DNA from: Actinokineospora auranticolor
Lineage (GTDB): Bacteria > Actinomycetota > Actinomycetes > Mycobacteriales > Pseudonocardiaceae
Assembly (NCBI RefSeq): GCF_002934265.1
Contig: NZ_PTIX01000004.1
Location: 310,001-374,000 of the forward strand
DNA: 64,000 nucleotides
Direction of reading: 5' to 3'
Part shown: positions 1 to 64,000 of the stretch, in pieces
How positions within the stretch are numbered: position 1 is the stretch's first letter
Layout of the letters: each line of letters begins with the position of its first letter
Program-made: the position numbers and the translations under genes
Notes under the pieces: model-generated
Database searches by the model: none
Seen by the model: the letters and a program-made list of their open reading frames with translations, nothing else
Told to the model about the DNA's origin: nothing

Positions 1-2871
1 GCCTACTCGCGCTACCTGCGCCAGGCGGGCACCCCGTACTCGCAGGAGTACATCGAGGACGCCGTGCTCGCGCACACCGGCATCGCCACCGCGCTGGTCC
101 GGCTGTTCGAGGTCGGCTACGACCCGGCGCTGTCCGAGGAGACCCGGCACTCCCAGGCGGGCACCCGCATCGCCGAGATCTCCGAGCTGATCGACGGCGT
201 CACCAGCCTCGACGAGGACCGCATCCTCCGCAGCCTGCTCACCGTCATCCGGGCCACGCTGCGCACCAACTACTACGTGCGCGACGCGGACGGCGCGCTG
301 CGGCCGTACCTGGCGGTGAAGCTGGAGCCGCGCGCGGTGCCGGAGCTGCCCGAGCCGCGGCCGAAGTTCGAGATCTTCGTCTACTCGCCGCGCGTCGAGG
401 GCGTGCACCTGCGCTTCGGCGCGGTCGCCCGCGGCGGTCTGCGCTGGTCCGACCGCCGGGAGGACTTCCGCACCGAGGTGCTGGGCCTGGTGAAGGCGCA
501 GGCGGTGAAGAACGCGGTGATCGTGCCGGTCGGCGCGAAGGGCGGCTTCGTGGTCAAGCGCCCGCCCGCGCCCACCGGCGACCCGAGCCTGGACCGCGAG
601 GCGTTCCAGAACGAGGGCGTGGCCTGCTACCGGATGTTCATCTCCGGCCTGCTCGACCTCACCGACAACCTGGAGGCGGGCGAGGTCGTGCCCGCCCGCG
701 GCGTGGTCCGCTACGACGGCGACGACACGTACCTGGTGGTCGCCGCGGACAAGGGCACCGCGACGTTCTCCGACATCGCCAACGAGCTGGCCAAGAGCCG
801 CGGCTTCTGGCTCGGCGACGCGTTCGCCAGCGGCGGCTCGGTCGGCTACGACCACAAGGCCATGGGCATCACCGCCAAGGGCGCGTGGGAGAGCGTGAAG
901 CGCAACTTCCGCGAGCTGGGTGTCGACACCCAGACCGAGGCGTTCACCGTGGTCGGCGTCGGCGACATGTCCGGTGACGTGTTCGGCAACGGCATGCTGC
1001 TCTCCGAGCACATCCGGCTGGTGGCCGCCTTCGACCACCGGCACGTCTTCCTCGACCCCAACCCCAACGCGGCGGTCGGCTTCAACGAGCGCAAGCGGCT
1101 CTTCGAGCTGCCCCGCTCGTCCTGGGACGACTACGACCGCTCGCTGATCAGCGAGGGCGGCGGCGTCTTCCCGCGCACCCTCAAGGCCATCCCGGTCAGC
1201 GCGCAGGCCGCGCGCTCGCTGGGGCTGCCCGAGGACATCGGCAAGCTCTCGCCGCAGGAGCTGATGAAGGCGATCCTGCTGGCCGAGGTCGACCTGCTGT
1301 GGAACGGCGGCATCGGCACCTACGTCAAGGCGAGCACCGAGAGCCACGCGGACGTGGGCGACAAGGCCAACGACGCGCTCCGGGTGGACGGCTCGGCGCT
1401 GCGGGTGAAGGTGGTCGGCGAGGGCGGCAACCTGGGTCTGACCCAGCGCGGCCGGATCGAGTTCGCCCGACGCGGCGGCAAGGTCAACACCGACGCGCTG
1501 GACAACAGCGCGGGCGTCGACTGCTCCGACCACGAGGTCAACATCAAGATCCTGCTCGACCACCTGGTCCGCGAGGGCGAGCTGGCGTCGAAGCAGCGCG
1601 ACGAGCTGCTCGCGGAGATGACCGACCAGGTCGGCCACCTGGTGCTGGCCGACAACTACCGGCAGAACGCGGTGCTCGGCGTCAGCCGCGCGCACGCCAA
1701 GCCGATGGCGTCCGTGCACGCCCGCCTGGTCGACGCGCTGGAGCGGGAGGACGGCTTCGACCGGCGGCTGGAGGCGCTGCCGTCGCGCGAGCAGTTCAAG
1801 GCCATGGAGAAGGCGGGCGACGGGCTGTCCTCGCCGGAGCTGGCCACGCTGCTCGCGCACGTCAAGCTCGCCCTCAAGGAGGACGTGCTGGCCAGCGAGC
1901 TGCCCGACCAGGACGTGTTCGCCCGCAGGTTGCCGGAGTACTTCCCGACCCAGCTGCGCGAGCGGTTCGGCCCGGCCATCGGCGCGCACCCGCTGCGCAG
2001 GCAGATCACCACGACCCTGCTGGTCAACGAGGTCGTCGACGGCGGCGGCATCTCCTACGCGTTCCGCCTGGCGGAGGAGATCAGCTCCAGCACCACCGAC
2101 GCGGTCCGCGCGTTCGCCGTGGCGACCAGGGTCTACGACCTGCCCGCGATCTGGCGGGAGGTCGACGCGCTGGACAACGTGGTGCCGACCGAGCTCGCCG
2201 ACTCGATGGTGCTGGAGACCCGCAGGCTGCTCGACCGGGCGTCGCGGTGGCTGCTGTCCAACCGGCCGCAGCCGCTGGCGGTCGGCGCGGAGATCACCCG
2301 GTTCCACCGGGTGGTCAGCGAGCTGGCGCCGCAGGTCGGCGACCTGCTGCGCGGCCGGGCCGCCGACGAGGCCGCCGCGGACGCCGAGCGGATGGCGTCG
2401 GCGGGGGTGCCGGGGCCGCTGGCCAAGCGCATCTCGGGCCTGCTCGACGCGTACAGCCTGCTCGACATCACCGAGATCGCCGAGCTGGCCGAGCGGGACG
2501 CGGGCGGGCTGGAGACCGAGCGCAGCCCGCTGGAGGCCGCGCAGCTGTACTTCGCGCTGTCGGACCACCTCGGCATCGACGAGATGCTGACCTCGATCAG
2601 CGCGCTGGAGCGCGGCAACCGCTGGCACGCCCTGGCCCGGCTGGCCCTGCGCGACGACCTGTACGGGTCGCTGCGCGCGATCACCCTGGACGTGCTGCGG
2701 CAGAGCGACCCGGGGGAGCGGCCGGAGGACAAGATCTCCGGGTGGGAGCGCACGAACACCTCCCGGCTGGCCCGGGCCCGCGCGGCCCTGGAGGAGATCC
2801 AGGCCTCCGGCAGGCTCGACCTGGCGACCCTGTCGGTGGCCGTCCGGCAGGTCCGCAGCGTGGTCCGCTAG
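1..2871 (+). CDS. gdh: NAD-glutamate dehydrogenase, large (GDH180-type), C-terminal part
   Basis: Catalyses NAD-dependent oxidative deamination of glutamate to 2-oxoglutarate in the cytoplasm, linking nitrogen and carbon metabolism. The reading frame is open from base 1, so the 5' part lies outside the window; 956 residues are visible, against about 1,600 for complete actinobacterial large GDHs. The dehydrogenase core is visible: a Gly/Lys segment around residue 180 (GAKGGFVVK), the nucleotide-binding stretch near 240-260 ([15 protein letters not shown]) and [17 protein letters not shown] near 315. A helical C-terminal domain follows. It is first in a plus-strand run with the thioesterase and Rv2474c-like gene, the same order as Rv2476c-Rv2475c-Rv2474c. 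The large form is usually controlled allosterically; nothing in the window shows its promoter. Confidence 0.95.
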
Positions 2872-2997
2872 CCGGTGGAGATCGGTTAGCAGCACGTCTC
2901 CCACGGGGCGGCGGGGGACACCCGCCGCCCCGCGGCGTACCGGGGATAAGGTCGTCGTACGGCGTTTCGCCGGGACTTCACGGCTGGGAGGCAGCAG

Positions 2998-3429
2998 TTG
3001 GGTGTGTTCGTCGCCGAGGTGCGGCCGCGGTGGTCCGATATGGACCTCTTCGGCCACGTCAACCACGCCAACACGGTGACCCTGCTGGAAGAGGCCCGGG
3101 TCGACCTGCTCTTCCGCGAGGCCGCCCTGCGCGGCGCGGACGACCTGGCCAGGGGTGTGGTGGTGGCCAAGCTGGCCGTCGACTACAAGGCGCCCCTGTT
3201 CGCCAACGGCGGCGCCTTACGGATCGAGATGTCGGTCCGGGAGATCCGGGCCGCCTACTTCGTCATCGACTACTCGGTCCGCAGCGGCCCTTCGGAGTCC
3301 GATCCGGTGGCGGTGACCGCGTCGACCACGCTGGCCCCGTACGACCTGGCCAGCGGCAAGCCCCGGCGCATCACCGACTCCGAACGCGACTTCCTGGCCG
3401 CCTGGCACAGCGGGGGCAACGGTGCCTAG
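2998..3429 (+). CDS. Acyl-CoA thioesterase, 4HBT (hotdog) family, Rv2475c-like
   Basis: A 143-residue single hotdog-fold protein. The N-terminal motif SDMDLFGHVNHAN (13-25) carries the Asp and the GHVNH turn typical of 4-hydroxybenzoyl-CoA thioesterase-type enzymes that hydrolyse acyl-CoA. The start chosen is TTG, preceded by a GGGAGG-type ribosome site (around 2986-2991). The stop overlaps the start of the next gene by eight bases, which suggests translational coupling. The same order behind gdh is found in mycobacteria. Family membership is well supported; the natural acyl substrate cannot be read from sequence. Confidence 0.88.
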   Translation: MGVFVAEVRPRWSDMDLFGHVNHANTVTLLEEARVDLLFREAALRGADDLARGVVVAKLAVDYKAPLFANGGALRIEMSVREIRAAYFVIDYSVRSGPSESDPVAVTASTTLAPYDLASGKPRRITDSERDFLAAWHSGGNGA

Positions 3430-4054
3430 CCTGAGCTTCGCCGACCCGGCCGACCGCGACGACCTCGGCGCCTTCGTGGCCCGCGCGGTCCGCCTCGACC
3501 AGCAGGCCGTGGTGCGCCTGCGGGCCAGGGACGAGGGCCTGGTCGACGCCTGGGTCGCGACCCCCTTCGACGTCCTGGCCACCCGCACCGCCCGCGGCGA
3601 GATCACCCCGTCGGACACGACCGTCTCCGGCACCGAGCTCCTCACCGCCTTGGCCGTGGTCCGCGGCGCCGAGCTGGACCCGGGCCCGTCCCGCGACCTG
3701 CTCTGGCGCTCGGCGCTGCCGCCCACCCGCCACTGGCAGGTCGTGGACCACCTGCCTGCCAAGGCCGTGGCGGAGCTGGCGGACAAGGGGATCGCGGTCG
3801 CGCGGGAGAACACCGGCCCCCAGGGCACCCCGCCCGCGTCGCTGCTGGACCAGACGGTGCTGACGGTGACCGGCGACGGCCTGGAGATCAAGGTCCCGCT
3901 GCGGTGCCTGTTCGCCCTCTCGGGCATGGGCTTCCTCACCGACTCCGACGACGACCACATCCGCGTCACCGCCACGGACTCCTGGCTCCGCCTGGACGCC
4001 CGCTACGGCGCGGTGGTCCGCCGCCGCCACGCCCTGCTGCCGCTGCTGGTCTGA
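3422..4054 (+). CDS. Conserved actinobacterial protein, Rv2474c-like, function unknown
   Basis: A 210-residue soluble protein with GTG start overlapping the thioesterase stop by eight bases, so both are probably one transcript with gdh. There is no signal peptide or membrane segment. I recognise it only by position and general look as the counterpart of M. tuberculosis Rv2474c. Its C-terminal third (LRCLFALSGMGFLTD) is the most conserved-looking part. No catalytic motif is evident and no function is assigned. Its TGA stop lies inside a hairpin shared with the convergent alpha-glucosidase gene. Confidence 0.8.
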   Translation: MPSLSFADPADRDDLGAFVARAVRLDQQAVVRLRARDEGLVDAWVATPFDVLATRTARGEITPSDTTVSGTELLTALAVVRGAELDPGPSRDLLWRSALPPTRHWQVVDHLPAKAVAELADKGIAVARENTGPQGTPPASLLDQTVLTVTGDGLEIKVPLRCLFALSGMGFLTDSDDDHIRVTATDSWLRLDARYGAVVRRRHALLPLLV

Positions 4055-4077
4055 CCGCGAACCCCCGGTCAGACCAG
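4046..4077. terminator. Bidirectional hairpin containing both convergent stop codons
   Basis: A perfect 12-bp inverted repeat (arms 4046-4057 and 4066-4077, loop of eight) sits exactly at the junction of the plus-strand Rv2474c-like gene and the minus-strand alpha-glucosidase. The TGA of the first gene (4052-4054) is in the left arm and the stop of the second (4069-4071) is in the right arm. There is no T-run, as is usual for actinobacterial terminators. Confidence 0.6.
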
Positions 4078-5670
4078 CCAGACGGCGGTCTCCGGGGGCA
4101 GCTCGTCGCCCGCCATCGGTCCCGAGGACAACAAGATCTCACCGGGGGGCAACGGAACCGGCGCGTCGGACGTATTCAACGCACAGATGAGCCCTCCGCC
4201 CTTGCGCCGGTACGCGAAGCAGCCGGGGGGAGCGCCGTACCACTCCAGTTCGGTGCCGCCGAAGCCCGCGTGGGTCTTGCGCAGTTCCAACGCCGCCCGG
4301 TACAGCGACAGCATCGAGTCGGGGTCCTCCAACTGGGCCTCGACCGTGAGCGCCGCCCACTCCGGCGGCACCGGCAGCCACGGCGCCCCGGTCGAGAACC
4401 CGAACGGCGGCTCGGAACCCTCCCAGGGCAAGGGGATCCGCGCCCCGTCGCGGCCCCGGTCCACGTGACCGGAGCGCTCCCACAGCGGATCCCGCAAAGC
4501 CCAGTCCGGCAGTTCGACGTCCGGCAGGCCGAGTTCCTCGCCGTTGTATAGGTACACCACGCCCGGCAGCGCCAACTGCACCAGCGCCATCGCGCGGGCC
4601 CGCCGGATCCCGCGCGCGCCGCCGCCGTAGCGGGTCACGTGCCGGGTGACGTCGTGGTTGGACAGCGTCCACGTGGCCGGTGCGCCGGACCGGGCCACCG
4701 CCGCGAGCGAGTGGTCGATGGCCCGGCGGACCGCGTCGGCGTCGAAGTCGGTGTGCGTCAGGGCGAAGTTGAAGGCCAGGTGCAGCTCGTCCGGCCGGAC
4801 GTACCCGGCGAACTGCTCGTCGGTCTCGACCCAGACCTCGCCGACGGCCATCGTGCCCGGGTACTCGTCGGCGACCTTGCGGATCAGCCGGTGCACCTCG
4901 TGCGTGGCCTCGTTGTCGAACCGGGGGTCCAGCGGTCCGTGCGTCGCGGAGCGGTCCGCCGACAGCAGGTGTTCGGGCATGTCCGGCAACCCGGCCGGTT
5001 TGCCCATCGCGTCCGCGACGTCCACGCGGAAGCCGTCCACGCCGCGGTCGAGCCAGAAGCGCAGCGTCCGCACCAGGTCCGCGCGCACCTCGGACTCGTC
5101 GAAGTTCAGGTCCGGCTGCTGCGGGGTGAACAGGTGCAGGTACCACTGGCCGTCCGGCACCCGGGTCCACGCCGGACCGCCGAACACGCTGATCCAGTTG
5201 TTGGGGGGTAAGGCTCCCCGGCCGTCGCGGAAGACGTAGCGGTTGCGCTCGCGGCTGCCCGGCGGCGCGGCCACGGCCTCCTGGAACCACGGGTGCCGGT
5301 CGCTGGTGTGGTTGGGCACCACGTCGATGGTGACCTTGATGCCGTGGTCGTGCGCCTCGGCCACCAGCCGGTCGAAGGCTTCCAGGTCACCGAAGAGCGG
5401 GTCGACCTCGCGGGCGTCGGCCACGTCGTAGCCGTGGTCGACCATCGGGGAGCGGAAGAACGGGGTGAGCCACAGCGCGTCGACCCCCAGCAGCTCCAGG
5501 TAGCCGAGGCGGGAGCGGATGCCCTCCAGGTCACCGACGCCGTCGCCGTTCGAGTCGGCGAAGGAGCGGACGTAGACCTGGTAGAACACCGCGCGCTGCC
5601 ACCACGGCGGGACCGGGGAGCCGGTCGGGTCGGACTCGGCGGTTCGTCGCACGGTGAACCATCCTGCCAT
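4069..5670 (-). CDS. aglA: Alpha-glucosidase / oligo-1,6-glucosidase, GH13
   Basis: A cytoplasmic GH13 hydrolase that releases glucose from alpha-linked oligosaccharides. From the ATG at 5670 it is 533 residues, the usual size. The four GH13 regions are all present: DVVPNH near 115-121, GFRVD with nucleophile Asp217, GEVWVE with acid/base Glu278, and SNHD with Asp340. An in-frame TTG 24 bases upstream (5694) would add eight residues and is less likely. It lies 49 bases downstream of glbO on the same strand, the neighbour it also has in mycobacteria (Rv2471-Rv2470). Alternative specificities in this subfamily include trehalose-6-phosphate hydrolase and sucrose isomerase; glucosidase is the best fit. 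Confidence 0.92.
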   Translation of the reverse strand: MAGWFTVRRTAESDPTGSPVPPWWQRAVFYQVYVRSFADSNGDGVGDLEGIRSRLGYLELLGVDALWLTPFFRSPMVDHGYDVADAREVDPLFGDLEAFDRLVAEAHDHGIKVTIDVVPNHTSDRHPWFQEAVAAPPGSRERNRYVFRDGRGALPPNNWISVFGGPAWTRVPDGQWYLHLFTPQQPDLNFDESEVRADLVRTLRFWLDRGVDGFRVDVADAMGKPAGLPDMPEHLLSADRSATHGPLDPRFDNEATHEVHRLIRKVADEYPGTMAVGEVWVETDEQFAGYVRPDELHLAFNFALTHTDFDADAVRRAIDHSLAAVARSGAPATWTLSNHDVTRHVTRYGGGARGIRRARAMALVQLALPGVVYLYNGEELGLPDVELPDWALRDPLWERSGHVDRGRDGARIPLPWEGSEPPFGFSTGAPWLPVPPEWAALTVEAQLEDPDSMLSLYRAALELRKTHAGFGGTELEWYGAPPGCFAYRRKGGGLICALNTSDAPVPLPPGEILLSSGPMAGDELPPETAVWLV

Positions 5671-5719
5671 CGCGGGGCGCGCGGACGGCCCCAACCGCCG
5701 GACTGTGACCTTGGACCGG

Positions 5720-6118
5720 TCAGCCCCAGCTGTTGAGCAGGCTGTTGGCGGCCATTTCCAGGTACTGCCACAGCCGCTCCCGGTGCGGCTCGGACAGCCC
5801 GGCCTCGTCCACCGCGATCCGCATGCACCGCAGCCACGCGTCGCGCTGGAGCGGGCCGACGGTGAACGGCTGGTGCCGCATCCGCAGCCGCGGGTGCCCG
5901 CGCCGGTCGGAGTAGGTGTGCGGGCCGCCCCAGTACTGCATCAGGAACAGCCGCAGCCGCTCCTCGGCCGGGCCGAGGTCCTCCTCCGGGTACATCGGCC
6001 GCAGGATCTCGTCGGCGGCCACCTCGGCGTAGAACCGGGCCACGATGCGGCGGAATGTCTCCTCGCCGCCGACGGCCTGGTAGAAGTTCTCGATCTCGGG
6101 ATCGCTCGGGGTGCCCAC
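5720..6118 (-). CDS. glbO: Truncated haemoglobin, group II (trHbO)
   Basis: A 132-residue 2-over-2 globin. Visible hallmarks are [20 protein letters not shown] in the B-E region, [10 protein letters not shown], the proximal His in RMRHQPF, and the group-II Trp at G8 in RDAWLRCMR. In mycobacteria trHbO binds oxygen tightly and associates with membranes and respiration. The start is taken as GTG at 6118 because GGGGGAGGA lies seven bases before it; an upstream GTG at 6136 would place that ribosome site inside the gene. It follows mscS by 24 bases and precedes aglA, so the three are probably co-transcribed. Confidence 0.93.
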
Positions 6119-6142
6119 GCGCCCATCCTCCCCCACGCGGCG

Positions 6143-7162
6143 CTACGCGGGCGGCGTCGGGGGGAACAGCCGACCCATCGGCGGCTGGATCCCCGCCTCC
6201 TCGATCGCGCCCATCGCCCGCGCCCGCAGCGCCCGCTGCACGGCCCACTGCCTGCCCGGCCGGACCTTGACGGTCATCCGGATGGTGATGCTCTCCGGCG
6301 TCACCTTCTCCACGCCGAGCACCTCCGGCGGCTCGATGACGTCCGCCGACATCTGCTCCTCCGCCACCGCGTCGCCGATGACCTTGGCGAGCAGGTCGGT
6401 GACCGCGTCCACGTCCGCGCCGTAGCCGACCGGCAGGTCGACCACCGCGACCGCGAAGCCCTGGCTGGAGTTGCCGACCCGGAGGATCTCGCCGTTGCGC
6501 ACGTACCACACGGTGCCGTTGACGTCACGCAGCGTGGTCACCCGCAGTCCGACCGCCTCGATCGTGCCGCTGGCCTCGCCGACGTCCACCACGTCACCGA
6601 CGCCGTACTGGTCCTCCAGCATCATGAAGATCCCGGACAGGAAGTCCTTGACCAGGTTCTGCGCGCCGAACCCGAGCGCGACGCCGACGATGCCCGCCGA
6701 GGCGATGATCGGGCCCAGCTGCACCCCCAGCTCGCCGAGCGCGAGGATGAACGCCAGCCCGTAGACCAGGAACGTCACCACGGACTTGAGCACCGAGCCG
6801 ATGGTCCTGGCCCGCTGCGCGCGCCGCTCCGAGACCACCAGCGAGCCCAGCGCCTGCGGTGCCCGCTCCTTGAGCGGCCGCAGCAGCGCGGGCGTCTTGC
6901 CGTTGCCCGAGGTCAGCTTGTCGATGAGCCTGCGCACGGCCAGCCGGATCAGGAACGCCACCACGAAGATCAGCAGGATCTTCAGCGGCTTGGCCACCAG
7001 CCAGCCCGCGGAGGCCGCCAGCCACTCGTTCCCGGTCAGCCGCCACACCTCGGCGCACCACGAGCCGTCCTCGGTGATGCACTTCGGCGGCGCCGTGATG
7101 AACGGGAGGTCGGCGCGGAGGAACCCGGTCGGGAGTAGCGCGGGGATCAGCTCGGGAGTCAT
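6143..7162 (-). CDS. Small-conductance mechanosensitive channel, MscS family
   Basis: A 339-residue inner-membrane channel expected to open under membrane tension and release solutes on osmotic downshift. Three hydrophobic helices are visible: about 55-75, 115-135 and the pore-lining TM3 around 140-165 (IIASAGIVGVALGFGAQNLV), which is the signature of the family. The beta domain follows (GDVVDVGEASGTIEAVGLRVTTLR) and then the alpha/beta cytoplasmic domain. The start is the ATG at 7162, with a TATCGT hexamer nine bases upstream suggesting a leaderless or short-leader transcript. First gene of the mscS-glbO-aglA group. Confidence 0.9.
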   Translation of the reverse strand: MTPELIPALLPTGFLRADLPFITAPPKCITEDGSWCAEVWRLTGNEWLAASAGWLVAKPLKILLIFVVAFLIRLAVRRLIDKLTSGNGKTPALLRPLKERAPQALGSLVVSERRAQRARTIGSVLKSVVTFLVYGLAFILALGELGVQLGPIIASAGIVGVALGFGAQNLVKDFLSGIFMMLEDQYGVGDVVDVGEASGTIEAVGLRVTTLRDVNGTVWYVRNGEILRVGNSSQGFAVAVVDLPVGYGADVDAVTDLLAKVIGDAVAEEQMSADVIEPPEVLGVEKVTPESITIRMTVKVRPGRQWAVQRALRARAMGAIEEAGIQPPMGRLFPPTPPA

Positions 7163-7339
7163 CGAGCGCGACGATAGCCGGGTGGCGTGAACGCCCCGAA
7201 CCGGGCGCCCCCGGCGGCTGCGCGCCGCGGGTGGGTTCACCGTGATTTAGCTGGGCGATCCGGGACACGTCACATAACACACGTGCGTTCCGGGTCGGGT
7301 TTGTGGTCGACTTAGGCCAGCACCGGTGGAGGTGGTCGA

Positions 7340-8035
7340 GTGCCAGACCGACAACCGACCCGCTCCGGCGCGCCCTCGGGGCACGCGCCGGGGCCGAAGC
7401 TTTGCCCGGACCCGGGTCACCCGGGTCCCGCGCTCACGCGCGCCAGGGCCGCCCCGAGCGCTGTCGTGGCCGTCCCGACCGGTCCGCCGGTCGTGGCCGT
7501 CCCCGCGCCGGTCCCCTCGTGGGGCAGGCGCCGGGTGCTGCTGCTCAACACGACCTTCGAGCCGCTGACCGCGCTGTCGCTGCGCCGTGCCGTCGTGCTG
7601 GTGGTCTGCGGCAAGGCCGAGGTCGTGCACGGTGACCCGGCGGGTCTGGTCGTGCACTCCGCGACGTCGAACGTGGTGGTCCCCTCGGTGATCCGGCTCA
7701 GCAGCTACGTCCGCGTGCCCTACCGCGGGCGGGTGCCGCTGACCAGGGCCGGGCTGATGCACCGCGACCGGTACCGCTGCGCCTACTGCGGTGGCCGCGC
7801 GGAGACGATAGACCACGTGGTCCCGCGCAGCCGCGGGGGTCAGCACACGTGGCAGAACTGCGTCGCCTGCTGCGCCAAGTGCAACCACCGCAAGGCGGAC
7901 AAGATGCTCGCCGAGCTGGGCTGGCGCCTGCGCGTGGTCCCCAACGCCCCGCGCGGCGCGCACTGGCGGCTGCTGGCCGGTGTCGTGGACACCGATCCGC
8001 TGTGGCTGCCCTACCTGGGCGAACCCGCCGCCTAG
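7340..8035 (+). CDS. HNH endonuclease family protein, Rv2469c-like
   Basis: The core begins near residue 64 with RRVLLLNTTFEPLTALSLRR, the conserved opening of this actinobacterial HNH family. The HNH domain follows at about 145-195: DRYRCAYCGGRAETIDHVVPRSRG and NCVACCAKCNHRKAD, with two CxxC zinc-binding pairs and the DH catalytic dyad. The protein probably cuts or nicks DNA; the target is unknown. The first 60 residues are Pro/Ala-rich and include DNA resembling the repeats of the neighbouring gene, so a start further downstream (a GTG around 7468) is possible. Convergent with the GTRVT-repeat gene, sharing one CTAG for both stops. Confidence 0.85.
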   Translation: MPDRQPTRSGAPSGHAPGPKLCPDPGHPGPALTRARAAPSAVVAVPTGPPVVAVPAPVPSWGRRRVLLLNTTFEPLTALSLRRAVVLVVCGKAEVVHGDPAGLVVHSATSNVVVPSVIRLSSYVRVPYRGRVPLTRAGLMHRDRYRCAYCGGRAETIDHVVPRSRGGQHTWQNCVACCAKCNHRKADKMLAELGWRLRVVPNAPRGAHWRLLAGVVDTDPLWLPYLGEPAA

Positions 8036-8553
8036 GCGGCCGTGACGCGGGTGCCCGCGGTGACCCTGGTGCCGCGGGTCACCCGGGTGCCGCGCGTGAC
8101 GCGCGTGCCCCGGTCGACCAGCGAGGTGACCCGGGTACCGCACTCCAGCAGCGCCGTGACCCGGGTACCCCGGGTGACGCGCGTCCCCGCTTCGAGCCGC
8201 GAGGTCACGCGGGTGCCCCGGGTGACGCGCGTACCCCGGGTGACGCGGGTGCCGCACTCCAGCAGCGAGGTGACGCGGGTACCGCGGGTCACCCTGGTTC
8301 CCCTGGTGACCCGGGTGCCGCTCTCCGGCAGGAACGTCACCCGCGTGCCGCTCTCGAGCAGTGCGGTCACCCGGGTGCCCCGGTCCTGGGACGTGACCCT
8401 GGTGCCGCGGGTCACTCTCGTGCCACGCTCGGCGGCGGTGACCCGGGTTCCCCGGGTCGCGCGAGTACCCATCAGCATTCGGCCACCCTGTTGCGTCTTG
8501 TCAGCCATCTGGGTGATGATCTTGTCCGCGTGGCGGGAAGCGATGGTGTACAT
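8032..8553 (-). CDS. GTRVT-repeat protein, function unknown
   Basis: A 173-residue protein: a 29-residue head (MYTIASRHADKIITQMADKT then QQGGRMLM) followed to the last residue by 19 copies of Gly-Thr-Arg-Val-Thr (one is GTRAT). Copies are separated by a single Arg or Ala, or by short spacers such as AAER, SQDR, ALLES, FLPES, SLLEC, SRLEA and SLVDR. AGGAGG lies seven bases before the ATG, a strong ribosome site that decides the start. Arg is encoded as CGG, CGC and AGG in different copies, so the peptide is conserved where the DNA is not; this supports this strand over the antisense frame. The repeat is strongly basic and could form a beta-solenoid or bind nucleic acid. I do not recognise a family. 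Confidence 0.72.
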   Translation of the reverse strand: MYTIASRHADKIITQMADKTQQGGRMLMGTRATRGTRVTAAERGTRVTRGTRVTSQDRGTRVTALLESGTRVTFLPESGTRVTRGTRVTRGTRVTSLLECGTRVTRGTRVTRGTRVTSRLEAGTRVTRGTRVTALLECGTRVTSLVDRGTRVTRGTRVTRGTRVTAGTRVTAA

Positions 8554-8902
8554 GGAGTGGCCTCCTGAGGGCGGTTGCGCGTCTGGAGAGCGGAAGGTCG
8601 TCTTCGCAAGGGCCGTACAGGTGAAAGCTATGGCGCAGATCGGTAACGGACAAGACGTCCGGCCCTCCCAAGGGCTGCAACCTGCTGGTTTGGGGCCGTT
8701 CGCCCCTTGTCGATAGGCAGAAAGCGCTACCCCCGAGGACGGCACTCGGCGCAGCAGCCTTACCAGGAGAGCACCAACCACTCACGCGGTGCGACCACCG
8801 GGTTGCCCACCCGGAGCGGTGTTCACACCCCGGGGTCACCGGGGTAGGTCCCAGCCGGAGGTCTCGCGGCCGGTCACGCGCCTGTCGGCTACCGTATCCG
8901 CT
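8554..8902. other. Divergent intergenic region (349 bp) between GTRVT-repeat and ctaJ-like genes
   Basis: No convincing gene. The left end holds the AGGAGG ribosome site of the minus-strand repeat gene. The right end holds a TACCGT hexamer (8890-8895) eight bases before the GTG of the CtaJ-like gene. The middle is less GC-biased than the surroundings (around 8640-8730) and probably carries both promoters. Reading frames crossing it lack ribosome sites. Confidence 0.5.
8890..8895 (+). promoter_or_regulatory. -10-like hexamer TACCGT, leaderless start
   Basis: TACCGT matches the actinobacterial TANNNT -10 pattern and ends eight bases before the GTG at 8903. No purine-rich ribosome site lies between, so the mRNA probably begins at the start codon. 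Confidence 0.45.
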
Positions 8903-9163
8903 GTGACGCTCGTCGAGACCCTTCTCGTCTTCGCGGCGATCCCGCTGGCCATCTACGGCGTGATCGCCCTGTTGACGCTGCGCGAGAAGTTCGCCAAGGC
9001 CCCGCGCTACCGCCCCGGCCAGGAGTGGGAGCACGAGCCCGTGTGGTGGACCGCCAACCCCGCCGGGCTCGGTGCGGCGCACGCCGCCCACCACACCCCG
9101 CACAACGACGCCCCGGCCCAGCCGGTGCGCACCGCGAAGGGAGGTGCTCGTGGTGGCTGGTGA
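8903..9163 (+). CDS. ctaJ: CtaJ-like small membrane subunit of aa3-type cytochrome oxidase
   Basis: An 86-residue protein with one N-terminal membrane helix (residues 5-25, VETLLVFAAIPLAIYGVIAL) and a cytoplasmic tail containing RYRPGQEWEHEPVWWTANPAG. This layout and motif match the small protein encoded near pepN in mycobacteria, identified as accessory subunit CtaJ of the bcc-aa3 supercomplex. The assignment rests on my recall of that family. The start is a GTG with a -10-like hexamer eight bases upstream. The end overlaps the next gene by 14 bases, so both are likely translated together. Confidence 0.65.
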   Translation: MTLVETLLVFAAIPLAIYGVIALLTLREKFAKAPRYRPGQEWEHEPVWWTANPAGLGAAHAAHHTPHNDAPAQPVRTAKGGARGGW

Positions 9164-9647
9164 ACTCGCCCACCGCAACACCGCCGACACGGTCCTCGAG
9201 GACCCGGAGCACGGCTACGGCGCGGCCCGCACGGCCAGCGGCCGGATCTCCGTCGCCCGGCAGAAGGAGGTCGCGCCCCCGGGTCTGCCGTTCAACACCG
9301 TCCAGCTCACCCGGCTGGACGAGGCGCTGACCCTGGCCTCCCGGGCCACCGGCATCGCCTTCAGCGTCTACCTCGGCGACCTGGGCAACGACTCCCGGGA
9401 CCGGGCGGAGGAGCTGCACGCGACCATCCCCGACTCGGCGGACGCGGTCCTGATCGCGGTCTCCCCGGGCAAGCGCCGGGTGGAGATCGTCACCGGCACC
9501 GAGTCGTCCCGCAGGCTGACCGACCGGGGCTGCAACCTGGCCGTCATGAGCATGGTGGCCTCCTTCAAGGAGGGCGACCTGATCGGTGGCCTGGTGAGCG
9601 CCCTGCGCATGCTGGCGGACCAGGCGGGCCACGCCCCCCGGCGCTGA
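9150..9647 (+). CDS. DUF5130 / TPM-like protein, Rv2468c-like
   Basis: A 165-residue protein. The N-terminal 45 residues are variable; the rest resembles the TPM/DUF5130 fold, with AFSVYLGDLGNDSRDRAEELHATI, a run ending AVLIAVSPGKRRVEIVTG, and SFKEGDLIGGLVSALRM near the end. GGGAGG precedes the tandem GTG GTG at 9150 and 9153; either could be the start. The gene overlaps the CtaJ-like gene by 14 bases and is followed at once by a strong terminator. The mycobacterial counterpart sits at the same place beside pepN. The biochemical role is unknown. Confidence 0.72.
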   Translation: MVAGELAHRNTADTVLEDPEHGYGAARTASGRISVARQKEVAPPGLPFNTVQLTRLDEALTLASRATGIAFSVYLGDLGNDSRDRAEELHATIPDSADAVLIAVSPGKRRVEIVTGTESSRRLTDRGCNLAVMSMVASFKEGDLIGGLVSALRMLADQAGHAPRR

Positions 9648-9666
9648 CGGCGCACGACAGCGAACC

Positions 9667-9695
9667 GGCCCGGACCGCTCTGGTCCGGGCCTTTT
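9667..9695 (+). terminator. Rho-independent terminator after the DUF5130-like gene
   Basis: A perfect 10-bp stem (GGCCCGGACC, 9667-9676, pairing with 9682-9691) with a five-base loop is followed directly by TTTT (9692-9695). It ends the ctaJ-like/DUF5130-like transcript. Confidence 0.85.
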
Positions 9696-9710
9696 GCTTG
9701 TCCAGCAACG

Positions 9711-9741
9711 AAAAGGGCCCGCGACCGGCGGTCGCGGGCCC
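9711..9741 (-). terminator. Rho-independent terminator after pepN
   Basis: A perfect 12-bp stem (9715-9726 with 9730-9741, three-base loop) is flanked on its left by AAAA, which reads as TTTT on the minus strand. It lies 11 bases past the pepN stop. With the preceding element it forms back-to-back terminators for the two convergent units. Confidence 0.85.
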
Positions 9742-9752
9742 TGTGCCTCCGG

Positions 9753-12320
<2,568 letters not shown>

Positions 12321-12533
12321 TCGAACACCTCGGCGAACTCGTCGGTCGGACTGGGGATACCAGGGCAGAGATAGCAGGGTTGGTGCGTTACTGACAATGG
12401 CATCCAATCACGCCGTGCGGGCCGATGGTGTCGAGGAGGCGCGGGAAGCTTTCCCAGAAGCCGCGTGTTGGTGGTGTTGGGGCCGTTCGCGCGCCGGTCG
12501 TGAGCGGCGAAGAGCACAACTGGGAGAGACCTG

Positions 12534-13157
12534 ATGACCGCACCTGCGTCCACCGGGCAGACCAAGGTCGACTTCTACTTCGACCCGATCTGCCCGTTCG
12601 CCTGGATCACCTCCCGGTGGATCTTGGAGGTCGAGCAGCACCGCGACCTCGACTTGAGCTTCCGCGTGATGAGCCTGTCGGTGCTCAACGAGGGCCGTGA
12701 CGTGCCCGAGCAGTACCGCGAATCGCTGGCCAAGGGCTGGGGGCCGGTCCGCGTCGCCATCGCCGCCGCCCAGCGGCACGGCGACGAGGTCCTGCGCGAC
12801 CTGTACACCGCGCTGGGCACCCGGATCCACAACCAGGGCGTCAAGGACTACCTGGAGGCCATCAAGGGCGCGCTGGCGGACACGGGCCTGCCCGCCGACC
12901 TGATCGACGCCGCCACCAGCACCGAGTACGACGAGGCGCTGCGCAAGTCCCACCACGAGGGCATGGACCCGGTCGGCCAGGACGTCGGCACGCCGACCAT
13001 CCACGTCAACGGGGTGGCCTTCTTCGGCCCGGTCCTCACCGAGATCCCGCGCGGCCAGGACGCGCTCAACGTCTTCGACGGCGCGGTCCTGCTGTCGTCC
13101 TACCCGAAGTTCTTCGAGCTCAAGCGCAGCCGCACCGGTGAGCTGAAGTTCGACTAG
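12534..13157 (+). CDS. DsbA-family mycothiol-linked nitroreductase, Rv2466c-like
   Basis: A 207-residue thioredoxin-fold protein with helical insertion, clearly of the Rv2466c type: [20 protein letters not shown] (16-35), [26 protein letters not shown], and [18 protein letters not shown] with the cis-Pro TPTI. Rv2466c uses mycothiol to reduce its active-site disulfide and certain nitro compounds. Here the active site is C20-P-F-A23, so only the nucleophilic Cys is present and the resolving Cys is replaced by Ala. That points to a monothiol mechanism. Start ATG 12534 follows a GGGAGAG ribosome site. Confidence 0.9.
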
Positions 13158-13208
13158 TCCGGTTCGACCGTCTCAAGTGGTCCGGTCCGCTTTCCGGCCG
13201 GGGGGAGT

Positions 13209-13254
13209 GAGCCGCGCGCGGCGCGCCGATTGTCCGGTGCGCCGTGCGCGGCTC
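13209..13254. terminator. Long stem-loop after the DsbA-like gene
   Basis: A 19-bp stem (13209-13227 with 13236-13254) with two G-U type pairs and an eight-base loop begins about 50 bases after the stop. There is no T-run, but the strength and position fit a terminator. Confidence 0.55.
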
Positions 13255-13337
13255 ATCTCGTGCGTGCGCTCCCGCACCCCGATGTGACACTCTGACCCCC
13301 GTAGGTGCGGATGAGTGTCACAAGTGCGGGAGGAACC

Positions 13338-14768
13338 ATGGCGGGTGTCGACCTCAGCCGGGAGATCGGGCACGTCATCGGCGGCCGGGTGATCGAGCAG
13401 GCGGGGGAGCGGATCGAGGTGGTCGACCCGGCCACCGGCGGGGTTTTCGCGACCGTCCCCGCGGGCACCGCGGCCGATGTGGACACCGCCGTCGCCGCCG
13501 CGGCAGAGGCTTTCGGCCCCTGGTCGGCCACCGACCCCGCGCACCGGGCCGCGATCATCCGGCGGGTCGTCAACGGCCTGTCCGCCCACCGCGACACCAT
13601 CGCGTCGACGATCTCCAGCGAGATGGGCGCACCGCTCGGCTTCGCGGTGAAGCTCCAAGCCGGGCTGCCGATCGCCACCGCCGCCGGGGTCGTGGACCTG
13701 CTGGAGAGCGGCTACCGGTTCAGCGAGGAGATCGGGAACTCGCTGGTCCTGCGCGAACCCGTCGGCGTGGTCGGCGCGATCACGCCGTGGAACTACCCGC
13801 TGCACCAGATCGTCGCGAAGGTCGTGCCCGCGCTGGCCGCGGGCAACACGGTCGTGCTCAAGCCGAGCGAGGTCGCGCCGCTCAACGCCAACCTGTTCCT
13901 GTCCGTGCTCGCCGTCGCGGGCGTGCCGGACGGCGTGGTCAACCTGGTGCACGGCACCGGCCAGGTCGTCGGTGAGGCCATCGCCGCGCACCCGCGCGTG
14001 GACATGGTGTCGTTCACCGGTTCGACCGCGGCGGGCCGCCGGGTGGCCGCGGTCGCGGCGGCCACGGTCAAGCGGGTCGCGCTGGAACTGGGCGGCAAGT
14101 CCGCCAACGTCGTCCTCGACGACGCCGACCTGCCGCGCGCCGTGAAGATCGGCGTCGCCAACGCGTTCGTCAACGGCGGCCAGACCTGCACGGCGTGGAC
14201 CCGGCTGCTGGTGCCCGAGGACCGGCACGACGAGGCAGCGGCGCTCGCCGCCGCGGCCGCTGCCCGCTACACCGTCGGGCACCCCCGCGACGAGGCCACC
14301 CGCATCGGCCCGATGGCCTCCGCCGCGCAACGCGACCGCGTGCTGGGCTACCTCCGCACGGGCGTGGCGGACGGGGCCGAACTCGCGTACCAGGCCGACA
14401 TCAGCCACCTGCCCACTACGGGCGCGTACGTGCCGCCGACGGTGTTTTCCCGTGTGCGCCAAGACATGCGCATCGCACAAGAGGAGATCTTCGGCCCGGT
14501 GCTGTCGATCCTGCCGTACCGCACCGAGGACGAGGCCGTGTCGATCGCCAACGCCACGATCTACGGCCTGGCAGGCGCGGTCTTCAGCGCCGACCCGGAG
14601 CGCGCGCTGGCGGTCGCCAAGCGCTTGCGCACCGGGCAGGTCGACATCAACGGCGGCGCGTTCAACCCGGTGGCGCCGTTCGGCGGCTACAAGCAGTCCG
14701 GCAACGGCCGCGAACTCGGCCGCCACGGGCTCGAGGAGTTCACCGAGGTGAAGTCGATCCAGCGCTAG
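13338..14768 (+). CDS. Aldehyde dehydrogenase, NAD(P)-dependent
   Basis: A 476-residue ALDH-superfamily enzyme that oxidises an aldehyde to the carboxylate. Visible landmarks are [10 protein letters not shown] and KPSEVAPL in the nucleotide-binding domain, GSTAAGRRV, catalytic Glu in [11 protein letters not shown] (about 249), catalytic Cys in GGQTCTAW (about 284) and [13 protein letters not shown]. The start is ATG 13338, five bases after GGAGG; a longer in-frame ATG at 13305 lacks such a site. The TAG stop shares CTAG with the convergent MBL gene. Substrate unknown. Confidence 0.92.
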
Positions 14769-15460
14769 CGGTCCGACCGCCCGGCGATCTCCGCGCGCTG
14801 CGCCAGCACGAACTCGGCGTCCACTGGCTCACCGTGCCCGGGAACCACGGTCCGGGGATCCAGGCCGAGCAGGGTGTCCAGCGCGGCGGGCCACTCCAGC
14901 GGGTACGAGTCCTCGCCGACCGACGGCGGCGCGCCCTGTTCCACGGTGTCGCCAGCGAACACCACACCCGCGTCGGGCACGTGCGCGATGAGGTCGTTGT
15001 CGGTGTGCCCGCGACCGGGGTGCACCAGCGAGACCACCCGCCCACCCAAGTCCACCTCGACGGAGTCCGCGATCTCCTCGGTCGGCAGGACGAGCCGCGC
15101 GGAGAGCAGGCGCTCCGCCACCTCGTCCCGCCCGTCCACGCGGTACTTCGCGGCCCACTTCTCGGCTTGCACCCCGCCGTGCTCGCGCATTTCGGTCGTG
15201 CAGCGGGGATGCGCCAGGACCGGGGCGTCGCCGAAGGCGGCGGTGCCGAAGAAGTGGTCCCAGTGCGCGTGGGTGATCACCACGGTCCACGGCAGCGCGG
15301 TCAACCCCCGGATGGCCGCGGCCCACTCGGCGCCGTGGTGCTCGTCGGTCCCGGTGTCGATGACCAGGCAGCGCTCGTCGCCGATCACGAGACCGAGCGT
15401 CTGGTCGAGTTCTTCGTAGCGCCGGGCGTACACCCGGTCCGCGACTTCGATCCACCTCAT
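14765..15460 (-). CDS. MBL-fold metallo-hydrolase
   Basis: A 231-residue metallo-beta-lactamase-fold protein. The metal motif HAHWDH is at 64-69; later ligands are in [20 protein letters not shown] and PGHGEPV, so the di-zinc site looks complete. It probably hydrolyses a thioester, lactone or similar; no signal peptide is present, so it is cytoplasmic and not a secreted beta-lactamase. Its stop shares the CTAG at 14765-14768 with the convergent ALDH gene, leaving no room for a terminator between them. Confidence 0.87.
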
Positions 15461-15488
15461 TCGCCGGTTCTACCCGAAGTGCGCTCCA

Positions 15489-16181
15489 TTACACGACCAT
15501 CCGCATCGGCTGGCCGGTCGACGGGTCGGGTTCGCCGCCGAGGACCTCCGCCGTGCGGTCCGACCAGCGCGTCGCGGACCACGCCGCGACCAGCGCGTCC
15601 ATCGCGTCGTCCGGCCCCGCCGGGGCGGGCGCGCCGGTCATCGCGCCCGCGGCGTCGACGAACCCGCGCAGCGCGGCCACCCGCTGGCCGAGCCCGATCG
15701 CGGTGCGCTTGGAGGCGAACTCGACCTCCGGGGCGAGCGCCCGAAAGCTCACTTCCGGGTGAACTTCGACGACCCGGTCGTCCGCCCGCAGCGCGTCCCA
15801 GTCCCGGATCCGGGGCAGGATCGCCCACGTCTGCTTGCTGATCCGGTGGCCCATCGTGGTCCACGCCGCCGAGATGTCGCACGCCTGCGAGTACGTCGTC
15901 GCGGACAGCACGGCGCGCACCGGCGCGTAGAAGACCGACGCCCGCGCGTTGCCCAGCCGCAGCCGCGCCTCGATGTCGCAGGCGCGCAAACCCTTGTCCG
16001 ACAAGCCCATCGGGATGTCCACCCCGACCGCGGCGCACTCCGCGGTGAGGTCGACCACCTCGGCCGCGGTCCGCGCGCTGGCCCACTGGACCGACCGGTC
16101 CGGCCGCACGGTGGCGACCACCCACCCACCGGGCATACCGTCCACGCCCGCGACGGACCGCGCCGTCTGCACTTCGGTCAT
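15489..16181 (-). CDS. DUF429 family protein
   Basis: A 230-residue protein of the DUF429 family, recognised by AGVDGMPGGWVVA at the start, DIPMGL near 60, RRGxx-like Arg cluster, VHPEVSF near 150 and the closing DAMDALVAAWSA. The RNase H-like layout of acidic residues (D in GVDG, D in DIPMG, D in DDAMDA) suggests a nuclease-like fold, but no reaction has been firmly assigned to the family. It follows the MBL gene's start by 28 bases on the same strand. Start is ATG 16181. Confidence 0.8.
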   Translation of the reverse strand: MTEVQTARSVAGVDGMPGGWVVATVRPDRSVQWASARTAAEVVDLTAECAAVGVDIPMGLSDKGLRACDIEARLRLGNARASVFYAPVRAVLSATTYSQACDISAAWTTMGHRISKQTWAILPRIRDWDALRADDRVVEVHPEVSFRALAPEVEFASKRTAIGLGQRVAALRGFVDAAGAMTGAPAPAGPDDAMDALVAAWSATRWSDRTAEVLGGEPDPSTGQPMRMVV

Positions 16182-16280
16182 GGGAGTGCCGTCGCCGCAC
16201 CGGGGGCCGCTGTTACCCGGGACACGCCCGGGTTCGCCCGCTTGGGTACCGCCGGGTGGTGGATGGCAGACTCTGGCGCC

Positions 16281-16754
16281 GTGCGCGTTTACCTGGGTTC
16301 CGACCACGCGGGCTTCGAACTGAAGGCCCTGCTCGCCGACCACCTCGCCGCGGCGGGCCACGACGTCGTCGACGTCGGTCCGCACGCCTACGACGCCCTC
16401 GACGACTACCCGCCCTTCTGCGTCGAGGCCGCGCGCCGCGTGGCCGCCGACCCGGGCAGCCTGGGCGTCGTGCTCGGCGGCTCCGGCAACGGCGAGCAGA
16501 TCGCGGCCAACAAGGTCCCCGGCATCCGCGCCGCGCTGGCCTGGAGCCCGGAGATCGCCAAGCTGTGCCGCGAGCACAACGACGCCCAGGTCATCGGGCT
16601 CGGCGCGCGCATGCACACCACCGAGATCGCCTTCGCCATCGTCGACGCCTTCGTCGGCACCCCGTTCTCCCAGGACGAGCGGCACATCCGCCGGATCAAC
16701 CTGCTGAGCGAGTACGAGCGCACCGGCGAGCCCCCGGCCCTCCCCTCGGCGTAG
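16281..16754 (+). CDS. rpiB: Ribose-5-phosphate isomerase B
   Basis: Interconverts ribose 5-phosphate and ribulose 5-phosphate in the pentose phosphate pathway. The 157-residue product starts VRVYLGSDHAGFELK with the substrate-binding Asp-His pair, followed by the phosphate loop and anion hole GGSGNGEQIAANKVPGIRAA around 70-88. The GTG at 16281 matches the typical N-terminus of homologues; an in-frame ATG at 16263 would add six residues. It precedes nei by four bases, the same pair as Rv2465c-Rv2464c. Confidence 0.93.
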   Translation: MRVYLGSDHAGFELKALLADHLAAAGHDVVDVGPHAYDALDDYPPFCVEAARRVAADPGSLGVVLGGSGNGEQIAANKVPGIRAALAWSPEIAKLCREHNDAQVIGLGARMHTTEIAFAIVDAFVGTPFSQDERHIRRINLLSEYERTGEPPALPSA

Positions 16755-16758
16755 CGCC

Positions 16759-17568
16759 GTGCCCGAGGGCCACACCCTCCACCGCCTGGCCCGCCTGCAC
16801 CACGAGCGCTACGCGGGCACCGCGGTCCGGGTCACCAGCCCGCAGGGCCGGTTCGCCGCGGACGCCGCTCTGGTCGACGGCCAGGTCCTGCGGCGCGCCG
16901 AGGCGCACGGCAAGCACCTGTTCCACGTCTACGGCGAAGACCGCGTCGTCCACGTGCACTTGGGCCTCTACGGCACCTTCGCCGAGTCGGCACTGCCCGC
17001 GGCGGACCCGGTCGGCCAGGTCCGCATGCGCTTGGTCGGCCGCACGCACTGGACGGACCTGCGCGGCCCGACCCGCTGCGAGGTGCTCACCGGCGTCGAG
17101 GTGGACGCGCTGCACGCCCGCCTCGGCCCGGACCCGCTGCGCGCGGACGCGGACCAGGAACGGGTGTGGGACCGCGTTTCCCGCTCCCGCTCGGCCATCG
17201 CGGTCCTGCTGATGGACCAGGCGGTCATCGCGGGCGTCGGCAACGTCTACCGCGCCGAACTGCTGTTCCGGCACGGCGTCCACCCCATGACGCCCGGCAA
17301 GTCCCTGGACCGCGCGCTGTGGGACGACATGTGGTCGGACCTGGTCGCGCTGATGGAGTTGGGTGTCCACAGAGGACGCATCGACACCGTCCGGGACGAA
17401 CACCTGCCGGAGGCGACTGGTCGCGCGCCGCGGCAGGACCGGCACGGCGGCGAGGTCTACGTCTACCGCCGCGCCGGGCTGCCCTGCCTGATCTGCGGCA
17501 CGGAGATCCGCACCGAGGTCTTGGTGGCTCGCAACAACTTCTGGTGCCCGACCTGCCAACCGGCCTGA
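16759..17568 (+). CDS. nei: Endonuclease VIII / Fpg-family DNA glycosylase
   Basis: A 269-residue bifunctional DNA glycosylase/AP lyase for oxidised bases. After Met removal the N-terminus is PEGHTLHRL, with the catalytic Pro and Glu. The conserved Lys is in HGKHLFH, the helix-two-turn-helix in GVGNVYRAELLFRHGVHP, and the zinc finger in CLICGTEIR ... NFWCPTC at the C-terminus (four Cys). The PEGHT rather than PELPE start marks it as Nei-like. It starts four bases after rpiB stops, so they form one operon. Confidence 0.92.
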   Translation: MPEGHTLHRLARLHHERYAGTAVRVTSPQGRFAADAALVDGQVLRRAEAHGKHLFHVYGEDRVVHVHLGLYGTFAESALPAADPVGQVRMRLVGRTHWTDLRGPTRCEVLTGVEVDALHARLGPDPLRADADQERVWDRVSRSRSAIAVLLMDQAVIAGVGNVYRAELLFRHGVHPMTPGKSLDRALWDDMWSDLVALMELGVHRGRIDTVRDEHLPEATGRAPRQDRHGGEVYVYRRAGLPCLICGTEIRTEVLVARNNFWCPTCQPA

Positions 17569-17575
17569 GCCGGGG

Positions 17576-18355
17576 CTAGAAGAAGTCGCCCCCGCCGAAG
17601 TCCCCGCCGCCGCCGAAGTCCCCGCCACCGCCGAAATCGCCGCCGCCCGCGAAGTCCTGGTCGCCGCCGACGTCGCCGCCCTGGTCGAAGTCGGACATCG
17701 CGTCCGCCTGCCCGGCGTCGTAGCCCGCCTCCCAGGCCGCCGCGTCCGGGATGCCCGCCATACCCGAGAACATCGCGCTGAACAGCACCATCGACCCGAC
17801 GCCCCAGGCGCCCGCCACCAGCGCGGGCTTCCACCACGGCTCGCTGTACCAGCCCTGCGGCACCGGCCGCCCCGCGACGCGCCCGCCCGGGTAGTAGTAC
17901 GGCGTGCCCTGCCCCGCGTGCGGCGAGGCGTGGTAGTCGTGGCCCTCGACCGACACCCTGCGGTCTTCCTCGACCCGACCCGCGCGTTCGGCCTCGCGGT
18001 CCACCGGCAGCTCCGGCCCCGGGTCCAGGCCCATCGCCAGCCGCGCGGCCCGGACGTAGTACAGCCCCTCCATGGCCGTCTTCGTCACCAGCGCGCACTG
18101 CTCCGGCGTGCGGGCCTGCTCCATCTGCGACCCGGCCGCGGTGTACCGCTCGGACGCGTCGGCCAGCGCCTGCCGGGACGGCTCGTCGCTGCCGGACAGG
18201 TTCACCACCTGCCCGCCCAGCCGCTCCACCCAGCGCCGGGCCTCGGCCTGCGCGTCCGCCAGCCGCCGGGCCTTGGCCTGGCCCTGGTTGCGCACCACCA
18301 CCAGGCCGAGCGCCACCACGGCCAGGATCACCACTACGACCACGACGGCACCCAT
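17576..18355 (-). CDS. Membrane protein with Gly-Asp-Phe repeat tail, unknown function
   Basis: A 259-residue protein. Residues 2-21 are a Val/Ile/Leu-rich membrane helix, followed by a charged, probably coiled segment (25-90), a Tyr/Pro-rich linker (TPYYYPGGRVAGRPVPQGWY), a second hydrophobic stretch (about 175-195) and a tail of repeated GGGDF units ending DFF. The ATG at 18355 is preceded by AAGGAGG. Similar proteins occur in related actinomycetes without known role. The tail recalls Gly-rich surface or scaffolding segments; that is inference. Convergent with nei, eight bases apart. Confidence 0.75.
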   Translation of the reverse strand: MGAVVVVVVILAVVALGLVVVRNQGQAKARRLADAQAEARRWVERLGGQVVNLSGSDEPSRQALADASERYTAAGSQMEQARTPEQCALVTKTAMEGLYYVRAARLAMGLDPGPELPVDREAERAGRVEEDRRVSVEGHDYHASPHAGQGTPYYYPGGRVAGRPVPQGWYSEPWWKPALVAGAWGVGSMVLFSAMFSGMAGIPDAAAWEAGYDAGQADAMSDFDQGGDVGGDQDFAGGGDFGGGGDFGGGGDFGGGDFF

Positions 18356-18445
18356 TGCGCCTCCTTGCGGAATGCCCGTTTCCCAGAACAACGCCGCACG
18401 GCACCGCCGAGGTTCCCGCCCGCCGGTGTGAGTCAGCCGATCGAG

Positions 18446-19642
18446 CTAGAACACCTCGCCGCAGAACGGGTCCCGATCACCCTGGAAGGCGCGGGAAAGG
18501 ACGGTCACGGCGCCCGGGGTGTGCTCCTGGACACGTCCGGCGGCGGCCAGCGCGGCCAGCCGGGTGCCGCCGAGGAAAGCCGCGCCCAGCTCGGTGCTGC
18601 TCGTCGACAGGTCGGCCGGGTCGGTCGTGGCCGCGACGGTCGCCTCGCCGCCGGAGATCCCGAGCCGCCACCGGCCCGCGTTCCACGGGCAGAACTCGTC
18701 GGCCAGCTCGACGACCACGTCCGCGTCGGCCGCGTACGTGCGCAAAGCCAGCGCCTCGGGCACCCTGGTGAGCCGGACGTGCAGCGCGTGGTGGGTCTTG
18801 CGCACCGCCGCGCGCGGGTTCGCCAGCAGCAGCGGCAGGAGCTCGTCGGTGGCGCCGAGCGCGGTGACCGTGCCGACGAGGTCGACGTCGAGCGCGTAGC
18901 GCCACAGTCCCGCGTAGGCGTCCGGGGTCAGCGCCACCAGCTCGTGCAGCTCCAGGAGGCCGTCCGGGCCGCGATCGCCCCAGTTGACGGTGGTGCGGAA
19001 GGTCGCGTAGCCGTCGGGGTGGACGGCGAAGCGCCGCGGGTTGACGCCCGGCTTGCCCGCCTCGAAGTAGTGCGCGTCCCAGTGGGCGCCCTCCCGGCCC
19101 AGCACCCCGGGGGTGCGCTCGGCGAACCTGGCGTAGGTCTCCCGGACCGCCGCCATCGCCTCGTCGCGGGGCAGTTCGCGCACCGACGACACGTCCGGCG
19201 CGATCTCCGGCCGGAACGCCGCGCCCGCGGGGACCTCGAACTCCGTCGCCTCCGACGCGGTGCCGAAGCCGAAGCGGCCGTAGATCTGCGCCTCCGACGC
19301 CCACAGCCCGGCCAGCGGCGTCCCCGCCTCGGTCAGCGTCTCGCGCATCAGCCGGTTCAGCAGGCCGCGCCTGCGGTGGTCCGACGCCACGACGACCATG
19401 GAGATGCCGTCGAAGGGCACCAGCCCGCGCCCCGGCACGCTGACCTCGCGGGGCAGCACGCGCAGGTTCCCCACGAGCCGCCCGCCGTCGAAGGCGCCGA
19501 GGTTGCGCGAACTGCCGAACAACGACGCGTCCTTCTCGGCGATCGCCCCGGAGTCGTATTCGATGAGGAAGGCGCGGCCCAGCAGGTCCACGACCGCGGG
19601 GAAGTCGTCGGCGGTCAGTTCGCGCAGTGTGTAGGTGTCCAC
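18446..19642 (-). CDS. Eis-family GNAT acetyltransferase
   Basis: A 398-residue protein, the length and layout of the Eis family: N-terminal GNAT domain with acetyl-CoA loop DHRRRGLLNRLM (about 88-99) and YGRFGFG, a second GNAT-like domain, and a C-terminal SCP2-like domain ending FCGEVF, where the terminal carboxylate acts in catalysis in Eis. Eis enzymes acetylate several amines of aminoglycosides or protein lysines; the substrate here is open. The GTG start has no clear ribosome site; a TAGACA hexamer lies about nine bases upstream. A resistance role is possible, not shown. Confidence 0.87.
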   Translation of the reverse strand: MDTYTLRELTADDFPAVVDLLGRAFLIEYDSGAIAEKDASLFGSSRNLGAFDGGRLVGNLRVLPREVSVPGRGLVPFDGISMVVVASDHRRRGLLNRLMRETLTEAGTPLAGLWASEAQIYGRFGFGTASEATEFEVPAGAAFRPEIAPDVSSVRELPRDEAMAAVRETYARFAERTPGVLGREGAHWDAHYFEAGKPGVNPRRFAVHPDGYATFRTTVNWGDRGPDGLLELHELVALTPDAYAGLWRYALDVDLVGTVTALGATDELLPLLLANPRAAVRKTHHALHVRLTRVPEALALRTYAADADVVVELADEFCPWNAGRWRLGISGGEATVAATTDPADLSTSSTELGAAFLGGTRLAALAAAGRVQEHTPGAVTVLSRAFQGDRDPFCGEVF

Positions 19643-19876
19643 AGAGCAGTTTGTCTACGCCAGAACCGGCGCTGCCGCCACACCTTTCCGCCCGCGCCCC
19701 ACCGGCGCGCCGGGTTTCACCGCGATTACCGGCCCGGGGGCGTGCCGTTTGTCGTATAGCCCCCGTGACAGGCCCGATATGGTGGTCGGCATGGGGAATC
19801 GCACGGCAGTCCCGGCCGTTGCCGGTCTCAAGGGGAAAGCCCAGCTCGTCGGTGGTGACGCCGAGGCGGGTGCGTG

Positions 19877-20407
19877 GTGAGGGTCGGCGCCCCGGTGCTG
19901 ATCCGGGAAGCGGGCGCCGACGACGCCGCCGGGGTCGGCGACGTGCACGCCGAGGCCTGGCGGGTCGCCTACCGCGACCTGTTCGAGAGCCGCTGGCACG
20001 CGGTCTTCGTCGCGCGCCGCCGCGCCATGTGGGCCACCAGGATGGCCGAACTCGGGCCGGACGGCGTGGTGCTCGTCGCCGAGCGCGGCGACCGGGTGGT
20101 CGCCTTCGCCTGGTACGGCAGGCACCCGGACAACCCGCACGACGCCCAGCTGCACGCGATCTACGCGCACCCGGACGCCTGGGGCAGCGGCGTCGCCCAG
20201 ACCCTGCTGGACGAGGTCTGGGCGGGCACCGCCGACTTCCGCCGCGTGCGCCTGTGGACACTGGCCGGGGCCACCCGGGCCCGCCGCTTCTACACCCGGG
20301 CGGGCTTCGCCGAGTCCGGGCTGATCCGCGAACGCGACTTCGGCGACGGACGGCCGCTGCTGGAGTTCGAGTACGCCCGCCGCCCACCGCGCCCGGCGTT
20401 CCGCTGA
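19877..20407 (+). CDS. GNAT-family N-acetyltransferase
   Basis: A 176-residue single-domain GNAT enzyme. The acetyl-CoA site is seen in LHAIYAHPDAWGSGVAQTLL and the C-terminal strand in RRFYTRAGFAESG. The pyrophosphate loop reads DAWGSGVA, close to the usual Q/RxxGxG/A. The substrate is unknown. The start is either of two adjacent GTGs (19874, 19877). A 29-codon reading frame (ATG 19791) ends with its TGA overlapping the second GTG, a possible leader peptide but without a ribosome site. Confidence 0.8.
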   Translation: MRVGAPVLIREAGADDAAGVGDVHAEAWRVAYRDLFESRWHAVFVARRRAMWATRMAELGPDGVVLVAERGDRVVAFAWYGRHPDNPHDAQLHAIYAHPDAWGSGVAQTLLDEVWAGTADFRRVRLWTLAGATRARRFYTRAGFAESGLIRERDFGDGRPLLEFEYARRPPRPAFR

Positions 20408-20440
20408 CGCTGCCTTTGGGGACTGGGAAACCGGTGGGAA

Positions 20441-20902
20441 TCAGATGAAGTAGGCGTCGGGGTGGTCGTCGAGTCCGTGTTCGACGACCAGCCTGGTCGC
20501 CTCGGGCACGCCCAGGTCGGCGAGCCGCTCCGGCTCCACCCACACCGCCGTGCCGACCCGCAGCCGACCCTCCACCGGGCGACCGCGGAAGCACACCGCC
20601 AGCTCCGCGCTCCACGGCTCGCTGGCGTCGCTGTAGACGCCGACCAGGCCGGTGATCCGGGTCAGCACCCCGGTCCGCTCCTCCACGGCGCGCACGGCCG
20701 CGTTCGGCAGGGTCTCGCGGGCGGGCTGCGGGCCGCCGGGCAGCCGGTGGCCGTCGCGGCTGCGCAGCATTAGCAGCAGCCCGGCGTCGTCGAGGACGAG
20801 GATGCCCGCCCCGACCGCGGTGCGTCGCACACCACCGGGGCCGGGCGGGTCGAGGGGGGACAGGGGTCTGGTGTCGAGGTCGAGATGGCTGGATTGCGAC
20901 AT
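20441..20902 (-). CDS. Nudix-like protein with degenerate Nudix box
   Basis: A 153-residue Nudix-fold protein. The Nudix region spans 57-79: the G-x5-E-x7-R framework (Gly57, Glu63, Arg71) is intact and the TG(V) end is kept, but the metal-binding REUXEE is changed to R71-A72-V-E-E75-R76, so two of three core Glu are lost. It may therefore have weak or altered hydrolase activity, or bind a nucleotide. DAGLLLMLRSRDG before the box is typical of the MutT-like branch. Start ATG 20902. Confidence 0.78.
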   Translation of the reverse strand: MSQSSHLDLDTRPLSPLDPPGPGGVRRTAVGAGILVLDDAGLLLMLRSRDGHRLPGGPQPARETLPNAAVRAVEERTGVLTRITGLVGVYSDASEPWSAELAVCFRGRPVEGRLRVGTAVWVEPERLADLGVPEATRLVVEHGLDDHPDAYFI

Positions 20903-21076
20903 GGCTCCTGCCTACCGACTCCACCGCGGCGGCACCACGGGCATTGATCCGTTCTTGGTCCGGACCACCCGGAAATCACCCGGCTGGCTGTGGCGTGGGC
21001 CACTTATCCCGGAGGCTGTCCGGTGGGTGGACGCCGTTCCCAGTGTCCATCCGGTTGGGAACGGTCCCAAGCGCAC

Positions 21077-21107
21077 AAAACGGCCGGACCCCGAGAAGGT
21101 CCGGCCG
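21077..21107 (-). terminator. Terminator of tRNA-Gly
   Basis: A perfect 10-bp stem (21081-21090 with 21098-21107, seven-base loop) followed on the minus strand by TTTT (AAAA at 21077-21080), eight bases past the tRNA 3' end. Confidence 0.85.
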
Positions 21108-21114
21108 TTAAGAG

Positions 21115-21185
21115 AGCGGGCGACGGGAATCGAACCCGCGTAGCTAGTTTGGAAGACTAGGGCTCTACCATTGAGCTACGCCCGC
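21115..21185 (-). tRNA. tRNA-Gly (anticodon TCC)
   Basis: A 71-nt cloverleaf: acceptor stem GCGGGCG/CGCCCGC, D arm TAGCTCAATGGTAGAGC, anticodon loop CTTCCAA with TCC, T arm GGGTTCGATTCCC. CCA is not encoded. Confidence 0.97.
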
Positions 21186-21215
21186 ATAGAGGCATCTTCG
21201 CCCCGTGCGGAAAAC

Positions 21216-21238
21216 AGCCTAGCGTGCCCCGCTAGGCT
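21216..21238. promoter_or_regulatory. Palindromic divergent tRNA promoter element
   Basis: Nine-bp arms AGCCTAGCG (21216-21224) and CGCTAGGCT (21230-21238) with a five-base centre lie between the divergent tRNAs. Each arm ends in TAGGCT, a TANNNT -10 match, pointing outward at tRNA-Gly (31 bases away) and tRNA-Pro (34 bases away). The promoter reading is inference. Confidence 0.4.
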
Positions 21239-21271
21239 AGTGGTGTACGGCCCCTAGGGGCCATGAGTTTA

Positions 21272-21345
21272 CGGGCTGTGGCGCAGCTTGGTAGCGCATC
21301 CGCTTTGGGAGCGGAGGGTCGCAGGTTCAAATCCTGTCAGCCCGA
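21272..21345 (+). tRNA. tRNA-Pro (anticodon TGG)
   Basis: A 74-nt cloverleaf: acceptor CGGGCTG/CAGCCCG with discriminator A, D arm GGCGCAGCTTGGTAGCGC, anticodon stem CCGCT/AGCGG around TTTGGGA (TGG), T arm CAGGTTCAAATCCTG. CCA is not encoded. Confidence 0.97.
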
Positions 21346-21403
21346 CGGACGATGGGCGGCACGTGTCTGCGGAGGTCGCAGACCGTGTCGCCCGTCTGTC
21401 ATT

Positions 21404-21423
21404 CTGGGGGCCCGAGCCCCCAG
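21404..21423 (+). terminator. Stem-loop downstream of tRNA-Pro
   Basis: Eight-bp stem CTGGGGGC/GCCCCCAG with a four-base loop, 58 bases past the tRNA. A second, shorter hairpin (21365-21383) lies between. No T-run. Confidence 0.45.
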
Positions 21424-21576
21424 ACCCCCATGGTGCGAGCTTCTCACCTGGGCGAACGTGGTTCCGTGACGCTGGACCAGCGGGCGTCGGTCGGGGAGAT
21501 GGCAGGGGGCGCGGAGCGGGAGGTCGCATCCCGCTGGGAGTGCCGACACCCCCTGCCGGGTCCAGGTGCCGACCGC

Positions 21577-21963
21577 TCAGCAGTCGCGCAGTTCGGGGGA
21601 CTGGTTGAGCAGCTGGCCGCGCGGGGAGATGAACGCCCGGTACCGGTCGCTGTCGACCGCGGACGGGGTGAACGCGGCCACCCGGTGGCAGTTCTGGAAC
21701 GCCAGCTTCACGCCGAAGTGCCGCTCCAGGCCGCCCCGGATGGAGTCCGACGCCAGGGCGCGCAGCAGCTGCCCGCGCTCGGCCTCGCTGGGCGGCGGGG
21801 TCTCGTGATCGGCGAAGCCGGTCTCGTCGACCGAGGTCGCCACGGCCGAGATCACCTGCCAGGCGTAGGGCAGCGAGTCGCGGACGCACGCGACGAACTC
21901 CGCGTCGTCCACCGGCCCCGCCTCCGCGCGCGCCAACAGGTCCGCGGGCACATCCAGAGACAT
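21577..21963 (-). CDS. SCO5389-family protein, function unknown
   Basis: A 128-residue cytoplasmic protein beginning MSLDVPADLLARAEAG and ending GQLLNQSPELRDC, with a central RGQLLRALASDSIRGGLERH segment and FQNCHRVAAF. These ends and lengths match the actinobacterial SCO5389 family as I recall it. The two Cys near the C-terminus are part of the conserved pattern. No enzymatic role is known. ATG 21963 is preceded by GGAGG at good spacing. Confidence 0.8.
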   Translation of the reverse strand: MSLDVPADLLARAEAGPVDDAEFVACVRDSLPYAWQVISAVATSVDETGFADHETPPPSEAERGQLLRALASDSIRGGLERHFGVKLAFQNCHRVAAFTPSAVDSDRYRAFISPRGQLLNQSPELRDC

Positions 21964-22033
21964 CCGCACCTCCACACCGTCGGGGTACTGCCTTTGGTAC
22001 TGCGTACCGCCCTGTTGAACACCGGACAAGACC

Positions 22034-22057
22034 CCGAACCGGACGCCACCGGTTCGG
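22034..22057. promoter_or_regulatory. Inverted repeat in the divergent promoter region
   Basis: Nine-bp arms CCGAACCGG/CCGGTTCGG with a six-base centre lie between the SCO5389-type gene (minus) and the luciferase-like gene (plus). It is a candidate operator; a smaller GGTAC/GTACC repeat lies nearby at about 21995. No regulator can be named. Confidence 0.35.
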
Positions 22058-22119
22058 CCCAGTCGCTGTCCCCCGGACGCCCCTTGCCCCGGGCGTCCCC
22101 CGGTCGGTATCGGACCAGG

Positions 22120-23124
22120 GTGAAACTCGGAGCCTTCGTCCTCGCCGCCCGCTTCCCCGGCCAGTCCGACCTCGACGCGCTGGAACGGGCGGTCGCCATC
22201 GGCACCGCCGCCGAGCGCGCCTGCCTGTCCGACGTGTGGTTCGCCGAACACCACTTCATGCCCTACGGCACCTGCCCCGACGCGACCACCCTCGCGGGCT
22301 TCCTCCTCGGCCGCACCCACCGCGTCGACGTCGGCACCGCGGTGAGCGTGCTCTCCACCACCCACCCCGTAGCCCTCGCCGAACGCGCCCGCCTGCTCGC
22401 CGCCGTCTCCGGTGGCCGCTTCCGGCTCGGCGTCGGTCGCGGCGGCCCGTGGGTGGACCTGGAGGTGTTCGGCTCGTCCCTCGACCGCTACGAACGCGGT
22501 TTCCCCGAATCCCTGGCCCTGCTGCGGAAAGCGCTGGCGCACGCCGTCGTCGAGGGAACACCGGCCTTCCCCTTCCGCGAGGTCCCGATGGTCCCCGCGC
22601 CCGCCGCGCCGCCACCGGTCCACCTCGCCTGCACCTCGACCGCGTCGGTGGAACTCGCCGCCGCGCAGGGCCTCCCCATGCTCCTGGGCATGCACATGAC
22701 CGACGACGAAAAGCGCGCCTTCGTCGACCACTACCGCGCCCGCGGCGGGCCCGCGGGCGCCGACCACATCTCCACCGTCGTCGCGCACGTCGCCGACACC
22801 CGGGAGCAGGCCGTCGCCGAGGTCATGGCCACCGCGCCCGGCTGGCTCGCCGACGGCCTCGCCGCGCACGTCCCGGTCGACGGCAGGCCCGGTCCCGGCC
22901 GTGATCCAGTGGCGTACGCGCGGTACCTGTGCGACCTTCACCCGGTAGGTGACGCGGACCACTGCACCGCCCGCCTGCGCGACTCCGCGCGCAGGTCCGG
23001 CGTCGACCACGTCATCGCGATGGTCGAGGTGACCGGCTCCACTAGGCGGGCGGTGCGCACCCTGGACCGCCTCGGGGCGGACATCGCCACCCCGGCGCGG
23101 CCCGACCTGGGCAAGCTCGCCTAG
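22120..23124 (+). CDS. LLM-class (luciferase-like) flavin-dependent oxidoreductase
   Basis: A 334-residue TIM-barrel flavoprotein of the bacterial luciferase/F420-oxidoreductase superfamily. Visible are the opening strand KLGAFVLAARFPGQ, SDVWFAEHHF (about 38-47, the usual EHH), GTAVSVLSTTHPVALAERA, and SGGRFRLGVGRGGP near 100-113. Whether it uses FMN or F420 cannot be told; actinobacteria have both. The GTG at 22120 gives the conserved N-terminus. A longer frame that begins before the tRNA-Pro gene is not real. Confidence 0.87.
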   Translation: MKLGAFVLAARFPGQSDLDALERAVAIGTAAERACLSDVWFAEHHFMPYGTCPDATTLAGFLLGRTHRVDVGTAVSVLSTTHPVALAERARLLAAVSGGRFRLGVGRGGPWVDLEVFGSSLDRYERGFPESLALLRKALAHAVVEGTPAFPFREVPMVPAPAAPPPVHLACTSTASVELAAAQGLPMLLGMHMTDDEKRAFVDHYRARGGPAGADHISTVVAHVADTREQAVAEVMATAPGWLADGLAAHVPVDGRPGPGRDPVAYARYLCDLHPVGDADHCTARLRDSARRSGVDHVIAMVEVTGSTRRAVRTLDRLGADIATPARPDLGKLA

Positions 23125-23243
23125 ACTCGGGGGCTGATCCCGGCCGTGGTATCGGGCCGACGCGCCAGCGGGCCCCGGTCCGCACGCCCGCCGCGGGTCA
23201 GGCAACCCCACAGCAGTCCAGTCAGTCGCACGAGGAGACCACG

Positions 23244-24644
23244 TTGAAGAGCACCGTCGAGCAGCTGAGCCCGACGCGAGTCCGGATCAACGTCGAGGTG
23301 CCGTTCGACGAGCTCAAGCCGAACTTCGACCGCGCCTACCGCAAGCTCGCGAGCCAGGTCCGCATCCCGGGCTTCCGCCCCGGCAAGGCCCCCGCCCGGG
23401 TCATCGAGTCCCGCATCGGCCGCGCGCCGATCCTGGACGAGGTGATCAACGAGGCGATCCCGGCCAAGTACATGGAGGCCGTGAACGCGGGCTCGATCCA
23501 CGCGCTGGGTCAGCCCGACATCGAGGTCACCAAGCTGGAGGACAACGACCACCTGGCGTTCACCGCCGAGGTCGACGTCCGCCCGGAGATCACCCTCCCG
23601 GCCTTCGGCGAGTTCTCCGTGTCCGTCGAGGACGTCGAGCTCACCGACGCCGAGGTCGACGAGCAGCTCGACGAGCTGCGCGCCCGGTTCGGCACCCTCA
23701 CCGGTGCCGACCGCCCGGTCGAGGACGGCGACTTCGTCTCCGTCGACCTGTCGGCCACTGTGGACGGCCAGGAGGTCGAGGAGGCCAAGACCAGCGGCCT
23801 GTCCTACCAGGTCGGTTCCGGCGAGCTGATCGACGGCATCGACGAGGCGCTGGTCGGTGCCGCGGCGGGGGAGACCAAGACCTTCACCACCAAGCTGGTC
23901 GCGGGCGAGTTCGCGGGCCAGGACGCGGAGGTGTCGGTGACCGTGCAGTCGGTCAAGGTCCGCGAGCTGCCTGCGGCCGACGACGACTTCGCCCAGCTGG
24001 CCAGCGAGTACGACACCATCGAGGAGCTGCGCGGCGACCTGCGTGAGCGGCTCTCCCGGGTGAAGAAGATGCAGCAGGGCGTGCAGGCCCGCGACAAGGT
24101 CCTCGACGCGCTGCTCGAGGTCGTCGAGGTCCCGCTGCCCGACAAGGTCCTCGAGGCCGAGGTGGAGTCCCGCCAGCACGACGCGGTGCACCCGTTCGAG
24201 CACGACGAGGCCAAGCTGAACGAGTACCTCGCCACCCAGGACAAGACCCGCGAGGACTTCGACGCCGAACTGCGCGCCGAGGCCGAGAAGTCGGTCAAGA
24301 CGCAGCTCGTCCTCGACGCCATCGCCGAGGCCGAGGGCGTGCAGGTCAGCGACGCCGAGCTGACCGAGCGGATCATCTACCAGGCGCAGCGCTTCGGCAT
24401 CAGCCCGGACGAGTACGTGCAGCGGGCCCAGCAGTCCGGCCAGCTCGGCGCGATCTTCGCCGACGTGCGCCGCGGCAAGGCGCTGGCTTCGGTGGTGCGC
24501 CAGGCGACCGTGACCGACGCCGAGGGCAACACCGTCGACCTCTCCGAGCTCTTCGGCGCGGCCGAGGAGCCCGCCGCCGAGTCCGCCGAGGACACTGCGG
24601 TCGAGGCCAAGTCCGACGACTCCAAGGAGCCGGTGGCCCCGTAA
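23244..24644 (+). CDS. tig: Trigger factor, ribosome-associated chaperone and PPIase
   Basis: A 466-residue chaperone that binds the ribosome exit tunnel. The N-terminal ribosome-binding domain contains the signature GFRPGKAP (46-53); the FKBP-type PPIase domain spans about 150-235, and the helical C-terminal domain follows, ending in an acidic Glu/Ala tail. TTG start with AGGAGA upstream. It precedes clpP1-clpP2-clpX, the classic chaperone-protease order. Confidence 0.97.
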   Translation: MKSTVEQLSPTRVRINVEVPFDELKPNFDRAYRKLASQVRIPGFRPGKAPARVIESRIGRAPILDEVINEAIPAKYMEAVNAGSIHALGQPDIEVTKLEDNDHLAFTAEVDVRPEITLPAFGEFSVSVEDVELTDAEVDEQLDELRARFGTLTGADRPVEDGDFVSVDLSATVDGQEVEEAKTSGLSYQVGSGELIDGIDEALVGAAAGETKTFTTKLVAGEFAGQDAEVSVTVQSVKVRELPAADDDFAQLASEYDTIEELRGDLRERLSRVKKMQQGVQARDKVLDALLEVVEVPLPDKVLEAEVESRQHDAVHPFEHDEAKLNEYLATQDKTREDFDAELRAEAEKSVKTQLVLDAIAEAEGVQVSDAELTERIIYQAQRFGISPDEYVQRAQQSGQLGAIFADVRRGKALASVVRQATVTDAEGNTVDLSELFGAAEEPAAESAEDTAVEAKSDDSKEPVAP

Positions 24645-24662
24645 CCCACCCGGTCGGGTGGG
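24645..24662 (+). terminator. Short stem-loop after tig
   Basis: Arms CCCACCCG/CGGGTGGG (24645-24652, 24655-24662) begin at the tig stop codon. The T-content after it is weak (ATGTGTTTG), so it may attenuate rather than fully separate tig from the clp genes. Confidence 0.45.
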
Positions 24663-24668
24663 ATGTGT

Positions 24669-24687
24669 TTGACGCTCTGAGCGAAAG
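24669..24687 (+). promoter_or_regulatory. ClgR-like operator before clpP1
   Basis: CGC-TCTGA-GCG (24673-24683) sits in the context TTGA...AAA about 120 bases before clpP1. ClgR, the activator of clp genes in actinobacteria, recognises CGC-N5-GCG flanked by A/T; this matches the core and most flanking positions, with two mismatches to the corynebacterial consensus. Confidence 0.5.
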
Positions 24688-24804
24688 TGGGCGGTGTCGG
24701 CACGTCGGCGCCGCCCACCTTCGTTAATGTCGGTCCCAGGAAGATCCCCCCAGCGGGACCGGCAGTACCCCAGCCAAGGCAGATTTGGGAGAAGGCAGGC
24801 AGAC

Positions 24805-25413
24805 GTGACGCAGCACCTCTCGCCCCACATGCGGTCCGGCACCGCGGGGCTGACCCTGAACGACTCGGTGTACGAGCGGCTGCTCCGTGAGCGCATCGTC
24901 TTCCTCGGCTCCGAGGTCGACGACGAGATCGCCAACCGGATCACGGCGCAGCTGCTGCTGCTTGCCGCCGAGGACCCCGAGCGGGACATCACCTTCTACA
25001 TCAACTCGCCCGGTGGCTCGGTCACCGCGGGCATGGCGATCTACGACACCATGCAGCTCATCGAGCCGGACGTGGCGACCTGGGGCATGGGCCTGGCCGC
25101 CTCCATGGGCCAGTTCCTGCTCGCCTCGGGCACCCCCGGCAAGCGCTACGCCCTGCCGCACGCCCGGATCATGATGCACCAGCCGTCCGCGGGCGTCGGC
25201 GGCACCGCGTCGGACATCGCCATCCGCGCGCAGGTCTACGCCAAGTGGAAGTACGAGATGGCGCTGATCACCGCGCAGCAGACCGGCCAGACCGTCGAGA
25301 AGATCACCGCCGACGCCGACCGCGACCGCTGGTTCACCGCCGAGGAGGCCCGCGAGTACGGCTTCGTCGACCACGTGGTGAGCCGCGCCCAGCACACCCC
25401 GAACTCGAACTGA
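24805..25413 (+). CDS. clpP1: ATP-dependent Clp protease proteolytic subunit 1
   Basis: A 202-residue ClpP. Catalytic Ser100 is in [11 protein letters not shown], His125 in MMHQPSAG, and the Asp in ADRDRWF near 172-174. The substrate strand [12 protein letters not shown] is intact. In actinobacteria ClpP1 and ClpP2 form a mixed barrel fed by ClpX or ClpC. The GTG at 24805 gives a short N-terminal propeptide similar to mycobacterial ClpP1. ClpP2 begins 27 bases downstream. Confidence 0.96.
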
Positions 25414-25440
25414 CGCGGACGAGGAACCAGGAGCAAGCCC

Positions 25441-26070
25441 GTGAGTGAACTTCACCTCCCGCAGTCCCGCTACGTGCTGCCGTCCTTCGTGGAGCGCACG
25501 AGCTACGGGGTCAAGGAGTCCAACCCGTACAACAAGCTGTTCGAGGAACGGGTCATCTTCGTCGGCGTGCAGATCGACGACGCGTCGGCCAACGACGTGA
25601 TGGCGCAGCTGATCTACCTGGAGTCCACGGACCCCGACCGCGACATCACCATGTACATCAACTCCCCGGGTGGCTCGTTCACCTCGTTGATGGCCATCTA
25701 CGACACGATGCAGTACGTCCGGCCCGACATCCAGACGTTCTGCCTCGGGCAGGCCGCGTCGGCCGCGGCGGTGCTGCTGGCCGCGGGCACCCCGGGCAAG
25801 CGCTTCGCGCTGCCGAACGTGCGCGTGCTGATCCACCAGCCGTCCACCGACGGTGTGTACGGCCAGGTGTCGGACCTGGAGATCCAGGCCAACGAGATCC
25901 AGCGGGTGCGCAAGGCGCTGGAGACCACCCTGGCCCGGCACACCGGCAAGGACGAGGAGCAGGTCCGCCAGGACATCGAGCGGGACAAGATCCTCACGGC
26001 CCAGGAGGCCAAGGAATACGGCATCATCGACGAGGTGTTGCCCTACCGCAAGCTGTCGGCCAAGGGCTGA
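25441..26070 (+). CDS. clpP2: ATP-dependent Clp protease proteolytic subunit 2
   Basis: A 209-residue ClpP paralogue. Ser107 is in [11 protein letters not shown] and His132 in LIHQPSTDG, with Asp further on near 181; [11 protein letters not shown] precedes. It pairs with ClpP1 in one operon and would provide the second ring of the protease. GTG start 27 bases after clpP1. Confidence 0.96.
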
Positions 26071-26362
26071 CCGGGCGAAAACCCTCGCCTGCGCCGCCTA
26101 ACGGTCGAAAAGACCCGACACGCGGGCCGCAACCGGCCTACCGTGTTCGACTAGGTCATACGAGCAGATTCAGGCCCGGGACGACCCCGGCTTCTCCCGC
26201 TTGGCGGGGGAGGGCGGGTACCGTCGAGGGCAACGGTCGCGACCGGCTCGGTCACGCGGCGGCACCCCACGGGTGACCGGTGCGTAACCGGGCCGGCCGA
26301 TACCGGTCACGTAGCCAGGCGCACAACCCCGAGTGCGCCGGAGGGGACAGAGGTCAGCGGTC

Positions 26363-27655
26363 ATGGCGCGTATTGGTGACGGCGGAGACCTGCTCAAGTG
26401 CTCTTTCTGCGGGAAGAGCCAGAAGCAGGTGAAGAAGCTCATCGCCGGCCCAGGCGTGTACATCTGCGACGAGTGCATCGACCTCTGCAACGAGATCATC
26501 GAGGAAGAGCTCGCGGAGGCCGGTGACGTCAAGCTCGACGAGCTGCCGAAACCGGCCGAGATCCACGACTTCCTCGACCAGTACGTCATCGGTCAGGACG
26601 ACGCGAAGCGCTCCCTGGCCGTTGCGGTCTACAACCACTACAAGCGCATCCAGGCGGGTGACCGCGCCCGGCCGGAAGGCCGCGAGTCGCGGGAGGAGAC
26701 CGTCGAGCTGGCCAAGTCCAACATCCTGATGCTGGGCCCCACCGGCTGCGGCAAGACCTACCTGGCCCAGACGCTGGCCAAGCTGCTCAACGTGCCCTTC
26801 GCCATCGCCGACGCCACGGCCCTGACCGAGGCGGGCTACGTCGGCGAGGACGTCGAGAACATCCTGCTCAAGCTCATCCAGGCCGCCGACTACGACGTCA
26901 AGCGGGCCGAGACCGGGATCATCTACATCGACGAGGTCGACAAGATCGCCCGGAAGAGTGAAAACCCCTCCATCACCCGCGACGTGTCGGGCGAGGGCGT
27001 GCAGCAGGCGCTGCTGAAGATCCTGGAGGGCACCACCGCCAGCGTGCCCCCGCAGGGTGGCCGCAAGCACCCCCACCAGGAGTTCATCCAGATCGACACG
27101 ACGAACGTGCTGTTCATCGTGGCGGGCGCCTTCGCCGGTCTGGAGAAGATCATCCAGGACCGCGTCGGCAAGCGCGGCCTCGGCTTCGGCGCCGAGATCC
27201 GCTCGAAGGCCGACGTCGACGCGGCCGACTTCTTCTCCGACACGATGCCCGAGGACCTGATCAAGTTCGGCCTGATCCCCGAGTTCATCGGCCGCCTCCC
27301 GGTCCTGGCCAGCGTGACGAACCTGGACAAGGCGTCGCTGGTCCAGATCCTCACCGAGCCGAGGAACGCCCTGGTCAAGCAGTACCAGAAGCTCTTCGAG
27401 ATGGACGGCGTCGAACTGGAGTTCACCGACACCGCCCTCGAGGCGGTCGCCGACCAGGCCATCCTCCGCGGCACCGGCGCGCGTGGCCTGCGGGCCATCA
27501 TGGAGGAGGTCCTGCAGTCGGTCATGTACGACATCCCCAGCCGCACGGACGTGGCCAAGGTCGTCATCACCGAGCAGACCGTCCGCGAGAACGTGAACCC
27601 CACGATCGTCGCCCGCCAGCCCTCCCGCCGCGAACGCCGCGAGAAGTCGGCCTAA
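26363..27655 (+). CDS. clpX: ATP-dependent Clp protease ATP-binding subunit ClpX
   Basis: A 430-residue AAA+ unfoldase that feeds substrates to ClpP1P2. The zinc-binding domain has C13, C16, C35 and C38; Walker A GPTGCGKT is near 125, the pore loop GYVG near 158, Walker [11 protein letters not shown] near 186, and [11 protein letters not shown] carries the sensor region. The IGF-type ClpP-docking loop region lies before it. The ATG at 26363 gives the conserved [19 protein letters not shown] start. The 292-bp gap after clpP2 probably holds its own promoter. Confidence 0.97.
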
Positions 27656-27667
27656 CCAGCCCCCATC

Positions 27668-27699
27668 CGCGCCCCCGAGCCCTCCGGCCCGGGGGCGCG
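27668..27699. terminator. GC-rich hairpin after clpX
   Basis: About ten paired bases (CGCGCCCCCG at 27668-27677 with CGGGGGCGCG at 27690-27699) lie just past the clpX stop. No T-run. Confidence 0.5.
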
Positions 27700-27823
27700 G
27701 TGCTGTTCGGGGCTTGTCAGGGTCGCCGCGTCCACACCCGTCGCCGGGGCCTTTAGCGCGCCCACCGCCTCTGCTCTCCCCGCCCGGTGACCAAGAAGCC
27801 CAGCCCGTCCGGGAAGCCGCCCG

Positions 27824-28717
27824 CTAGACCCCTGGGGCGACGGGCGCGTGCTTGCCCAGGAAGTCCAGCACCGACGGCACGACCCCCCGGTAGAACGAAT
27901 CCCCGTGCCCGCCGGGCCCGGTGTAGGCCACTTCGGGGGCAGCCAACCGGATGAACTTCCGCGCACCCTCGATGAAGTGGTCCTCGGTCCCGCACCAGAT
28001 CCCGACCGGCGTCTTCCCCAACTTCTCCACGTTGCGCAGCGGATCCAGCGACGCCCACTCCTGGTTGCTCTTGAACGCCCGCCGCGTGCTCATCTCACGC
28101 CACGACATCAGCAGCCCGGGCGAGACCGCCGCCACCGCCGACAACGGCCTCCTCAACTCCTGCCGCCGCCGCGCGTACAGCAGGGCACCGAACCCGCCCA
28201 TGGACACCCCCGCGCACGCGAACGGCGTCCCGGTCGAGTCCCCCAGCCCACGCGCCCGCAACCACCGGGGAACGTCATCCAGCAACATCGCCATCGAGTT
28301 GTCGCCGACGTGGTTCTCGTGCCAGTAGTTGTCCCCACCATCCACCGCCACGAACGCGAACGGCGGCAGGTCCCCGTCGGAAACCCGTCGAGCCAACGCC
28401 CTGGCCAACCCGGTCGGCGCGGCGTGCTTGGCGTTGCCACGCAGGCCGTGCAGCAGCAGGCAAACCGGCAGATTCCGACTGACCGGCTCCTCGGGCAGGA
28501 CCGTCACCAGGTCGACATCGGTACCCCGCGCCGCCGACCACACGCGCTCCGTGCGGATCACCGGCTCCCCGCCACCTCCCACCGCGGCCCCGATGACATC
28601 CAGCAACGGCAACGTCCGAGTAGCGGCCCCCACGACAACCCCCGCCGTGGCAACCCCGGCAGCCCCGGCGACCAGTAAAGACCGCCGACTGACCCGCACC
28701 CCGCCAAACCCAGCCAT
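27824..28717 (-). CDS. Tat-exported alpha/beta-hydrolase, esterase D/antigen 85-like
   Basis: A 297-residue secreted esterase-family hydrolase. The N-terminus VSRRSLLVAGAAGVATAGVV is a twin-arginine signal. The nucleophile elbow GVSMGG places Ser172; acid near Asp246 (CGTEDHF) and His271 in GGHGDSF complete the triad. The fold is that of the esterase/mycolyltransferase group, but substrate is unknown. Position between clpX and the species-specific block differs from mycobacteria. Confidence 0.83.
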   Translation of the reverse strand: MAGFGGVRVSRRSLLVAGAAGVATAGVVVGAATRTLPLLDVIGAAVGGGGEPVIRTERVWSAARGTDVDLVTVLPEEPVSRNLPVCLLLHGLRGNAKHAAPTGLARALARRVSDGDLPPFAFVAVDGGDNYWHENHVGDNSMAMLLDDVPRWLRARGLGDSTGTPFACAGVSMGGFGALLYARRRQELRRPLSAVAAVSPGLLMSWREMSTRRAFKSNQEWASLDPLRNVEKLGKTPVGIWCGTEDHFIEGARKFIRLAAPEVAYTGPGGHGDSFYRGVVPSVLDFLGKHAPVAPGV

Positions 28718-28937
28718 CAGCCCCTCCGCGGTCCCCGTACCACGCCTGATTCACTCATCGGACAAAGTGGTCCAGACGTTTCTCGGTTCAGACACGCTGT
28801 GTGCCCGCCCACGGCGAAGCAACCCCCAACCGGCCCAACCCCCCAACGCGCGCCCCTCACCCCGCGTTCCCCTCCGACACCCGTTCACACCATCAACACG
28901 GACCAGCCGCGCCCCACCGCCCCATACGCGGCCCGAA

Positions 28938-28953
28938 TGTAATTCGCATCACA
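28938..28953. promoter_or_regulatory. CRP/GlxR-like site
   Basis: TGTAA-TTCGCA-TCACA differs by one base from the TGTGA-N6-TCACA consensus of the CRP family. It is 221 bases upstream of the esterase start and near no other gene. Confidence 0.35.
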
Positions 28954-29082
28954 CTCTCGCCCGGGTTCTCGTCCACCCGCCGCCCACCACCAGTCCCGAC
29001 TCCACTCCACGTCCCCTCCCGCCGACCAAGGTCACTCACTACGACGTGCGGCAAATGGTGTGGAGCACGCTCCCCCCAGGCC

Positions 29083-29176
29083 CACCGCAGCCCCGGCGGC
29101 CAGGGCTCCTTCGACGACCTGCACAAGACCTGCGGGTCCTTCGCCCAGCGGGCGCACCATCACGGAACCCTCATCC
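29083..29176. repeat. Direct repeat, copy 1 of 2 (94 bp)
   Basis: Identical to 29216-29309 except for one base (C at 29091, T at 29224). Weaker similarity extends left (GGAGCACGCTCCCC at 29062 and 29185). On the plus strand one frame has nearly all codons ending in G or C (GSFDDLHKTCGSFAQRA); on the minus strand each copy starts a 40-residue frame (29032-29160 and 29171-29293). Confidence 0.9.
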
Positions 29177-29215
29177 GCCCACATGGAGCACGCTCCCCGT
29201 CAGGCCCGTCAGACT

Positions 29216-29309
29216 CACCGCAGTCCCGGCGGCCAGGGCTCCTTCGACGACCTGCACAAGACCTGCGGGTCCTTCGCCCAGCGGGCGCACCATCACGGAA
29301 CCCTCATCC
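29216..29309. repeat. Direct repeat, copy 2 of 2 (94 bp)
   Basis: Second copy, 133 bases after the first, with a 39-bp spacer. See copy 1 for coding possibilities. Function unknown. Confidence 0.9.
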
Positions 29310-29423
29310 CACCCACCTCGCGTTCCCGGTTTGTCACCGAACACCCCATTTTCGCCAGACCCAGTGCCTCAAGACCGCCGCCACCCTCTGGCGCCCCGCG
29401 CACCTCACCCGATCGAGCGCAAC

Positions 29424-29507
29424 TTATCCACAGCCCTCGACGCCCACCCTCGCTGACCTGGCCTTTCCCCCTCCAGGGGCCATCCACATCCTCCCCATCT
29501 ATCCACA
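29424..29507 (+). other. Cluster of three DnaA-box-like sites
   Basis: TTATCCACA (29424-29432, perfect 9-mer), CCATCCACA (29480-29488) and CTATCCACA (29499-29507) lie in the same orientation within 84 bp. No origin genes are nearby, so this is not taken as oriC. Confidence 0.4.
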
Positions 29508-29937
29508 GAAACTCGTCACCCCCGCCCGCCGTCACCGCCCCCGATAGGCTGGAGCAGGGCCGTCCCCCCGGTGGTGGGTGGGGGCTGTGCGGGGTCCGGC
29601 GTGGGGCATTTCAAACTGGTGTTCCGCGGCCGCGCAGGCGGTCTCGTGTGGACGGAGCGCGGTCGGGCCTGTTGGTTTGCCGTGGAGGTCTGGTTCTTGC
29701 CCCGGTGCGGGTAGGACAGGGTGGCGTGAGCCGGCGCTCGTCAGGGACAACTCGGTGAGTTCTGGGTTCGAGCGGTTCCGGCGGGTGCTGTCTCGGGCGG
29801 CCTGGGTGTGCGGCGCGCAACCAAGTGTTCGGCCCTGAGTGCTTCTTCGCGGCGGGCCGGTCGGCTCGGGCGTTGCGCCCGAGGAGGCCCGCCGAGGCTT
29901 CGGAGGGTGGGGGCTGTTGGGGGGTGCCTTGGAGATT

Positions 29938-31107
29938 TCAGAGGCCGATGACGCCGCTCGCCGCCAGCTCCCGGACTTGGTCCGGGGCGTACCCCAGCCA
30001 CTCCAGCACTGCCGCAGAGTGCTCGCCCAACCCCGGCACCGAACCCGCCGACCACTCCCACCCGTCGACCGGTGGCCGCAGCATCGGCACCACCGCCCCC
30101 GGTGCCTCGATCTCCACCCACCGGTCCCGCGCCACCAACTGCGGGTGCGACCGCAGGTCCGCCACCGACCTCGTACGCCCCGCGGGCACGTCCGCCAAGT
30201 CCAACGCCGCCAGCAACTCGGCCGAGGTCATGGCGTCGAAGGCCGGTTGGAGCAAGGCGTGCAGCTCATCCCGACACGCCACCCGCCCCGACACCGACGC
30301 GAACCGCGGATCGGCGGCCAACCCGGGCCCGACCACCGCGCACAGCCGACGCCACTGGCCGTCGTTCTGCACCGCCAAGTGCACCGTCTCGCCGTCTCCG
30401 CAGGTGAACGGACCGTACGGCGCGATAGTCGGGTGATGCGCCCCCGATCGTGTAGGCGCCTGCCCCGTCCCGAACGCGTACAGCGCGGGTTGGTGCATCC
30501 ACTCCGCCAACGCCTCCATCAGCGTCAACCGCAGCGTCGCGCCCTCCCCGGTCCGTCCGCGCCGCACGAGCGCCGCCAGCACGGCCGCGTGCATCTGCGT
30601 GCCCGCCGCGATATCAGCCACCGAGATCCCGGCCCGCGCCATCGCGCCACCCGAGCCGGTGGCCGCGACCAACCCGGTCTCGGACTGCACCAACGCGTCA
30701 AAAGCCTTGCGCGACCGATAAGGCCCACTGTCCCCATAGGACGACAACTCCGCGACGATCAACTCGGGTCGACCGTCCCGCAACGTCTCCGCGTCCAACC
30801 CCAACCGCCGGGCCGCACCGGGGGACAGGTTGCACATCACCACGTCCGCCCGCTCCACCGCCGCCGCCACGACCGCCAGCCCCTCAGGCCGCTTCAGGTC
30901 GACCGCCAGCGACTCCTTGCCGACGTTCGTCCAGGCGAAGTAGCTCGACACCTCCCCGCACGCGGTGTCGTAGTGCCGCGCGAAGTCGCCGTCCAGCTTC
31001 TCCACCTTGATCACCCGCGCGCCCAGGTCGGCCAGCAGACGGGTCGCGTACGGCACCGCGACGGCCTGCTCCAACCCCAGCACCACCACCCCGTCGAGGG
31101 GTTTCAC
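29938..31107 (-). CDS. CaiB/BaiF family CoA-transferase (class III)
   Basis: A 389-residue class III CoA-transferase. The opening [21 protein letters not shown] and [19 protein letters not shown] are family hallmarks, as are [16 protein letters not shown] and the later [11 protein letters not shown]. The active-site Asp is expected around residue 150-165. The GTG start overlaps the fdhD stop as GTGA, implying coupled translation and a possible link to formate or oxalate metabolism. The acyl substrate is unknown; formyl-CoA transferase is one option, but the family also includes racemases. Confidence 0.85.
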
Positions 31108-31928
31108 CCGGTGATCCGCTCGTCGCGCGTGTACAGGTTCATCGTGTCCCCGCGCAGGAACCCGACCAGCGTGATCCCCTGCTCCTCGGCCAACGACACC
31201 GCCAACGACGACGGCGCCGACACCGCGGCGAGCACCGGGATCCCCGCCATGGCCGCCTTCTGCACCAACTCGAACGACGCGCGCCCCGAAACCAGCAGAA
31301 CCTTGCCCGCCAACGGGACCAGCTCCTGCTGCACGGCCCACCCGATCACCTTGTCGACCGCGTTGTGCCGCCCGACGTCCTCGCGCACCACGAGCGCGGC
31401 ACCGTCCGATGTGAACAGTCCGGCGGCGTGCAGGCCGCCGGTGCTGCCGAACACCTTCTGCTTCTCCTGCAACTCATCCGGCAACCCCGAAAGCGTTCCC
31501 ACGCTGACCCGCGACGAATCCCCGGCGGGCGAGTACCGCGTCTTCAACCGAACCGCGTCCAGCGCGGCCTTTCCGCAAACCCCGCAGGACGACGTCGTGT
31601 AGAAGTTCCGCTCCACACCGACTTCCGGCGCGGGCACACCCTCCGCCAACGCCACGTCCAGCACGTTGTAGGTGTTGCGCCCCTCGTCGTCGACCCCGTC
31701 GCAGTACCGCGCGACCGCGATGTCCGCCCGCCCCCCGATGACACCCTCGGTGAGCAGGAACCCGTGCGCCAACTCGACATCGTGCCCCGGTGTCCGCATG
31801 GTGACAGCCAGTGCCCGACCCCCGACCCGCAACTCCAACGGCTCCTCGGCCGCGAGCGTGTCCGGCCTCGACCGCCGCCCGTCGGGCCCGACCCGCACCA
31901 CCGACCTGCGCACCGTCACCCGTCCCAT
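31104..31928 (-). CDS. fdhD: FdhD, sulfurtransferase for formate dehydrogenase
   Basis: Transfers sulfur from a desulfurase to the molybdenum cofactor of formate dehydrogenase. The 274-residue protein has the conserved SSCGVCGK with Cys115 and Cys118, preceded by the substrate-binding N-terminal domain, and GGLHAAGLF and [16 protein letters not shown] in the cofactor-binding half. It lies 7 kb from the FdhF-type molybdoenzyme on the same strand, its likely client. A -10 hexamer ends seven bases before the ATG. Confidence 0.95.
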
Positions 31929-31934
31929 GGGGAC

Positions 31935-31940
31935 AGCATA
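31935..31940 (-). promoter_or_regulatory. -10 hexamer TATGCT of a leaderless fdhD
   Basis: TATGCT on the minus strand ends seven bases before the fdhD ATG at 31928, leaving no room for a ribosome site; the mRNA should start at the A of ATG. Confidence 0.55.
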
Positions 31941-31941
31941 G

Positions 31942-31987
31942 AAAACGGGGGCCGCTCCGACGCCTGCGTACGTCGGGAGCGGCCCCC
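31942..31987 (-). terminator. Terminator of the S1 protease gene
   Basis: A long imperfect stem (31947-31961 with about 31971-31987) just past the protease stop, followed on the minus strand by TTTTC. It overlaps the fdhD promoter region, so it also insulates fdhD. Confidence 0.75.
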
Positions 31988-32007
31988 TAGCGGAACTGCC
32001 TAGCTGT

Positions 32008-33345
32008 TTACGCGCGTCCCCACAGCGACGGGACGTTCGGCGGCTCCCAGCCGGGGAGCGAGGTGTGACCCTGGATGGCGCGGTAGGTCACGCCGGAGTA
32101 GGTCACGGTCGCGCCGGCCGCGTAGTTGGTGTACGGCGCCCACGAGGTGCCACCGGGCGGGTTGCCCGGAGTGGTCGTGGTGGTGGAGCCGGGCGGGTTA
32201 CCACCCGAGGTCAGCAGCCGCAGACCGTAGGCCTGCAGGATCTCGTTGACCGGCTGGAAATAGAAGGTACCGCCCTGCGAGCAGTTGCCGGAGCCACCGG
32301 AGGTGACGCCCTGCGCCTGGGCGCCGGCCAGCCACGAACCACCGGAGTCACCGGGCTCGGCGCAGGCGTTGGTCCGGGTCAGGCCCGAGACGGTGCCCTC
32401 CTGGTAGTTGACCGAGGCGTTCTTCTGCTGGATGGTGCCGCAGTGCCAACCGGTCGTGGAGCCCGAACGGCAGACCGACGCGCCGACAGCGGCCTCGGTG
32501 CTGCCCTCGACGCTCACGTTCTGGCCGCCCGAGTAGCGGTTGACCAGCGGACGCGGGGTGTTGCCCGCGGCCACGCGCACGTAGCCGTAGTCGTTGCCGG
32601 GGAAGCTGGAACCGGCGACCGAACCGCTCGGGTTGGAGGTCTGGGTGCCGACGGTGCCGCAGTGGCCCGCGGTCACGAAGCCACCCTCGACCGAGAAGCC
32701 GATCGAGCAGCGGCTGCCGCCACCGAAGTTGTACGCGTTGCCGCCGATGACGTCGATCAGCGGGCGCGGGGCCTCGGTCGAGGTCTCGACGCGCACCGCC
32801 GCGGCGTCCAGACCGGCCGACTTCGCCCACGCCTTGGCCGCGTCCTGGCCGCCCGCCTTGGCCAACACGACCACCGCGTTCGTGTTGACGTCGACGTACC
32901 AGCCCGGGACGGACTGGGGGGCCTTGCCGTGCGCGTCCAGCTTCGCCTTGGCCGAGTCGAGGGCGGCCTGGCTCCTGGCCACCACCTTCGGCACCGCGCC
33001 GAGGCCGCGGACCTGGTCGGCCTTGGCCGGGTCGGTCAGCGCCACGGTCAGGGTGTTGGCGCCCGCGTCCAGCCAGGCACCACCGAACGCGTTGCCCAGC
33101 GAGCCGCGCAGCGCCTGCTCGGTGCTGGACGCCTTGTGCTCGCGGGCGATCCGCTGGCGCGCCTGGTCGGGCGTCAGCTTGAGGTCACGGGCCATGGCCG
33201 AGAGCATCTCGGGGCTGGCCGCGTCGGCACCCACGGCGGCCGGGGCGGTCTGCCCGGCGGTCGCCGAAGGGGTGAGGGCGACGGCCGTCGCGAGACCGGC
33301 GGCCGTCAACGCCGCCATGGCGGCGGCGGTTAACTTTCGATTCAT
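32008..33345 (-). CDS. Secreted S1 serine protease with prodomain and carbohydrate-binding tail
   Basis: A 445-residue streptogrisin/alpha-lytic-type preproprotease. Parts in order: signal peptide (1-31, ending ATA), alpha-lytic-type prodomain (about 45-195), mature chymotrypsin fold starting near [13 protein letters not shown] with His228 (TAGHCG), Asp252 (GNDYGY) and Ser334 (GDSGGSW), Cys pairs for disulfides, a Pro/Gly/Thr linker (about 388-398), and a chitin-binding-like module ([20 protein letters not shown] ... [11 protein letters not shown]). Start ATG 33345 follows AGGAGA; a GTG lies just before it. A palindrome marks the upstream region. Confidence 0.93.
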
Positions 33346-33410
33346 CACGCTCTCCTAGCGAGGGCGAGTTGTGCAGGGTAGGACACCGACGGTAAGAGTC
33401 CGATAGCCCG

Positions 33411-33428
33411 TATTGGTACATACCAATA
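33411..33428. promoter_or_regulatory. Perfect AT-rich palindrome, candidate operator
   Basis: TATTGGTA-CA-TACCAATA, an eight-bp-arm inverted repeat in the divergent region between the S1 protease and the SDR. The surrounding stretch is unusually AT-rich (GTCATATCTCTCTAATC follows). It could bind a dimeric regulator controlling either gene. Confidence 0.5.
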
Positions 33429-33471
33429 GGGTCATATCTCTCTAATCCGGCATTAATGGGAAGGTGGGAAC

Positions 33472-34263
33472 GTGAGTCCACAGCGCGAATTCGTCCAGCC
33501 ATCAGCACAACCACCTCGGCGGATCCTGGTCACTGGCTCGTCGAGTGGTATAGGCGCGGCGGTGGCGCGCGCGTTCGCGGAGTACGGCGATCGGGTGGCC
33601 ATCCACTACTTCTCGGGGGCCGAAAGAGCGGAACTGGTGCGGGCCGCGCTACCGGGAGGAGGGCACATCACCGTGGGCGCCGACCTGGCGGACCCGGCCG
33701 CCGTCCCGGGGTTGGTCGAGGCCACTGTGGAGGGTCTGGGCGGGGTCGACGTACTGGTCAACAACGCCGCGGTGATCACCCAGGCGCAGCCGCCGACCAT
33801 GCCGTACGACGAGTGGGTCAAGGCCTGGCAGGACGTGCTCGCGGTCAACCTGCTGGGCGCGGCGAACGTGTCGCACCAGGTCATCGCGCGCATGCTGGCC
33901 CAGGGGACCGGCGGGCGGATCATCAACGTCGGTTCGCGCGGCGCGTTCCGCGGCGAGCCGGGGCACGCCGCGTACGGCGCGAGCAAGGCCGCCCTGCACG
34001 CGATGGGGCAATCGCTCGCGGTCGCGCTGGCGCCGCACGGTATCGCCGTGACCTCGGTAGCCCCCGGATTCGTGGAAACCGATCGGGTGGCGGACCGGCT
34101 CTCGGGTACGCAGGGCGAACACATCCGCGCGCAGAGCCCGTTCAACCGCGTGGCCACGCCGGAGGAGATCGCGGCGGCCGTGCTGTACCTGGCCTCGCCC
34201 GAGGCGCTGTGGGCGTCGGGGACGATCATCGACCTCAACGGGGCGTCGTACCTGCGCACTTGA
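33472..34263 (+). CDS. Short-chain dehydrogenase/reductase
   Basis: A 263-residue classical SDR. The NAD(P) loop TGSSSGIG is at 21-28, NNAA at 97-100, and the catalytic set Ser155, Tyr168, Lys172 (YGASK) is complete; the end ASGTIIDLNGASY fits family members related to 3-oxoacyl-ACP reductases. The substrate is unknown. GTG start with AGGTGGGAA upstream. The FAD oxidoreductase starts 31 bases after it. Confidence 0.9.
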   Translation: MSPQREFVQPSAQPPRRILVTGSSSGIGAAVARAFAEYGDRVAIHYFSGAERAELVRAALPGGGHITVGADLADPAAVPGLVEATVEGLGGVDVLVNNAAVITQAQPPTMPYDEWVKAWQDVLAVNLLGAANVSHQVIARMLAQGTGGRIINVGSRGAFRGEPGHAAYGASKAALHAMGQSLAVALAPHGIAVTSVAPGFVETDRVADRLSGTQGEHIRAQSPFNRVATPEEIAAAVLYLASPEALWASGTIIDLNGASYLRT

Positions 34264-34294
34264 TCCCGTCCGCCTGCCGTGGTGGGGTCGGGGC

Positions 34295-35788
34295 GTGGGC
34301 AACCGGGTGGTGATCGTCGGAGGCGGGCACAACGCCCTGGTGGCGGCGGCTTATCTCGCGCGCGCCGGGCGTTCGGTGCTGGTGCTGGAGCGGCTGGGGC
34401 ACGTGGGCGGGGCGGCGGTCAGCGCCAGCCCGTTCCCGGGGGTGCGGCTGTCGAGGTACTCGTACCTGGTCAGCCTGCTGCCGGACCGGATCGTCCACGA
34501 CCTCGGCCTCCGGCTGGACCTGCGCACCCGGTCGGTGTCCTCGTACACGCCGGTTGACCAGGGCGGACTCCTGGTCGGCGGCCCCGACACCGCCGGTTCG
34601 TTCCGCGCGCTGACGGGCTCGCACGCCGAGTACGACCGGTGGCGCGAGTTTTATGGGGCTATAACACTGATGGCGAAAGCCCTCGCGCCGACGCTGCTGG
34701 AGCCGGTGCTCACTCGCGAATCGGTGCGCGACCTGGTACTGGCCGCGGCGGGCGAGCGCACTTGGCGGCAGGTGTTCGAGCAGTCGCTGGGGGAGACCCT
34801 CGAGGAGACGTTCACCAACGACATCGTCCGCGGCGTAGTGGCCACCGACGGTCTCATTGGCACCTACACCTCCCTCTACGACCTACGCGCCAACCGCTGC
34901 TTCCTCTACCACGTCATCGGAAACGGAACCGGCGACTGGCGTGTCCCGGTCGGCGGCATGGGCTCGGTGACCGCGGAACTCGACCGCGCCGCCCGCCGGT
35001 CCGGGGCGCGGATCACCACGAACGCCGAGGTCACCGCCATCGAGGCCGACGGTATAACGGCGGAGGTCCGCTACGTCGTGGCGGGCGAGGAGCGCACGGT
35101 CGCCGCGGACCACGTGCTCTCCGGCGTCGCCCCCGCGATCCTGGACCGCCTCCGCGGCCGCACTCCCGCCGACGCGGCCCCCGGCGCCCAACTGAAGATC
35201 AACCTCCTGCTGGATCGCCTGCCGAGGTTCAAATCCGGCGTCTCCCCGGAAGACGCCTTCGCGGGCACGCTCCACCTGGACGAGTCCTTCGCGGACCTGG
35301 AAAATGCCTACCGGGCAACGGAAGCGGGCGCTCTCCCGGATCATCCGCCCGCCGAGACGTACTGCCACACCCTGACCGACAGGTCCATTGTGGACTCGCC
35401 AACCGCGCACACCCTGACCCTGTTCGGCCTGCACACCCCCGCCGCCCTGTTCGCCGACCCCGGCGCCCGCGACGAGCTGGTGTCCCGCTACCTCGCCCGC
35501 CTCAACCACCACCTGGTCGACCCGATCGAGGACTGCCTGGCCCACTTCCCGGACGGCCGCCCCTGCCTGGAGGCCCGCACCCCATTGGACCTCGAGGCCG
35601 ACCTGTCCATGCCCCACGGCAACATCTTCCACGGCGACCTGACCTGGCCCTTCGCCGAACGCCCCGTCGGCTGGGGCGTCGAGACCGACACCCCCAACCT
35701 CCTGAACTGCGGCAGCTCCGCCCTACGCGGTGGCGGCGTCAGCGGCATCGCGGGCCACAACGCCGCAATGGCCCTCCTGAACCCCTGA
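34295..35788 (+). CDS. FAD-dependent oxidoreductase, phytoene desaturase-like (PYROXD2-type)
   Basis: A 497-residue flavoprotein. The N-terminal FAD motif VVIVGGGHNALVAAAYLARA (5-24) and GHVGGAA, the middle VPVGGMGSVTAELDRAARRSG that recurs in phytoene-desaturase-like enzymes, and the C-terminal LNCGSSALRGGGVSGIAGHNAA place it in that group. No carotenoid genes are nearby, so a carotenoid role is doubtful. It probably shares a transcript with the SDR. Confidence 0.85.
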   Translation: MGNRVVIVGGGHNALVAAAYLARAGRSVLVLERLGHVGGAAVSASPFPGVRLSRYSYLVSLLPDRIVHDLGLRLDLRTRSVSSYTPVDQGGLLVGGPDTAGSFRALTGSHAEYDRWREFYGAITLMAKALAPTLLEPVLTRESVRDLVLAAAGERTWRQVFEQSLGETLEETFTNDIVRGVVATDGLIGTYTSLYDLRANRCFLYHVIGNGTGDWRVPVGGMGSVTAELDRAARRSGARITTNAEVTAIEADGITAEVRYVVAGEERTVAADHVLSGVAPAILDRLRGRTPADAAPGAQLKINLLLDRLPRFKSGVSPEDAFAGTLHLDESFADLENAYRATEAGALPDHPPAETYCHTLTDRSIVDSPTAHTLTLFGLHTPAALFADPGARDELVSRYLARLNHHLVDPIEDCLAHFPDGRPCLEARTPLDLEADLSMPHGNIFHGDLTWPFAERPVGWGVETDTPNLLNCGSSALRGGGVSGIAGHNAAMALLNP

Positions 35789-35843
35789 CCGCTGGTTCTC
35801 CACGGGACGTGCGAGTCCGGCCTTTCGCGGGCTGCGCCGCAGG

Positions 35844-36164
35844 TCAACGCGGCGCGCCCGCCGGCCCCCGGCCGCCCACTCGGTGGCCGCGGAAGAGCAG
35901 CCAGAGGATCCACGCCTGCACCAGCGTCGCGGCGACCAGCACGGCAGACGCGACGATGCCGTCCCAGGGCGCCGCGAACTCGGGCAGCAGAACCAGAACC
36001 AGTGACGCGGGCAGCGCGGCGATGATCGCCAACACCGGGGCGAACGACGCGTCCGGGGAGTCGTGCACGGCGATGAGCACCGCGACGACGATGAAGACAA
36101 CGGTCACCACGCCGACGTAGCCCAAGACAACCTTGCGCGCGGTCCGCTGGTTGCTCCAGGCCAT
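35844..36164 (-). CDS. Small membrane protein, possibly SCO4225 family
   Basis: A 106-residue protein with three hydrophobic helices (about 14-33, 44-61, 71-92) and the motif HDSPDASFAPV between the first two, which I associate with the SCO4225 family of actinobacterial membrane proteins. ATG 36164 is preceded by GGGAGG. Function unknown. Same strand as the mycoredoxin gene 93 bases upstream. Confidence 0.7.
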   Translation of the reverse strand: MAWSNQRTARKVVLGYVGVVTVVFIVVAVLIAVHDSPDASFAPVLAIIAALPASLVLVLLPEFAAPWDGIVASAVLVAATLVQAWILWLLFRGHRVGGRGPAGAPR

Positions 36165-36257
36165 GGCACCCTCCCGGCCTCCACCCTGCCGCACGAGCGG
36201 GGCCCGCACCGGATGAGTGGGTTTCACGTCCCCCGGCACCGGCGCGGGCCCGGCCGA

Positions 36258-36506
36258 CTACTTCGCCAACTGGGCCTTGACCTGCGCGACCGTCGGGTTG
36301 GTCAACGCCGACCCGTCCGGGAAGTGCAGGGTCGGGACGGTCTGGTTGCCACCGTTGACGCTCATGACGAACTCGGCCGCGTCGGGGACCTGCTCGATGT
36401 CGACCTCCTCGAACTCGATGCCCTCGTCCGCGAGCAGCGTCTTGAGCCTGCGGCAGTACCCGCACCAGGTCGTGGAGTACATGGTCAGCGTCGTGGGGGC
36501 GGACAT
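36258..36506 (-). CDS. mrx1: Mycoredoxin (glutaredoxin-like), Mrx1-type
   Basis: An 82-residue glutaredoxin-fold protein with redox motif W-C15-G-Y-C18, TVPTLHF with the cis-Pro, and a C-terminal helix. WCGYC and the short length match actinobacterial mycoredoxin 1, which reduces mycothiol mixed disulfides. It would work in the same thiol pool as the Rv2466c-like protein at 12.5 kb. ATG 36506 follows GAGGAG. Confidence 0.9.
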   Translation of the reverse strand: MSAPTTLTMYSTTWCGYCRRLKTLLADEGIEFEEVDIEQVPDAAEFVMSVNGGNQTVPTLHFPDGSALTNPTVAQVKAQLAK

Positions 36507-36873
36507 CGGCTGGCTCCTCGGGGTCGTGCCGGAGATCGTCTCGTAGGGCTCAACGCCCCGGCCACTGTGCCCGATGCCGGTCGGGGGTGAGGCCCGCATC
36601 ACACGAACGGGGAAAATGAGGTGACTTGCCCATGATTTTTCCGTCAAGATATGTTGCTGAGGTGATCCGCCCGCCGCGGATCGCGTCGAAGTCGCGAGAG
36701 CGAGCGTGGCCGCCCGCGATTCGCACCCAACGGCCGACAACGACCACAGGACTCCACAAACCCACTTTCGCCGGGTTGCGGGGACACGCGTCCCCGTCCA
36801 GGGTCAGTTTTGTTTCCGAGCCGAGCGCCCACGTGCGTCCTGGGGGACGCCACCTAGAACACGGAGGCGAACG
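36507..36873. promoter_or_regulatory. Intergenic region (367 bp) with a plus-strand promoter candidate
   Basis: TTGCCC (36626-36631) and TATGTT (36650-36655), 18 bases apart, form a good sigma-70-type promoter in a locally AT-rich patch, pointing toward the small gene at 36874. The left end carries the mycoredoxin ribosome site. No gene is seen inside. Confidence 0.45.
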
Positions 36874-37062
36874 ATGCATCCCGACGTGTACCAAGACATG
36901 ATCCGCCACCAGCAGGCCGAAGCCCGCCAAGAAGCCGCGGCCTGGCGCTTCGGCCACGGCGAACCCGCCGCCGAGTTGGCCTGGGAAGAACCCCCGGCCC
37001 ACCCGAAGGACACCATCTGGCAACGGATCGTCGCGGGCAGCCGAAATCCACTCCGCACCTGA
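36874..37062 (+). CDS. Small 62-residue protein, unknown
   Basis: A short gene with GGAGG seven bases before its ATG. The product begins MHPDVYQDMIRHQQAEARQE, an amphipathic, charged helix, and ends with a basic tail. It resembles small actinobacterial proteins of similar start (MHPD-type), but I cannot name a family. The frame is open upstream to 36706, but the ribosome site decides this start. A perfect hairpin follows. Confidence 0.65.
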   Translation: MHPDVYQDMIRHQQAEARQEAAAWRFGHGEPAAELAWEEPPAHPKDTIWQRIVAGSRNPLRT

Positions 37063-37080
37063 CCGGTTCGAAGAACCGCC

Positions 37081-37113
37081 CCGAACGGGGTGCGTCCACC
37101 GCACCCCGTTCGG
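37081..37113 (+). terminator. Perfect 14-bp stem-loop after the small gene
   Basis: CCGAACGGGGTGCG (37081-37094) pairs fully with 37100-37113 around a five-base loop, 18 bases after the stop. No T-run. Confidence 0.65.
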
Positions 37114-38246
37114 CTACACCCGATCCGGTGAATTTCGCCGACAACGAGCGACCGTCGCCGGGGATGAACCCGAATAATCTTCCAGCCTTCGAGCTGATTA
37201 ATTACCTGCCCCGCCACCGGATTCAGTAGGAAATTAATCCAACACCACGCGCTCCCGCGAACCCACCCACGAACCCGTGCGCCCTATTCGCACCGCACCT
37301 CTGCTCACCCACCCGCCCGGACGTTACCCACTCGCGGAGCGCTGCCCCGACATACAGGGGTTGCCCACCGGGCCCTCTAGCTCACCCGGCCTCTCTCGCT
37401 CACCCGGTGCTGTGCTGCCTACCTGGCGGTCTCTCGCTCACCTGGCGCCGCGTTGCCCACTTGGCGCTCTCTCGCCTACTCGGCGCTGCGCTGCTGGACC
37501 GGTGTTGCGCCGCCGGACCGGTTTCGCCTGTTGGACGACCGGTGCGCTGCTGGGCCGGTACTGCCCCGCTAGACCGGTGCGTTGGCAGGGCAGCGCTGCC
37601 TCGCGGACGGGCGCTTGCCTCACCCAACTGGTGGCGCCTTGCCGGAGTTTGCCCTCCCGACAAGGTGGCGTCGCCACCCAGCCTGGCGAGCAGACTGGCC
37701 CAGCGCACGGCCCGGAGGTGTGGCGCGGGCTCGACCACCACCCGCCTAGCGGAGGCGATGGCGCTTCTCCACCCGACGCGGCGCTCAGCTCGCTGCCCCA
37801 TGGCTGGCGGTGGGCAAAGGCACGCTCGGGCCACCTGGCAGCCGGGCTCGTGCGGTAGCAGGCCCGTCGCCCTGATAGGGCTCCGGCCCGCCCGGACTTG
37901 GCACCGGCAGGTGCCAGCCCCGCCAGGTCTCGCCCTCGCCGGATCCAGCTCTGCCCGTTCAGCCCGGCCGGAGCCGGCTCTCGGGCTCAGTCCCGCCGGA
38001 GCCCAAGCCATGCCACACCCGGTCTGCGGGAGGCAGCCCGGCCGGAGCCGGTCTTGCCCGGTCCGCGCCCCGTCAGGCGCCAGCCCTGCCAGCCTTGCCA
38101 GGCGCCAGCCTTGCCAGCCCTGCTGGCTCTGTTCGCCCCTTCGCCCGACGGGCCAGCCGACAGGCACGTGCCAGCGCGTCAGGTCGGCCCACCTGGTGGC
38201 GGATGCGTGTCGAGCTTGCCCGCGCTCGGCCCAGTGGGCTCGCATT

Positions 38247-38373
38247 GCCTCGGTGCCTCGGTGCCTCGGTGCCTCGGTGCCTCGGTGCCTCGGTGCCTCG
38301 GTGCCTCGGTGCCTCGGTGCCTCGGTGCCTCGGTGCCTCGGTGCCTCGGTGCCTCGGTGCCTCGGTGCCTCGG
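38247..38373. repeat. Octanucleotide tandem array, about 16 copies of GCCTCGGT
   Basis: 127 bases of uninterrupted 8-bp repeat, ending 70 bases past the end of the FdhF-type gene. Because 8 is not a multiple of 3, all three plus-strand frames read the same octapeptide (PRCLGASV) and all minus frames read RHRGTEAP. Expected to vary in length by slippage. Confidence 0.95.
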
Positions 38374-38442
38374 CACAGGAGCGCCGGGAGTGCGGGGAAT
38401 GGCGGGCGGGGGCGCTGTCCCTATTTTGTTGTGGGGGTTGGG

Positions 38443-40767
38443 TCAGGCGGTCACCTCCGCGGGAGCCGGGTCGAGTCGGACGACGATGGACTTCGACGTG
38501 GGGGTGTTGGACGTCTCGGCCGTCGAGTCCAGGGGGATCAGGGAGTTGGCTTCCGGGAAGTACGCCGCGGCGCAGCCGTGGGCTGTGGGGTAGGCGACGA
38601 CGCGGAAGTTGTGGGCGTGGCGTTCCGGGGTGCCGGTCGGGTCGTCCGGCCACTCGCTGACGAGGGTGACCAGTTGGCCGTCGGCGAGGCCCAGGGCGGT
38701 GATGTCGTCGGGGTTGACCAGGACGACGCGGCGGGCGTCCTTGATGCCGCGGTAGCGGTCGTCGAGGCCGTAGATGGTGGTGTTGTACTGGTCGTGGCTG
38801 CGGAGGGTTTGCAGCAGCAGGCGGCCCGGGGGTACCCGGAGCACGGTGAGCGGGTTGGCGGTGAACACCGCCTTGTCGTGCCGTGTCCCGGTGAACTCGC
38901 GGGAGTCGCGGGGGGCGTGGGGGAGGACGAAGCCGTCTGGTTGGCGGACCTTCGCGTTGTAGTCCGAGCAGCCGGGGACCACGCGGGAGATGCTGTCGCG
39001 GATCTGGTCGTAGTCGTCGGCGAACTTGGCCCACGGCACCGAGTGGTCCGGACCGAACAGGGCCAGTGCCAAGCCGCACACGATGCCGACTTCGGACAGC
39101 AGCTTCTCCGACGCGGGCGCCAATCGCCCACGCGACCGGTGCACCACCGACATCGAGTCCTCGACCGTCACGAACTGCTCGCCCGACGCCTGGAGGTCCC
39201 GCTCCGTCCGCCCCCGCGTGGGCAGGATCAGGGCGGTCTCCCCGTGCACGACGTGCGACCGGTTCAACTTCGTCGACACGTGCACCGTCAACGCGCACGA
39301 CCGCAGAGCCGACTCCGTCACCGAGGTGTCCGGTGCCGCCGAGACGAAGTTCCCCCCGACGGCCATGAACACCTTCGCCGACCCGTCCCGCATGGCCCGG
39401 ATCGCGTTGACCGTGTCATGCCCGTGCGAGCGCGGCGACGAGATCCCGAACTCGGTGTCCAGCGCCGCCAGGAACTTCTCCGGCATCTTCTCCCAGATGC
39501 CCATCGTGCGGTCGCCCTGCACGTTCGAGTGACCCCGGACCGGGCACAGCCCCGCCCCCGGCTTCCCGATCATCCCCCGCAGCAGCGCCACGTTGGCGAT
39601 CTCCCGGATGGTCGGCACGGAGTGCCGGTGCTGCGTCAACCCCATGGCCCAGCAGAAGATGACCCGCTCGGACGTCGCCACCATCCGCGCGACCCGCTCG
39701 ATCTGCTCCTGCGGCAACCCGGTGGCCACCCCGATCTCCGCCCAGTCTACCGACCGGACGCTCGCCGCGTACTCCTCGAACCCCTCGGTCCGCGACTCCA
39801 CGAACGAGCGATCCACGACCGTGCCCGGCTGCTCCGCCTCCCACCGCAGCAGCAGGTGCCCGATCGCCTGGAACAGCGCCTGGTCGCCGCCGAGCCGGAT
39901 CTGGCAGAACTCGTCCGCCAGCTCCGTGCCCTTGCCCACCAGACCCCGCGCGTTCTGCGGGTTCTTGAACCGCAGCAGCCCCGCCTCCGGCAGCGGGTTC
40001 ACCGCCACGATCCGCGTCCCACCGCGCTTGGCCACCTCGAGCGCGCTGAGCATCCGCGGGTGGTTGGTGCCCGGGTTCTGCCCCACCACCACGACCAGGT
40101 CCGCGTCGGTGATGTCGGCCAGGCTCACCGACCCCTTGCCGATCCCGGTGGTCTCCGCCAGGGCCGCCCCGGACGACTCGTGGCACATGTTCGAGCAGTC
40201 CGGCAGGTTGTTCGTGCCGTAGGACCGCACCAGCAACTGGTAGAGGAACGCCGCCTCGTTGCTCGTCCGCCCCGACGTGTAGAACACGGCCTCGTCCGGT
40301 GTGGACAAACCGCGCAGGTGCGCCGCGATCAACTCGAACGCGGCCGACCACGACACCGGCTCGTAGTGCGTCGCCCCCGGCCGCAGCACGACCGGCTCCG
40401 TGATCCGACCCTGCTGCCCCAGCCAGTAGTCGGTCCGCGAAGCCAGCGACGCCACCGAGTGCTCCGCGAAGAACTCCGGCCCCACCCGCCGCAGAGTCGC
40501 CTCCTCCGCGACGGCCTTCGCCCCGTTCTCGCAGAACTCGGCCAGCTTCCGGTGCCCCTGCGCCTCCGGCCAGGCGCAGCCCGGGCAGTCGAACCCCTCC
40601 CGCTGGTTGAGCAGCCGGAGGGTCTTCGCCGTGCGCACGGCCCCCATCTGCTCGACCCCGCGCTGCAGCGACACCAGGACGCCCGGGATCCCGGCTGCCC
40701 ACTGCTTCGGCGGGGAGACGTCGAGGTCCGATTCGGTGACGTCCCGCTCTGGGGGTTTGCTGACCAT
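38443..40767 (-). CDS. FdhF/YdeP-family molybdopterin oxidoreductase
   Basis: A 774-residue molybdo-bis-MGD enzyme of the formate-dehydrogenase-like FdhF/YdeP family. Visible are C61-P-G-C64 near the N-terminus, FYTSGRTSNEAAFLYQ, SNMCHESSG with Cys195 where the metal ligand region lies, VVVGQNPGTNHPR, GAGLCPVRGHSNVQGDRTMG and the C-terminal MopB domain (RRVVLVNPDDITALGLADGQ). Members are annotated as formate dehydrogenases or acid-resistance proteins; activity is uncertain. FdhD at 31.1 kb would mature it. ATG 40767. Confidence 0.9.
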   Translation of the reverse strand: MVSKPPERDVTESDLDVSPPKQWAAGIPGVLVSLQRGVEQMGAVRTAKTLRLLNQREGFDCPGCAWPEAQGHRKLAEFCENGAKAVAEEATLRRVGPEFFAEHSVASLASRTDYWLGQQGRITEPVVLRPGATHYEPVSWSAAFELIAAHLRGLSTPDEAVFYTSGRTSNEAAFLYQLLVRSYGTNNLPDCSNMCHESSGAALAETTGIGKGSVSLADITDADLVVVVGQNPGTNHPRMLSALEVAKRGGTRIVAVNPLPEAGLLRFKNPQNARGLVGKGTELADEFCQIRLGGDQALFQAIGHLLLRWEAEQPGTVVDRSFVESRTEGFEEYAASVRSVDWAEIGVATGLPQEQIERVARMVATSERVIFCWAMGLTQHRHSVPTIREIANVALLRGMIGKPGAGLCPVRGHSNVQGDRTMGIWEKMPEKFLAALDTEFGISSPRSHGHDTVNAIRAMRDGSAKVFMAVGGNFVSAAPDTSVTESALRSCALTVHVSTKLNRSHVVHGETALILPTRGRTERDLQASGEQFVTVEDSMSVVHRSRGRLAPASEKLLSEVGIVCGLALALFGPDHSVPWAKFADDYDQIRDSISRVVPGCSDYNAKVRQPDGFVLPHAPRDSREFTGTRHDKAVFTANPLTVLRVPPGRLLLQTLRSHDQYNTTIYGLDDRYRGIKDARRVVLVNPDDITALGLADGQLVTLVSEWPDDPTGTPERHAHNFRVVAYPTAHGCAAAYFPEANSLIPLDSTAETSNTPTSKSIVVRLDPAPAEVTA

Positions 40768-40886
40768 GTGCCTATGGTCGTCCACCACCCCGGCTCACCG
40801 CAAAAAGTTGTCCACAACCCCATTGAGCACTTGACAGGGGTGGCGACGAGGCTCTGACCAGCGGCTCCCGCCCAGGAGCCGCCAGG

Positions 40887-41852
40887 TCAGGCCGGGCAGC
40901 CGCTGGTGTTCGGCACCGCCGTGTTGAGGTCGAAGTACGCCTCCGGCCCCAGTCCCGTCCCCCCGGTCGCCACCGGGTCCTTGTACGCGGGCGCCAGGAA
41001 CCCCCGCTTGTACGCGTCGCACGAGATCGAGTACCCGTACCCGCCGACCTCGCCGTACCAGAGCCCCTGGCTGCCCGGCGTCCAGTGCGGCCCGCGCAGC
41101 AGCTTGTACTCCACGTCCGCCCGCACCACGACCAGGATGTCCATCGCCGAGGTGTGCTTGGGCTGCCGGTCGTCGGCGAAGGCGTAGACGAAGACGTAGT
41201 TGGTGCGCACGACCAGTTGCCCCGGTCCGCCCGCGCTCACCTGCATCGACCCGTTGACCTTCGGCGCGACCGGCAGCAGCGCGCTGCCCTTGTCGATCAT
41301 GCTGACCAGGCCCTGGGTCTGCGGCTGCTGGGCCGTGCCGAACAGCGGCTGCAGCTGCCTGCGCGAGTCCGGGGCCAGCAGCGACAGGTACCGCTGGGGG
41401 TTGTGGTCGGCCAGCATCGCCGGGTCCAGCCTGCTGGCGATCAGCACGTCCCGCACCAGGGCCGTGGCCTGCGCGACCTCGTCCTTGGTGAACTCGCCGA
41501 CCGGCATCGCCGGGGGCGCCTTGACGCCGTCGGCGCCGTCCGCCCAGCCCGCCGCGGGCGTGCCCGCGTACGGCCGGTTCGCGTCGACGGTGGGCAGCGC
41601 GAACTCGGCGTCGCCGCCACCGCCGCCACCGTCGCCCTTGGGCGAGCGGTCGAACACCCCGACGCCGACCAGCAGCATGACAACAGCGACCGCCGCCACG
41701 AGGGCGGCGGCCACCACGAGCCAGCGCTCGAGCCTGCGACGGCGCGCACGGCGCATCATCGCCTTCACGTCGGCTCTCGCCGAGTCCCGCACACGGCGTC
41801 GCCACGCGGCGTCCTGTAACGCCGCGTGATCGCCGTACTCACGTTGGTCCAC
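40887..41852 (-). CDS. Membrane-anchored conserved protein, unknown
   Basis: A 321-residue protein: Arg-rich cytoplasmic start (about 20-42), one membrane helix (43-66), a Gly-rich linker (73-80) and a large outside domain with several Trp/Tyr (GPHWTPGSQGLWYGEVGGYGYS) and two late Cys (SCDAYKRGF, TSGCPA) that may form a disulfide. The GTG at 41852 lies just after GGGGGG. Similar proteins occur in Pseudonocardiaceae; no function is known. A longer frame to 42041 lacks a ribosome site. Confidence 0.75.
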   Translation of the reverse strand: MDQREYGDHAALQDAAWRRRVRDSARADVKAMMRRARRRRLERWLVVAAALVAAVAVVMLLVGVGVFDRSPKGDGGGGGGDAEFALPTVDANRPYAGTPAAGWADGADGVKAPPAMPVGEFTKDEVAQATALVRDVLIASRLDPAMLADHNPQRYLSLLAPDSRRQLQPLFGTAQQPQTQGLVSMIDKGSALLPVAPKVNGSMQVSAGGPGQLVVRTNYVFVYAFADDRQPKHTSAMDILVVVRADVEYKLLRGPHWTPGSQGLWYGEVGGYGYSISCDAYKRGFLAPAYKDPVATGGTGLGPEAYFDLNTAVPNTSGCPA

Positions 41853-42103
41853 CGGCCCCCCAAGGGCGATCCAAACCGGCGGACCGGTCTGGTTGAGGTG
41901 TCGACTGCCTGGTGAACACACCATCGATACGGCCACATCCGGCGTTAACAAAGCGATCACGCGAACTGTCCGCGCTGCGGTGAACGGCACTCGAAACCCG
42001 ACCAACGGTCGCACCTGTTCATTTTGGTCGCGGCTGGTCACCCGGTTGGCGTAAGCAAACAGCGAGGGTCGAATTGGGACCCACGGGGCGTCTGCCGAAG
42101 CGG

Positions 42104-42131
42104 ACCTGAGCCACCTCGAAGTGGCTCAGGT
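42104..42131. terminator. Perfect 11-bp hairpin after the second ValS gene
   Basis: ACCTGAGCCAC/GTGGCTCAGGT (42104-42114, 42121-42131), six-base loop, eight bases past the stop. No T-run. Confidence 0.6.
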
Positions 42132-42138
42132 CACAAGT

Positions 42139-44607
42139 CTACTCCGACAAAAGAGTGACGGTGGCGGAAACGCCGGGGTGCGGCAAGCGGGTGTACCGCA
42201 GCGCCCGAACGGAGCCCGCGGCCCGCAGGTCGGCCTCGGCCGCGCGCAGTGCCATCTCCTCCTCCGGGCCGCACTCGAGCACCAGTTCGGCCACCGGCCA
42301 GCGCATGGACCGGCGGGCCTCCGACTTGGCCCGCCGGACCGCTACCAAGACCTCGGTGGCCAGGGCAAGCGTCTCGGCGAACCCTTCGGTTCCGGTCACT
42401 GTCGGCCACGGAGCGGAGTGCACCGAGCCCTTCTGCCACCACGACCACGTCTCCTCCGCCGCGAACGGCAGGAACGGCGCAAGAAGCCTCTGCAGGGCCG
42501 ACAGGCACACCCGCAACGCGGCCCTGGCCGAGTCTCCACCGTCCCCGTACGCGCGATCCTTGACCAGCTCCAGGTAGTCGTCGCACCACGACCAGAAGAA
42601 CCGCTCGATCCGCTCGAGCGCGTCGGTGTACTCGCCGTCGTCGAAGGCGGCTGTGGTAGCCGCGACCACTGCGTCCAACTCGGCCAGCGCCGCCAGGTCC
42701 AGCGGCTCGGACACCGTCTGACCTGGGGCGAAGCCGAGTACGAACCGGCTCGCGTTGAGCAGCTTCGTGGCCAGCCGCCGACCCACCCGCATGCGGGTCT
42801 CGTCGAACACCGTGTCCACGCCGGGGCGCCCCGACGCCGCCCAGTAGCGCACCGCGTCCGCGCCGTAGTCGTCCAACAACGACTCCGGGGTCACTGCCGT
42901 GCCGTCCTTCTTGCTGAGCTTCCGACGGTCCGGGGTCACCACCCACCCGGACAGCGCCGTCTGCCGCCACGGGAGGACCCCGGTCTCGGTATGCGCACGC
43001 AGCACGGTTGAGAACAACCAAGTCCGGATGATCTCGTGGCCCTGAGGGCGCAGATCCATCGGATACGTCCGACCGAACAGCTCCGGGTCGTCGTCGGCCC
43101 CGCACACCAGCAGCGGTGTGAGCGACGAGGTGGCCCACGTGTCCATCACGTCCGGGTCGGCCGTGAACCCGCCGGGCGCGCCGCGCTGGTCCTCGGTGTA
43201 GCCCAGAGGGGTGTCGGAGGCCGGGTCGACGGGCAGGTCCGCTGGAATGATCGGATTCGCGTAGTCCGGCTCCCCGGTGGCGTTAATCGGGTACCAAAGC
43301 GGAAAGGGCACCCCGAAGAACCGTTGCCTGCTGATCAACCAATCGCCCGCCAGCCCTTCCGTCCAGTTCTCAAAACGCACGTGCATATGCACCGGCTGCC
43401 AGTGCAACTCGCGTCCCCGGGCGAGCAGGGTTTCTCGATGCGCCGACGACTTGATGAACCACTGACGCCCCGACACGATCTCCAATGGTCGGTCTCCGCG
43501 CTCGTAGTAGGCCACCGGACGCTCCACCGCGCGGGGCTCACCTAGGAGCGCTCCCGCTGCGCGCAGTGACGACACCACCCCCTCACGGGCGGCGTGCACC
43601 GTCTTACCCGCCAGCGCGCGGTAGGGCTCCGCAGCGACCCCCGGCGGCGGGTCGGCAAGGAACCGACCGTCTCGGCCGATCACCGGACGCACGGGCAGAC
43701 CCAACTCGCGCCACCACCGCACATCGGTCAAATCGCCGAAGGTGCAGCACATGACCAACCCGCTCCCGCGCTCGGGATCGGCCTCCGGATGCGTCAACAC
43801 CGGCACGGGCACCCCGAACACCGGGGTGAGCACGGTCGTGCCCACCAGCGCGCGGTGGCGCTCGTCGTCGGGGTGCGCGATCAACGCCACGCACGCGGGC
43901 AGCAGCTCCGGGCGCGTGGTCTCCACCTCCACGCCCTCGGCGAACCGCAACGTGTGCCACGCCCCCTTACGCGGGCGGTGCTCCACCTCGGCCTGGGCCA
44001 CCGCAGTCCGGAAGCCCACGTCCCACAACGTCGGCGCCTCAGCCTGGTAAGCCTCACCCGAGGCCAGGAGACGCAAGAACGACCGCTGCGACAACCGTCG
44101 CGCTCGCTCGCCGATGGTCGTATAGGTGCGAGACCAGTCCACGGATAGACCCAACCGGCGCCACAACGCCTCGTAGCCCTTCTCGTCCTCCTCCGTCTGC
44201 CGCGCGCACAGCTCCACGAAGTTGCGCCTGGAGATCGCGGTCGGTTCACCGGTAGGTGTGAACCCGGGGTCGTAGGGCAGGCTCGGATCGCACGTCACGT
44301 TGTGCACGAGCTGCACCCGTCGCTCGGTCGGCAGCCCGTTGTCGTCCCACCCCATCGGGTAGAACACGTCCTTGCCGCGCATGCGCTGGTAGCGCGCGAT
44401 CAGGTCCGTGTGCGTGTACGAGAACACGTGACCGATGTGCAGGCTGCCGCTGACCGACGGCGGAGGCGTGTCGATGGAGAAAACGCCTTCCCGTGGCCGA
44501 TCCCCGCGGAAGCGGTATACAGCGGACTCTGCCCACCGGGGGGTCCACGTCGCTTCCAGCCCGTCGAGGGACGGGCGCTCGGGCACGGTAGGTGCGTTGT
44601 CTGCCAT
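42139..44607 (-). CDS. Second valyl-tRNA synthetase, archaeal-like
   Basis: An 822-residue class I aminoacyl-tRNA synthetase. HIGH is exact (57-60) within SLHIGHVFSYTHTDLIARYQ, followed by GWDDNGLPTERRVQ; the editing domain has TTRPELLPACVALIAHPDDE; the KMSKS loop reads KLSKK (about 561-565); and PQGHEIIRTWLFSTVL is the pattern of archaeal-type ValS rather than the bacterial one. It has the anticodon-binding domain but lacks the C-terminal coiled coil of bacterial ValS. It is divergent from the normal valS, 68 bases away. It may be a resistance or regulated paralogue acquired by transfer. A -10 hexamer ends seven bases from the ATG. Confidence 0.88.
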   Translation of the reverse strand: MADNAPTVPERPSLDGLEATWTPRWAESAVYRFRGDRPREGVFSIDTPPPSVSGSLHIGHVFSYTHTDLIARYQRMRGKDVFYPMGWDDNGLPTERRVQLVHNVTCDPSLPYDPGFTPTGEPTAISRRNFVELCARQTEEDEKGYEALWRRLGLSVDWSRTYTTIGERARRLSQRSFLRLLASGEAYQAEAPTLWDVGFRTAVAQAEVEHRPRKGAWHTLRFAEGVEVETTRPELLPACVALIAHPDDERHRALVGTTVLTPVFGVPVPVLTHPEADPERGSGLVMCCTFGDLTDVRWWRELGLPVRPVIGRDGRFLADPPPGVAAEPYRALAGKTVHAAREGVVSSLRAAGALLGEPRAVERPVAYYERGDRPLEIVSGRQWFIKSSAHRETLLARGRELHWQPVHMHVRFENWTEGLAGDWLISRQRFFGVPFPLWYPINATGEPDYANPIIPADLPVDPASDTPLGYTEDQRGAPGGFTADPDVMDTWATSSLTPLLVCGADDDPELFGRTYPMDLRPQGHEIIRTWLFSTVLRAHTETGVLPWRQTALSGWVVTPDRRKLSKKDGTAVTPESLLDDYGADAVRYWAASGRPGVDTVFDETRMRVGRRLATKLLNASRFVLGFAPGQTVSEPLDLAALAELDAVVAATTAAFDDGEYTDALERIERFFWSWCDDYLELVKDRAYGDGGDSARAALRVCLSALQRLLAPFLPFAAEETWSWWQKGSVHSAPWPTVTGTEGFAETLALATEVLVAVRRAKSEARRSMRWPVAELVLECGPEEEMALRAAEADLRAAGSVRALRYTRLPHPGVSATVTLLSE

Positions 44608-44613
44608 AACCGG

Positions 44614-44619
44614 ACGGTA
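44614..44619 (-). promoter_or_regulatory. -10 hexamer TACCGT of the second valS, leaderless
   Basis: TACCGT on the minus strand ends seven bases before the ATG at 44607; transcription would start at the start codon. Confidence 0.55.
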
Positions 44620-44663
44620 GTGGCCTCCCCGCTCCCGGTTCGACCCGTTTTCCCTGGCCTTCG

Positions 44664-44669
44664 TAGACT
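44664..44669 (+). promoter_or_regulatory. -10 hexamer TAGACT of valS, leaderless
   Basis: TAGACT ends seven bases before the GTG at 44676, mirroring the arrangement of the divergent paralogue. Confidence 0.55.
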
Positions 44670-44675
44670 CGCACC

Positions 44676-47306
44676 GTGACTGAGACCCCCACCTCACCAA
44701 CCACCGACCTCCCCTCGGCCTGGGAGCCGAGCGCGGTAGAGGCGGAGCTGTACGAGGGATGGGTAGCCGCCGGGTACTTCACCGCCGACGCGGCCAGCGA
44801 CAAGCCGCCGTTCACGATCGTGCTGCCCCCGCCGAACGTCACCGGCAGCCTGCACATGGGCCACGCGCTCAACCACACGGTCATGGACGCGCTGACCCGC
44901 CGCCGCCGGATGCAGGGCTACGAGGTCCTGTGGCTGCCGGGCATGGACCACGCGGGCATCGCCACCCAGAACGTCGTGGAGCGCCAGCTGGCGAGCCAGG
45001 GCCTGTCCCGGCACGACCTGGGCCGCGAGGCGTTCGTCGAGCGCGTCTGGGAGTGGAAGACCGAGTACGGCGGCAAGATCCTCGACCAGATGCGCCGCCT
45101 CGGCGACGGCGTCGACTGGTCCCGCGAGCGCTTCACCATGGACGACGGCCTGTCCCGCGCCGTGCAGACGATCTTCAAGCGCCTCTACGACTCCGAGCTG
45201 ATCTACCGCGCCGAGCGCATCATCAACTGGTGCCCGCGCTGCCGCACCGCGCTGTCGGACATCGAGGTCGAGCACTCCGAGGACGAGGGCGAGCTGGTCT
45301 CCATCCGCTACGGCGATGGTGACGCCTCGATCGTCGTCGCCACTACGCGCGCGGAGACGATGCTCGGCGACACCGCCGTTGCCGTGCACCCCGACGACGA
45401 GCGCTACAAGCACCTTGTCGGCACCGAGGTGGCCCTACCGCTCACGGGTAGGCGCATCCCCGTAGTGGCCGACGAGCACGTCGACCCGGAGTTCGGCACA
45501 GGCGCGGTCAAGGTGACCCCGGCCCACGACCCCAACGACTTCGAGATCGGCCGTAGGCACAACCTGCCGTCTCTTACGGTCATGGACATCAAGGGCAACA
45601 TCACCGTCCACGGCCCCTTCGAGGGCCTGGACCGCTTCGAGGCCCGCCCGGCCGTGGTGCGCGCGCTGCGCGAAGAGGGCCGCATCGTTGCGGAGAAGAG
45701 GCCCTACCTGCACTCGGTCGGCCACTGCTCACGTTGTGACACCGTTGTCGAACCGCGGCTGTCCTTGCAGTGGTGGGTCAAGGTCGAGCCTCTTGCGCGC
45801 GCGGCCGGTGACGCGGTGCGCGACGGTCGTACCCAGGTGCACCCGCCGGAGCTGGCCAAGCGCTACTTCGACTGGGTCGACAACATGCACGACTGGACCA
45901 TCTCGCGGCAGCTCTGGTGGGGCCACCGCATCCCGGTTTGGTACGGCCCGGACGACCAGGTGGTGTGCGTCGGACCGGACGAGGAGCCGCCGACCGGCCA
46001 GGGCTGGACCCAGGACCCGGATGTGCTCGACACGTGGTTCTCGTCGGCGTTGTGGCCGATCTCCACCCTCGGCTGGCCCGCGGAGTCGGCGGACCTGGCC
46101 AAGTTCTATCCGACCAGTGTGCTGTCGACCGGCTACGACATCCTCTTCTTCTGGGTCGCCCGGATGATGATGTTCGGCCTCTACGCGATGGACGGACAGC
46201 AGCCCTTCGACCACGTCTACCTGCACGGTCTTATCCGTGACGCGCAGGGCAAGAAGATGTCGAAGTCGCGCGGCAACGTCATCGACCCCCTCGACTGGTT
46301 GGACCGCTTCGGCGCGGACGCCACCCGCTTCACCCTCGCGCGCGGCGCGAACCCGGGTAGCGACATGGCCCTGGCCGAGGAGTGGGCGGCCGGATCGCGC
46401 AACTTCGGCACGAAGCTGTGGAACGCCAGCCGCTTCGCCCTGATGAACGGCGCCACTACGGCCGTTCCGGTGCCCGACCGCGCGGAACTGACGGACGCCG
46501 ACCGGTGGATCCTCGACTCCGCCGACGCCCTCTTGTCTGAAGTGGACAAGCTGTTCGAAGGCTTCCAGTTCGCCAAGCTGTGCGACGCGCTCTACCACTT
46601 CACGTGGGACCTCTACTGCGACTGGTACCTGGAGTTGGCCAAGGTCCAGATCGCCGAGGGCGGCGCGCGCGCCGATGCCACCCGCGCGGTACTCGGCCAC
46701 GTGCTCGACAAGGTGCTGCGGCTGCTGCACCCGGTCATCCCGTTCGTCACCGAGGTGCTGTGGAAGGCGCTGACCGGCAAGGAGTCCGTGGTCATCGCGG
46801 ACTGGCCCACGGTGTCGGGTGCCGAGCGCGACGCGCAAGCCAAGGTTCGCGTGGAGGGCGTGCAGAAGCTCATCACCGAGATCCGGCGGTTCCGCGCGGA
46901 TCAGGGGGTAAAGCCCGGCCAGAAGGTGAAGGCGCGCCTGTCCGGTGTGGACGCGGTAGGCCTAACCGCGCACCAGACGGCCGTTACCGCGTTGGCGCGC
47001 CTAGAGGCGCCGGGTGACGAGTTCGCGGCAAGTGCGTCGTTGGAGGTCTCACTGGCCGGTGGGACCGTCACCGTGGAGTTGGACCTGTCCGGCACCGTTG
47101 ACGTCGCAGCGGAGCGCAAGCGCTTGACCAAGGACCTGACGGTGGCCGAGAAGGAACTCGCGCAGTGTGCGGCCAAGCTGGGCAACCCCAAGTTCACCGA
47201 CAAGGCCCCCGCGGACGTCGTGGACAAGATCCGCGTGCGCCGCGACGCCGCCGCCGCCGAGATCACCCGCGTGCAGGCCCGACTTGAGGCACTGCCCGCG
47301 AGCTGA
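44676..47306 (+). CDS. valS: Valyl-tRNA synthetase (housekeeping)
   Basis: An 876-residue bacterial ValS, the same length as the mycobacterial enzyme. [17 protein letters not shown] carries HMGH at 60-63; the editing domain has [25 protein letters not shown] is at 527-531; the C-terminal coiled-coil arm spans about 815-876 ([19 protein letters not shown]). It charges tRNA-Val. It is followed not by folC, as in mycobacteria, but by a 2.7-kb accessory insertion. Confidence 0.97.
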
Positions 47307-47339
47307 TGCTTTCGCCGGTCACGGGGTCACGAAGATCAT

Positions 47340-47345
47340 TAGTGT
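47340..47345 (+). promoter_or_regulatory. -10 hexamer TAGTGT, leaderless
   Basis: TAGTGT ends seven bases before the ATG at 47352, with no ribosome site. Confidence 0.45.
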
Positions 47346-47351
47346 GGCGCC

Positions 47352-47879
47352 ATGGCATCGCTACTCGCCCTGATCGCCGCGCACGATGAGGTGGCCCGGG
47401 TACTGGCCTGGCCCGGCGGTTTCGAGCTGGGCCGGGCCGACCACCTCGAGGACGTCCACCTCGCGGGCGGCGCGGCGCTGGAGCCGATCGCGGGCGACCA
47501 GTCGGGCGGCACGTTCTTCTTCTGTGGCGAAGGCGGTGAAGAACGCCCGGTGCTCTATGCGGACTCCGAGGGCGGGGCGGCGCTGCTCGCCACCGGTCTC
47601 CCGGAGTTGTTGCGGCTGCTGCTCGTTGTGCCTTGGTGGGGGGATTGCCCCGCGTTCACCGCCGAGGAGCACGAGGAGGCGAGGGGTTGGTACCTCGAGG
47701 ACGAGCCGGACCTGCTCCCGCAACGGGAGCGGGCGGCGGCCGTGCTCGGCTTGGAGCTGCCGGACGGGGCTACCGCACTGGCCCGGCTGCGCGAGGTCGC
47801 GACCTCGGCGGGGCCGGACTTCGCACTGGTCCTCACCTCGGACAACGAGCCCTACCGGCAGCTCATCCCGAAGGGGTGA
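47352..47879 (+). CDS. Hypothetical acidic protein, 175 residues
   Basis: A soluble, acidic protein (GGTFFFCGEGGEERPVLYAD, WWGDCPAFTAEEHEEARG). The mix of GD/ED-rich loops and the strand pattern recall SUKH/SMI1-type immunity proteins, but I cannot confirm that. It is the first gene of the accessory insertion between valS and folC and has its own leaderless promoter. Convergent with the macro-domain gene, seven bases apart. Confidence 0.7.
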   Translation: MASLLALIAAHDEVARVLAWPGGFELGRADHLEDVHLAGGAALEPIAGDQSGGTFFFCGEGGEERPVLYADSEGGAALLATGLPELLRLLLVVPWWGDCPAFTAEEHEEARGWYLEDEPDLLPQRERAAAVLGLELPDGATALARLREVATSAGPDFALVLTSDNEPYRQLIPKG

Positions 47880-47885
47880 CGTACC

Positions 47886-48368
47886 TCAGGCCGGTACGGG
47901 CAAGTCATAGACCGTGACGGGGATGCCGGTGAGTTCGTCGGTGATGAGCGGCTCGATGTCCTCCCAACGACCACCCGCGAGGCCCGCGCCGATGCGGGGC
48001 ATGTGCACGCTCGCGCCGAGGGGGGCTGCTTGGGTCGCGAGGTGGCGCAGGCACTGGCGTAAGGCGTCGTAGCGGATCGGTGGGGTGGTGGTGCGGCTGG
48101 TGCGGGTGCCGCGTTGGCCGACCATGTTGGCGACCCAGATGTCGGCCGTGACCTGTACGAGTTGAGTCGCCCCGAGGCCGAACTCGTTGTTGGCCCGGTC
48201 TCGGTACCAGCGGCGGAAGGCGGCTTCGGGCTCCGGCCAGCGCGCGGAGATGGCCAGGACGAAACCCCTGCCCCAGCCGCCGCGGTCGTTGCAGACGTGG
48301 GCGATGACCTTGGGGCCGGTTGCCTGGGGGGCGGTCGCGTCGCCGACCAGGTAGTGGATGTCCGCCAT
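47886..48368 (-). CDS. Macro-domain protein (ADP-ribose binding or hydrolysing)
   Basis: A 160-residue single macro domain. The opening IHYLVGDATAP, VIAHVCNDRGGWGRGFVLAI and the loop MPRIGAGLAGGRW match the TARG1/Poa1-like branch that binds ADP-ribose or removes it from proteins or DNA. The Asn and Asp in VCNDRGGWG line the expected site. Its client is unknown. No toxin gene of the DarT type is adjacent, so a toxin-antitoxin role is only a possibility. A TACCGT hexamer lies nine bases before the ATG. Confidence 0.87.
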   Translation of the reverse strand: MADIHYLVGDATAPQATGPKVIAHVCNDRGGWGRGFVLAISARWPEPEAAFRRWYRDRANNEFGLGATQLVQVTADIWVANMVGQRGTRTSRTTTPPIRYDALRQCLRHLATQAAPLGASVHMPRIGAGLAGGRWEDIEPLITDELTGIPVTVYDLPVPA

Positions 48369-48408
48369 GGGCGGGGACGGTAGGCGGGCGCACCGACAAG
48401 ATCGCTGG

Positions 48409-48452
48409 TCGTGACGGTGCCAGGTCCGGCGTCGGACCTGGCACCGTCACGA
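48409..48452. terminator. Perfect 20-bp stem-loop
   Basis: Arms 48409-48428 and 48433-48452 are fully complementary with a four-base loop, between the macro-domain start and the stop of the next minus-strand gene. It most likely ends that gene's transcript; no T-run follows. Confidence 0.65.
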
Positions 48453-48456
48453 GCGG

Positions 48457-48777
48457 TCAGTCGGATTCGGTGTCGATCCAGCGGAACTCGACCTGGCGAT
48501 TCCCGCCGAGCACGTGGGAGGCGGACTCGGCGGTGCGGAACTGGCCGCGGGTGCGGACGCCCTGGGCGTCGGGCATGCCGAAGAGCTCGACGTAGTCGTC
48601 GCCGGCGCCGTCGGCGATTTCCATGCCCCAGCCGAGGACGACGAAGTCCGTGGCCTGGCCTTCGGTGTCGCGTTGCACCTGGTAGACGGCGAATCGCCGG
48701 GGCGCGAAGTGCGCGGTGACCTCGGCGATTTGCCTGGTCAGCTCGTCTTCGGGGATGGGGGCGGCGGTGACCTGCAT
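48457..48777 (-). CDS. Hypothetical 106-residue protein
   Basis: A small soluble protein with an N-terminal helix (PEDELTRQIAEVTAHFAP) and a beta-rich remainder (FAVYQVQRDTEGQATDFVVL). CAGGAGG lies five bases before the ATG, so the start is firm and the longer frame to 48942 is not used. No family recognised. Divergent from the XRE regulator 147 bases away. Confidence 0.72.
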   Translation of the reverse strand: MQVTAAPIPEDELTRQIAEVTAHFAPRRFAVYQVQRDTEGQATDFVVLGWGMEIADGAGDDYVELFGMPDAQGVRTRGQFRTAESASHVLGGNRQVEFRWIDTESD

Positions 48778-48924
48778 CAAGACCTCCTGATTCGCAACGT
48801 TGCGATCGGACTTGGGCAGCATCGCATCTCGACGGGTCGGAGAACAATGGCGCCATCGAGTGAATGCATTCGGAGCTACGTTGCGAGACACTGACGCCGA
48901 CCAACCAAGATCGGGAGGATGGAC

Positions 48925-49773
48925 ATGGCTACCCCCAAGCAACCCACCGTCATCGGACGCGGGCTCGGCGGCGAACTGCGGATGCTGCGCGAGGCCAGGA
49001 AGATGAGTTGCAAGGAGGTCGCGAGCCAGTTGGGCTGGCAGGCGTCCAAGATTTCCCGGATGGAGACCGGCAAGCAGGGCATCAGGCCCGCCGACGTCGC
49101 GTCCCTACTCGTGATCTACCGGGTGATCGGAAAGGATCGCGAACGCCTGGTCAAGTTGGCCGAGCGCTCCGACGACATAGGGTACTGGGAGCATCAGACA
49201 GCTCTGTCCGATGAGTCCAAGACCCTCATGCGCATCGAGCGCGAGGCCACCGAGATCGTCAACTACGAGCCGCTGGTTCTTCCGGGGCTGGTGCAGACCG
49301 CTGACTACATTCGGGCGCTGATGCGAGCGGGGAACGTCCCTGCTGCGGATGTAGATTCCAGGGTCGCTGCTCGGTTGGCCCGCCAGGTGATCCTCACCAA
49401 GGATGTTCCGCCAGTCTTGCGGATGATCGTCGATGAGTTCGTGCTTCGTCGCGTGCTGGGCAGTCCGAAGGTGATGGCGCGGCAGCTCCGGCACATCTTG
49501 GAGGCAACTGAGCAGTCCACTACTACGGTGCAGGTGTTGCCCTTGTCGCTACATGGGCACTCAGGTCTGGATGGTTCGTTCGTGTTGATGGACTTTGAGC
49601 GGAACAAGCCGGTGGTCTACCTCGATCACAAGGTTTCCGGCCTCTTCCTGGAGGAAGAGGCTCACATCGAGTTCTTCCGTGCTGAGACCGATACTCTGGG
49701 TGGGCTGGCTCTGAGCCCCGCCAAGTCGGCGGAACTCGTTGCGACTATCGCACGAGAGCATGACCGAGAGTGA
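48925..49773 (+). CDS. XRE-family regulator with DUF5753 domain
   Basis: A 282-residue regulator. The N-terminal helix-turn-helix spans about 13-65 (LREARKMSCKEVASQLGWQA and SKISRMETGKQG); the rest is the DUF5753 sensor-like domain, with YEPLVLPGLVQTADYIRALM and the late VYLDHKVSGLFLEEE. The first ATG (48919) touches GGGAGG directly, so the ATG at 48925, six bases from it, is chosen. It precedes a DUF397 gene; such pairs are frequent in actinomycetes and often affect development or secondary metabolism. Confidence 0.92.
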   Translation: MATPKQPTVIGRGLGGELRMLREARKMSCKEVASQLGWQASKISRMETGKQGIRPADVASLLVIYRVIGKDRERLVKLAERSDDIGYWEHQTALSDESKTLMRIEREATEIVNYEPLVLPGLVQTADYIRALMRAGNVPAADVDSRVAARLARQVILTKDVPPVLRMIVDEFVLRRVLGSPKVMARQLRHILEATEQSTTTVQVLPLSLHGHSGLDGSFVLMDFERNKPVVYLDHKVSGLFLEEEAHIEFFRAETDTLGGLALSPAKSAELVATIAREHDRE

Positions 49774-49781
49774 GGAACCTG

Positions 49782-50021
49782 ATGGACGTGGTGGACCGGG
49801 CTTCGATGGTGTGGCGCAAGTCCAGCCGGAGCGGCACCAACGCGAACTGCGTGGAGGTCGGCTTCGTGTGGCGCAAGTCGAGTCGTAGTGGCTCCAACGC
49901 GCAGTGCGTCGAGGTTGGCCACGGGCCTGAGGTCACCGGTGTGCGGGACTCCAAGAACCCCGACGGCCCCATGCTGGCCTTCCCCGTCGCTTCGTTCGCG
50001 CAGGCCATCCGTACCCTCTAG
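49782..50021 (+). CDS. DUF397 protein with internal duplication
   Basis: A 79-residue DUF397 protein. The family motif WRKSSRSGTNANCVEVG is present twice (about 11-27 and 30-46, second copy WRKSSRSGSNAQCVEVG), followed once by the usual VRDSKNPDGPMLAF. The normal family length is about 60-65 residues. ATG 49782 follows GAGG; an alternative GTG at 49770 overlaps the regulator's stop as GTGA. Partner of the upstream XRE/DUF5753 protein. Confidence 0.88.
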   Translation: MDVVDRASMVWRKSSRSGTNANCVEVGFVWRKSSRSGSNAQCVEVGHGPEVTGVRDSKNPDGPMLAFPVASFAQAIRTL

Positions 50022-50023
50022 GC

Positions 50024-51373
50024 GTGAGTCTGGATGAACTGGATCAGGTCGAGGCGGAACTCGACACCCGCTGGCCGGAGACCAAGCTCGAACCGTCGTT
50101 GACCCGCATCGCCGCGCTCGCCGACCTGCTCGGCGAGCCGCACCGGGCGTACCCGGTCGTGCACATCGCGGGCACCAACGGCAAGACCTCGGTCACCCGC
50201 ATGATCGACGCCCTGCTCACCCGCATCGGGCTGCGCACCGGCCGGTTCACCAGCCCGCACCTGCAACTCGTCACCGAGCGCATCAGCCTCGACAACGCGC
50301 CCATCGACCCCACGCGCTACATCGAGGTCTACCGCGACATCGAGCCGTACATCGGCATGGTCGACTCAGGCTCCGACGTGCGGATGAGCAAGTTCGAGGT
50401 GCTCACCGCCATGGCCTACGCCGCGTTCGCCGACGCCCCCGTCGACGTCGCCGTGGTCGAGACCGGCATGGGCGGCGCGTGGGACGCCACCAACATCGCC
50501 GACGGCAAGATCGCGGTCATCACCCCCATCGGCATCGACCACGTCGAGTTCCTGGGGCCGGACATCCTCGGCATCGCCCGCGAGAAGGCCGGGATCATCA
50601 AGCAGGGCTCCATCGCCCTCATCGCCGAGCAGAACCCCGAGGTCGCCCGCGTCCTCCAGGAACGGGCCGTCGAGGTGGACGCCACTATCGCGCGCCAAGG
50701 CCTGGAGTTCGGCGTCCTGCGCCGCGACATCGCCGTCGGCGGCCAGGTCCTGTCCCTCCAGGGCCTCGGCGGCGTCTACGACGAGATCTTCCTGCCCCTC
50801 CACGGCGAGCACCAAGCCGCCAACGCCGCACTGGCCCTGGCCGCCGTCGAGGCCTTCTTCGGCGCGGGCGCCGATCGTCAACTCGACGTCGAAGCCATCC
50901 GCGAGGGCTTCGCCTCCGCCACCAGCCCGGGCCGCCTCGAACGGGTCCGCATGGCCCCCAGTGTCTTCGTTGACGCCGCCCACAACCCCCACGGCGCCGC
51001 AGCCCTAGCCAAAGCCCTCGACGACGAGTTCGGCTTCCGGCGGCTGGTGGGCGTAGTGGCGGTCATGGACGGTAAGGACGCGCCAGGCATCTTGTCCGCC
51101 TTGGAACCTGTGCTCACCGACGTCGTAGTGACGACGAACTCGTCCCCGCGCGCCATGGACCCGGACAGGCTCGCCGACATCGCCACCGACATCTACGGCG
51201 ACGAGCGCGTGATGGTCTACCCGAACCTGGTAGACGCCATCGAGGCCGCGACCCAACTGGCCGAAGAATCCGAAGAGCCCGACGAACCCCTATCCGGCGG
51301 TGGGGTAGTGGCTACCGGCTCCGTAGTGACGGCGGGCGAGGTCCGGGCCCTCTTCGGTAAGGACCCGGCATGA
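50024..51373 (+). CDS. folC: Folylpolyglutamate synthase / dihydrofolate synthase
   Basis: A 449-residue Mur-ligase-like enzyme that adds glutamate to dihydropteroate and folates. The ATP loop GTNGKTSV is at 50-57; ETGMGGAWDATN and FVDAAHNPHGA are further hallmarks. Starts two bases after the DUF397 stop, so it may be read through from the accessory genes. Its stop overlaps the next start as ATGA, coupling the DUF4233 gene. Confidence 0.96.
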   Translation: MSLDELDQVEAELDTRWPETKLEPSLTRIAALADLLGEPHRAYPVVHIAGTNGKTSVTRMIDALLTRIGLRTGRFTSPHLQLVTERISLDNAPIDPTRYIEVYRDIEPYIGMVDSGSDVRMSKFEVLTAMAYAAFADAPVDVAVVETGMGGAWDATNIADGKIAVITPIGIDHVEFLGPDILGIAREKAGIIKQGSIALIAEQNPEVARVLQERAVEVDATIARQGLEFGVLRRDIAVGGQVLSLQGLGGVYDEIFLPLHGEHQAANAALALAAVEAFFGAGADRQLDVEAIREGFASATSPGRLERVRMAPSVFVDAAHNPHGAAALAKALDDEFGFRRLVGVVAVMDGKDAPGILSALEPVLTDVVVTTNSSPRAMDPDRLADIATDIYGDERVMVYPNLVDAIEAATQLAEESEEPDEPLSGGGVVATGSVVTAGEVRALFGKDPA

Positions 51374-51732
51374 GCGCCCCAGACCCCATGAAGAGCTTCC
51401 GCGGTGTCATGTCGGCGCTGCTCATCCTGGAAGCCATCGTCGTCCTCTTGGCGCTCTTGGTCGTCACCAAGTCCGACATCGCGTCTTGGCGGATCTGGTC
51501 TGTCGTCGCCTTGGCCCTCGCAATGGTGTTGGCGTGCGCCTTCGTCAGCCGCCCTTGGGCGACCTGGATGGTGATCGCCCTACAGGTCCTCGCCATCGCA
51601 GGCTTCTTCGTGCTCACTGCTTTGGGCGTAGTAGGCGTTCTCTTCGCTCTTGCGTGGTCTTGGGCACTCTGGGCCCGCAACGACATCCGCAAACGCATGA
51701 CCCAGGGCACGCTGCCCAGCCAACAGCAGTAG
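51370..51732 (+). CDS. DUF4233 membrane protein, Rv2446c-like
   Basis: A 120-residue protein with four membrane helices (about 10-29, 37-58, 64-84, 87-105) and a conserved start MKSFRGVMSALLILEAIVVL. It follows folC with an ATGA overlap and precedes ndk, the order of Rv2447c-Rv2446c-Rv2445c, although ndk is inverted here. Function unknown. Confidence 0.88.
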   Translation: MSAPDPMKSFRGVMSALLILEAIVVLLALLVVTKSDIASWRIWSVVALALAMVLACAFVSRPWATWMVIALQVLAIAGFFVLTALGVVGVLFALAWSWALWARNDIRKRMTQGTLPSQQQ

Positions 51733-51740
51733 CGGGAACG

Positions 51741-51779
51741 CAAGAGGCCGCCCACGTCCAGGACGTGGGCGGCCTCTTG
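51741..51779. terminator. Bidirectional terminator between DUF4233 gene and ndk
   Basis: A 19-bp perfect inverted repeat (51741-51759, 51761-51779) centred on one base, five bases from the ndk stop. It serves both convergent genes. Confidence 0.8.
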
Positions 51780-51784
51780 TGGCT

Positions 51785-52195
51785 TTACAGGTTCGGGAAC
51801 CAGATCTTGATCTCGCGCTCGGCGGACTCCGGGGAGTCGGAGCCGTGCACGAGGTTGTACTGGACCTCCAGGCCGAAGTCACCGCGGATGGTGCCCGGGG
51901 TGGCCTTGTCGACCGGGTCGGTGCCGCCGGCGAGCTGGCGGAACGCCGAGATGGCGCGGGGGCCCTCGACGACGAGCGCCACTACGGCGCCACCGGTGAT
52001 GAACTCCAGCAGCGACTCGAAGAACGGCTTGCCGTCGTGCTCGGCGTAGTGCTGCTCGGCCACGGCCCGCTCGACCGAGCGCAGCTCCAGTGCCGCCAGG
52101 GTCAGACCCTTGCGCTCGATGCGGGAGATGACCTCGCCGACCAGCCCGCGCTGCACGCCGTCGGGCTTGACCAGGACCAGGGTGCGCTCGCTCAC
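51785..52195 (-). CDS. ndk: Nucleoside diphosphate kinase
   Basis: A 136-residue Ndk, the normal length. [18 protein letters not shown] opens the fold and the phosphorylated His117 lies in NLVHGSDS. It balances nucleoside triphosphates. GTG start at 52195 gives the conserved [13 protein letters not shown]. It is on the opposite strand from folC, unlike in mycobacteria. Confidence 0.97.
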
Positions 52196-52340
52196 GGCTG
52201 TCGCAACTCCATTCACGGGGGAGGGATTGGCACGCCGTGCATGACCACGAGCGTGTGAGCAGGGTAACCCGACCGGGGGCACGCCCCCGCACCAGCCACC
52301 CGCCCGAAATACGTGAGCACCGCTGTCTAGATCGCGTAGT

Positions 52341-52374
52341 GGCTCCGGTCTCGCCGCTCGGCAAGACCGGAGCC
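52341..52374 (-). terminator. Hairpin after phoD
   Basis: Eleven-bp stem GGCTCCGGTCT/AGACCGGAGCC (52341-52351, 52364-52374), eight bases past the phoD stop. Confidence 0.55.
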
Positions 52375-52381
52375 GCAACAC

Positions 52382-53914
52382 CTATCGGCTCGGGTTGAGC
52401 GTCTTGGACCAGAGGGAGGTGCCCTTGCCATCACGCAGGTACACCGTCAGGTCGCCACTACGGCCGTCGACCTGCACCTCACCGAAGTGCTGGAACCCGG
52501 CCAGCGGCGAGGTGTTCGCCGCAGGCGGCGCGTGCACGAACACGGCCTCTGGGCCGAACGTCGGGTCGAGGTTGTTCGGACCGAACGCCCCCGCGTGCAG
52601 CGGGCCGGACACGAACTCCCAGAACGGGTCGAAGTCGCCTACCGCCGCGCGGTCGGGCGAGTAGTGGTGCGCGGCGGTGTAGTGCACGTCCGCCGTCAAC
52701 CACACCACGTTGCGCACCCGGCGGCGAGCGAGGGTCCGCAGGACCCAGGCGAGCTCGTGCTCACGGCCCGCGGGCGCGCCCGGCAGACCGTTGGCCACGC
52801 CCTCGATGTCCTTGCCGTCCGGCACGACCAGGCCGATCGGCAGGTCGTTCGCCACGATCTTCCACGTCGCCCGGCTGCGCGCGAGGCCGTCGACCAGCCA
52901 CCTGGCCTGGCGGTCGCCGAGGATGTGACCGGGCTTGGTCTGGTCGGCGGTGTTGGCGTCCTTGTACGTGCGCATGTCGAGGACGAACACCTCGACGTGC
53001 TTGCCGTACGCGAAGCTGCGGTAGATGCGACCGTCCTCCGCGCGGCGGCGGTCGATCGGCTGCCACTCGTGGAACGCCTGGGAGGCGCGGGCGGCCAGGA
53101 CGTCGACGCGCTTCTCGGTGTACTGGGGGAGGTCGAGGATCTCGCCGGGGTACCAGTTGTTGGTGACCTCGTGGTCGTCCCACTGCACGATCGACGGGAC
53201 GCGCGCGGCGAAGGCGCGGACGTTGTCGTCGAGCAGGTTGTAGGCGAACTGCCCCCGGTACTCGGTCAGCGTCTCGGCGACCTTGGACTTCTCAGGGGTG
53301 ACGATGTTCCGCCACACGCGACCGTCGGGGAGCGTGACGGTCGGCTGCATGGGGCCGTCGGCGTAGACGGTGTCGCCGGAGTGCAGGAAGAAGTCGGGGC
53401 GGCGGGCGAGCATGGCGGCGTAGGCGGTCATGCCACCGGTGTCGGGGTTGATGCCCCAGCCCTGGCCCGCGACGTCGCCGGACCAGGTGAACCGCACGTC
53501 CGAGCGGCCGACGGGGGCGGTGCGGAAGGAGCCGACCAGGGGAGCGCTGGTGGCACGCCCGTCCAGGTCCTCGGCGCGGACGCGGTAGTGCACCTCCTGA
53601 CCGGCGGGCAGGCCGGTCAACCGGAGGCGGCCGGTGCCGTCGGTGTCCGGGCTGAGCACCGGCCCCCGCAAACACCGCGCGTGGCGGAAGGACGGGTCGC
53701 GCGAGACCTCGACGAGCATCCGCGACGGCCGGTCCGCCCGCGTCCAGACGAGCGCGCCGTCGCTGGTCACGTCACCGGTCTGCACGCCGTGGGTCAGCAC
53801 CGGCCGCGCCTTGCCCCGGGCGAACGCGACCCCGGGCAGCGCCAACCCGGCCGCCACCGCCCCGGCGCCAACCCCGCCAACACGCAACAGAGCCCTACGA
53901 TTCAGTTCGGTCAT
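52382..53914 (-). CDS. phoD: Tat-exported alkaline phosphatase D
   Basis: A 510-residue secreted phosphodiesterase/phosphatase. The twin-Arg signal [20 protein letters not shown] (5-24) ends near AFA; a PhoD N-terminal domain ([20 protein letters not shown]) and the catalytic domain follow, with metal-binding motifs [22 protein letters not shown] and [16 protein letters not shown]. It releases phosphate outside the cell using Ca/Fe. The PHO regulator site was not identified. Confidence 0.94.
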
Positions 53915-54803
53915 GGCCGCTTTCTAACCCCCCGACCCCGTCTCCGGACCAACCCGAGTTGACCAGCGGATGACGCTTGCGCCACCGCTCACCCGGCCAC
54001 GGTCCAGGTTGATCAACCGCATGGCCCGATCACCAGCAGAGCCGGGGCCGGACATCCGGGTGTCGTCGACCGCCAGGCCGGGAGGTCGCTTCCGGTTCTC
54101 GATCAGCCCTGGTGGACCAGCCGCTCGGGCGCCGAGCCGGTGTCCTACCAGGCTCTCGCCGGCTTGCCCGCCGCTGTTCGGAACACGCCATCCCGGTTGC
54201 CGTCCGCGGGCGAGGTGGTCTCCGACCCCTTGTCCAAGACCAGGTACCGGTCCGAGCCGCCGTCGGTGTGGAACCGGTACCTGGCCTCGGACTCGTTCTC
54301 GTTCCTTGTGCGAGTGCACCAGTGCCGCCACCGCGATCGCCTCTATGGCTCGCGGTGATCCTCGTTTGCCGCAGGTGGGATTGGTTCTCCCACCGTGACA
54401 CCTCGTTGGCCGCTGCGTGGGCTTCGCGGTAGGAATCGCGCCTCGGCCAGTTCGTGTTCGAGCAGGGCGAGGTCTTCCCGATATCGATCCAGTTGCCATT
54501 CTTGATCCCCGACTTCACGTCCGCCGCCCGGGCAAGACGTTCGTAGCCGCTCACGATTGCCTCCGCCACGGGAACGGGGACTCCTCGCCGAAGGCTTCAT
54601 CGTCGGTGTCAGTGCGCTGAGCGGGCCTCGTCGAGCACGACAGGGCGGTCGGCCTGGCCCGCTGCTCCGCTCGCCTATTTGATCACGTGCAACTCCACGT
54701 CACCGAGCCGTCACCCCGCACTGTACGGATGGCTCGGACTCGTGCTTGGCCCCTGTGGATAACTTTTTCCGCTTTGTCGGTCCCTCCGGATACTGTCGCC
54801 CCC
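53915..54803. other. Gene-poor region (0.9 kb), degenerate
   Basis: Only broken frames are visible. On the minus strand MAEAIVSGYERLARAADVKS (from 54569) and QLDRYREDLALLEHELAEA (about 54484-54430) lie in different frames and read like parts of one protein split by a frameshift. A perfect DnaA-box 9-mer (TGTGGATAA, 54754-54762) and a TACTGT hexamer (54791-54796) before the ABC gene are near the right end. Confidence 0.45.
54430..54569 (-). pseudogene. Possible frameshifted gene remnant
   Basis: Start-like MAEAIVSGYERLARAADV in one frame continues as a helical, charged DRYREDLALLEHELAEARFL in another frame. Together they resemble a short helical protein. No ribosome site and no clear C-terminal end. 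Low confidence. Confidence 0.25.
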
Positions 54804-55733
54804 GTGGGGACCAGCACCGAATCACTCGTATCCGCCAGGGGACTGGCCAAGCGCTTCGGCGACTTCGACGCCGTGCGCGGCATCGACCTCGACGTGCGTC
54901 CCGGTGAGGCCTTCGGCTTCCTCGGGCCGAACGGCGCGGGCAAGTCGTCGACCATGCGCATGATCGCGTGCGTCTCGCCGCGCACCGGGGGCGAGTTGAC
55001 CGTGCTCGGCATGGACCCGAGTCGCGACGGGCCCGCCATCCGGGGGCGGCTCGGCGTGGTCCCGCAGCAGGACAACCTCGACACCGAACTCACTGTCCGG
55101 GAGAACCTGCACGTCTACGGGCGCTACTTCGGCCTGTCCAAGGCGCACGTCCGCGCCAAGGCCACCGAGCTGATCGAGTTCGCCCAGCTCGCCGACCGCT
55201 CCGACGCCGAGGTCGAAACGCTCTCCGGTGGGATGAAGCGGCGCCTCACCATCGCCCGATCGCTGATCAACGACCCCGAGCTGCTGCTCCTCGACGAGCC
55301 CACCACCGGCCTCGACCCGCAGGCCAGGCACCTGCTCTGGGACCGCCTCTTCCGGCTCAAGCAGCAAGGCGTCACCCTCATCGTGACCACTCATTACATG
55401 GACGAAGCCGAGCAGTTGTGCGACCGGCTCGTGGTCATGGACGCGGGCCGAATCGTCGCGGAGGGCAGCCCGGCCGAGCTGATCGCCCAGCACTCCACCC
55501 GCGAGGTGCTGGAGCTGCGGTTCGCGGCGGGCACCCAGGACGAGCAAGCCGTCGAGGGGCTGGCCGAGCGGGTGGAGGTGCTGCCCGACCGCCTCCTGCT
55601 CTACACCACCGACGGCGAGGCGTCCTTGGCCGCCGTCCACCGGCGCGGCCTCACCCCCGTCTCCAGCCTGGTCCGGCGCAGCACGCTGGAGGACGTCTTC
55701 CTCCGCCTCACCGGCCGGACGCTGGTGGACTGA
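54804..55733 (+). CDS. ABC transporter ATP-binding protein, DrrA/NodI type
   Basis: A 309-residue ABC ATPase. Walker A GPNGAGKS is at 41-48, Q-loop VVPQQDNLD near 86-94, signature LSGGMKRR at 140-147, Walker B LLLLDEPT at about 159-166 and H-loop TTHYMDEAEQ. The C-terminal domain is of the drug-exporter type. GTG start with TACTGT eight bases upstream. Together with two permeases downstream it forms an ABC-2 exporter, perhaps for a drug, lipid or polysaccharide. Confidence 0.94.
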   Translation: MGTSTESLVSARGLAKRFGDFDAVRGIDLDVRPGEAFGFLGPNGAGKSSTMRMIACVSPRTGGELTVLGMDPSRDGPAIRGRLGVVPQQDNLDTELTVRENLHVYGRYFGLSKAHVRAKATELIEFAQLADRSDAEVETLSGGMKRRLTIARSLINDPELLLLDEPTTGLDPQARHLLWDRLFRLKQQGVTLIVTTHYMDEAEQLCDRLVVMDAGRIVAEGSPAELIAQHSTREVLELRFAAGTQDEQAVEGLAERVEVLPDRLLLYTTDGEASLAAVHRRGLTPVSSLVRRSTLEDVFLRLTGRTLVD

Positions 55734-56521
55734 TGCCGACCGCGATCACCACCCCGCGCGCCATCCGGCTCGTCGTCGAGGGCCAGTGGACCTGGTACCG
55801 CCGCAGCTGGCGGGCGTCCGTCGTCTCCAGCGTCCTGCAGCCCGTCCTCTACCTGCTGGCCCTCGGCATCGGCGTCGGCACCCAGATCCGGCCCGGTGGC
55901 GCGACCGGCGACCTGCCCTACCTGCAGTACCTCGCGCCCGCGCTGGTCGTGGCCAGCGCGGTGCAGACGGCCGCCTTCGAGTCGACCTTCCCGGTGCTGT
56001 CGGCGTTCAAGTGGCAACGCACGTACCACGGCATCGCCGCCACCCCGGTCAGCGCGACCCAGGTCGCCCTCGGCCAGCTCGCCTGGGTCGCGCTGCGGAT
56101 CAGCGTCTCCGCCGCCGCGTTCCTGGTGGTCGCGGGTCTCTTAGGCGCGTTGACCAGCATCGGGGCTGTGCTGTCGCTGGTCGTCGCGACCCTCACCGCG
56201 GTGGCGTTCGCCGCGCCGGTGATCGCGTACTCGGCCACCATCGAGACCGAGGGGCAGCAGTTCAGCGTCATCTTCCGCTTCATCGTGATGCCGATGACGA
56301 TGTTCTCCGGCACGTTCTTCCCGGTCGAGCAGCTGCCCGAGTGGGTGCGCCCGCTGGTCTGGCTCACCCCGCTCTGGCATGGCACCGAGCTGTCCCGCGC
56401 CGTCGCCTTCAGCACGTGGGAGGCGTTGGGCGCCCTCGGTCACCTGGCGTTCCTGCTCGCCATGCTGGCCGTCGGCACGCACTTGGCCGTCCGCAACTTC
56501 AACCGCAGGTTGGCTATCTAG
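55733..56521 (+). CDS. ABC-2 type permease 1
   Basis: A 262-residue integral membrane protein with six hydrophobic segments and the ABC-2 signature in FIVMPMTMFSGTFFPVEQLPEWVRPLVWL (about 180-208). The N-terminus (RLVVEGQWTWYRRSWRA) is a typical cytoplasmic helix. Its ATG shares one base with the stop of the ATPase gene, indicating coupled translation. Pairs with permease 2. Confidence 0.92.
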   Translation: MPTAITTPRAIRLVVEGQWTWYRRSWRASVVSSVLQPVLYLLALGIGVGTQIRPGGATGDLPYLQYLAPALVVASAVQTAAFESTFPVLSAFKWQRTYHGIAATPVSATQVALGQLAWVALRISVSAAAFLVVAGLLGALTSIGAVLSLVVATLTAVAFAAPVIAYSATIETEGQQFSVIFRFIVMPMTMFSGTFFPVEQLPEWVRPLVWLTPLWHGTELSRAVAFSTWEALGALGHLAFLLAMLAVGTHLAVRNFNRRLAI

Positions 56522-57361
56522 ATGACCACCACCGCACCCGAGACCCGGGTCCCCGAGCGCGTCGGCGTGCTGTTCCGCGTGTTGCCCACGGGCATGTACG
56601 CGGGCAGGCCCAGCGCCGTGCTGGAACGCTCGTTCCTGGTCAACCGGCGCACCTGGCTGGCCGTGGTGTCCGGGTTCTTCGAGCCGCTGTTCTTCCTGTT
56701 CGGCCTCGGCTACGGCTTCGGCGCCCTGATCGGCGACGTCACGGGACCGGGCGGCGAGCACATCAGCTACGTCGCCTTCGTCGCGCCCGCGCTGCTGGCC
56801 GCCTCGGCCATGAACGGCGCGGTCACCGACGCCACCTTCAACATCTTCTTCCGCTTCAAGTACGCCCGCACCTACGACGCCATGCTCGCCACCCCGCTGG
56901 GCCCGCTCGACGTGGCCATCGGCGAGATCACGTGGGCGCTGATCCGCGGTGCCCTCTACTCGGCGGGCTTCCTCGCGGTCATGCTCGGCATGGGGTTGCT
57001 GACCTCGCCGTGGGCGGTGCTCGCGCTCCCGGCCGCGGTCTTCGTAGCGGTCGCGTTCGCGGCGGTCGGCATGGCCTGCACGACCTTCATGCGGTCGTGG
57101 CAGGACTTCGACCTGGTGAACCTCGCCGTGATGCCGATGTTCCTGTTCTCCACCACCTTCTTTCCGTTATCGGTGTACCCGCCCGCACTGCGGGTGGTCG
57201 TGCAGTGCTTCCCGCTCTACCACGCGGTGGAGATCATGCGCGGGTTGTGCACCGGCTTCGTCGGCCTAGCGATGCTGGGGCACCTCGCGTACTTCGTGCT
57301 GATGGCCGCCGTCGGGCTCGTGGTCGCGGCGCGCAGGCTGGGCAAGCTCCTGCTGGCGTGA
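56522..57361 (+). CDS. ABC-2 type permease 2
   Basis: A 279-residue ABC-2 permease, starting immediately after the stop of permease 1. Six hydrophobic segments; the signature LAVMPMFLFSTTFFPLSVYP is near 200-219. It resembles NodJ/DrrB-type subunits. The two different permeases probably form a heterodimer with two copies of the ATPase. Confidence 0.92.
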   Translation: MTTTAPETRVPERVGVLFRVLPTGMYAGRPSAVLERSFLVNRRTWLAVVSGFFEPLFFLFGLGYGFGALIGDVTGPGGEHISYVAFVAPALLAASAMNGAVTDATFNIFFRFKYARTYDAMLATPLGPLDVAIGEITWALIRGALYSAGFLAVMLGMGLLTSPWAVLALPAAVFVAVAFAAVGMACTTFMRSWQDFDLVNLAVMPMFLFSTTFFPLSVYPPALRVVVQCFPLYHAVEIMRGLCTGFVGLAMLGHLAYFVLMAAVGLVVAARRLGKLLLA

Positions 57362-57433
57362 TGGCGGCGGCGAGCACCTGACCGGCAGTGGCCCGTCCGA
57401 TACGCCGAGAGTGACGGGTTACCCTGGTTCGTT

Positions 57434-59404
57434 GTGAGCGTCGAGTCTGTGTTCCCCCGGCTTGAACCCCTGCTGCCCCGGGTGTCCAAGCCGGTCCAGT
57501 ACGTCGGTGGTGAGCTGAACGCCACCGTCAAGGAGTGGGACAGCACCACCGTGCGCTGGGCGCTGATGTACCCGGACGCCTACGAGGTCGGCCTGCCCAA
57601 CCAGGGCGTCATGATCCTCTACGAGGTGCTCAACGAGATCCCGGACGTGCTCGCCGAGCGCACGTACGCGGTCTGGCCCGACCTCGAGAAGCTCATGCGG
57701 GAGCACGACGTCCCGCAGTTCACCGTGGACGGCCACCGCCCGCTCGGCGCGTTCGACGTGCTCGGGGTCAGCTTCTCCACCGAGCTGGGCTACACGAACA
57801 TGCTCACCGCGCTCGACCTCGCGAAGATCCCGCTGCACGCCGCAGACCGCACCGTCGACCACCCGGTCGTGCTGGCCGGTGGTCACGCCGCGTTCAACCC
57901 GGAGCCGATCGCCGACTTCATCGACGCCGCCGTGCTCGGTGACGGCGAGGAGGCCGTCGGGGAGATCACCGACGTCATCCGCGCGTGGAAGGCCGAGGGG
58001 CGTCCCGGTGGCCGTGACGAGCTGCTGACCCGTCTCGCCGAGTCCGGCACCGTCTACATCCCCCGGCTCTACGACGTCACCTACCGCGAAGACGGCCACA
58101 TCGACGCGGTCAAGCCCAACCGCGACCGCGTGCCGGAGGTGGTCGCCAAGCGGACCACCATGGACCTCGACGCGTGGCCGTACCCGAAGAAGCCGCTGGT
58201 GCCGCTCGCGGAGAGCGTGCACGAGCGGATGAGCGTCGAGATCTTCCGCGGCTGCACCCGCGGCTGCCGCTTCTGCCAGGCGGGCATGATCACCCGCCCG
58301 GTGCGCGAGCGCTCCATCGACGGCATCGGCGCGATGATCCAGCAGGGCCTGGAGGCCAGCGGCTTCGAGGAGGTCGGCCTGCTGTCGCTGTCCAGCGCCG
58401 ACCACTCCGAGATCGGCGAGATCACCAAGCAGCTCGCCGACCGCTACGAGGGCACCAACACCGGCCTGTCGCTGCCGTCCACCCGGGTCGACGCGTTCAA
58501 CATCGACCTGGCCAACGAGCTGTCCCGCAACGGCCGCCGCTCCGGGCTCACCTTCGCCCCCGAGGGCGGCAGCGAGCGGATCCGGCGCGTCATCAACAAG
58601 ATGGTGTCCGAAGAGGACCTGCTCAAGACGGTCACCGCCGCGTACGCCAACGGCTGGCGGCAGGTGAAGCTGTACTTCATGTGCGGCCTGCCCACCGAGA
58701 CCGACGAGGACGTGCTCCAGATCGCCGAGATGGCCAAGAACGTCATCCGCGCGGGCAGGCAGGCCAGCGGCCGCAAGGACATCCGCTGCACGATCTCGAT
58801 CGGCGGGTTCGTGCCCAAGCCGCACACCCCGTTCCAGTGGGCGCCGCAGTGCGACCCGGACACCGTGGACAGCAGGCTGCGCAAGCTGCGCGAGGCGGTC
58901 AACTCCGACCGCGACCGCAGCCTCGGCCGCAACATCGGCATGCGCTACCACGACGGCAAGCCCAGCCTCATCGAAGGACTGCTGTCCCGGGGCGACCGCC
59001 GGGTCGGCCGCGTCATCGAACGCGTCTGGCGCGACGGTGGCCGCTTCGACGGCTGGAGCGAGCACTTCTCCTACGACCGCTGGGTGGCCGCGGCCGCCGC
59101 CGAGCTCGAACCGCTCGGCGTCTCGCTCAACTGGTTCACCACGCGCGAGCGCACGGAGGAGGAGGTCCTGCCCTGGGACCACCTCGACTCCGGCCTCGAC
59201 AAGCAGTGGCTCTGGGACGACTGGCTCGACGCCCTGGACGCCCGCGAGCAGGACGACTGCCGCTGGACCCCCTGCTTCGACTGCGGCGTCTGCCCGGCCA
59301 TGGGCACCGACATCGAGATCGGTCCCACCGGCCGCAAGCTGCTGCCCATCAGCCCGGTCGGCATCGGGTCCCCGGTCCAGAACCCGGCCCTCGCCAAGTC
59401 GTGA
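57434..59404 (+). CDS. Radical SAM protein, B12-binding-like, TIGR03960 family
   Basis: A 656-residue radical SAM enzyme. Residues about 40-190 form a degenerate B12-binding-like domain (ELGYTNMLTALDLA, VVLAGGHAAFNPEP). The radical SAM cluster motif is C274-xxx-C278-xx-C281 in RGCTRGCRFCQAG. A C-terminal Cys group (CFDCGVCPAMG) may hold a second cluster. In actinobacteria it pairs with a DUF2344 protein, here at 61.6 kb. Substrate unknown; RNA or ribosome modification is suggested by the neighbouring rne. Leaderless-type TACCCT lies nine bases before the GTG. Confidence 0.92.
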   Translation: MSVESVFPRLEPLLPRVSKPVQYVGGELNATVKEWDSTTVRWALMYPDAYEVGLPNQGVMILYEVLNEIPDVLAERTYAVWPDLEKLMREHDVPQFTVDGHRPLGAFDVLGVSFSTELGYTNMLTALDLAKIPLHAADRTVDHPVVLAGGHAAFNPEPIADFIDAAVLGDGEEAVGEITDVIRAWKAEGRPGGRDELLTRLAESGTVYIPRLYDVTYREDGHIDAVKPNRDRVPEVVAKRTTMDLDAWPYPKKPLVPLAESVHERMSVEIFRGCTRGCRFCQAGMITRPVRERSIDGIGAMIQQGLEASGFEEVGLLSLSSADHSEIGEITKQLADRYEGTNTGLSLPSTRVDAFNIDLANELSRNGRRSGLTFAPEGGSERIRRVINKMVSEEDLLKTVTAAYANGWRQVKLYFMCGLPTETDEDVLQIAEMAKNVIRAGRQASGRKDIRCTISIGGFVPKPHTPFQWAPQCDPDTVDSRLRKLREAVNSDRDRSLGRNIGMRYHDGKPSLIEGLLSRGDRRVGRVIERVWRDGGRFDGWSEHFSYDRWVAAAAAELEPLGVSLNWFTTRERTEEEVLPWDHLDSGLDKQWLWDDWLDALDAREQDDCRWTPCFDCGVCPAMGTDIEIGPTGRKLLPISPVGIGSPVQNPALAKS

Positions 59405-59859
59405 GAATCCGCATCGCGGGTGAGGGCGACATCCCCGCCCTCACCCGCCTGCGTCGCCTGTGGACCGAGGAGCTCACCCCTACCACCCCAGACGACGAGT
59501 TCGAGTCCACATTCACCCAGTGGTGGCTACACGAACGAGACCGCCGGATCTTCTGGCTGGCCGAAACCGAGGACGCCGACCCCATCGGCTTCCTCAACAT
59601 GGTCATCTTCACCCGGATGCCCCGCCCGAGCCAGCCACCGAGCACCTGGGGCTACGTCAGCAACGTCTACGTCCGCGCGACCCACCGCAACCAGGGCACC
59701 GGCCAAGACCTGCTCAACGCGGCCATAACCCACGCCGACACGCACAACTACGTCCGCCTCGTGCTGAGCCCGACCGACCGCTCCATCCCGTTCTACAACC
59801 GCGCCGGCTTCACCCCAGCGACTTCCCTGCTGATCCGCCCAGGCGTCCCGACAGAGTGA
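59401..59859 (+). CDS. GNAT-family acetyltransferase
   Basis: A 152-residue GNAT enzyme: GYVSNVYVRATHRNQGTGQDLLNAAI holds the acetyl-CoA loop (RNQGTG), and RSIPFYNRAGFTPATSLL the C-terminal strand. Its GTG overlaps the stop of the radical SAM gene as GTGA, so both are co-translated. Substrate unknown. The codons carry slightly more A/T than the neighbours. Confidence 0.88.
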   Translation: MRIRIAGEGDIPALTRLRRLWTEELTPTTPDDEFESTFTQWWLHERDRRIFWLAETEDADPIGFLNMVIFTRMPRPSQPPSTWGYVSNVYVRATHRNQGTGQDLLNAAITHADTHNYVRLVLSPTDRSIPFYNRAGFTPATSLLIRPGVPTE

Positions 59860-60044
59860 CAGTAATCCCCAGCCCCATCCACACCCTCCCCTTGAACTGC
59901 AATTCCCCCACCCGCCGCATATCCACATCCCCCTGATACCCCACTAACCACTGTCCGAGAAACCCATGGCAGACCAGTCTCTACCTGGTCACCGACCACT
60001 GTGGCCACGCCGAACAGAACGCCGCGATCGCGGCCTACGCAAAG

Positions 60045-61454
60045 CTAGTCGGTCACTGCGGCCAGGGCGTTGACCAGTCCGTGGCCGTAGAAGCTGTTGA
60101 AGGGCGCGTAGCCCGAGCAGTAGGCGTCCTGGCCGCCCGTGCCATCCAGGTCGTAGTCGACCGGGCACGGCACCGACTCCGCCTCCGTCGTCAGCAGCCG
60201 CGTCAGGCGTTGGGGGGAGGCGCCTGGGTGCGTTGACGCGAGCAGGGCCGCCACCCCGGACACGTGTGGCGTCGCCATCGAGGTGCCGCAGGCCGTCGCG
60301 TAGCCGCCGGGGACCGTGGACAGGACGCAGCGGTCGCCGGTCTGCTCGCCGCCCGGGGCCGTCACGTCGATGACGCCCAGGCCGTAGGCGCTGTAGCCGG
60401 CTTTCACTCGATCCGGTCCGATCGCCGACACCGCGACTACTCCGCGCAACCCCGCGGGCAGGACCCGGCAGGAGGCGTCGACGGTGCGCCACTGGCCGTC
60501 GAGGCCTGGCATCTGGCCGCTCGGCTCGGCGAGGTCGCGGGCCTCGTTCGACGCGGCGGCCACGCTCAGCACACCCCGGCCGGTCGCGTAGTCCGTCGCC
60601 CGCCGCACGGCTTCGTAGACGACGTGCTCGGCGCCGCGGTCGCAGGTCAGGGGCCACGGGTCGACGTAGTAGCTGTGGTTCGCCACCGCCATCCCGTTGG
60701 CCGCGGCCCACATCAGCCCGCACACCACCGACTCCGGCCGCACCGTCCCGTCGTCGTCGACGACCCGCACCGATGCCAGGCGCACGTCCGGCGCCACACC
60801 CGTGATGCCCCGCCCGTCGTCCGCCGCCGCGATGATGCCCGCCACGTGCGTCCCGTGCGGTGAGACCGAGGGCTGCCACGCCTGCGGTGACCGGTCCGCC
60901 TTGCCCGTCAGGCACCCCGCCGACTTCGCCGGGTCGACCGCGCGGGCCAGGTCCGGGTGGGTGTTGTCGATCCCCGAATCGAGGACGCCGACCACCACCC
61001 GGTCGCTACCGCGAGTGATCGCGTGCGCGGCGCCCGCCTGGATCTCCGTCATGTCCCACTGCTCGCCCGAGCGATCTGTCGCCACGTCCGGGTCGCCCGT
61101 GTCCACCAGTGGTGACTGCTTGTGCGCCCGCCCCACGACCGCCTCCGTGCTGAACGCGCGGTCGCGCCCGAACCGGTCGGCGAACCCGGGGTCGGAGGAC
61201 GCCGCGACGCCCACCGCGATCTCCGGGTAGTACGCCACCGGCGCGGCGCAGGACGAGTCGACCTCGTCGTCGGCGTCGGCCGCGGTCGTGCCCTCGGGGA
61301 AGAGCACCAGGTAGCGCAGCGGGGCCGAGGTGGGGTGGCAGGGCAGCGACCCGTCCTCCAAGGGCTCGCCGGCCGCGAGGGTGGGAGCGGAGAAAGCCGC
61401 CGCCACTACCGCGACGCTGACCGCTGCCGCCCTGGTCAGGCGGAGCAGAGGCAC
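60045..61454 (-). CDS. Secreted subtilisin-like (S8) serine protease
   Basis: A 469-residue protease: signal peptide (1-29, ending LAA), a propeptide-like region (about 30-125), and the subtilisin domain with Asp159 in VLDSGID, His200 in PHGTHVAG and Ser near 391 in CGTSMATPH. There is no C-terminal membrane helix, so it is not a mycosin of type VII systems but released. Eight or more Cys may form disulfides. GTG 61454 is preceded by GGAGG six bases away. Confidence 0.93.
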   Translation of the reverse strand: MPLLRLTRAAAVSVAVVAAAFSAPTLAAGEPLEDGSLPCHPTSAPLRYLVLFPEGTTAADADDEVDSSCAAPVAYYPEIAVGVAASSDPGFADRFGRDRAFSTEAVVGRAHKQSPLVDTGDPDVATDRSGEQWDMTEIQAGAAHAITRGSDRVVVGVLDSGIDNTHPDLARAVDPAKSAGCLTGKADRSPQAWQPSVSPHGTHVAGIIAAADDGRGITGVAPDVRLASVRVVDDDGTVRPESVVCGLMWAAANGMAVANHSYYVDPWPLTCDRGAEHVVYEAVRRATDYATGRGVLSVAAASNEARDLAEPSGQMPGLDGQWRTVDASCRVLPAGLRGVVAVSAIGPDRVKAGYSAYGLGVIDVTAPGGEQTGDRCVLSTVPGGYATACGTSMATPHVSGVAALLASTHPGASPQRLTRLLTTEAESVPCPVDYDLDGTGGQDAYCSGYAPFNSFYGHGLVNALAAVTD

Positions 61455-61626
61455 GGGCGACCTCCAGTACTGGTTCCCTCGGGCCGGGCTGTCCACTCGG
61501 TGCGGACGCTATCCACGCCACGGGAGCGAAACAAGCGCGCGAGCCGAATTGGCGCTCCCGGTACGGTGCCACTGTCCCGGTGAGCTCACCACCGGAGGAC
61601 AGCGACTCCACCGGAAGGAGTAACCC

Positions 61627-62409
61627 CTGAGCCGCCAGGACCAACCCAACCCGTCGGCGCCGCCGGTGCAGAAGATCCGGCTGCGCTACGCCAAGCGGGG
61701 TCGGCTGCGCTTCACCTCGCACCGCGACGTGGCCCGCGCCTTCGAGCGCGCCCTGCGCCGCGCGGGCGTGCCGATGGCCTACTCCCAGGGGTTCAACCCG
61801 CACCCCAAGATCTCCTGGATCGGCGCGGCGCCCACCGGGGTGGCCAGCGAGGCCGAGTACGTCGAGATCCAGGTCGTCGAGGCGCTCGACCCGGCGAGCC
61901 TGGCGCGGGTGCTCGACGCGGCGCTGGCCCCCGGCCTCGACGTGCTCGAGGCGGTGCAGGCGGGACCGGGCGGGCTCGCCGAGCGCATGGAGGCCAGCGA
62001 CTGGCACATCGAGCTGCCCGGGGTCGACCCGGACACGCTGAGTGTCGCCGTCGAGCGCCTGCTCGCCGAGGAGCACGTCGAGGTGGAGCGGCTGACCAAG
62101 GACGGCAGACGGCTCATCGACGCCCGACCTGCGGTGATCCGCGCCGAGGTGACCGAATCCGGGGGCGACACCCCCGGTGTGGGGATCGACATGTCCTACC
62201 CGGAGCGTTCGTGTGGGATACTGCGTGTGGTCGTCCGGCAGACAACACCGGCCGTGCGACCCGACGACGTGCTGAGCGCGCTCCGCGTGGTCGCCGCTCT
62301 GGAACCGCCGGTGCCCGCGAAGGCGACACGGACGGCCCAGGGGCGGCTTGACGACGAAGGCGGTCTGTCCGATCCGTTGGCCCTCGACAGGCAAGCGGGC
62401 CTCGGGTAG
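61627..62409 (+). CDS. DUF2344 (TIGR03936) protein, apparent CTG start
   Basis: Partner of the TIGR03960 radical SAM protein. The conserved core begins QKIRLRYAKRGRLRFTSHRD and includes AYSQGFNPHPKISW; function unknown, often fused to or beside the radical SAM protein. The frame has a stop at 61621, then CCC, then CTG at 61627, placed six bases after a near-perfect GGAAGGAG; this would give a 260-residue protein starting with M-SRQDQPNPSAPP. The first standard start is GTG 61666, without a ribosome site. Next gene is rne. Confidence 0.9.
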   Translation: MSRQDQPNPSAPPVQKIRLRYAKRGRLRFTSHRDVARAFERALRRAGVPMAYSQGFNPHPKISWIGAAPTGVASEAEYVEIQVVEALDPASLARVLDAALAPGLDVLEAVQAGPGGLAERMEASDWHIELPGVDPDTLSVAVERLLAEEHVEVERLTKDGRRLIDARPAVIRAEVTESGGDTPGVGIDMSYPERSCGILRVVVRQTTPAVRPDDVLSALRVVAALEPPVPAKATRTAQGRLDDEGGLSDPLALDRQAGLG

Positions 62410-62598
62410 TCCATCGGGGAGACGGAGTCGCCTCAGCCGTGGTCGAACGACCTGCCGTCAGCCGGTTGCGGTCCCGATGACCACAGCCGCCAGCGGTGAT
62501 GGGCGAGGATTCCCGCCGCCTTGCGCGGTGGAACAAGGACAACTAGGGCCCCTGAGCGGCCGCGTCTGGCACGACGCGCCCGGGGGCGGAGGAGCTAC
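62410..62598. other. Intergenic region before rne (189 bp)
   Basis: No gene and no clear long hairpin seen. It probably holds the rne promoter and leader; RNase E often regulates its own leader, which could not be tested here. Confidence 0.4.
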
Positions 62599-64000
62599 AT
62601 GTCGGACACGACTACCCCTGCCGGGGCCACCGGCGGGGCCGCCACCACACCCGTTGAGCAGGCGCTGGCGGAACTGCCCGCCAAGGTGCGCGTGCACGCG
62701 CTGGCCAAGCTGCTGTCGGTGAGCAGCAAGGAGGTCATCGCCACCCTCGACCGGATCGGCGAGACGGTGCGCGGTGCGCAATCCAGCGTCAGCAAGGAGA
62801 CGGCCGCGCTCGTCGTGCGCGCGCTGCTCGACGAGCCCGAGGTCGTCGAACCCGCGGCCGTCGAGCCCGAGGTCGTCGAGGACGAGCCCGAGGTGGTCGA
62901 GGCCGCCCCGCGCCGGATCCCGCCCACGCCGGTGTTCGCCTCCGCGTCGCCGCTGTTCCTGCCCCCGGAGCCCGCCGCGTCCCGGCCCGCCCCGGTCCAG
63001 CCGGTCGCGGTGGTCGAGCCCGCGCCGGTCGAGGCGGAGGAGCCCCCGGTCGCCGATGAGGACGACGACGAGGACGGCGCCCACAGCAGGCGCCGCCGCC
63101 GCGGTCGCCGCGGTCGCGGTCGCGGCAAGGGCGCGGCCGACGAGGCGGGCGAGCCCGCCGAGGACGAGGCCAAGCCCGCCGCCGAGGCCGAGGAGCCCGA
63201 GGAGGAGCCGGAAGCCGAGACCGAGGCCGACGACGCGGGCGACGCGGGCAGCCGCCGCCGCAGGCGTCGCCGCCGCCGCAAGGGCGGCGGCGACGACGAC
63301 GGCGCGGACGCGGGCGACGACCCGCCGAACACCGTCGTGCACGTCCGCGAGGCCCGCGACGAGAAGGCCGAGGCCGCGTCGGCCCGCGACGAGGTGCGCA
63401 GCGTGCGCGGCTCGACCCGGCTGGAGGCCAAGCGCCAGCGCCGCCGCGACGGCCGGGAGGCGGGCCGCAGGCGCGCGCCGATCCTGTCGGAGGCCGAGTT
63501 CCTGGCCCGCCGCGAGGCCGTCGACCGCGCCATGGTGGTGCGCGAGCACGGCGACCGCACGCAGATCGCGGTCACGGAGGACGGCGTCCTCGTCGAGCAC
63601 TTCGTGACCTCGTCCGGCACCGGCTCGCTGGTCGGCAACGTCTACCTGGGCCGCGTGCAGAACGTGCTGCCCAGCATGGAAGCCGCGTTCGTCGACATCG
63701 GCCGCGGCCGCAACGCCGTGCTCTACGCCGGTGAGGTCGACTGGGACGCCGCCGGTCTGGAGGGCAAGGCCCGCAAGATCGAGCAGGCGCTGTCCACCGG
63801 AGACAGCGTCCTGGTGCAGGTCACCAAGGACCCGGTCGGGCACAAGGGCGCCCGGCTCACCACCCAGATCAGCCTCCCCGGCCGCTTCCTGGTCTACGTG
63901 CCCGGCGGCGGCGCGACCGGCATCTCCCGCAAGCTGCCGGAGAACGAGCGGCGCAGGCTCAAGGACCTGCTCAAGCGCATCGTCCCCGAGGACGCGGGTG
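62599..64000 (+). CDS. rne: Ribonuclease E/G, N-terminal part
   Basis: Endoribonuclease for mRNA decay and rRNA processing. The 467 codons visible show a helix region PAKVRVHALAKLLSVSSKEV (about 29-48), resembling the IF2 N-terminal module, a long acidic/Pro tract (about 75-155), Arg-rich patches ([28 protein letters not shown]) and then the catalytic start with the S1-like domain: VTEDGVLVEHFV, GNVYLGRVQNVLPSMEAAFV. It is cut by the window end, before the catalytic Asp motifs. ATG 62599 follows GGAGGAG. Confidence 0.95.
   Translation, partial: MSDTTTPAGATGGAATTPVEQALAELPAKVRVHALAKLLSVSSKEVIATLDRIGETVRGAQSSVSKETAALVVRALLDEPEVVEPAAVEPEVVEDEPEVVEAAPRRIPPTPVFASASPLFLPPEPAASRPAPVQPVAVVEPAPVEAEEPPVADEDDDEDGAHSRRRRRGRRGRGRGKGAADEAGEPAEDEAKPAAEAEEPEEEPEAETEADDAGDAGSRRRRRRRRRKGGGDDDGADAGDDPPNTVVHVREARDEKAEAASARDEVRSVRGSTRLEAKRQRRRDGREAGRRRAPILSEAEFLARREAVDRAMVVREHGDRTQIAVTEDGVLVEHFVTSSGTGSLVGNVYLGRVQNVLPSMEAAFVDIGRGRNAVLYAGEVDWDAAGLEGKARKIEQALSTGDSVLVQVTKDPVGHKGARLTTQISLPGRFLVYVPGGGATGISRKLPENERRRLKDLLKRIVPEDAG

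Follow-up and report, generated by a model that had tools for sequence, protein, structure and literature searches.

A conserved gene of the Pseudonocardiaceae encodes arrays of one five-residue word that differs between lineages

Pseudonocardiaceae, a soil-dwelling family rich in antibiotic producers, carry a conserved, unnamed gene family whose products contain an array of one five-residue word (pentad). The window, the whole stretch of 64,000 nucleotides of Actinokineospora auranticolor DNA analysed here, holds one such gene with 19 pentads, first noticed in a sequence-only reading. The observation is real, and it concerns a protein-coding gene rather than a DNA repeat. Since other genera have the same array class at this locus, a chance origin of the window array is excluded.

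Results

The array gene and its neighbours

The minus-strand product of 173 residues proposed by the sequence-only reading agrees with the translation of an open frame, in which a 28-residue leader is followed by 19 pentads (Table 1). Of the 19 GTRVT copies counted there from residue 30 on, the number stands, while 18 pentads are exact GTRVT and one, GTRAT, opens the array at residue 29. As described, the pentads are joined by a single residue (R, A) or by spacers of 4-5 residues (AAER, SQDR, ALLES, FLPES, SLLEC, SRLEA, ALLEC, and SLVDR). The reported change of arginine codons under a constant peptide is likewise present, with CGG used seven times, CGC seven times, AGG three times, and additionally AGA once over the 18 GTRVT copies.

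Table 1. Features of the array locus in the window.
Feature	Position	Strand	Basis
HNH endonuclease gene, convergent with array gene	7340..8035	plus	Pfam HNH_5, 1.4e-12
Array gene	8032..8553	minus	translation, copy and codon count, relatives
Pentad array, residues 29-173 and stop, ending GTRVTAA	8032..8469	minus	translation
Leader MYTIASRHADKIITQMADKTQQGGRMLM	8470..8553	minus	translation
Ribosome binding site AGGAGG, 7 bases before ATG	8561..8566	minus	sequence
Conserved 21-bp element TTTCACCTGTACGGCCCTTGC	8606..8626	minus	overlaps the last bases of the -10 box and the presumed transcript start
Candidate -10 box TAGCTT	8625..8630	minus	read off the sequence; relatives have similar boxes there
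Candidate -35 box TTGTCC, 17-base spacer	8648..8653	minus	read off the sequence; TTG moderately conserved
ctaJ, aa3-type oxidase subunit, divergent neighbour	8903..9163	plus	NCBIfam NF050118, 3.8e-30
DUF5130/TPM-domain gene after ctaJ, start codon provisional	9072..9647	plus	Pfam, 6.2e-41

The gene indeed faces an HNH endonuclease gene; CTAG at 8032-8035 is the stop on both strands and common to the two genes. Within the fetched stretch, 50 checked loci have HNH in 48 cases and ctaJ in 48, ctaJ not being the adjacent gene in the Streptoalloteichus and Longimycelium type loci, and an HNH relative is present in 128 of 130 family genomes. An Rfam scan of window positions 7000-9300 found no known RNA. 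Further along the window, the octamer TGCCTCGG is repeated 16 times in tandem at positions 38246-38373 without a mismatch (100% match), and further repeats lie close by at 37366-38123.

The ribosome site praised in the sequence-only reading is a good one, and upstream of it the array gene has its own, conserved candidate promoter element, as judged from the DNA. Across loci, a TTG at -35 is followed by a TANNTT-like box running into TTTCACCTGTAYGGNYCTTGC. With at most five mismatches, the 21-bp element occurs in 122 of the 127 loci with enough upstream DNA, compared with 0 of 300 random controls; in the window's genome (8.43 Mb) it has one match at up to three mismatches, as has the backward control. 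We rejected an occurrence outside the family: eight of 296 genomes (sampled outside the genus) hold one two-mismatch match each, and these are chance matches because the backward control gives about as many (~6).

Distribution in the Pseudonocardiaceae

The window protein finds matches in all 16 genomes of its genus, the window's included, with 16 to 60 words per genome when counted as GTR[VA]T. Across the family, searching 297 genomes with a repeat query gave matches in 147 at E 0.001, some of these matches being weak and possibly due to chance. Arrays of at least four words lie beyond HNH at 44 of 60 family loci versus 0 of 20 outgroup loci. These 44 loci represent 34 of 42 genera, and together with the window's genus and three genera from earlier loci the array-bearing genera amount to 38 of the 46 sampled. 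Among 80 named loci, the best 80 of 332 ranked by HNH similarity and a set that partly covers the same genomes as the unnamed loci, 73 have arrays of at least three words. The seven named loci that have none belong to six Actinomycetospora and one unclassified Pseudonocardiaceae bin. In seven loci that lack an array, the start of ctaJ lies 94 to 180 bases inside the fetched stretch, nearly adjoining HNH. A search for arrays elsewhere in array-less genomes (18, of which 16 belong to the family; one GVRIS query) gave one weak hit (E 0.007). Copy number across arrays ranges from 3 to ~60.

Single loci deserve mention. In Actinokineospora xionganensis (L006/L173), 61 copies comprise only 18 different 15-base words, probably after a recent expansion. 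In genome G004 the array runs to a contig end (C98/C7 pair, L016), and more of it starts the other contig, beside HNH. A record titled Rhodococcus rhodnii (L187, JOAA01000003.1) has a locus that groups with Kibdelosporangium and bears a GTRVT array; the strain is probably mislabelled.

A class-wide search of 394 genomes at 1e-5 gave hits in 18 genomes outside the family and three inside. When 16 of the 17 out-of-family loci were checked for [GSDA][TVI]R[VI]x, all but one had at most three words each. The exception, L067, from family f33 of the same class, has a 542-residue open frame with 12 pattern words, ten of them GTRVP.

A mobile or phage origin was considered and rejected, the window protein having no match in phages, plasmids, or viral contigs. 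A Lentzea array searched against phages gave no match either. A GVRIS array query matched three plasmid records, the best from Halocatena and the other two from Erwinia; the Halocatena match proved to lie antisense to a Thr-rich part of an annotated gene.

Selection at the level of the protein

A search by nucleotide similarity, in which copies had to match their array consensus in at least 10 of 15 bases, gave 1807 copies, of which 1775 are in frame. Compared without regard to frame, their codon differences are 3003 synonymous and 205 non-synonymous; random single changes in GTRVT are expected to be synonymous in 36%. Under the same 10-base threshold, 126 arrays give 4174 synonymous and 126 non-synonymous changes in the sense frame versus 2786 and 719 in the VTRVP antisense frame, whose wobble bases are aligned with those of the sense frame. 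The earlier claim that the codon changes alter residues in antisense stands in part: in the window, where the sense frame is synonymous by construction, they mostly do so in two frames, while in the third (VTRVP) 25 of 29 are silent.

Eleven close ortholog pairs of equal length, all from other genomes and three of them forming one trio, extend the comparison, with unit shifts inflating the non-synonymous counts: the 767 pentad codons compared hold 176 synonymous and 28 non-synonymous changes, the 327 spacer codons 56 and 48, and the 284 leader codons 13 and 32, respectively. Leaders are thus relaxed between close relatives. Selection on the protein, suggested initially from the window codons, is strongly supported by the synonymous excess among copies, in ortholog pairs, and relative to antisense. 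A broken frame in which the DNA repeat persists was looked for and none was seen; in addition to the in-frame count, none of the 128 arrays has its own word within 400 bases upstream of its start codon or downstream of its stop codon in the three same-strand frames. Some genome-search matches span one or two stop codons.

Each lineage has its own word

The words seen at the locus are GTRVT, SVRIT, GVRIS, GTRIT, GVRIH, GVRIE, GVRVT, GIRVT, GIRVN, GVRIN, and GVRVN. All fit [GS]-[TVI]-R-[VI]-polar with Arg common to every type, so of the high Arg/Thr content remarked upon in the window, the arginine is general and the threonine is not. Inside an array there is almost no mixing of words: the three commonest types reach 1248/1248, 642/643, and 216/219 among words of the searched class in 128 arrays, which are distinct by exact DNA only, do not include L021 (GVRIE), and had their words picked by a fixed pattern that misses odd ones. 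A looser count found 62 residue departures in 2346 copies and a second word present at least twice in 4 of 128 arrays.

On a tree of ctaJ and DUF5130 with 121 rows, built by a quick method with 46 of 118 branches open and several long rows, identical rows being merged and 10 of 142 loci, including all GVRIH rows, left out, ten labels need 17 changes versus a shuffled mean of 67.5. The changes fall to 12 without the array-less loci. Consequently, the word is inherited and has repeatedly changed as a whole. Kutzneria has GVRVN arrays with three copies and GIRVN arrays with 9-11 copies, and such small arrays suggest that new words may arise via loss to few copies followed by re-expansion.

Many C-terminal tails resemble tmRNA tags

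Fifty of 128 arrays end in LAA, including 35 of 37 SVRIT but 10 of 64 GTRVT arrays. Of eight genomes compared, seven have a tmRNA tag ending in FALAA, and the eighth, that of the window, has one ending in DYDLAA. At a Streptoalloteichus locus (G016) the array ends in GDFALAA and the host tag is RADFALAA; in Goodfellowiella (G060) the array ends in RSEYALAA and the host tag is QREFALAA. By analogy, LAA-ending arrays may carry a built-in ClpXP signal, for which the window array, ending in VTAA, is a weaker case.

Evidence on the fold

GTRVT units are mostly hexads, while SVRIT and GVRIS units have 8-9 residues. In 51 arrays, mostly with one-residue spacers, spacer identity peaks at lag 3 (18 residues, z 9.5), which is a periodicity of sequence only and concerns the hexad arrays, not the types with 8-9-residue units. 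AlphaFold2 predicts a left-handed β-helix for one regular, 18-residue-periodic Actinophytocola GTRVT array; the window protein alone gave a model of low confidence (pLDDT 44) with no left-handed β-helix.

SVRIT arrays match a β-helical spike profile, alongside several unrelated profile matches. The cut-off of Pfam PF10106 (DUF2345), which we take to be the VgrG spike β-helix, is exceeded by all seven SVRIT arrays scanned and by none of seven arrays of five other pentad types, and this match is order-specific. Weak PDB sequence matches include two VgrG chains. Pfam PF00132 (Hexapep) is passed by one of the 14 arrays, a GVRIH array. The Hexapep hexad is [LIV]-[GAED]-x2-[STAV]-x, and aligned to it, V-T-R-G-T-R fits at positions 1 and 5 but not at position 2. 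The β-solenoid proposed in the sequence-only reading thus has real but indirect support, namely the 18-residue period, the predicted helix of a relative, and the SVRIT and GVRIH profile matches, but none from the model of the window protein itself.

DUF2118, M23, PASTA, and GroES were rejected as identities of the window protein, all matches lying below the cut-offs of Pfam and NCBIfam (the latter scan covering, of the arrays, only the window protein), and in the same two collections no transferase domain passes its cut-off in this protein. Short phrog matches of arrays were set aside. We found no curated family covering the pentad types, and a literature search on the exact pentad strings returned nothing relevant.

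Discussion

A proposed rod-like β-solenoid

We propose that this dedicated Pseudonocardiaceae gene encodes a rod-like β-solenoid of variable length with Arg ladders facing outward, probably cytosolic, and give this reading about an even chance. Each pentad would form one short strand and a turn glycine. Residue 1 (G or S) would lie in the turn, residues 2 (T/V/I) and 4 (V/I) would point inward, and Arg 3 and the polar residue 5 outward, with the spacer as corner or loop. GTRVT hexads would build a left-handed β-helix with three hexads per coil, while the SVRIT and GVRIS units would probably form a wider β-helix. Identical strands would stack in register, leaving rod length and loops free to vary. 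Such in-register stacking, we propose, would hold the copies to one sequence, so that the pentad could change only en bloc. The Arg ladders on the outside may be the functional face, able to bind in a multivalent way, and the tag-like tail present in many lineages may pass the rod to ClpXP, so that the rod would be short-lived. The coding nature of the gene, the purity of the words and their lineage specificity, the conserved promoter element, the period of the GTRVT-type arrays, and the tag-like tails are observations, whereas how the protein folds, whether stacking explains the purity, and the proposed degradation, binding, and cytosolic location are inferences.

A bolder version, which we put forward tentatively and regard as rather doubtful, is a new class of self-templating protein: a one-word solenoid rod whose copies are forced to be identical, with the word as lineage assembly code, a common Arg-ladder face, and a lifetime set by the tail. 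As in-register stacking would demand identical copies, the word would change en bloc and rods of different lineages could not mix.

Alternative readings

The main rival of the solenoid rod is a disordered multivalent array of linear motifs, a possibility that we take seriously while thinking it likelier to be wrong than right. Its pentads would dock one lineage-specific partner, the spacers would be flexible linkers, and copy number would set the capacity of a sponge or hub removed by ClpXP. The spacers, freer in sequence and length than the pentads, agree with this, as do the span of copy number and the low confidence of the window model; Arg between β-branched residues may also suit a strand-docking peptide. 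However, free linkers need neither regular units of 6 or 8-9 residues nor a three-unit spacer period, and the order specificity of the DUF2345 match also speaks against this reading.

We consider it improbable that the gene encodes a precursor of many short peptides, released by a protease as signal or modified product with a pherotype-like lineage core. An identical repeated core that is lineage-specific and set between variable spacers would suit such a precursor, but by eye the leaders show no evident signal peptide, and a common cleavage residue is missing, as spacers end mostly in R in GTRVT and in D in SVRIT arrays. Nor do the features of a RiPP precursor appear: the leader is relaxed and the core kept, and there is no modifying enzyme among the nearest neighbours HNH, ctaJ, and DUF5130.

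Equally poor prospects attend a polyanion-binding rod, whose Arg ladders would bind DNA, RNA, or polyphosphate. Arg is present in all pentads, GTRVT and GVRIS arrays carry a mean net charge of about +26 and +27, respectively, and a 25-residue stretch of one SVRIT array matches a phrog named DNA binding protein (8.2e-06). Yet SVRIT arrays, encoded by the same gene at the same locus, have a mean net charge of -0.7, and no nucleic-acid-binding domain exceeds its curated cut-off in the window protein.

Finally, a DNA or RNA repeat that is itself kept while its frame is open by accident is G+C-rich and nearly palindromic (ACCCGGGT), with some antisense frame open in 108 of 126 arrays, but this reading, which we hold to be very unlikely, conflicts with the ribosome site, the promoter element, and first- and second-base changes that leave the residue intact in SVRIT and GVRIS arrays (AGY versus TCN serine, in copies with at most one residue change), and in its pure form it is rejected by the codon tests and the absence of words outside the frame.

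Significance

A gene present in most sampled genera of the family thus lies outside any curated family that we found across pentad types. It raises the question of how up to ~60 words can be identical in protein while their codons have diverged, and yet the whole word differs between lineages. The constraint is testable by comparing words, since a tree can be built from the neighbouring genes and pentad types are numerous. If the solenoid is true, the arrays would form a natural series of simple rods built of repeats, in designs with 6 or 8-9 residues per strand, that could serve as models of β-helix folding.

Comparison with known systems

To our knowledge, arrays that are pure in one word, with the word changing en bloc from lineage to lineage, have no precedent; the fold itself may be known. 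Pentapeptide-repeat proteins, which repeat A(D/N)LxX and form a quadrilateral β-helix, likewise have long arrays of five-residue words, but in the present arrays the words differ and spacers intervene, and Pfam scans of 14 arrays gave no match to that family. AfsS, compared by its description only, is another short actinomycete protein with tandem repeats; it has 63 residues with three repeats of 12 residues, unlike the pentad arrays (PMC2267785). The tmRNA (ssrA) tag is resembled by array tails such as DFALAA, SEYALAA, and NDFSLAA, which are similar to the hosts' own tags, whereas the array tail is gene-encoded and is missing in most GTRVT arrays, the window's included. With the VgrG spike (DUF2345) the SVRIT arrays have the profile match and units of 8-9 residues in common, but the 14 Pfam scans show no further spike domain and the nearest neighbours HNH, ctaJ, and DUF5130 include no secretion-system gene.

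Known members of the Hexapep left-handed β-helix are mostly acyltransferase domains with degenerate hexads. From these the arrays differ in that a single invariant word makes up each strand, there is no evident second domain, and the cut-off is not reached by 13 of the 14 arrays scanned; they are alike in having hexads, which would form coils of three with the aliphatic residue inward, and the AlphaFold2 model of the regular, 18-residue-periodic GTRVT array aligns with this fold.
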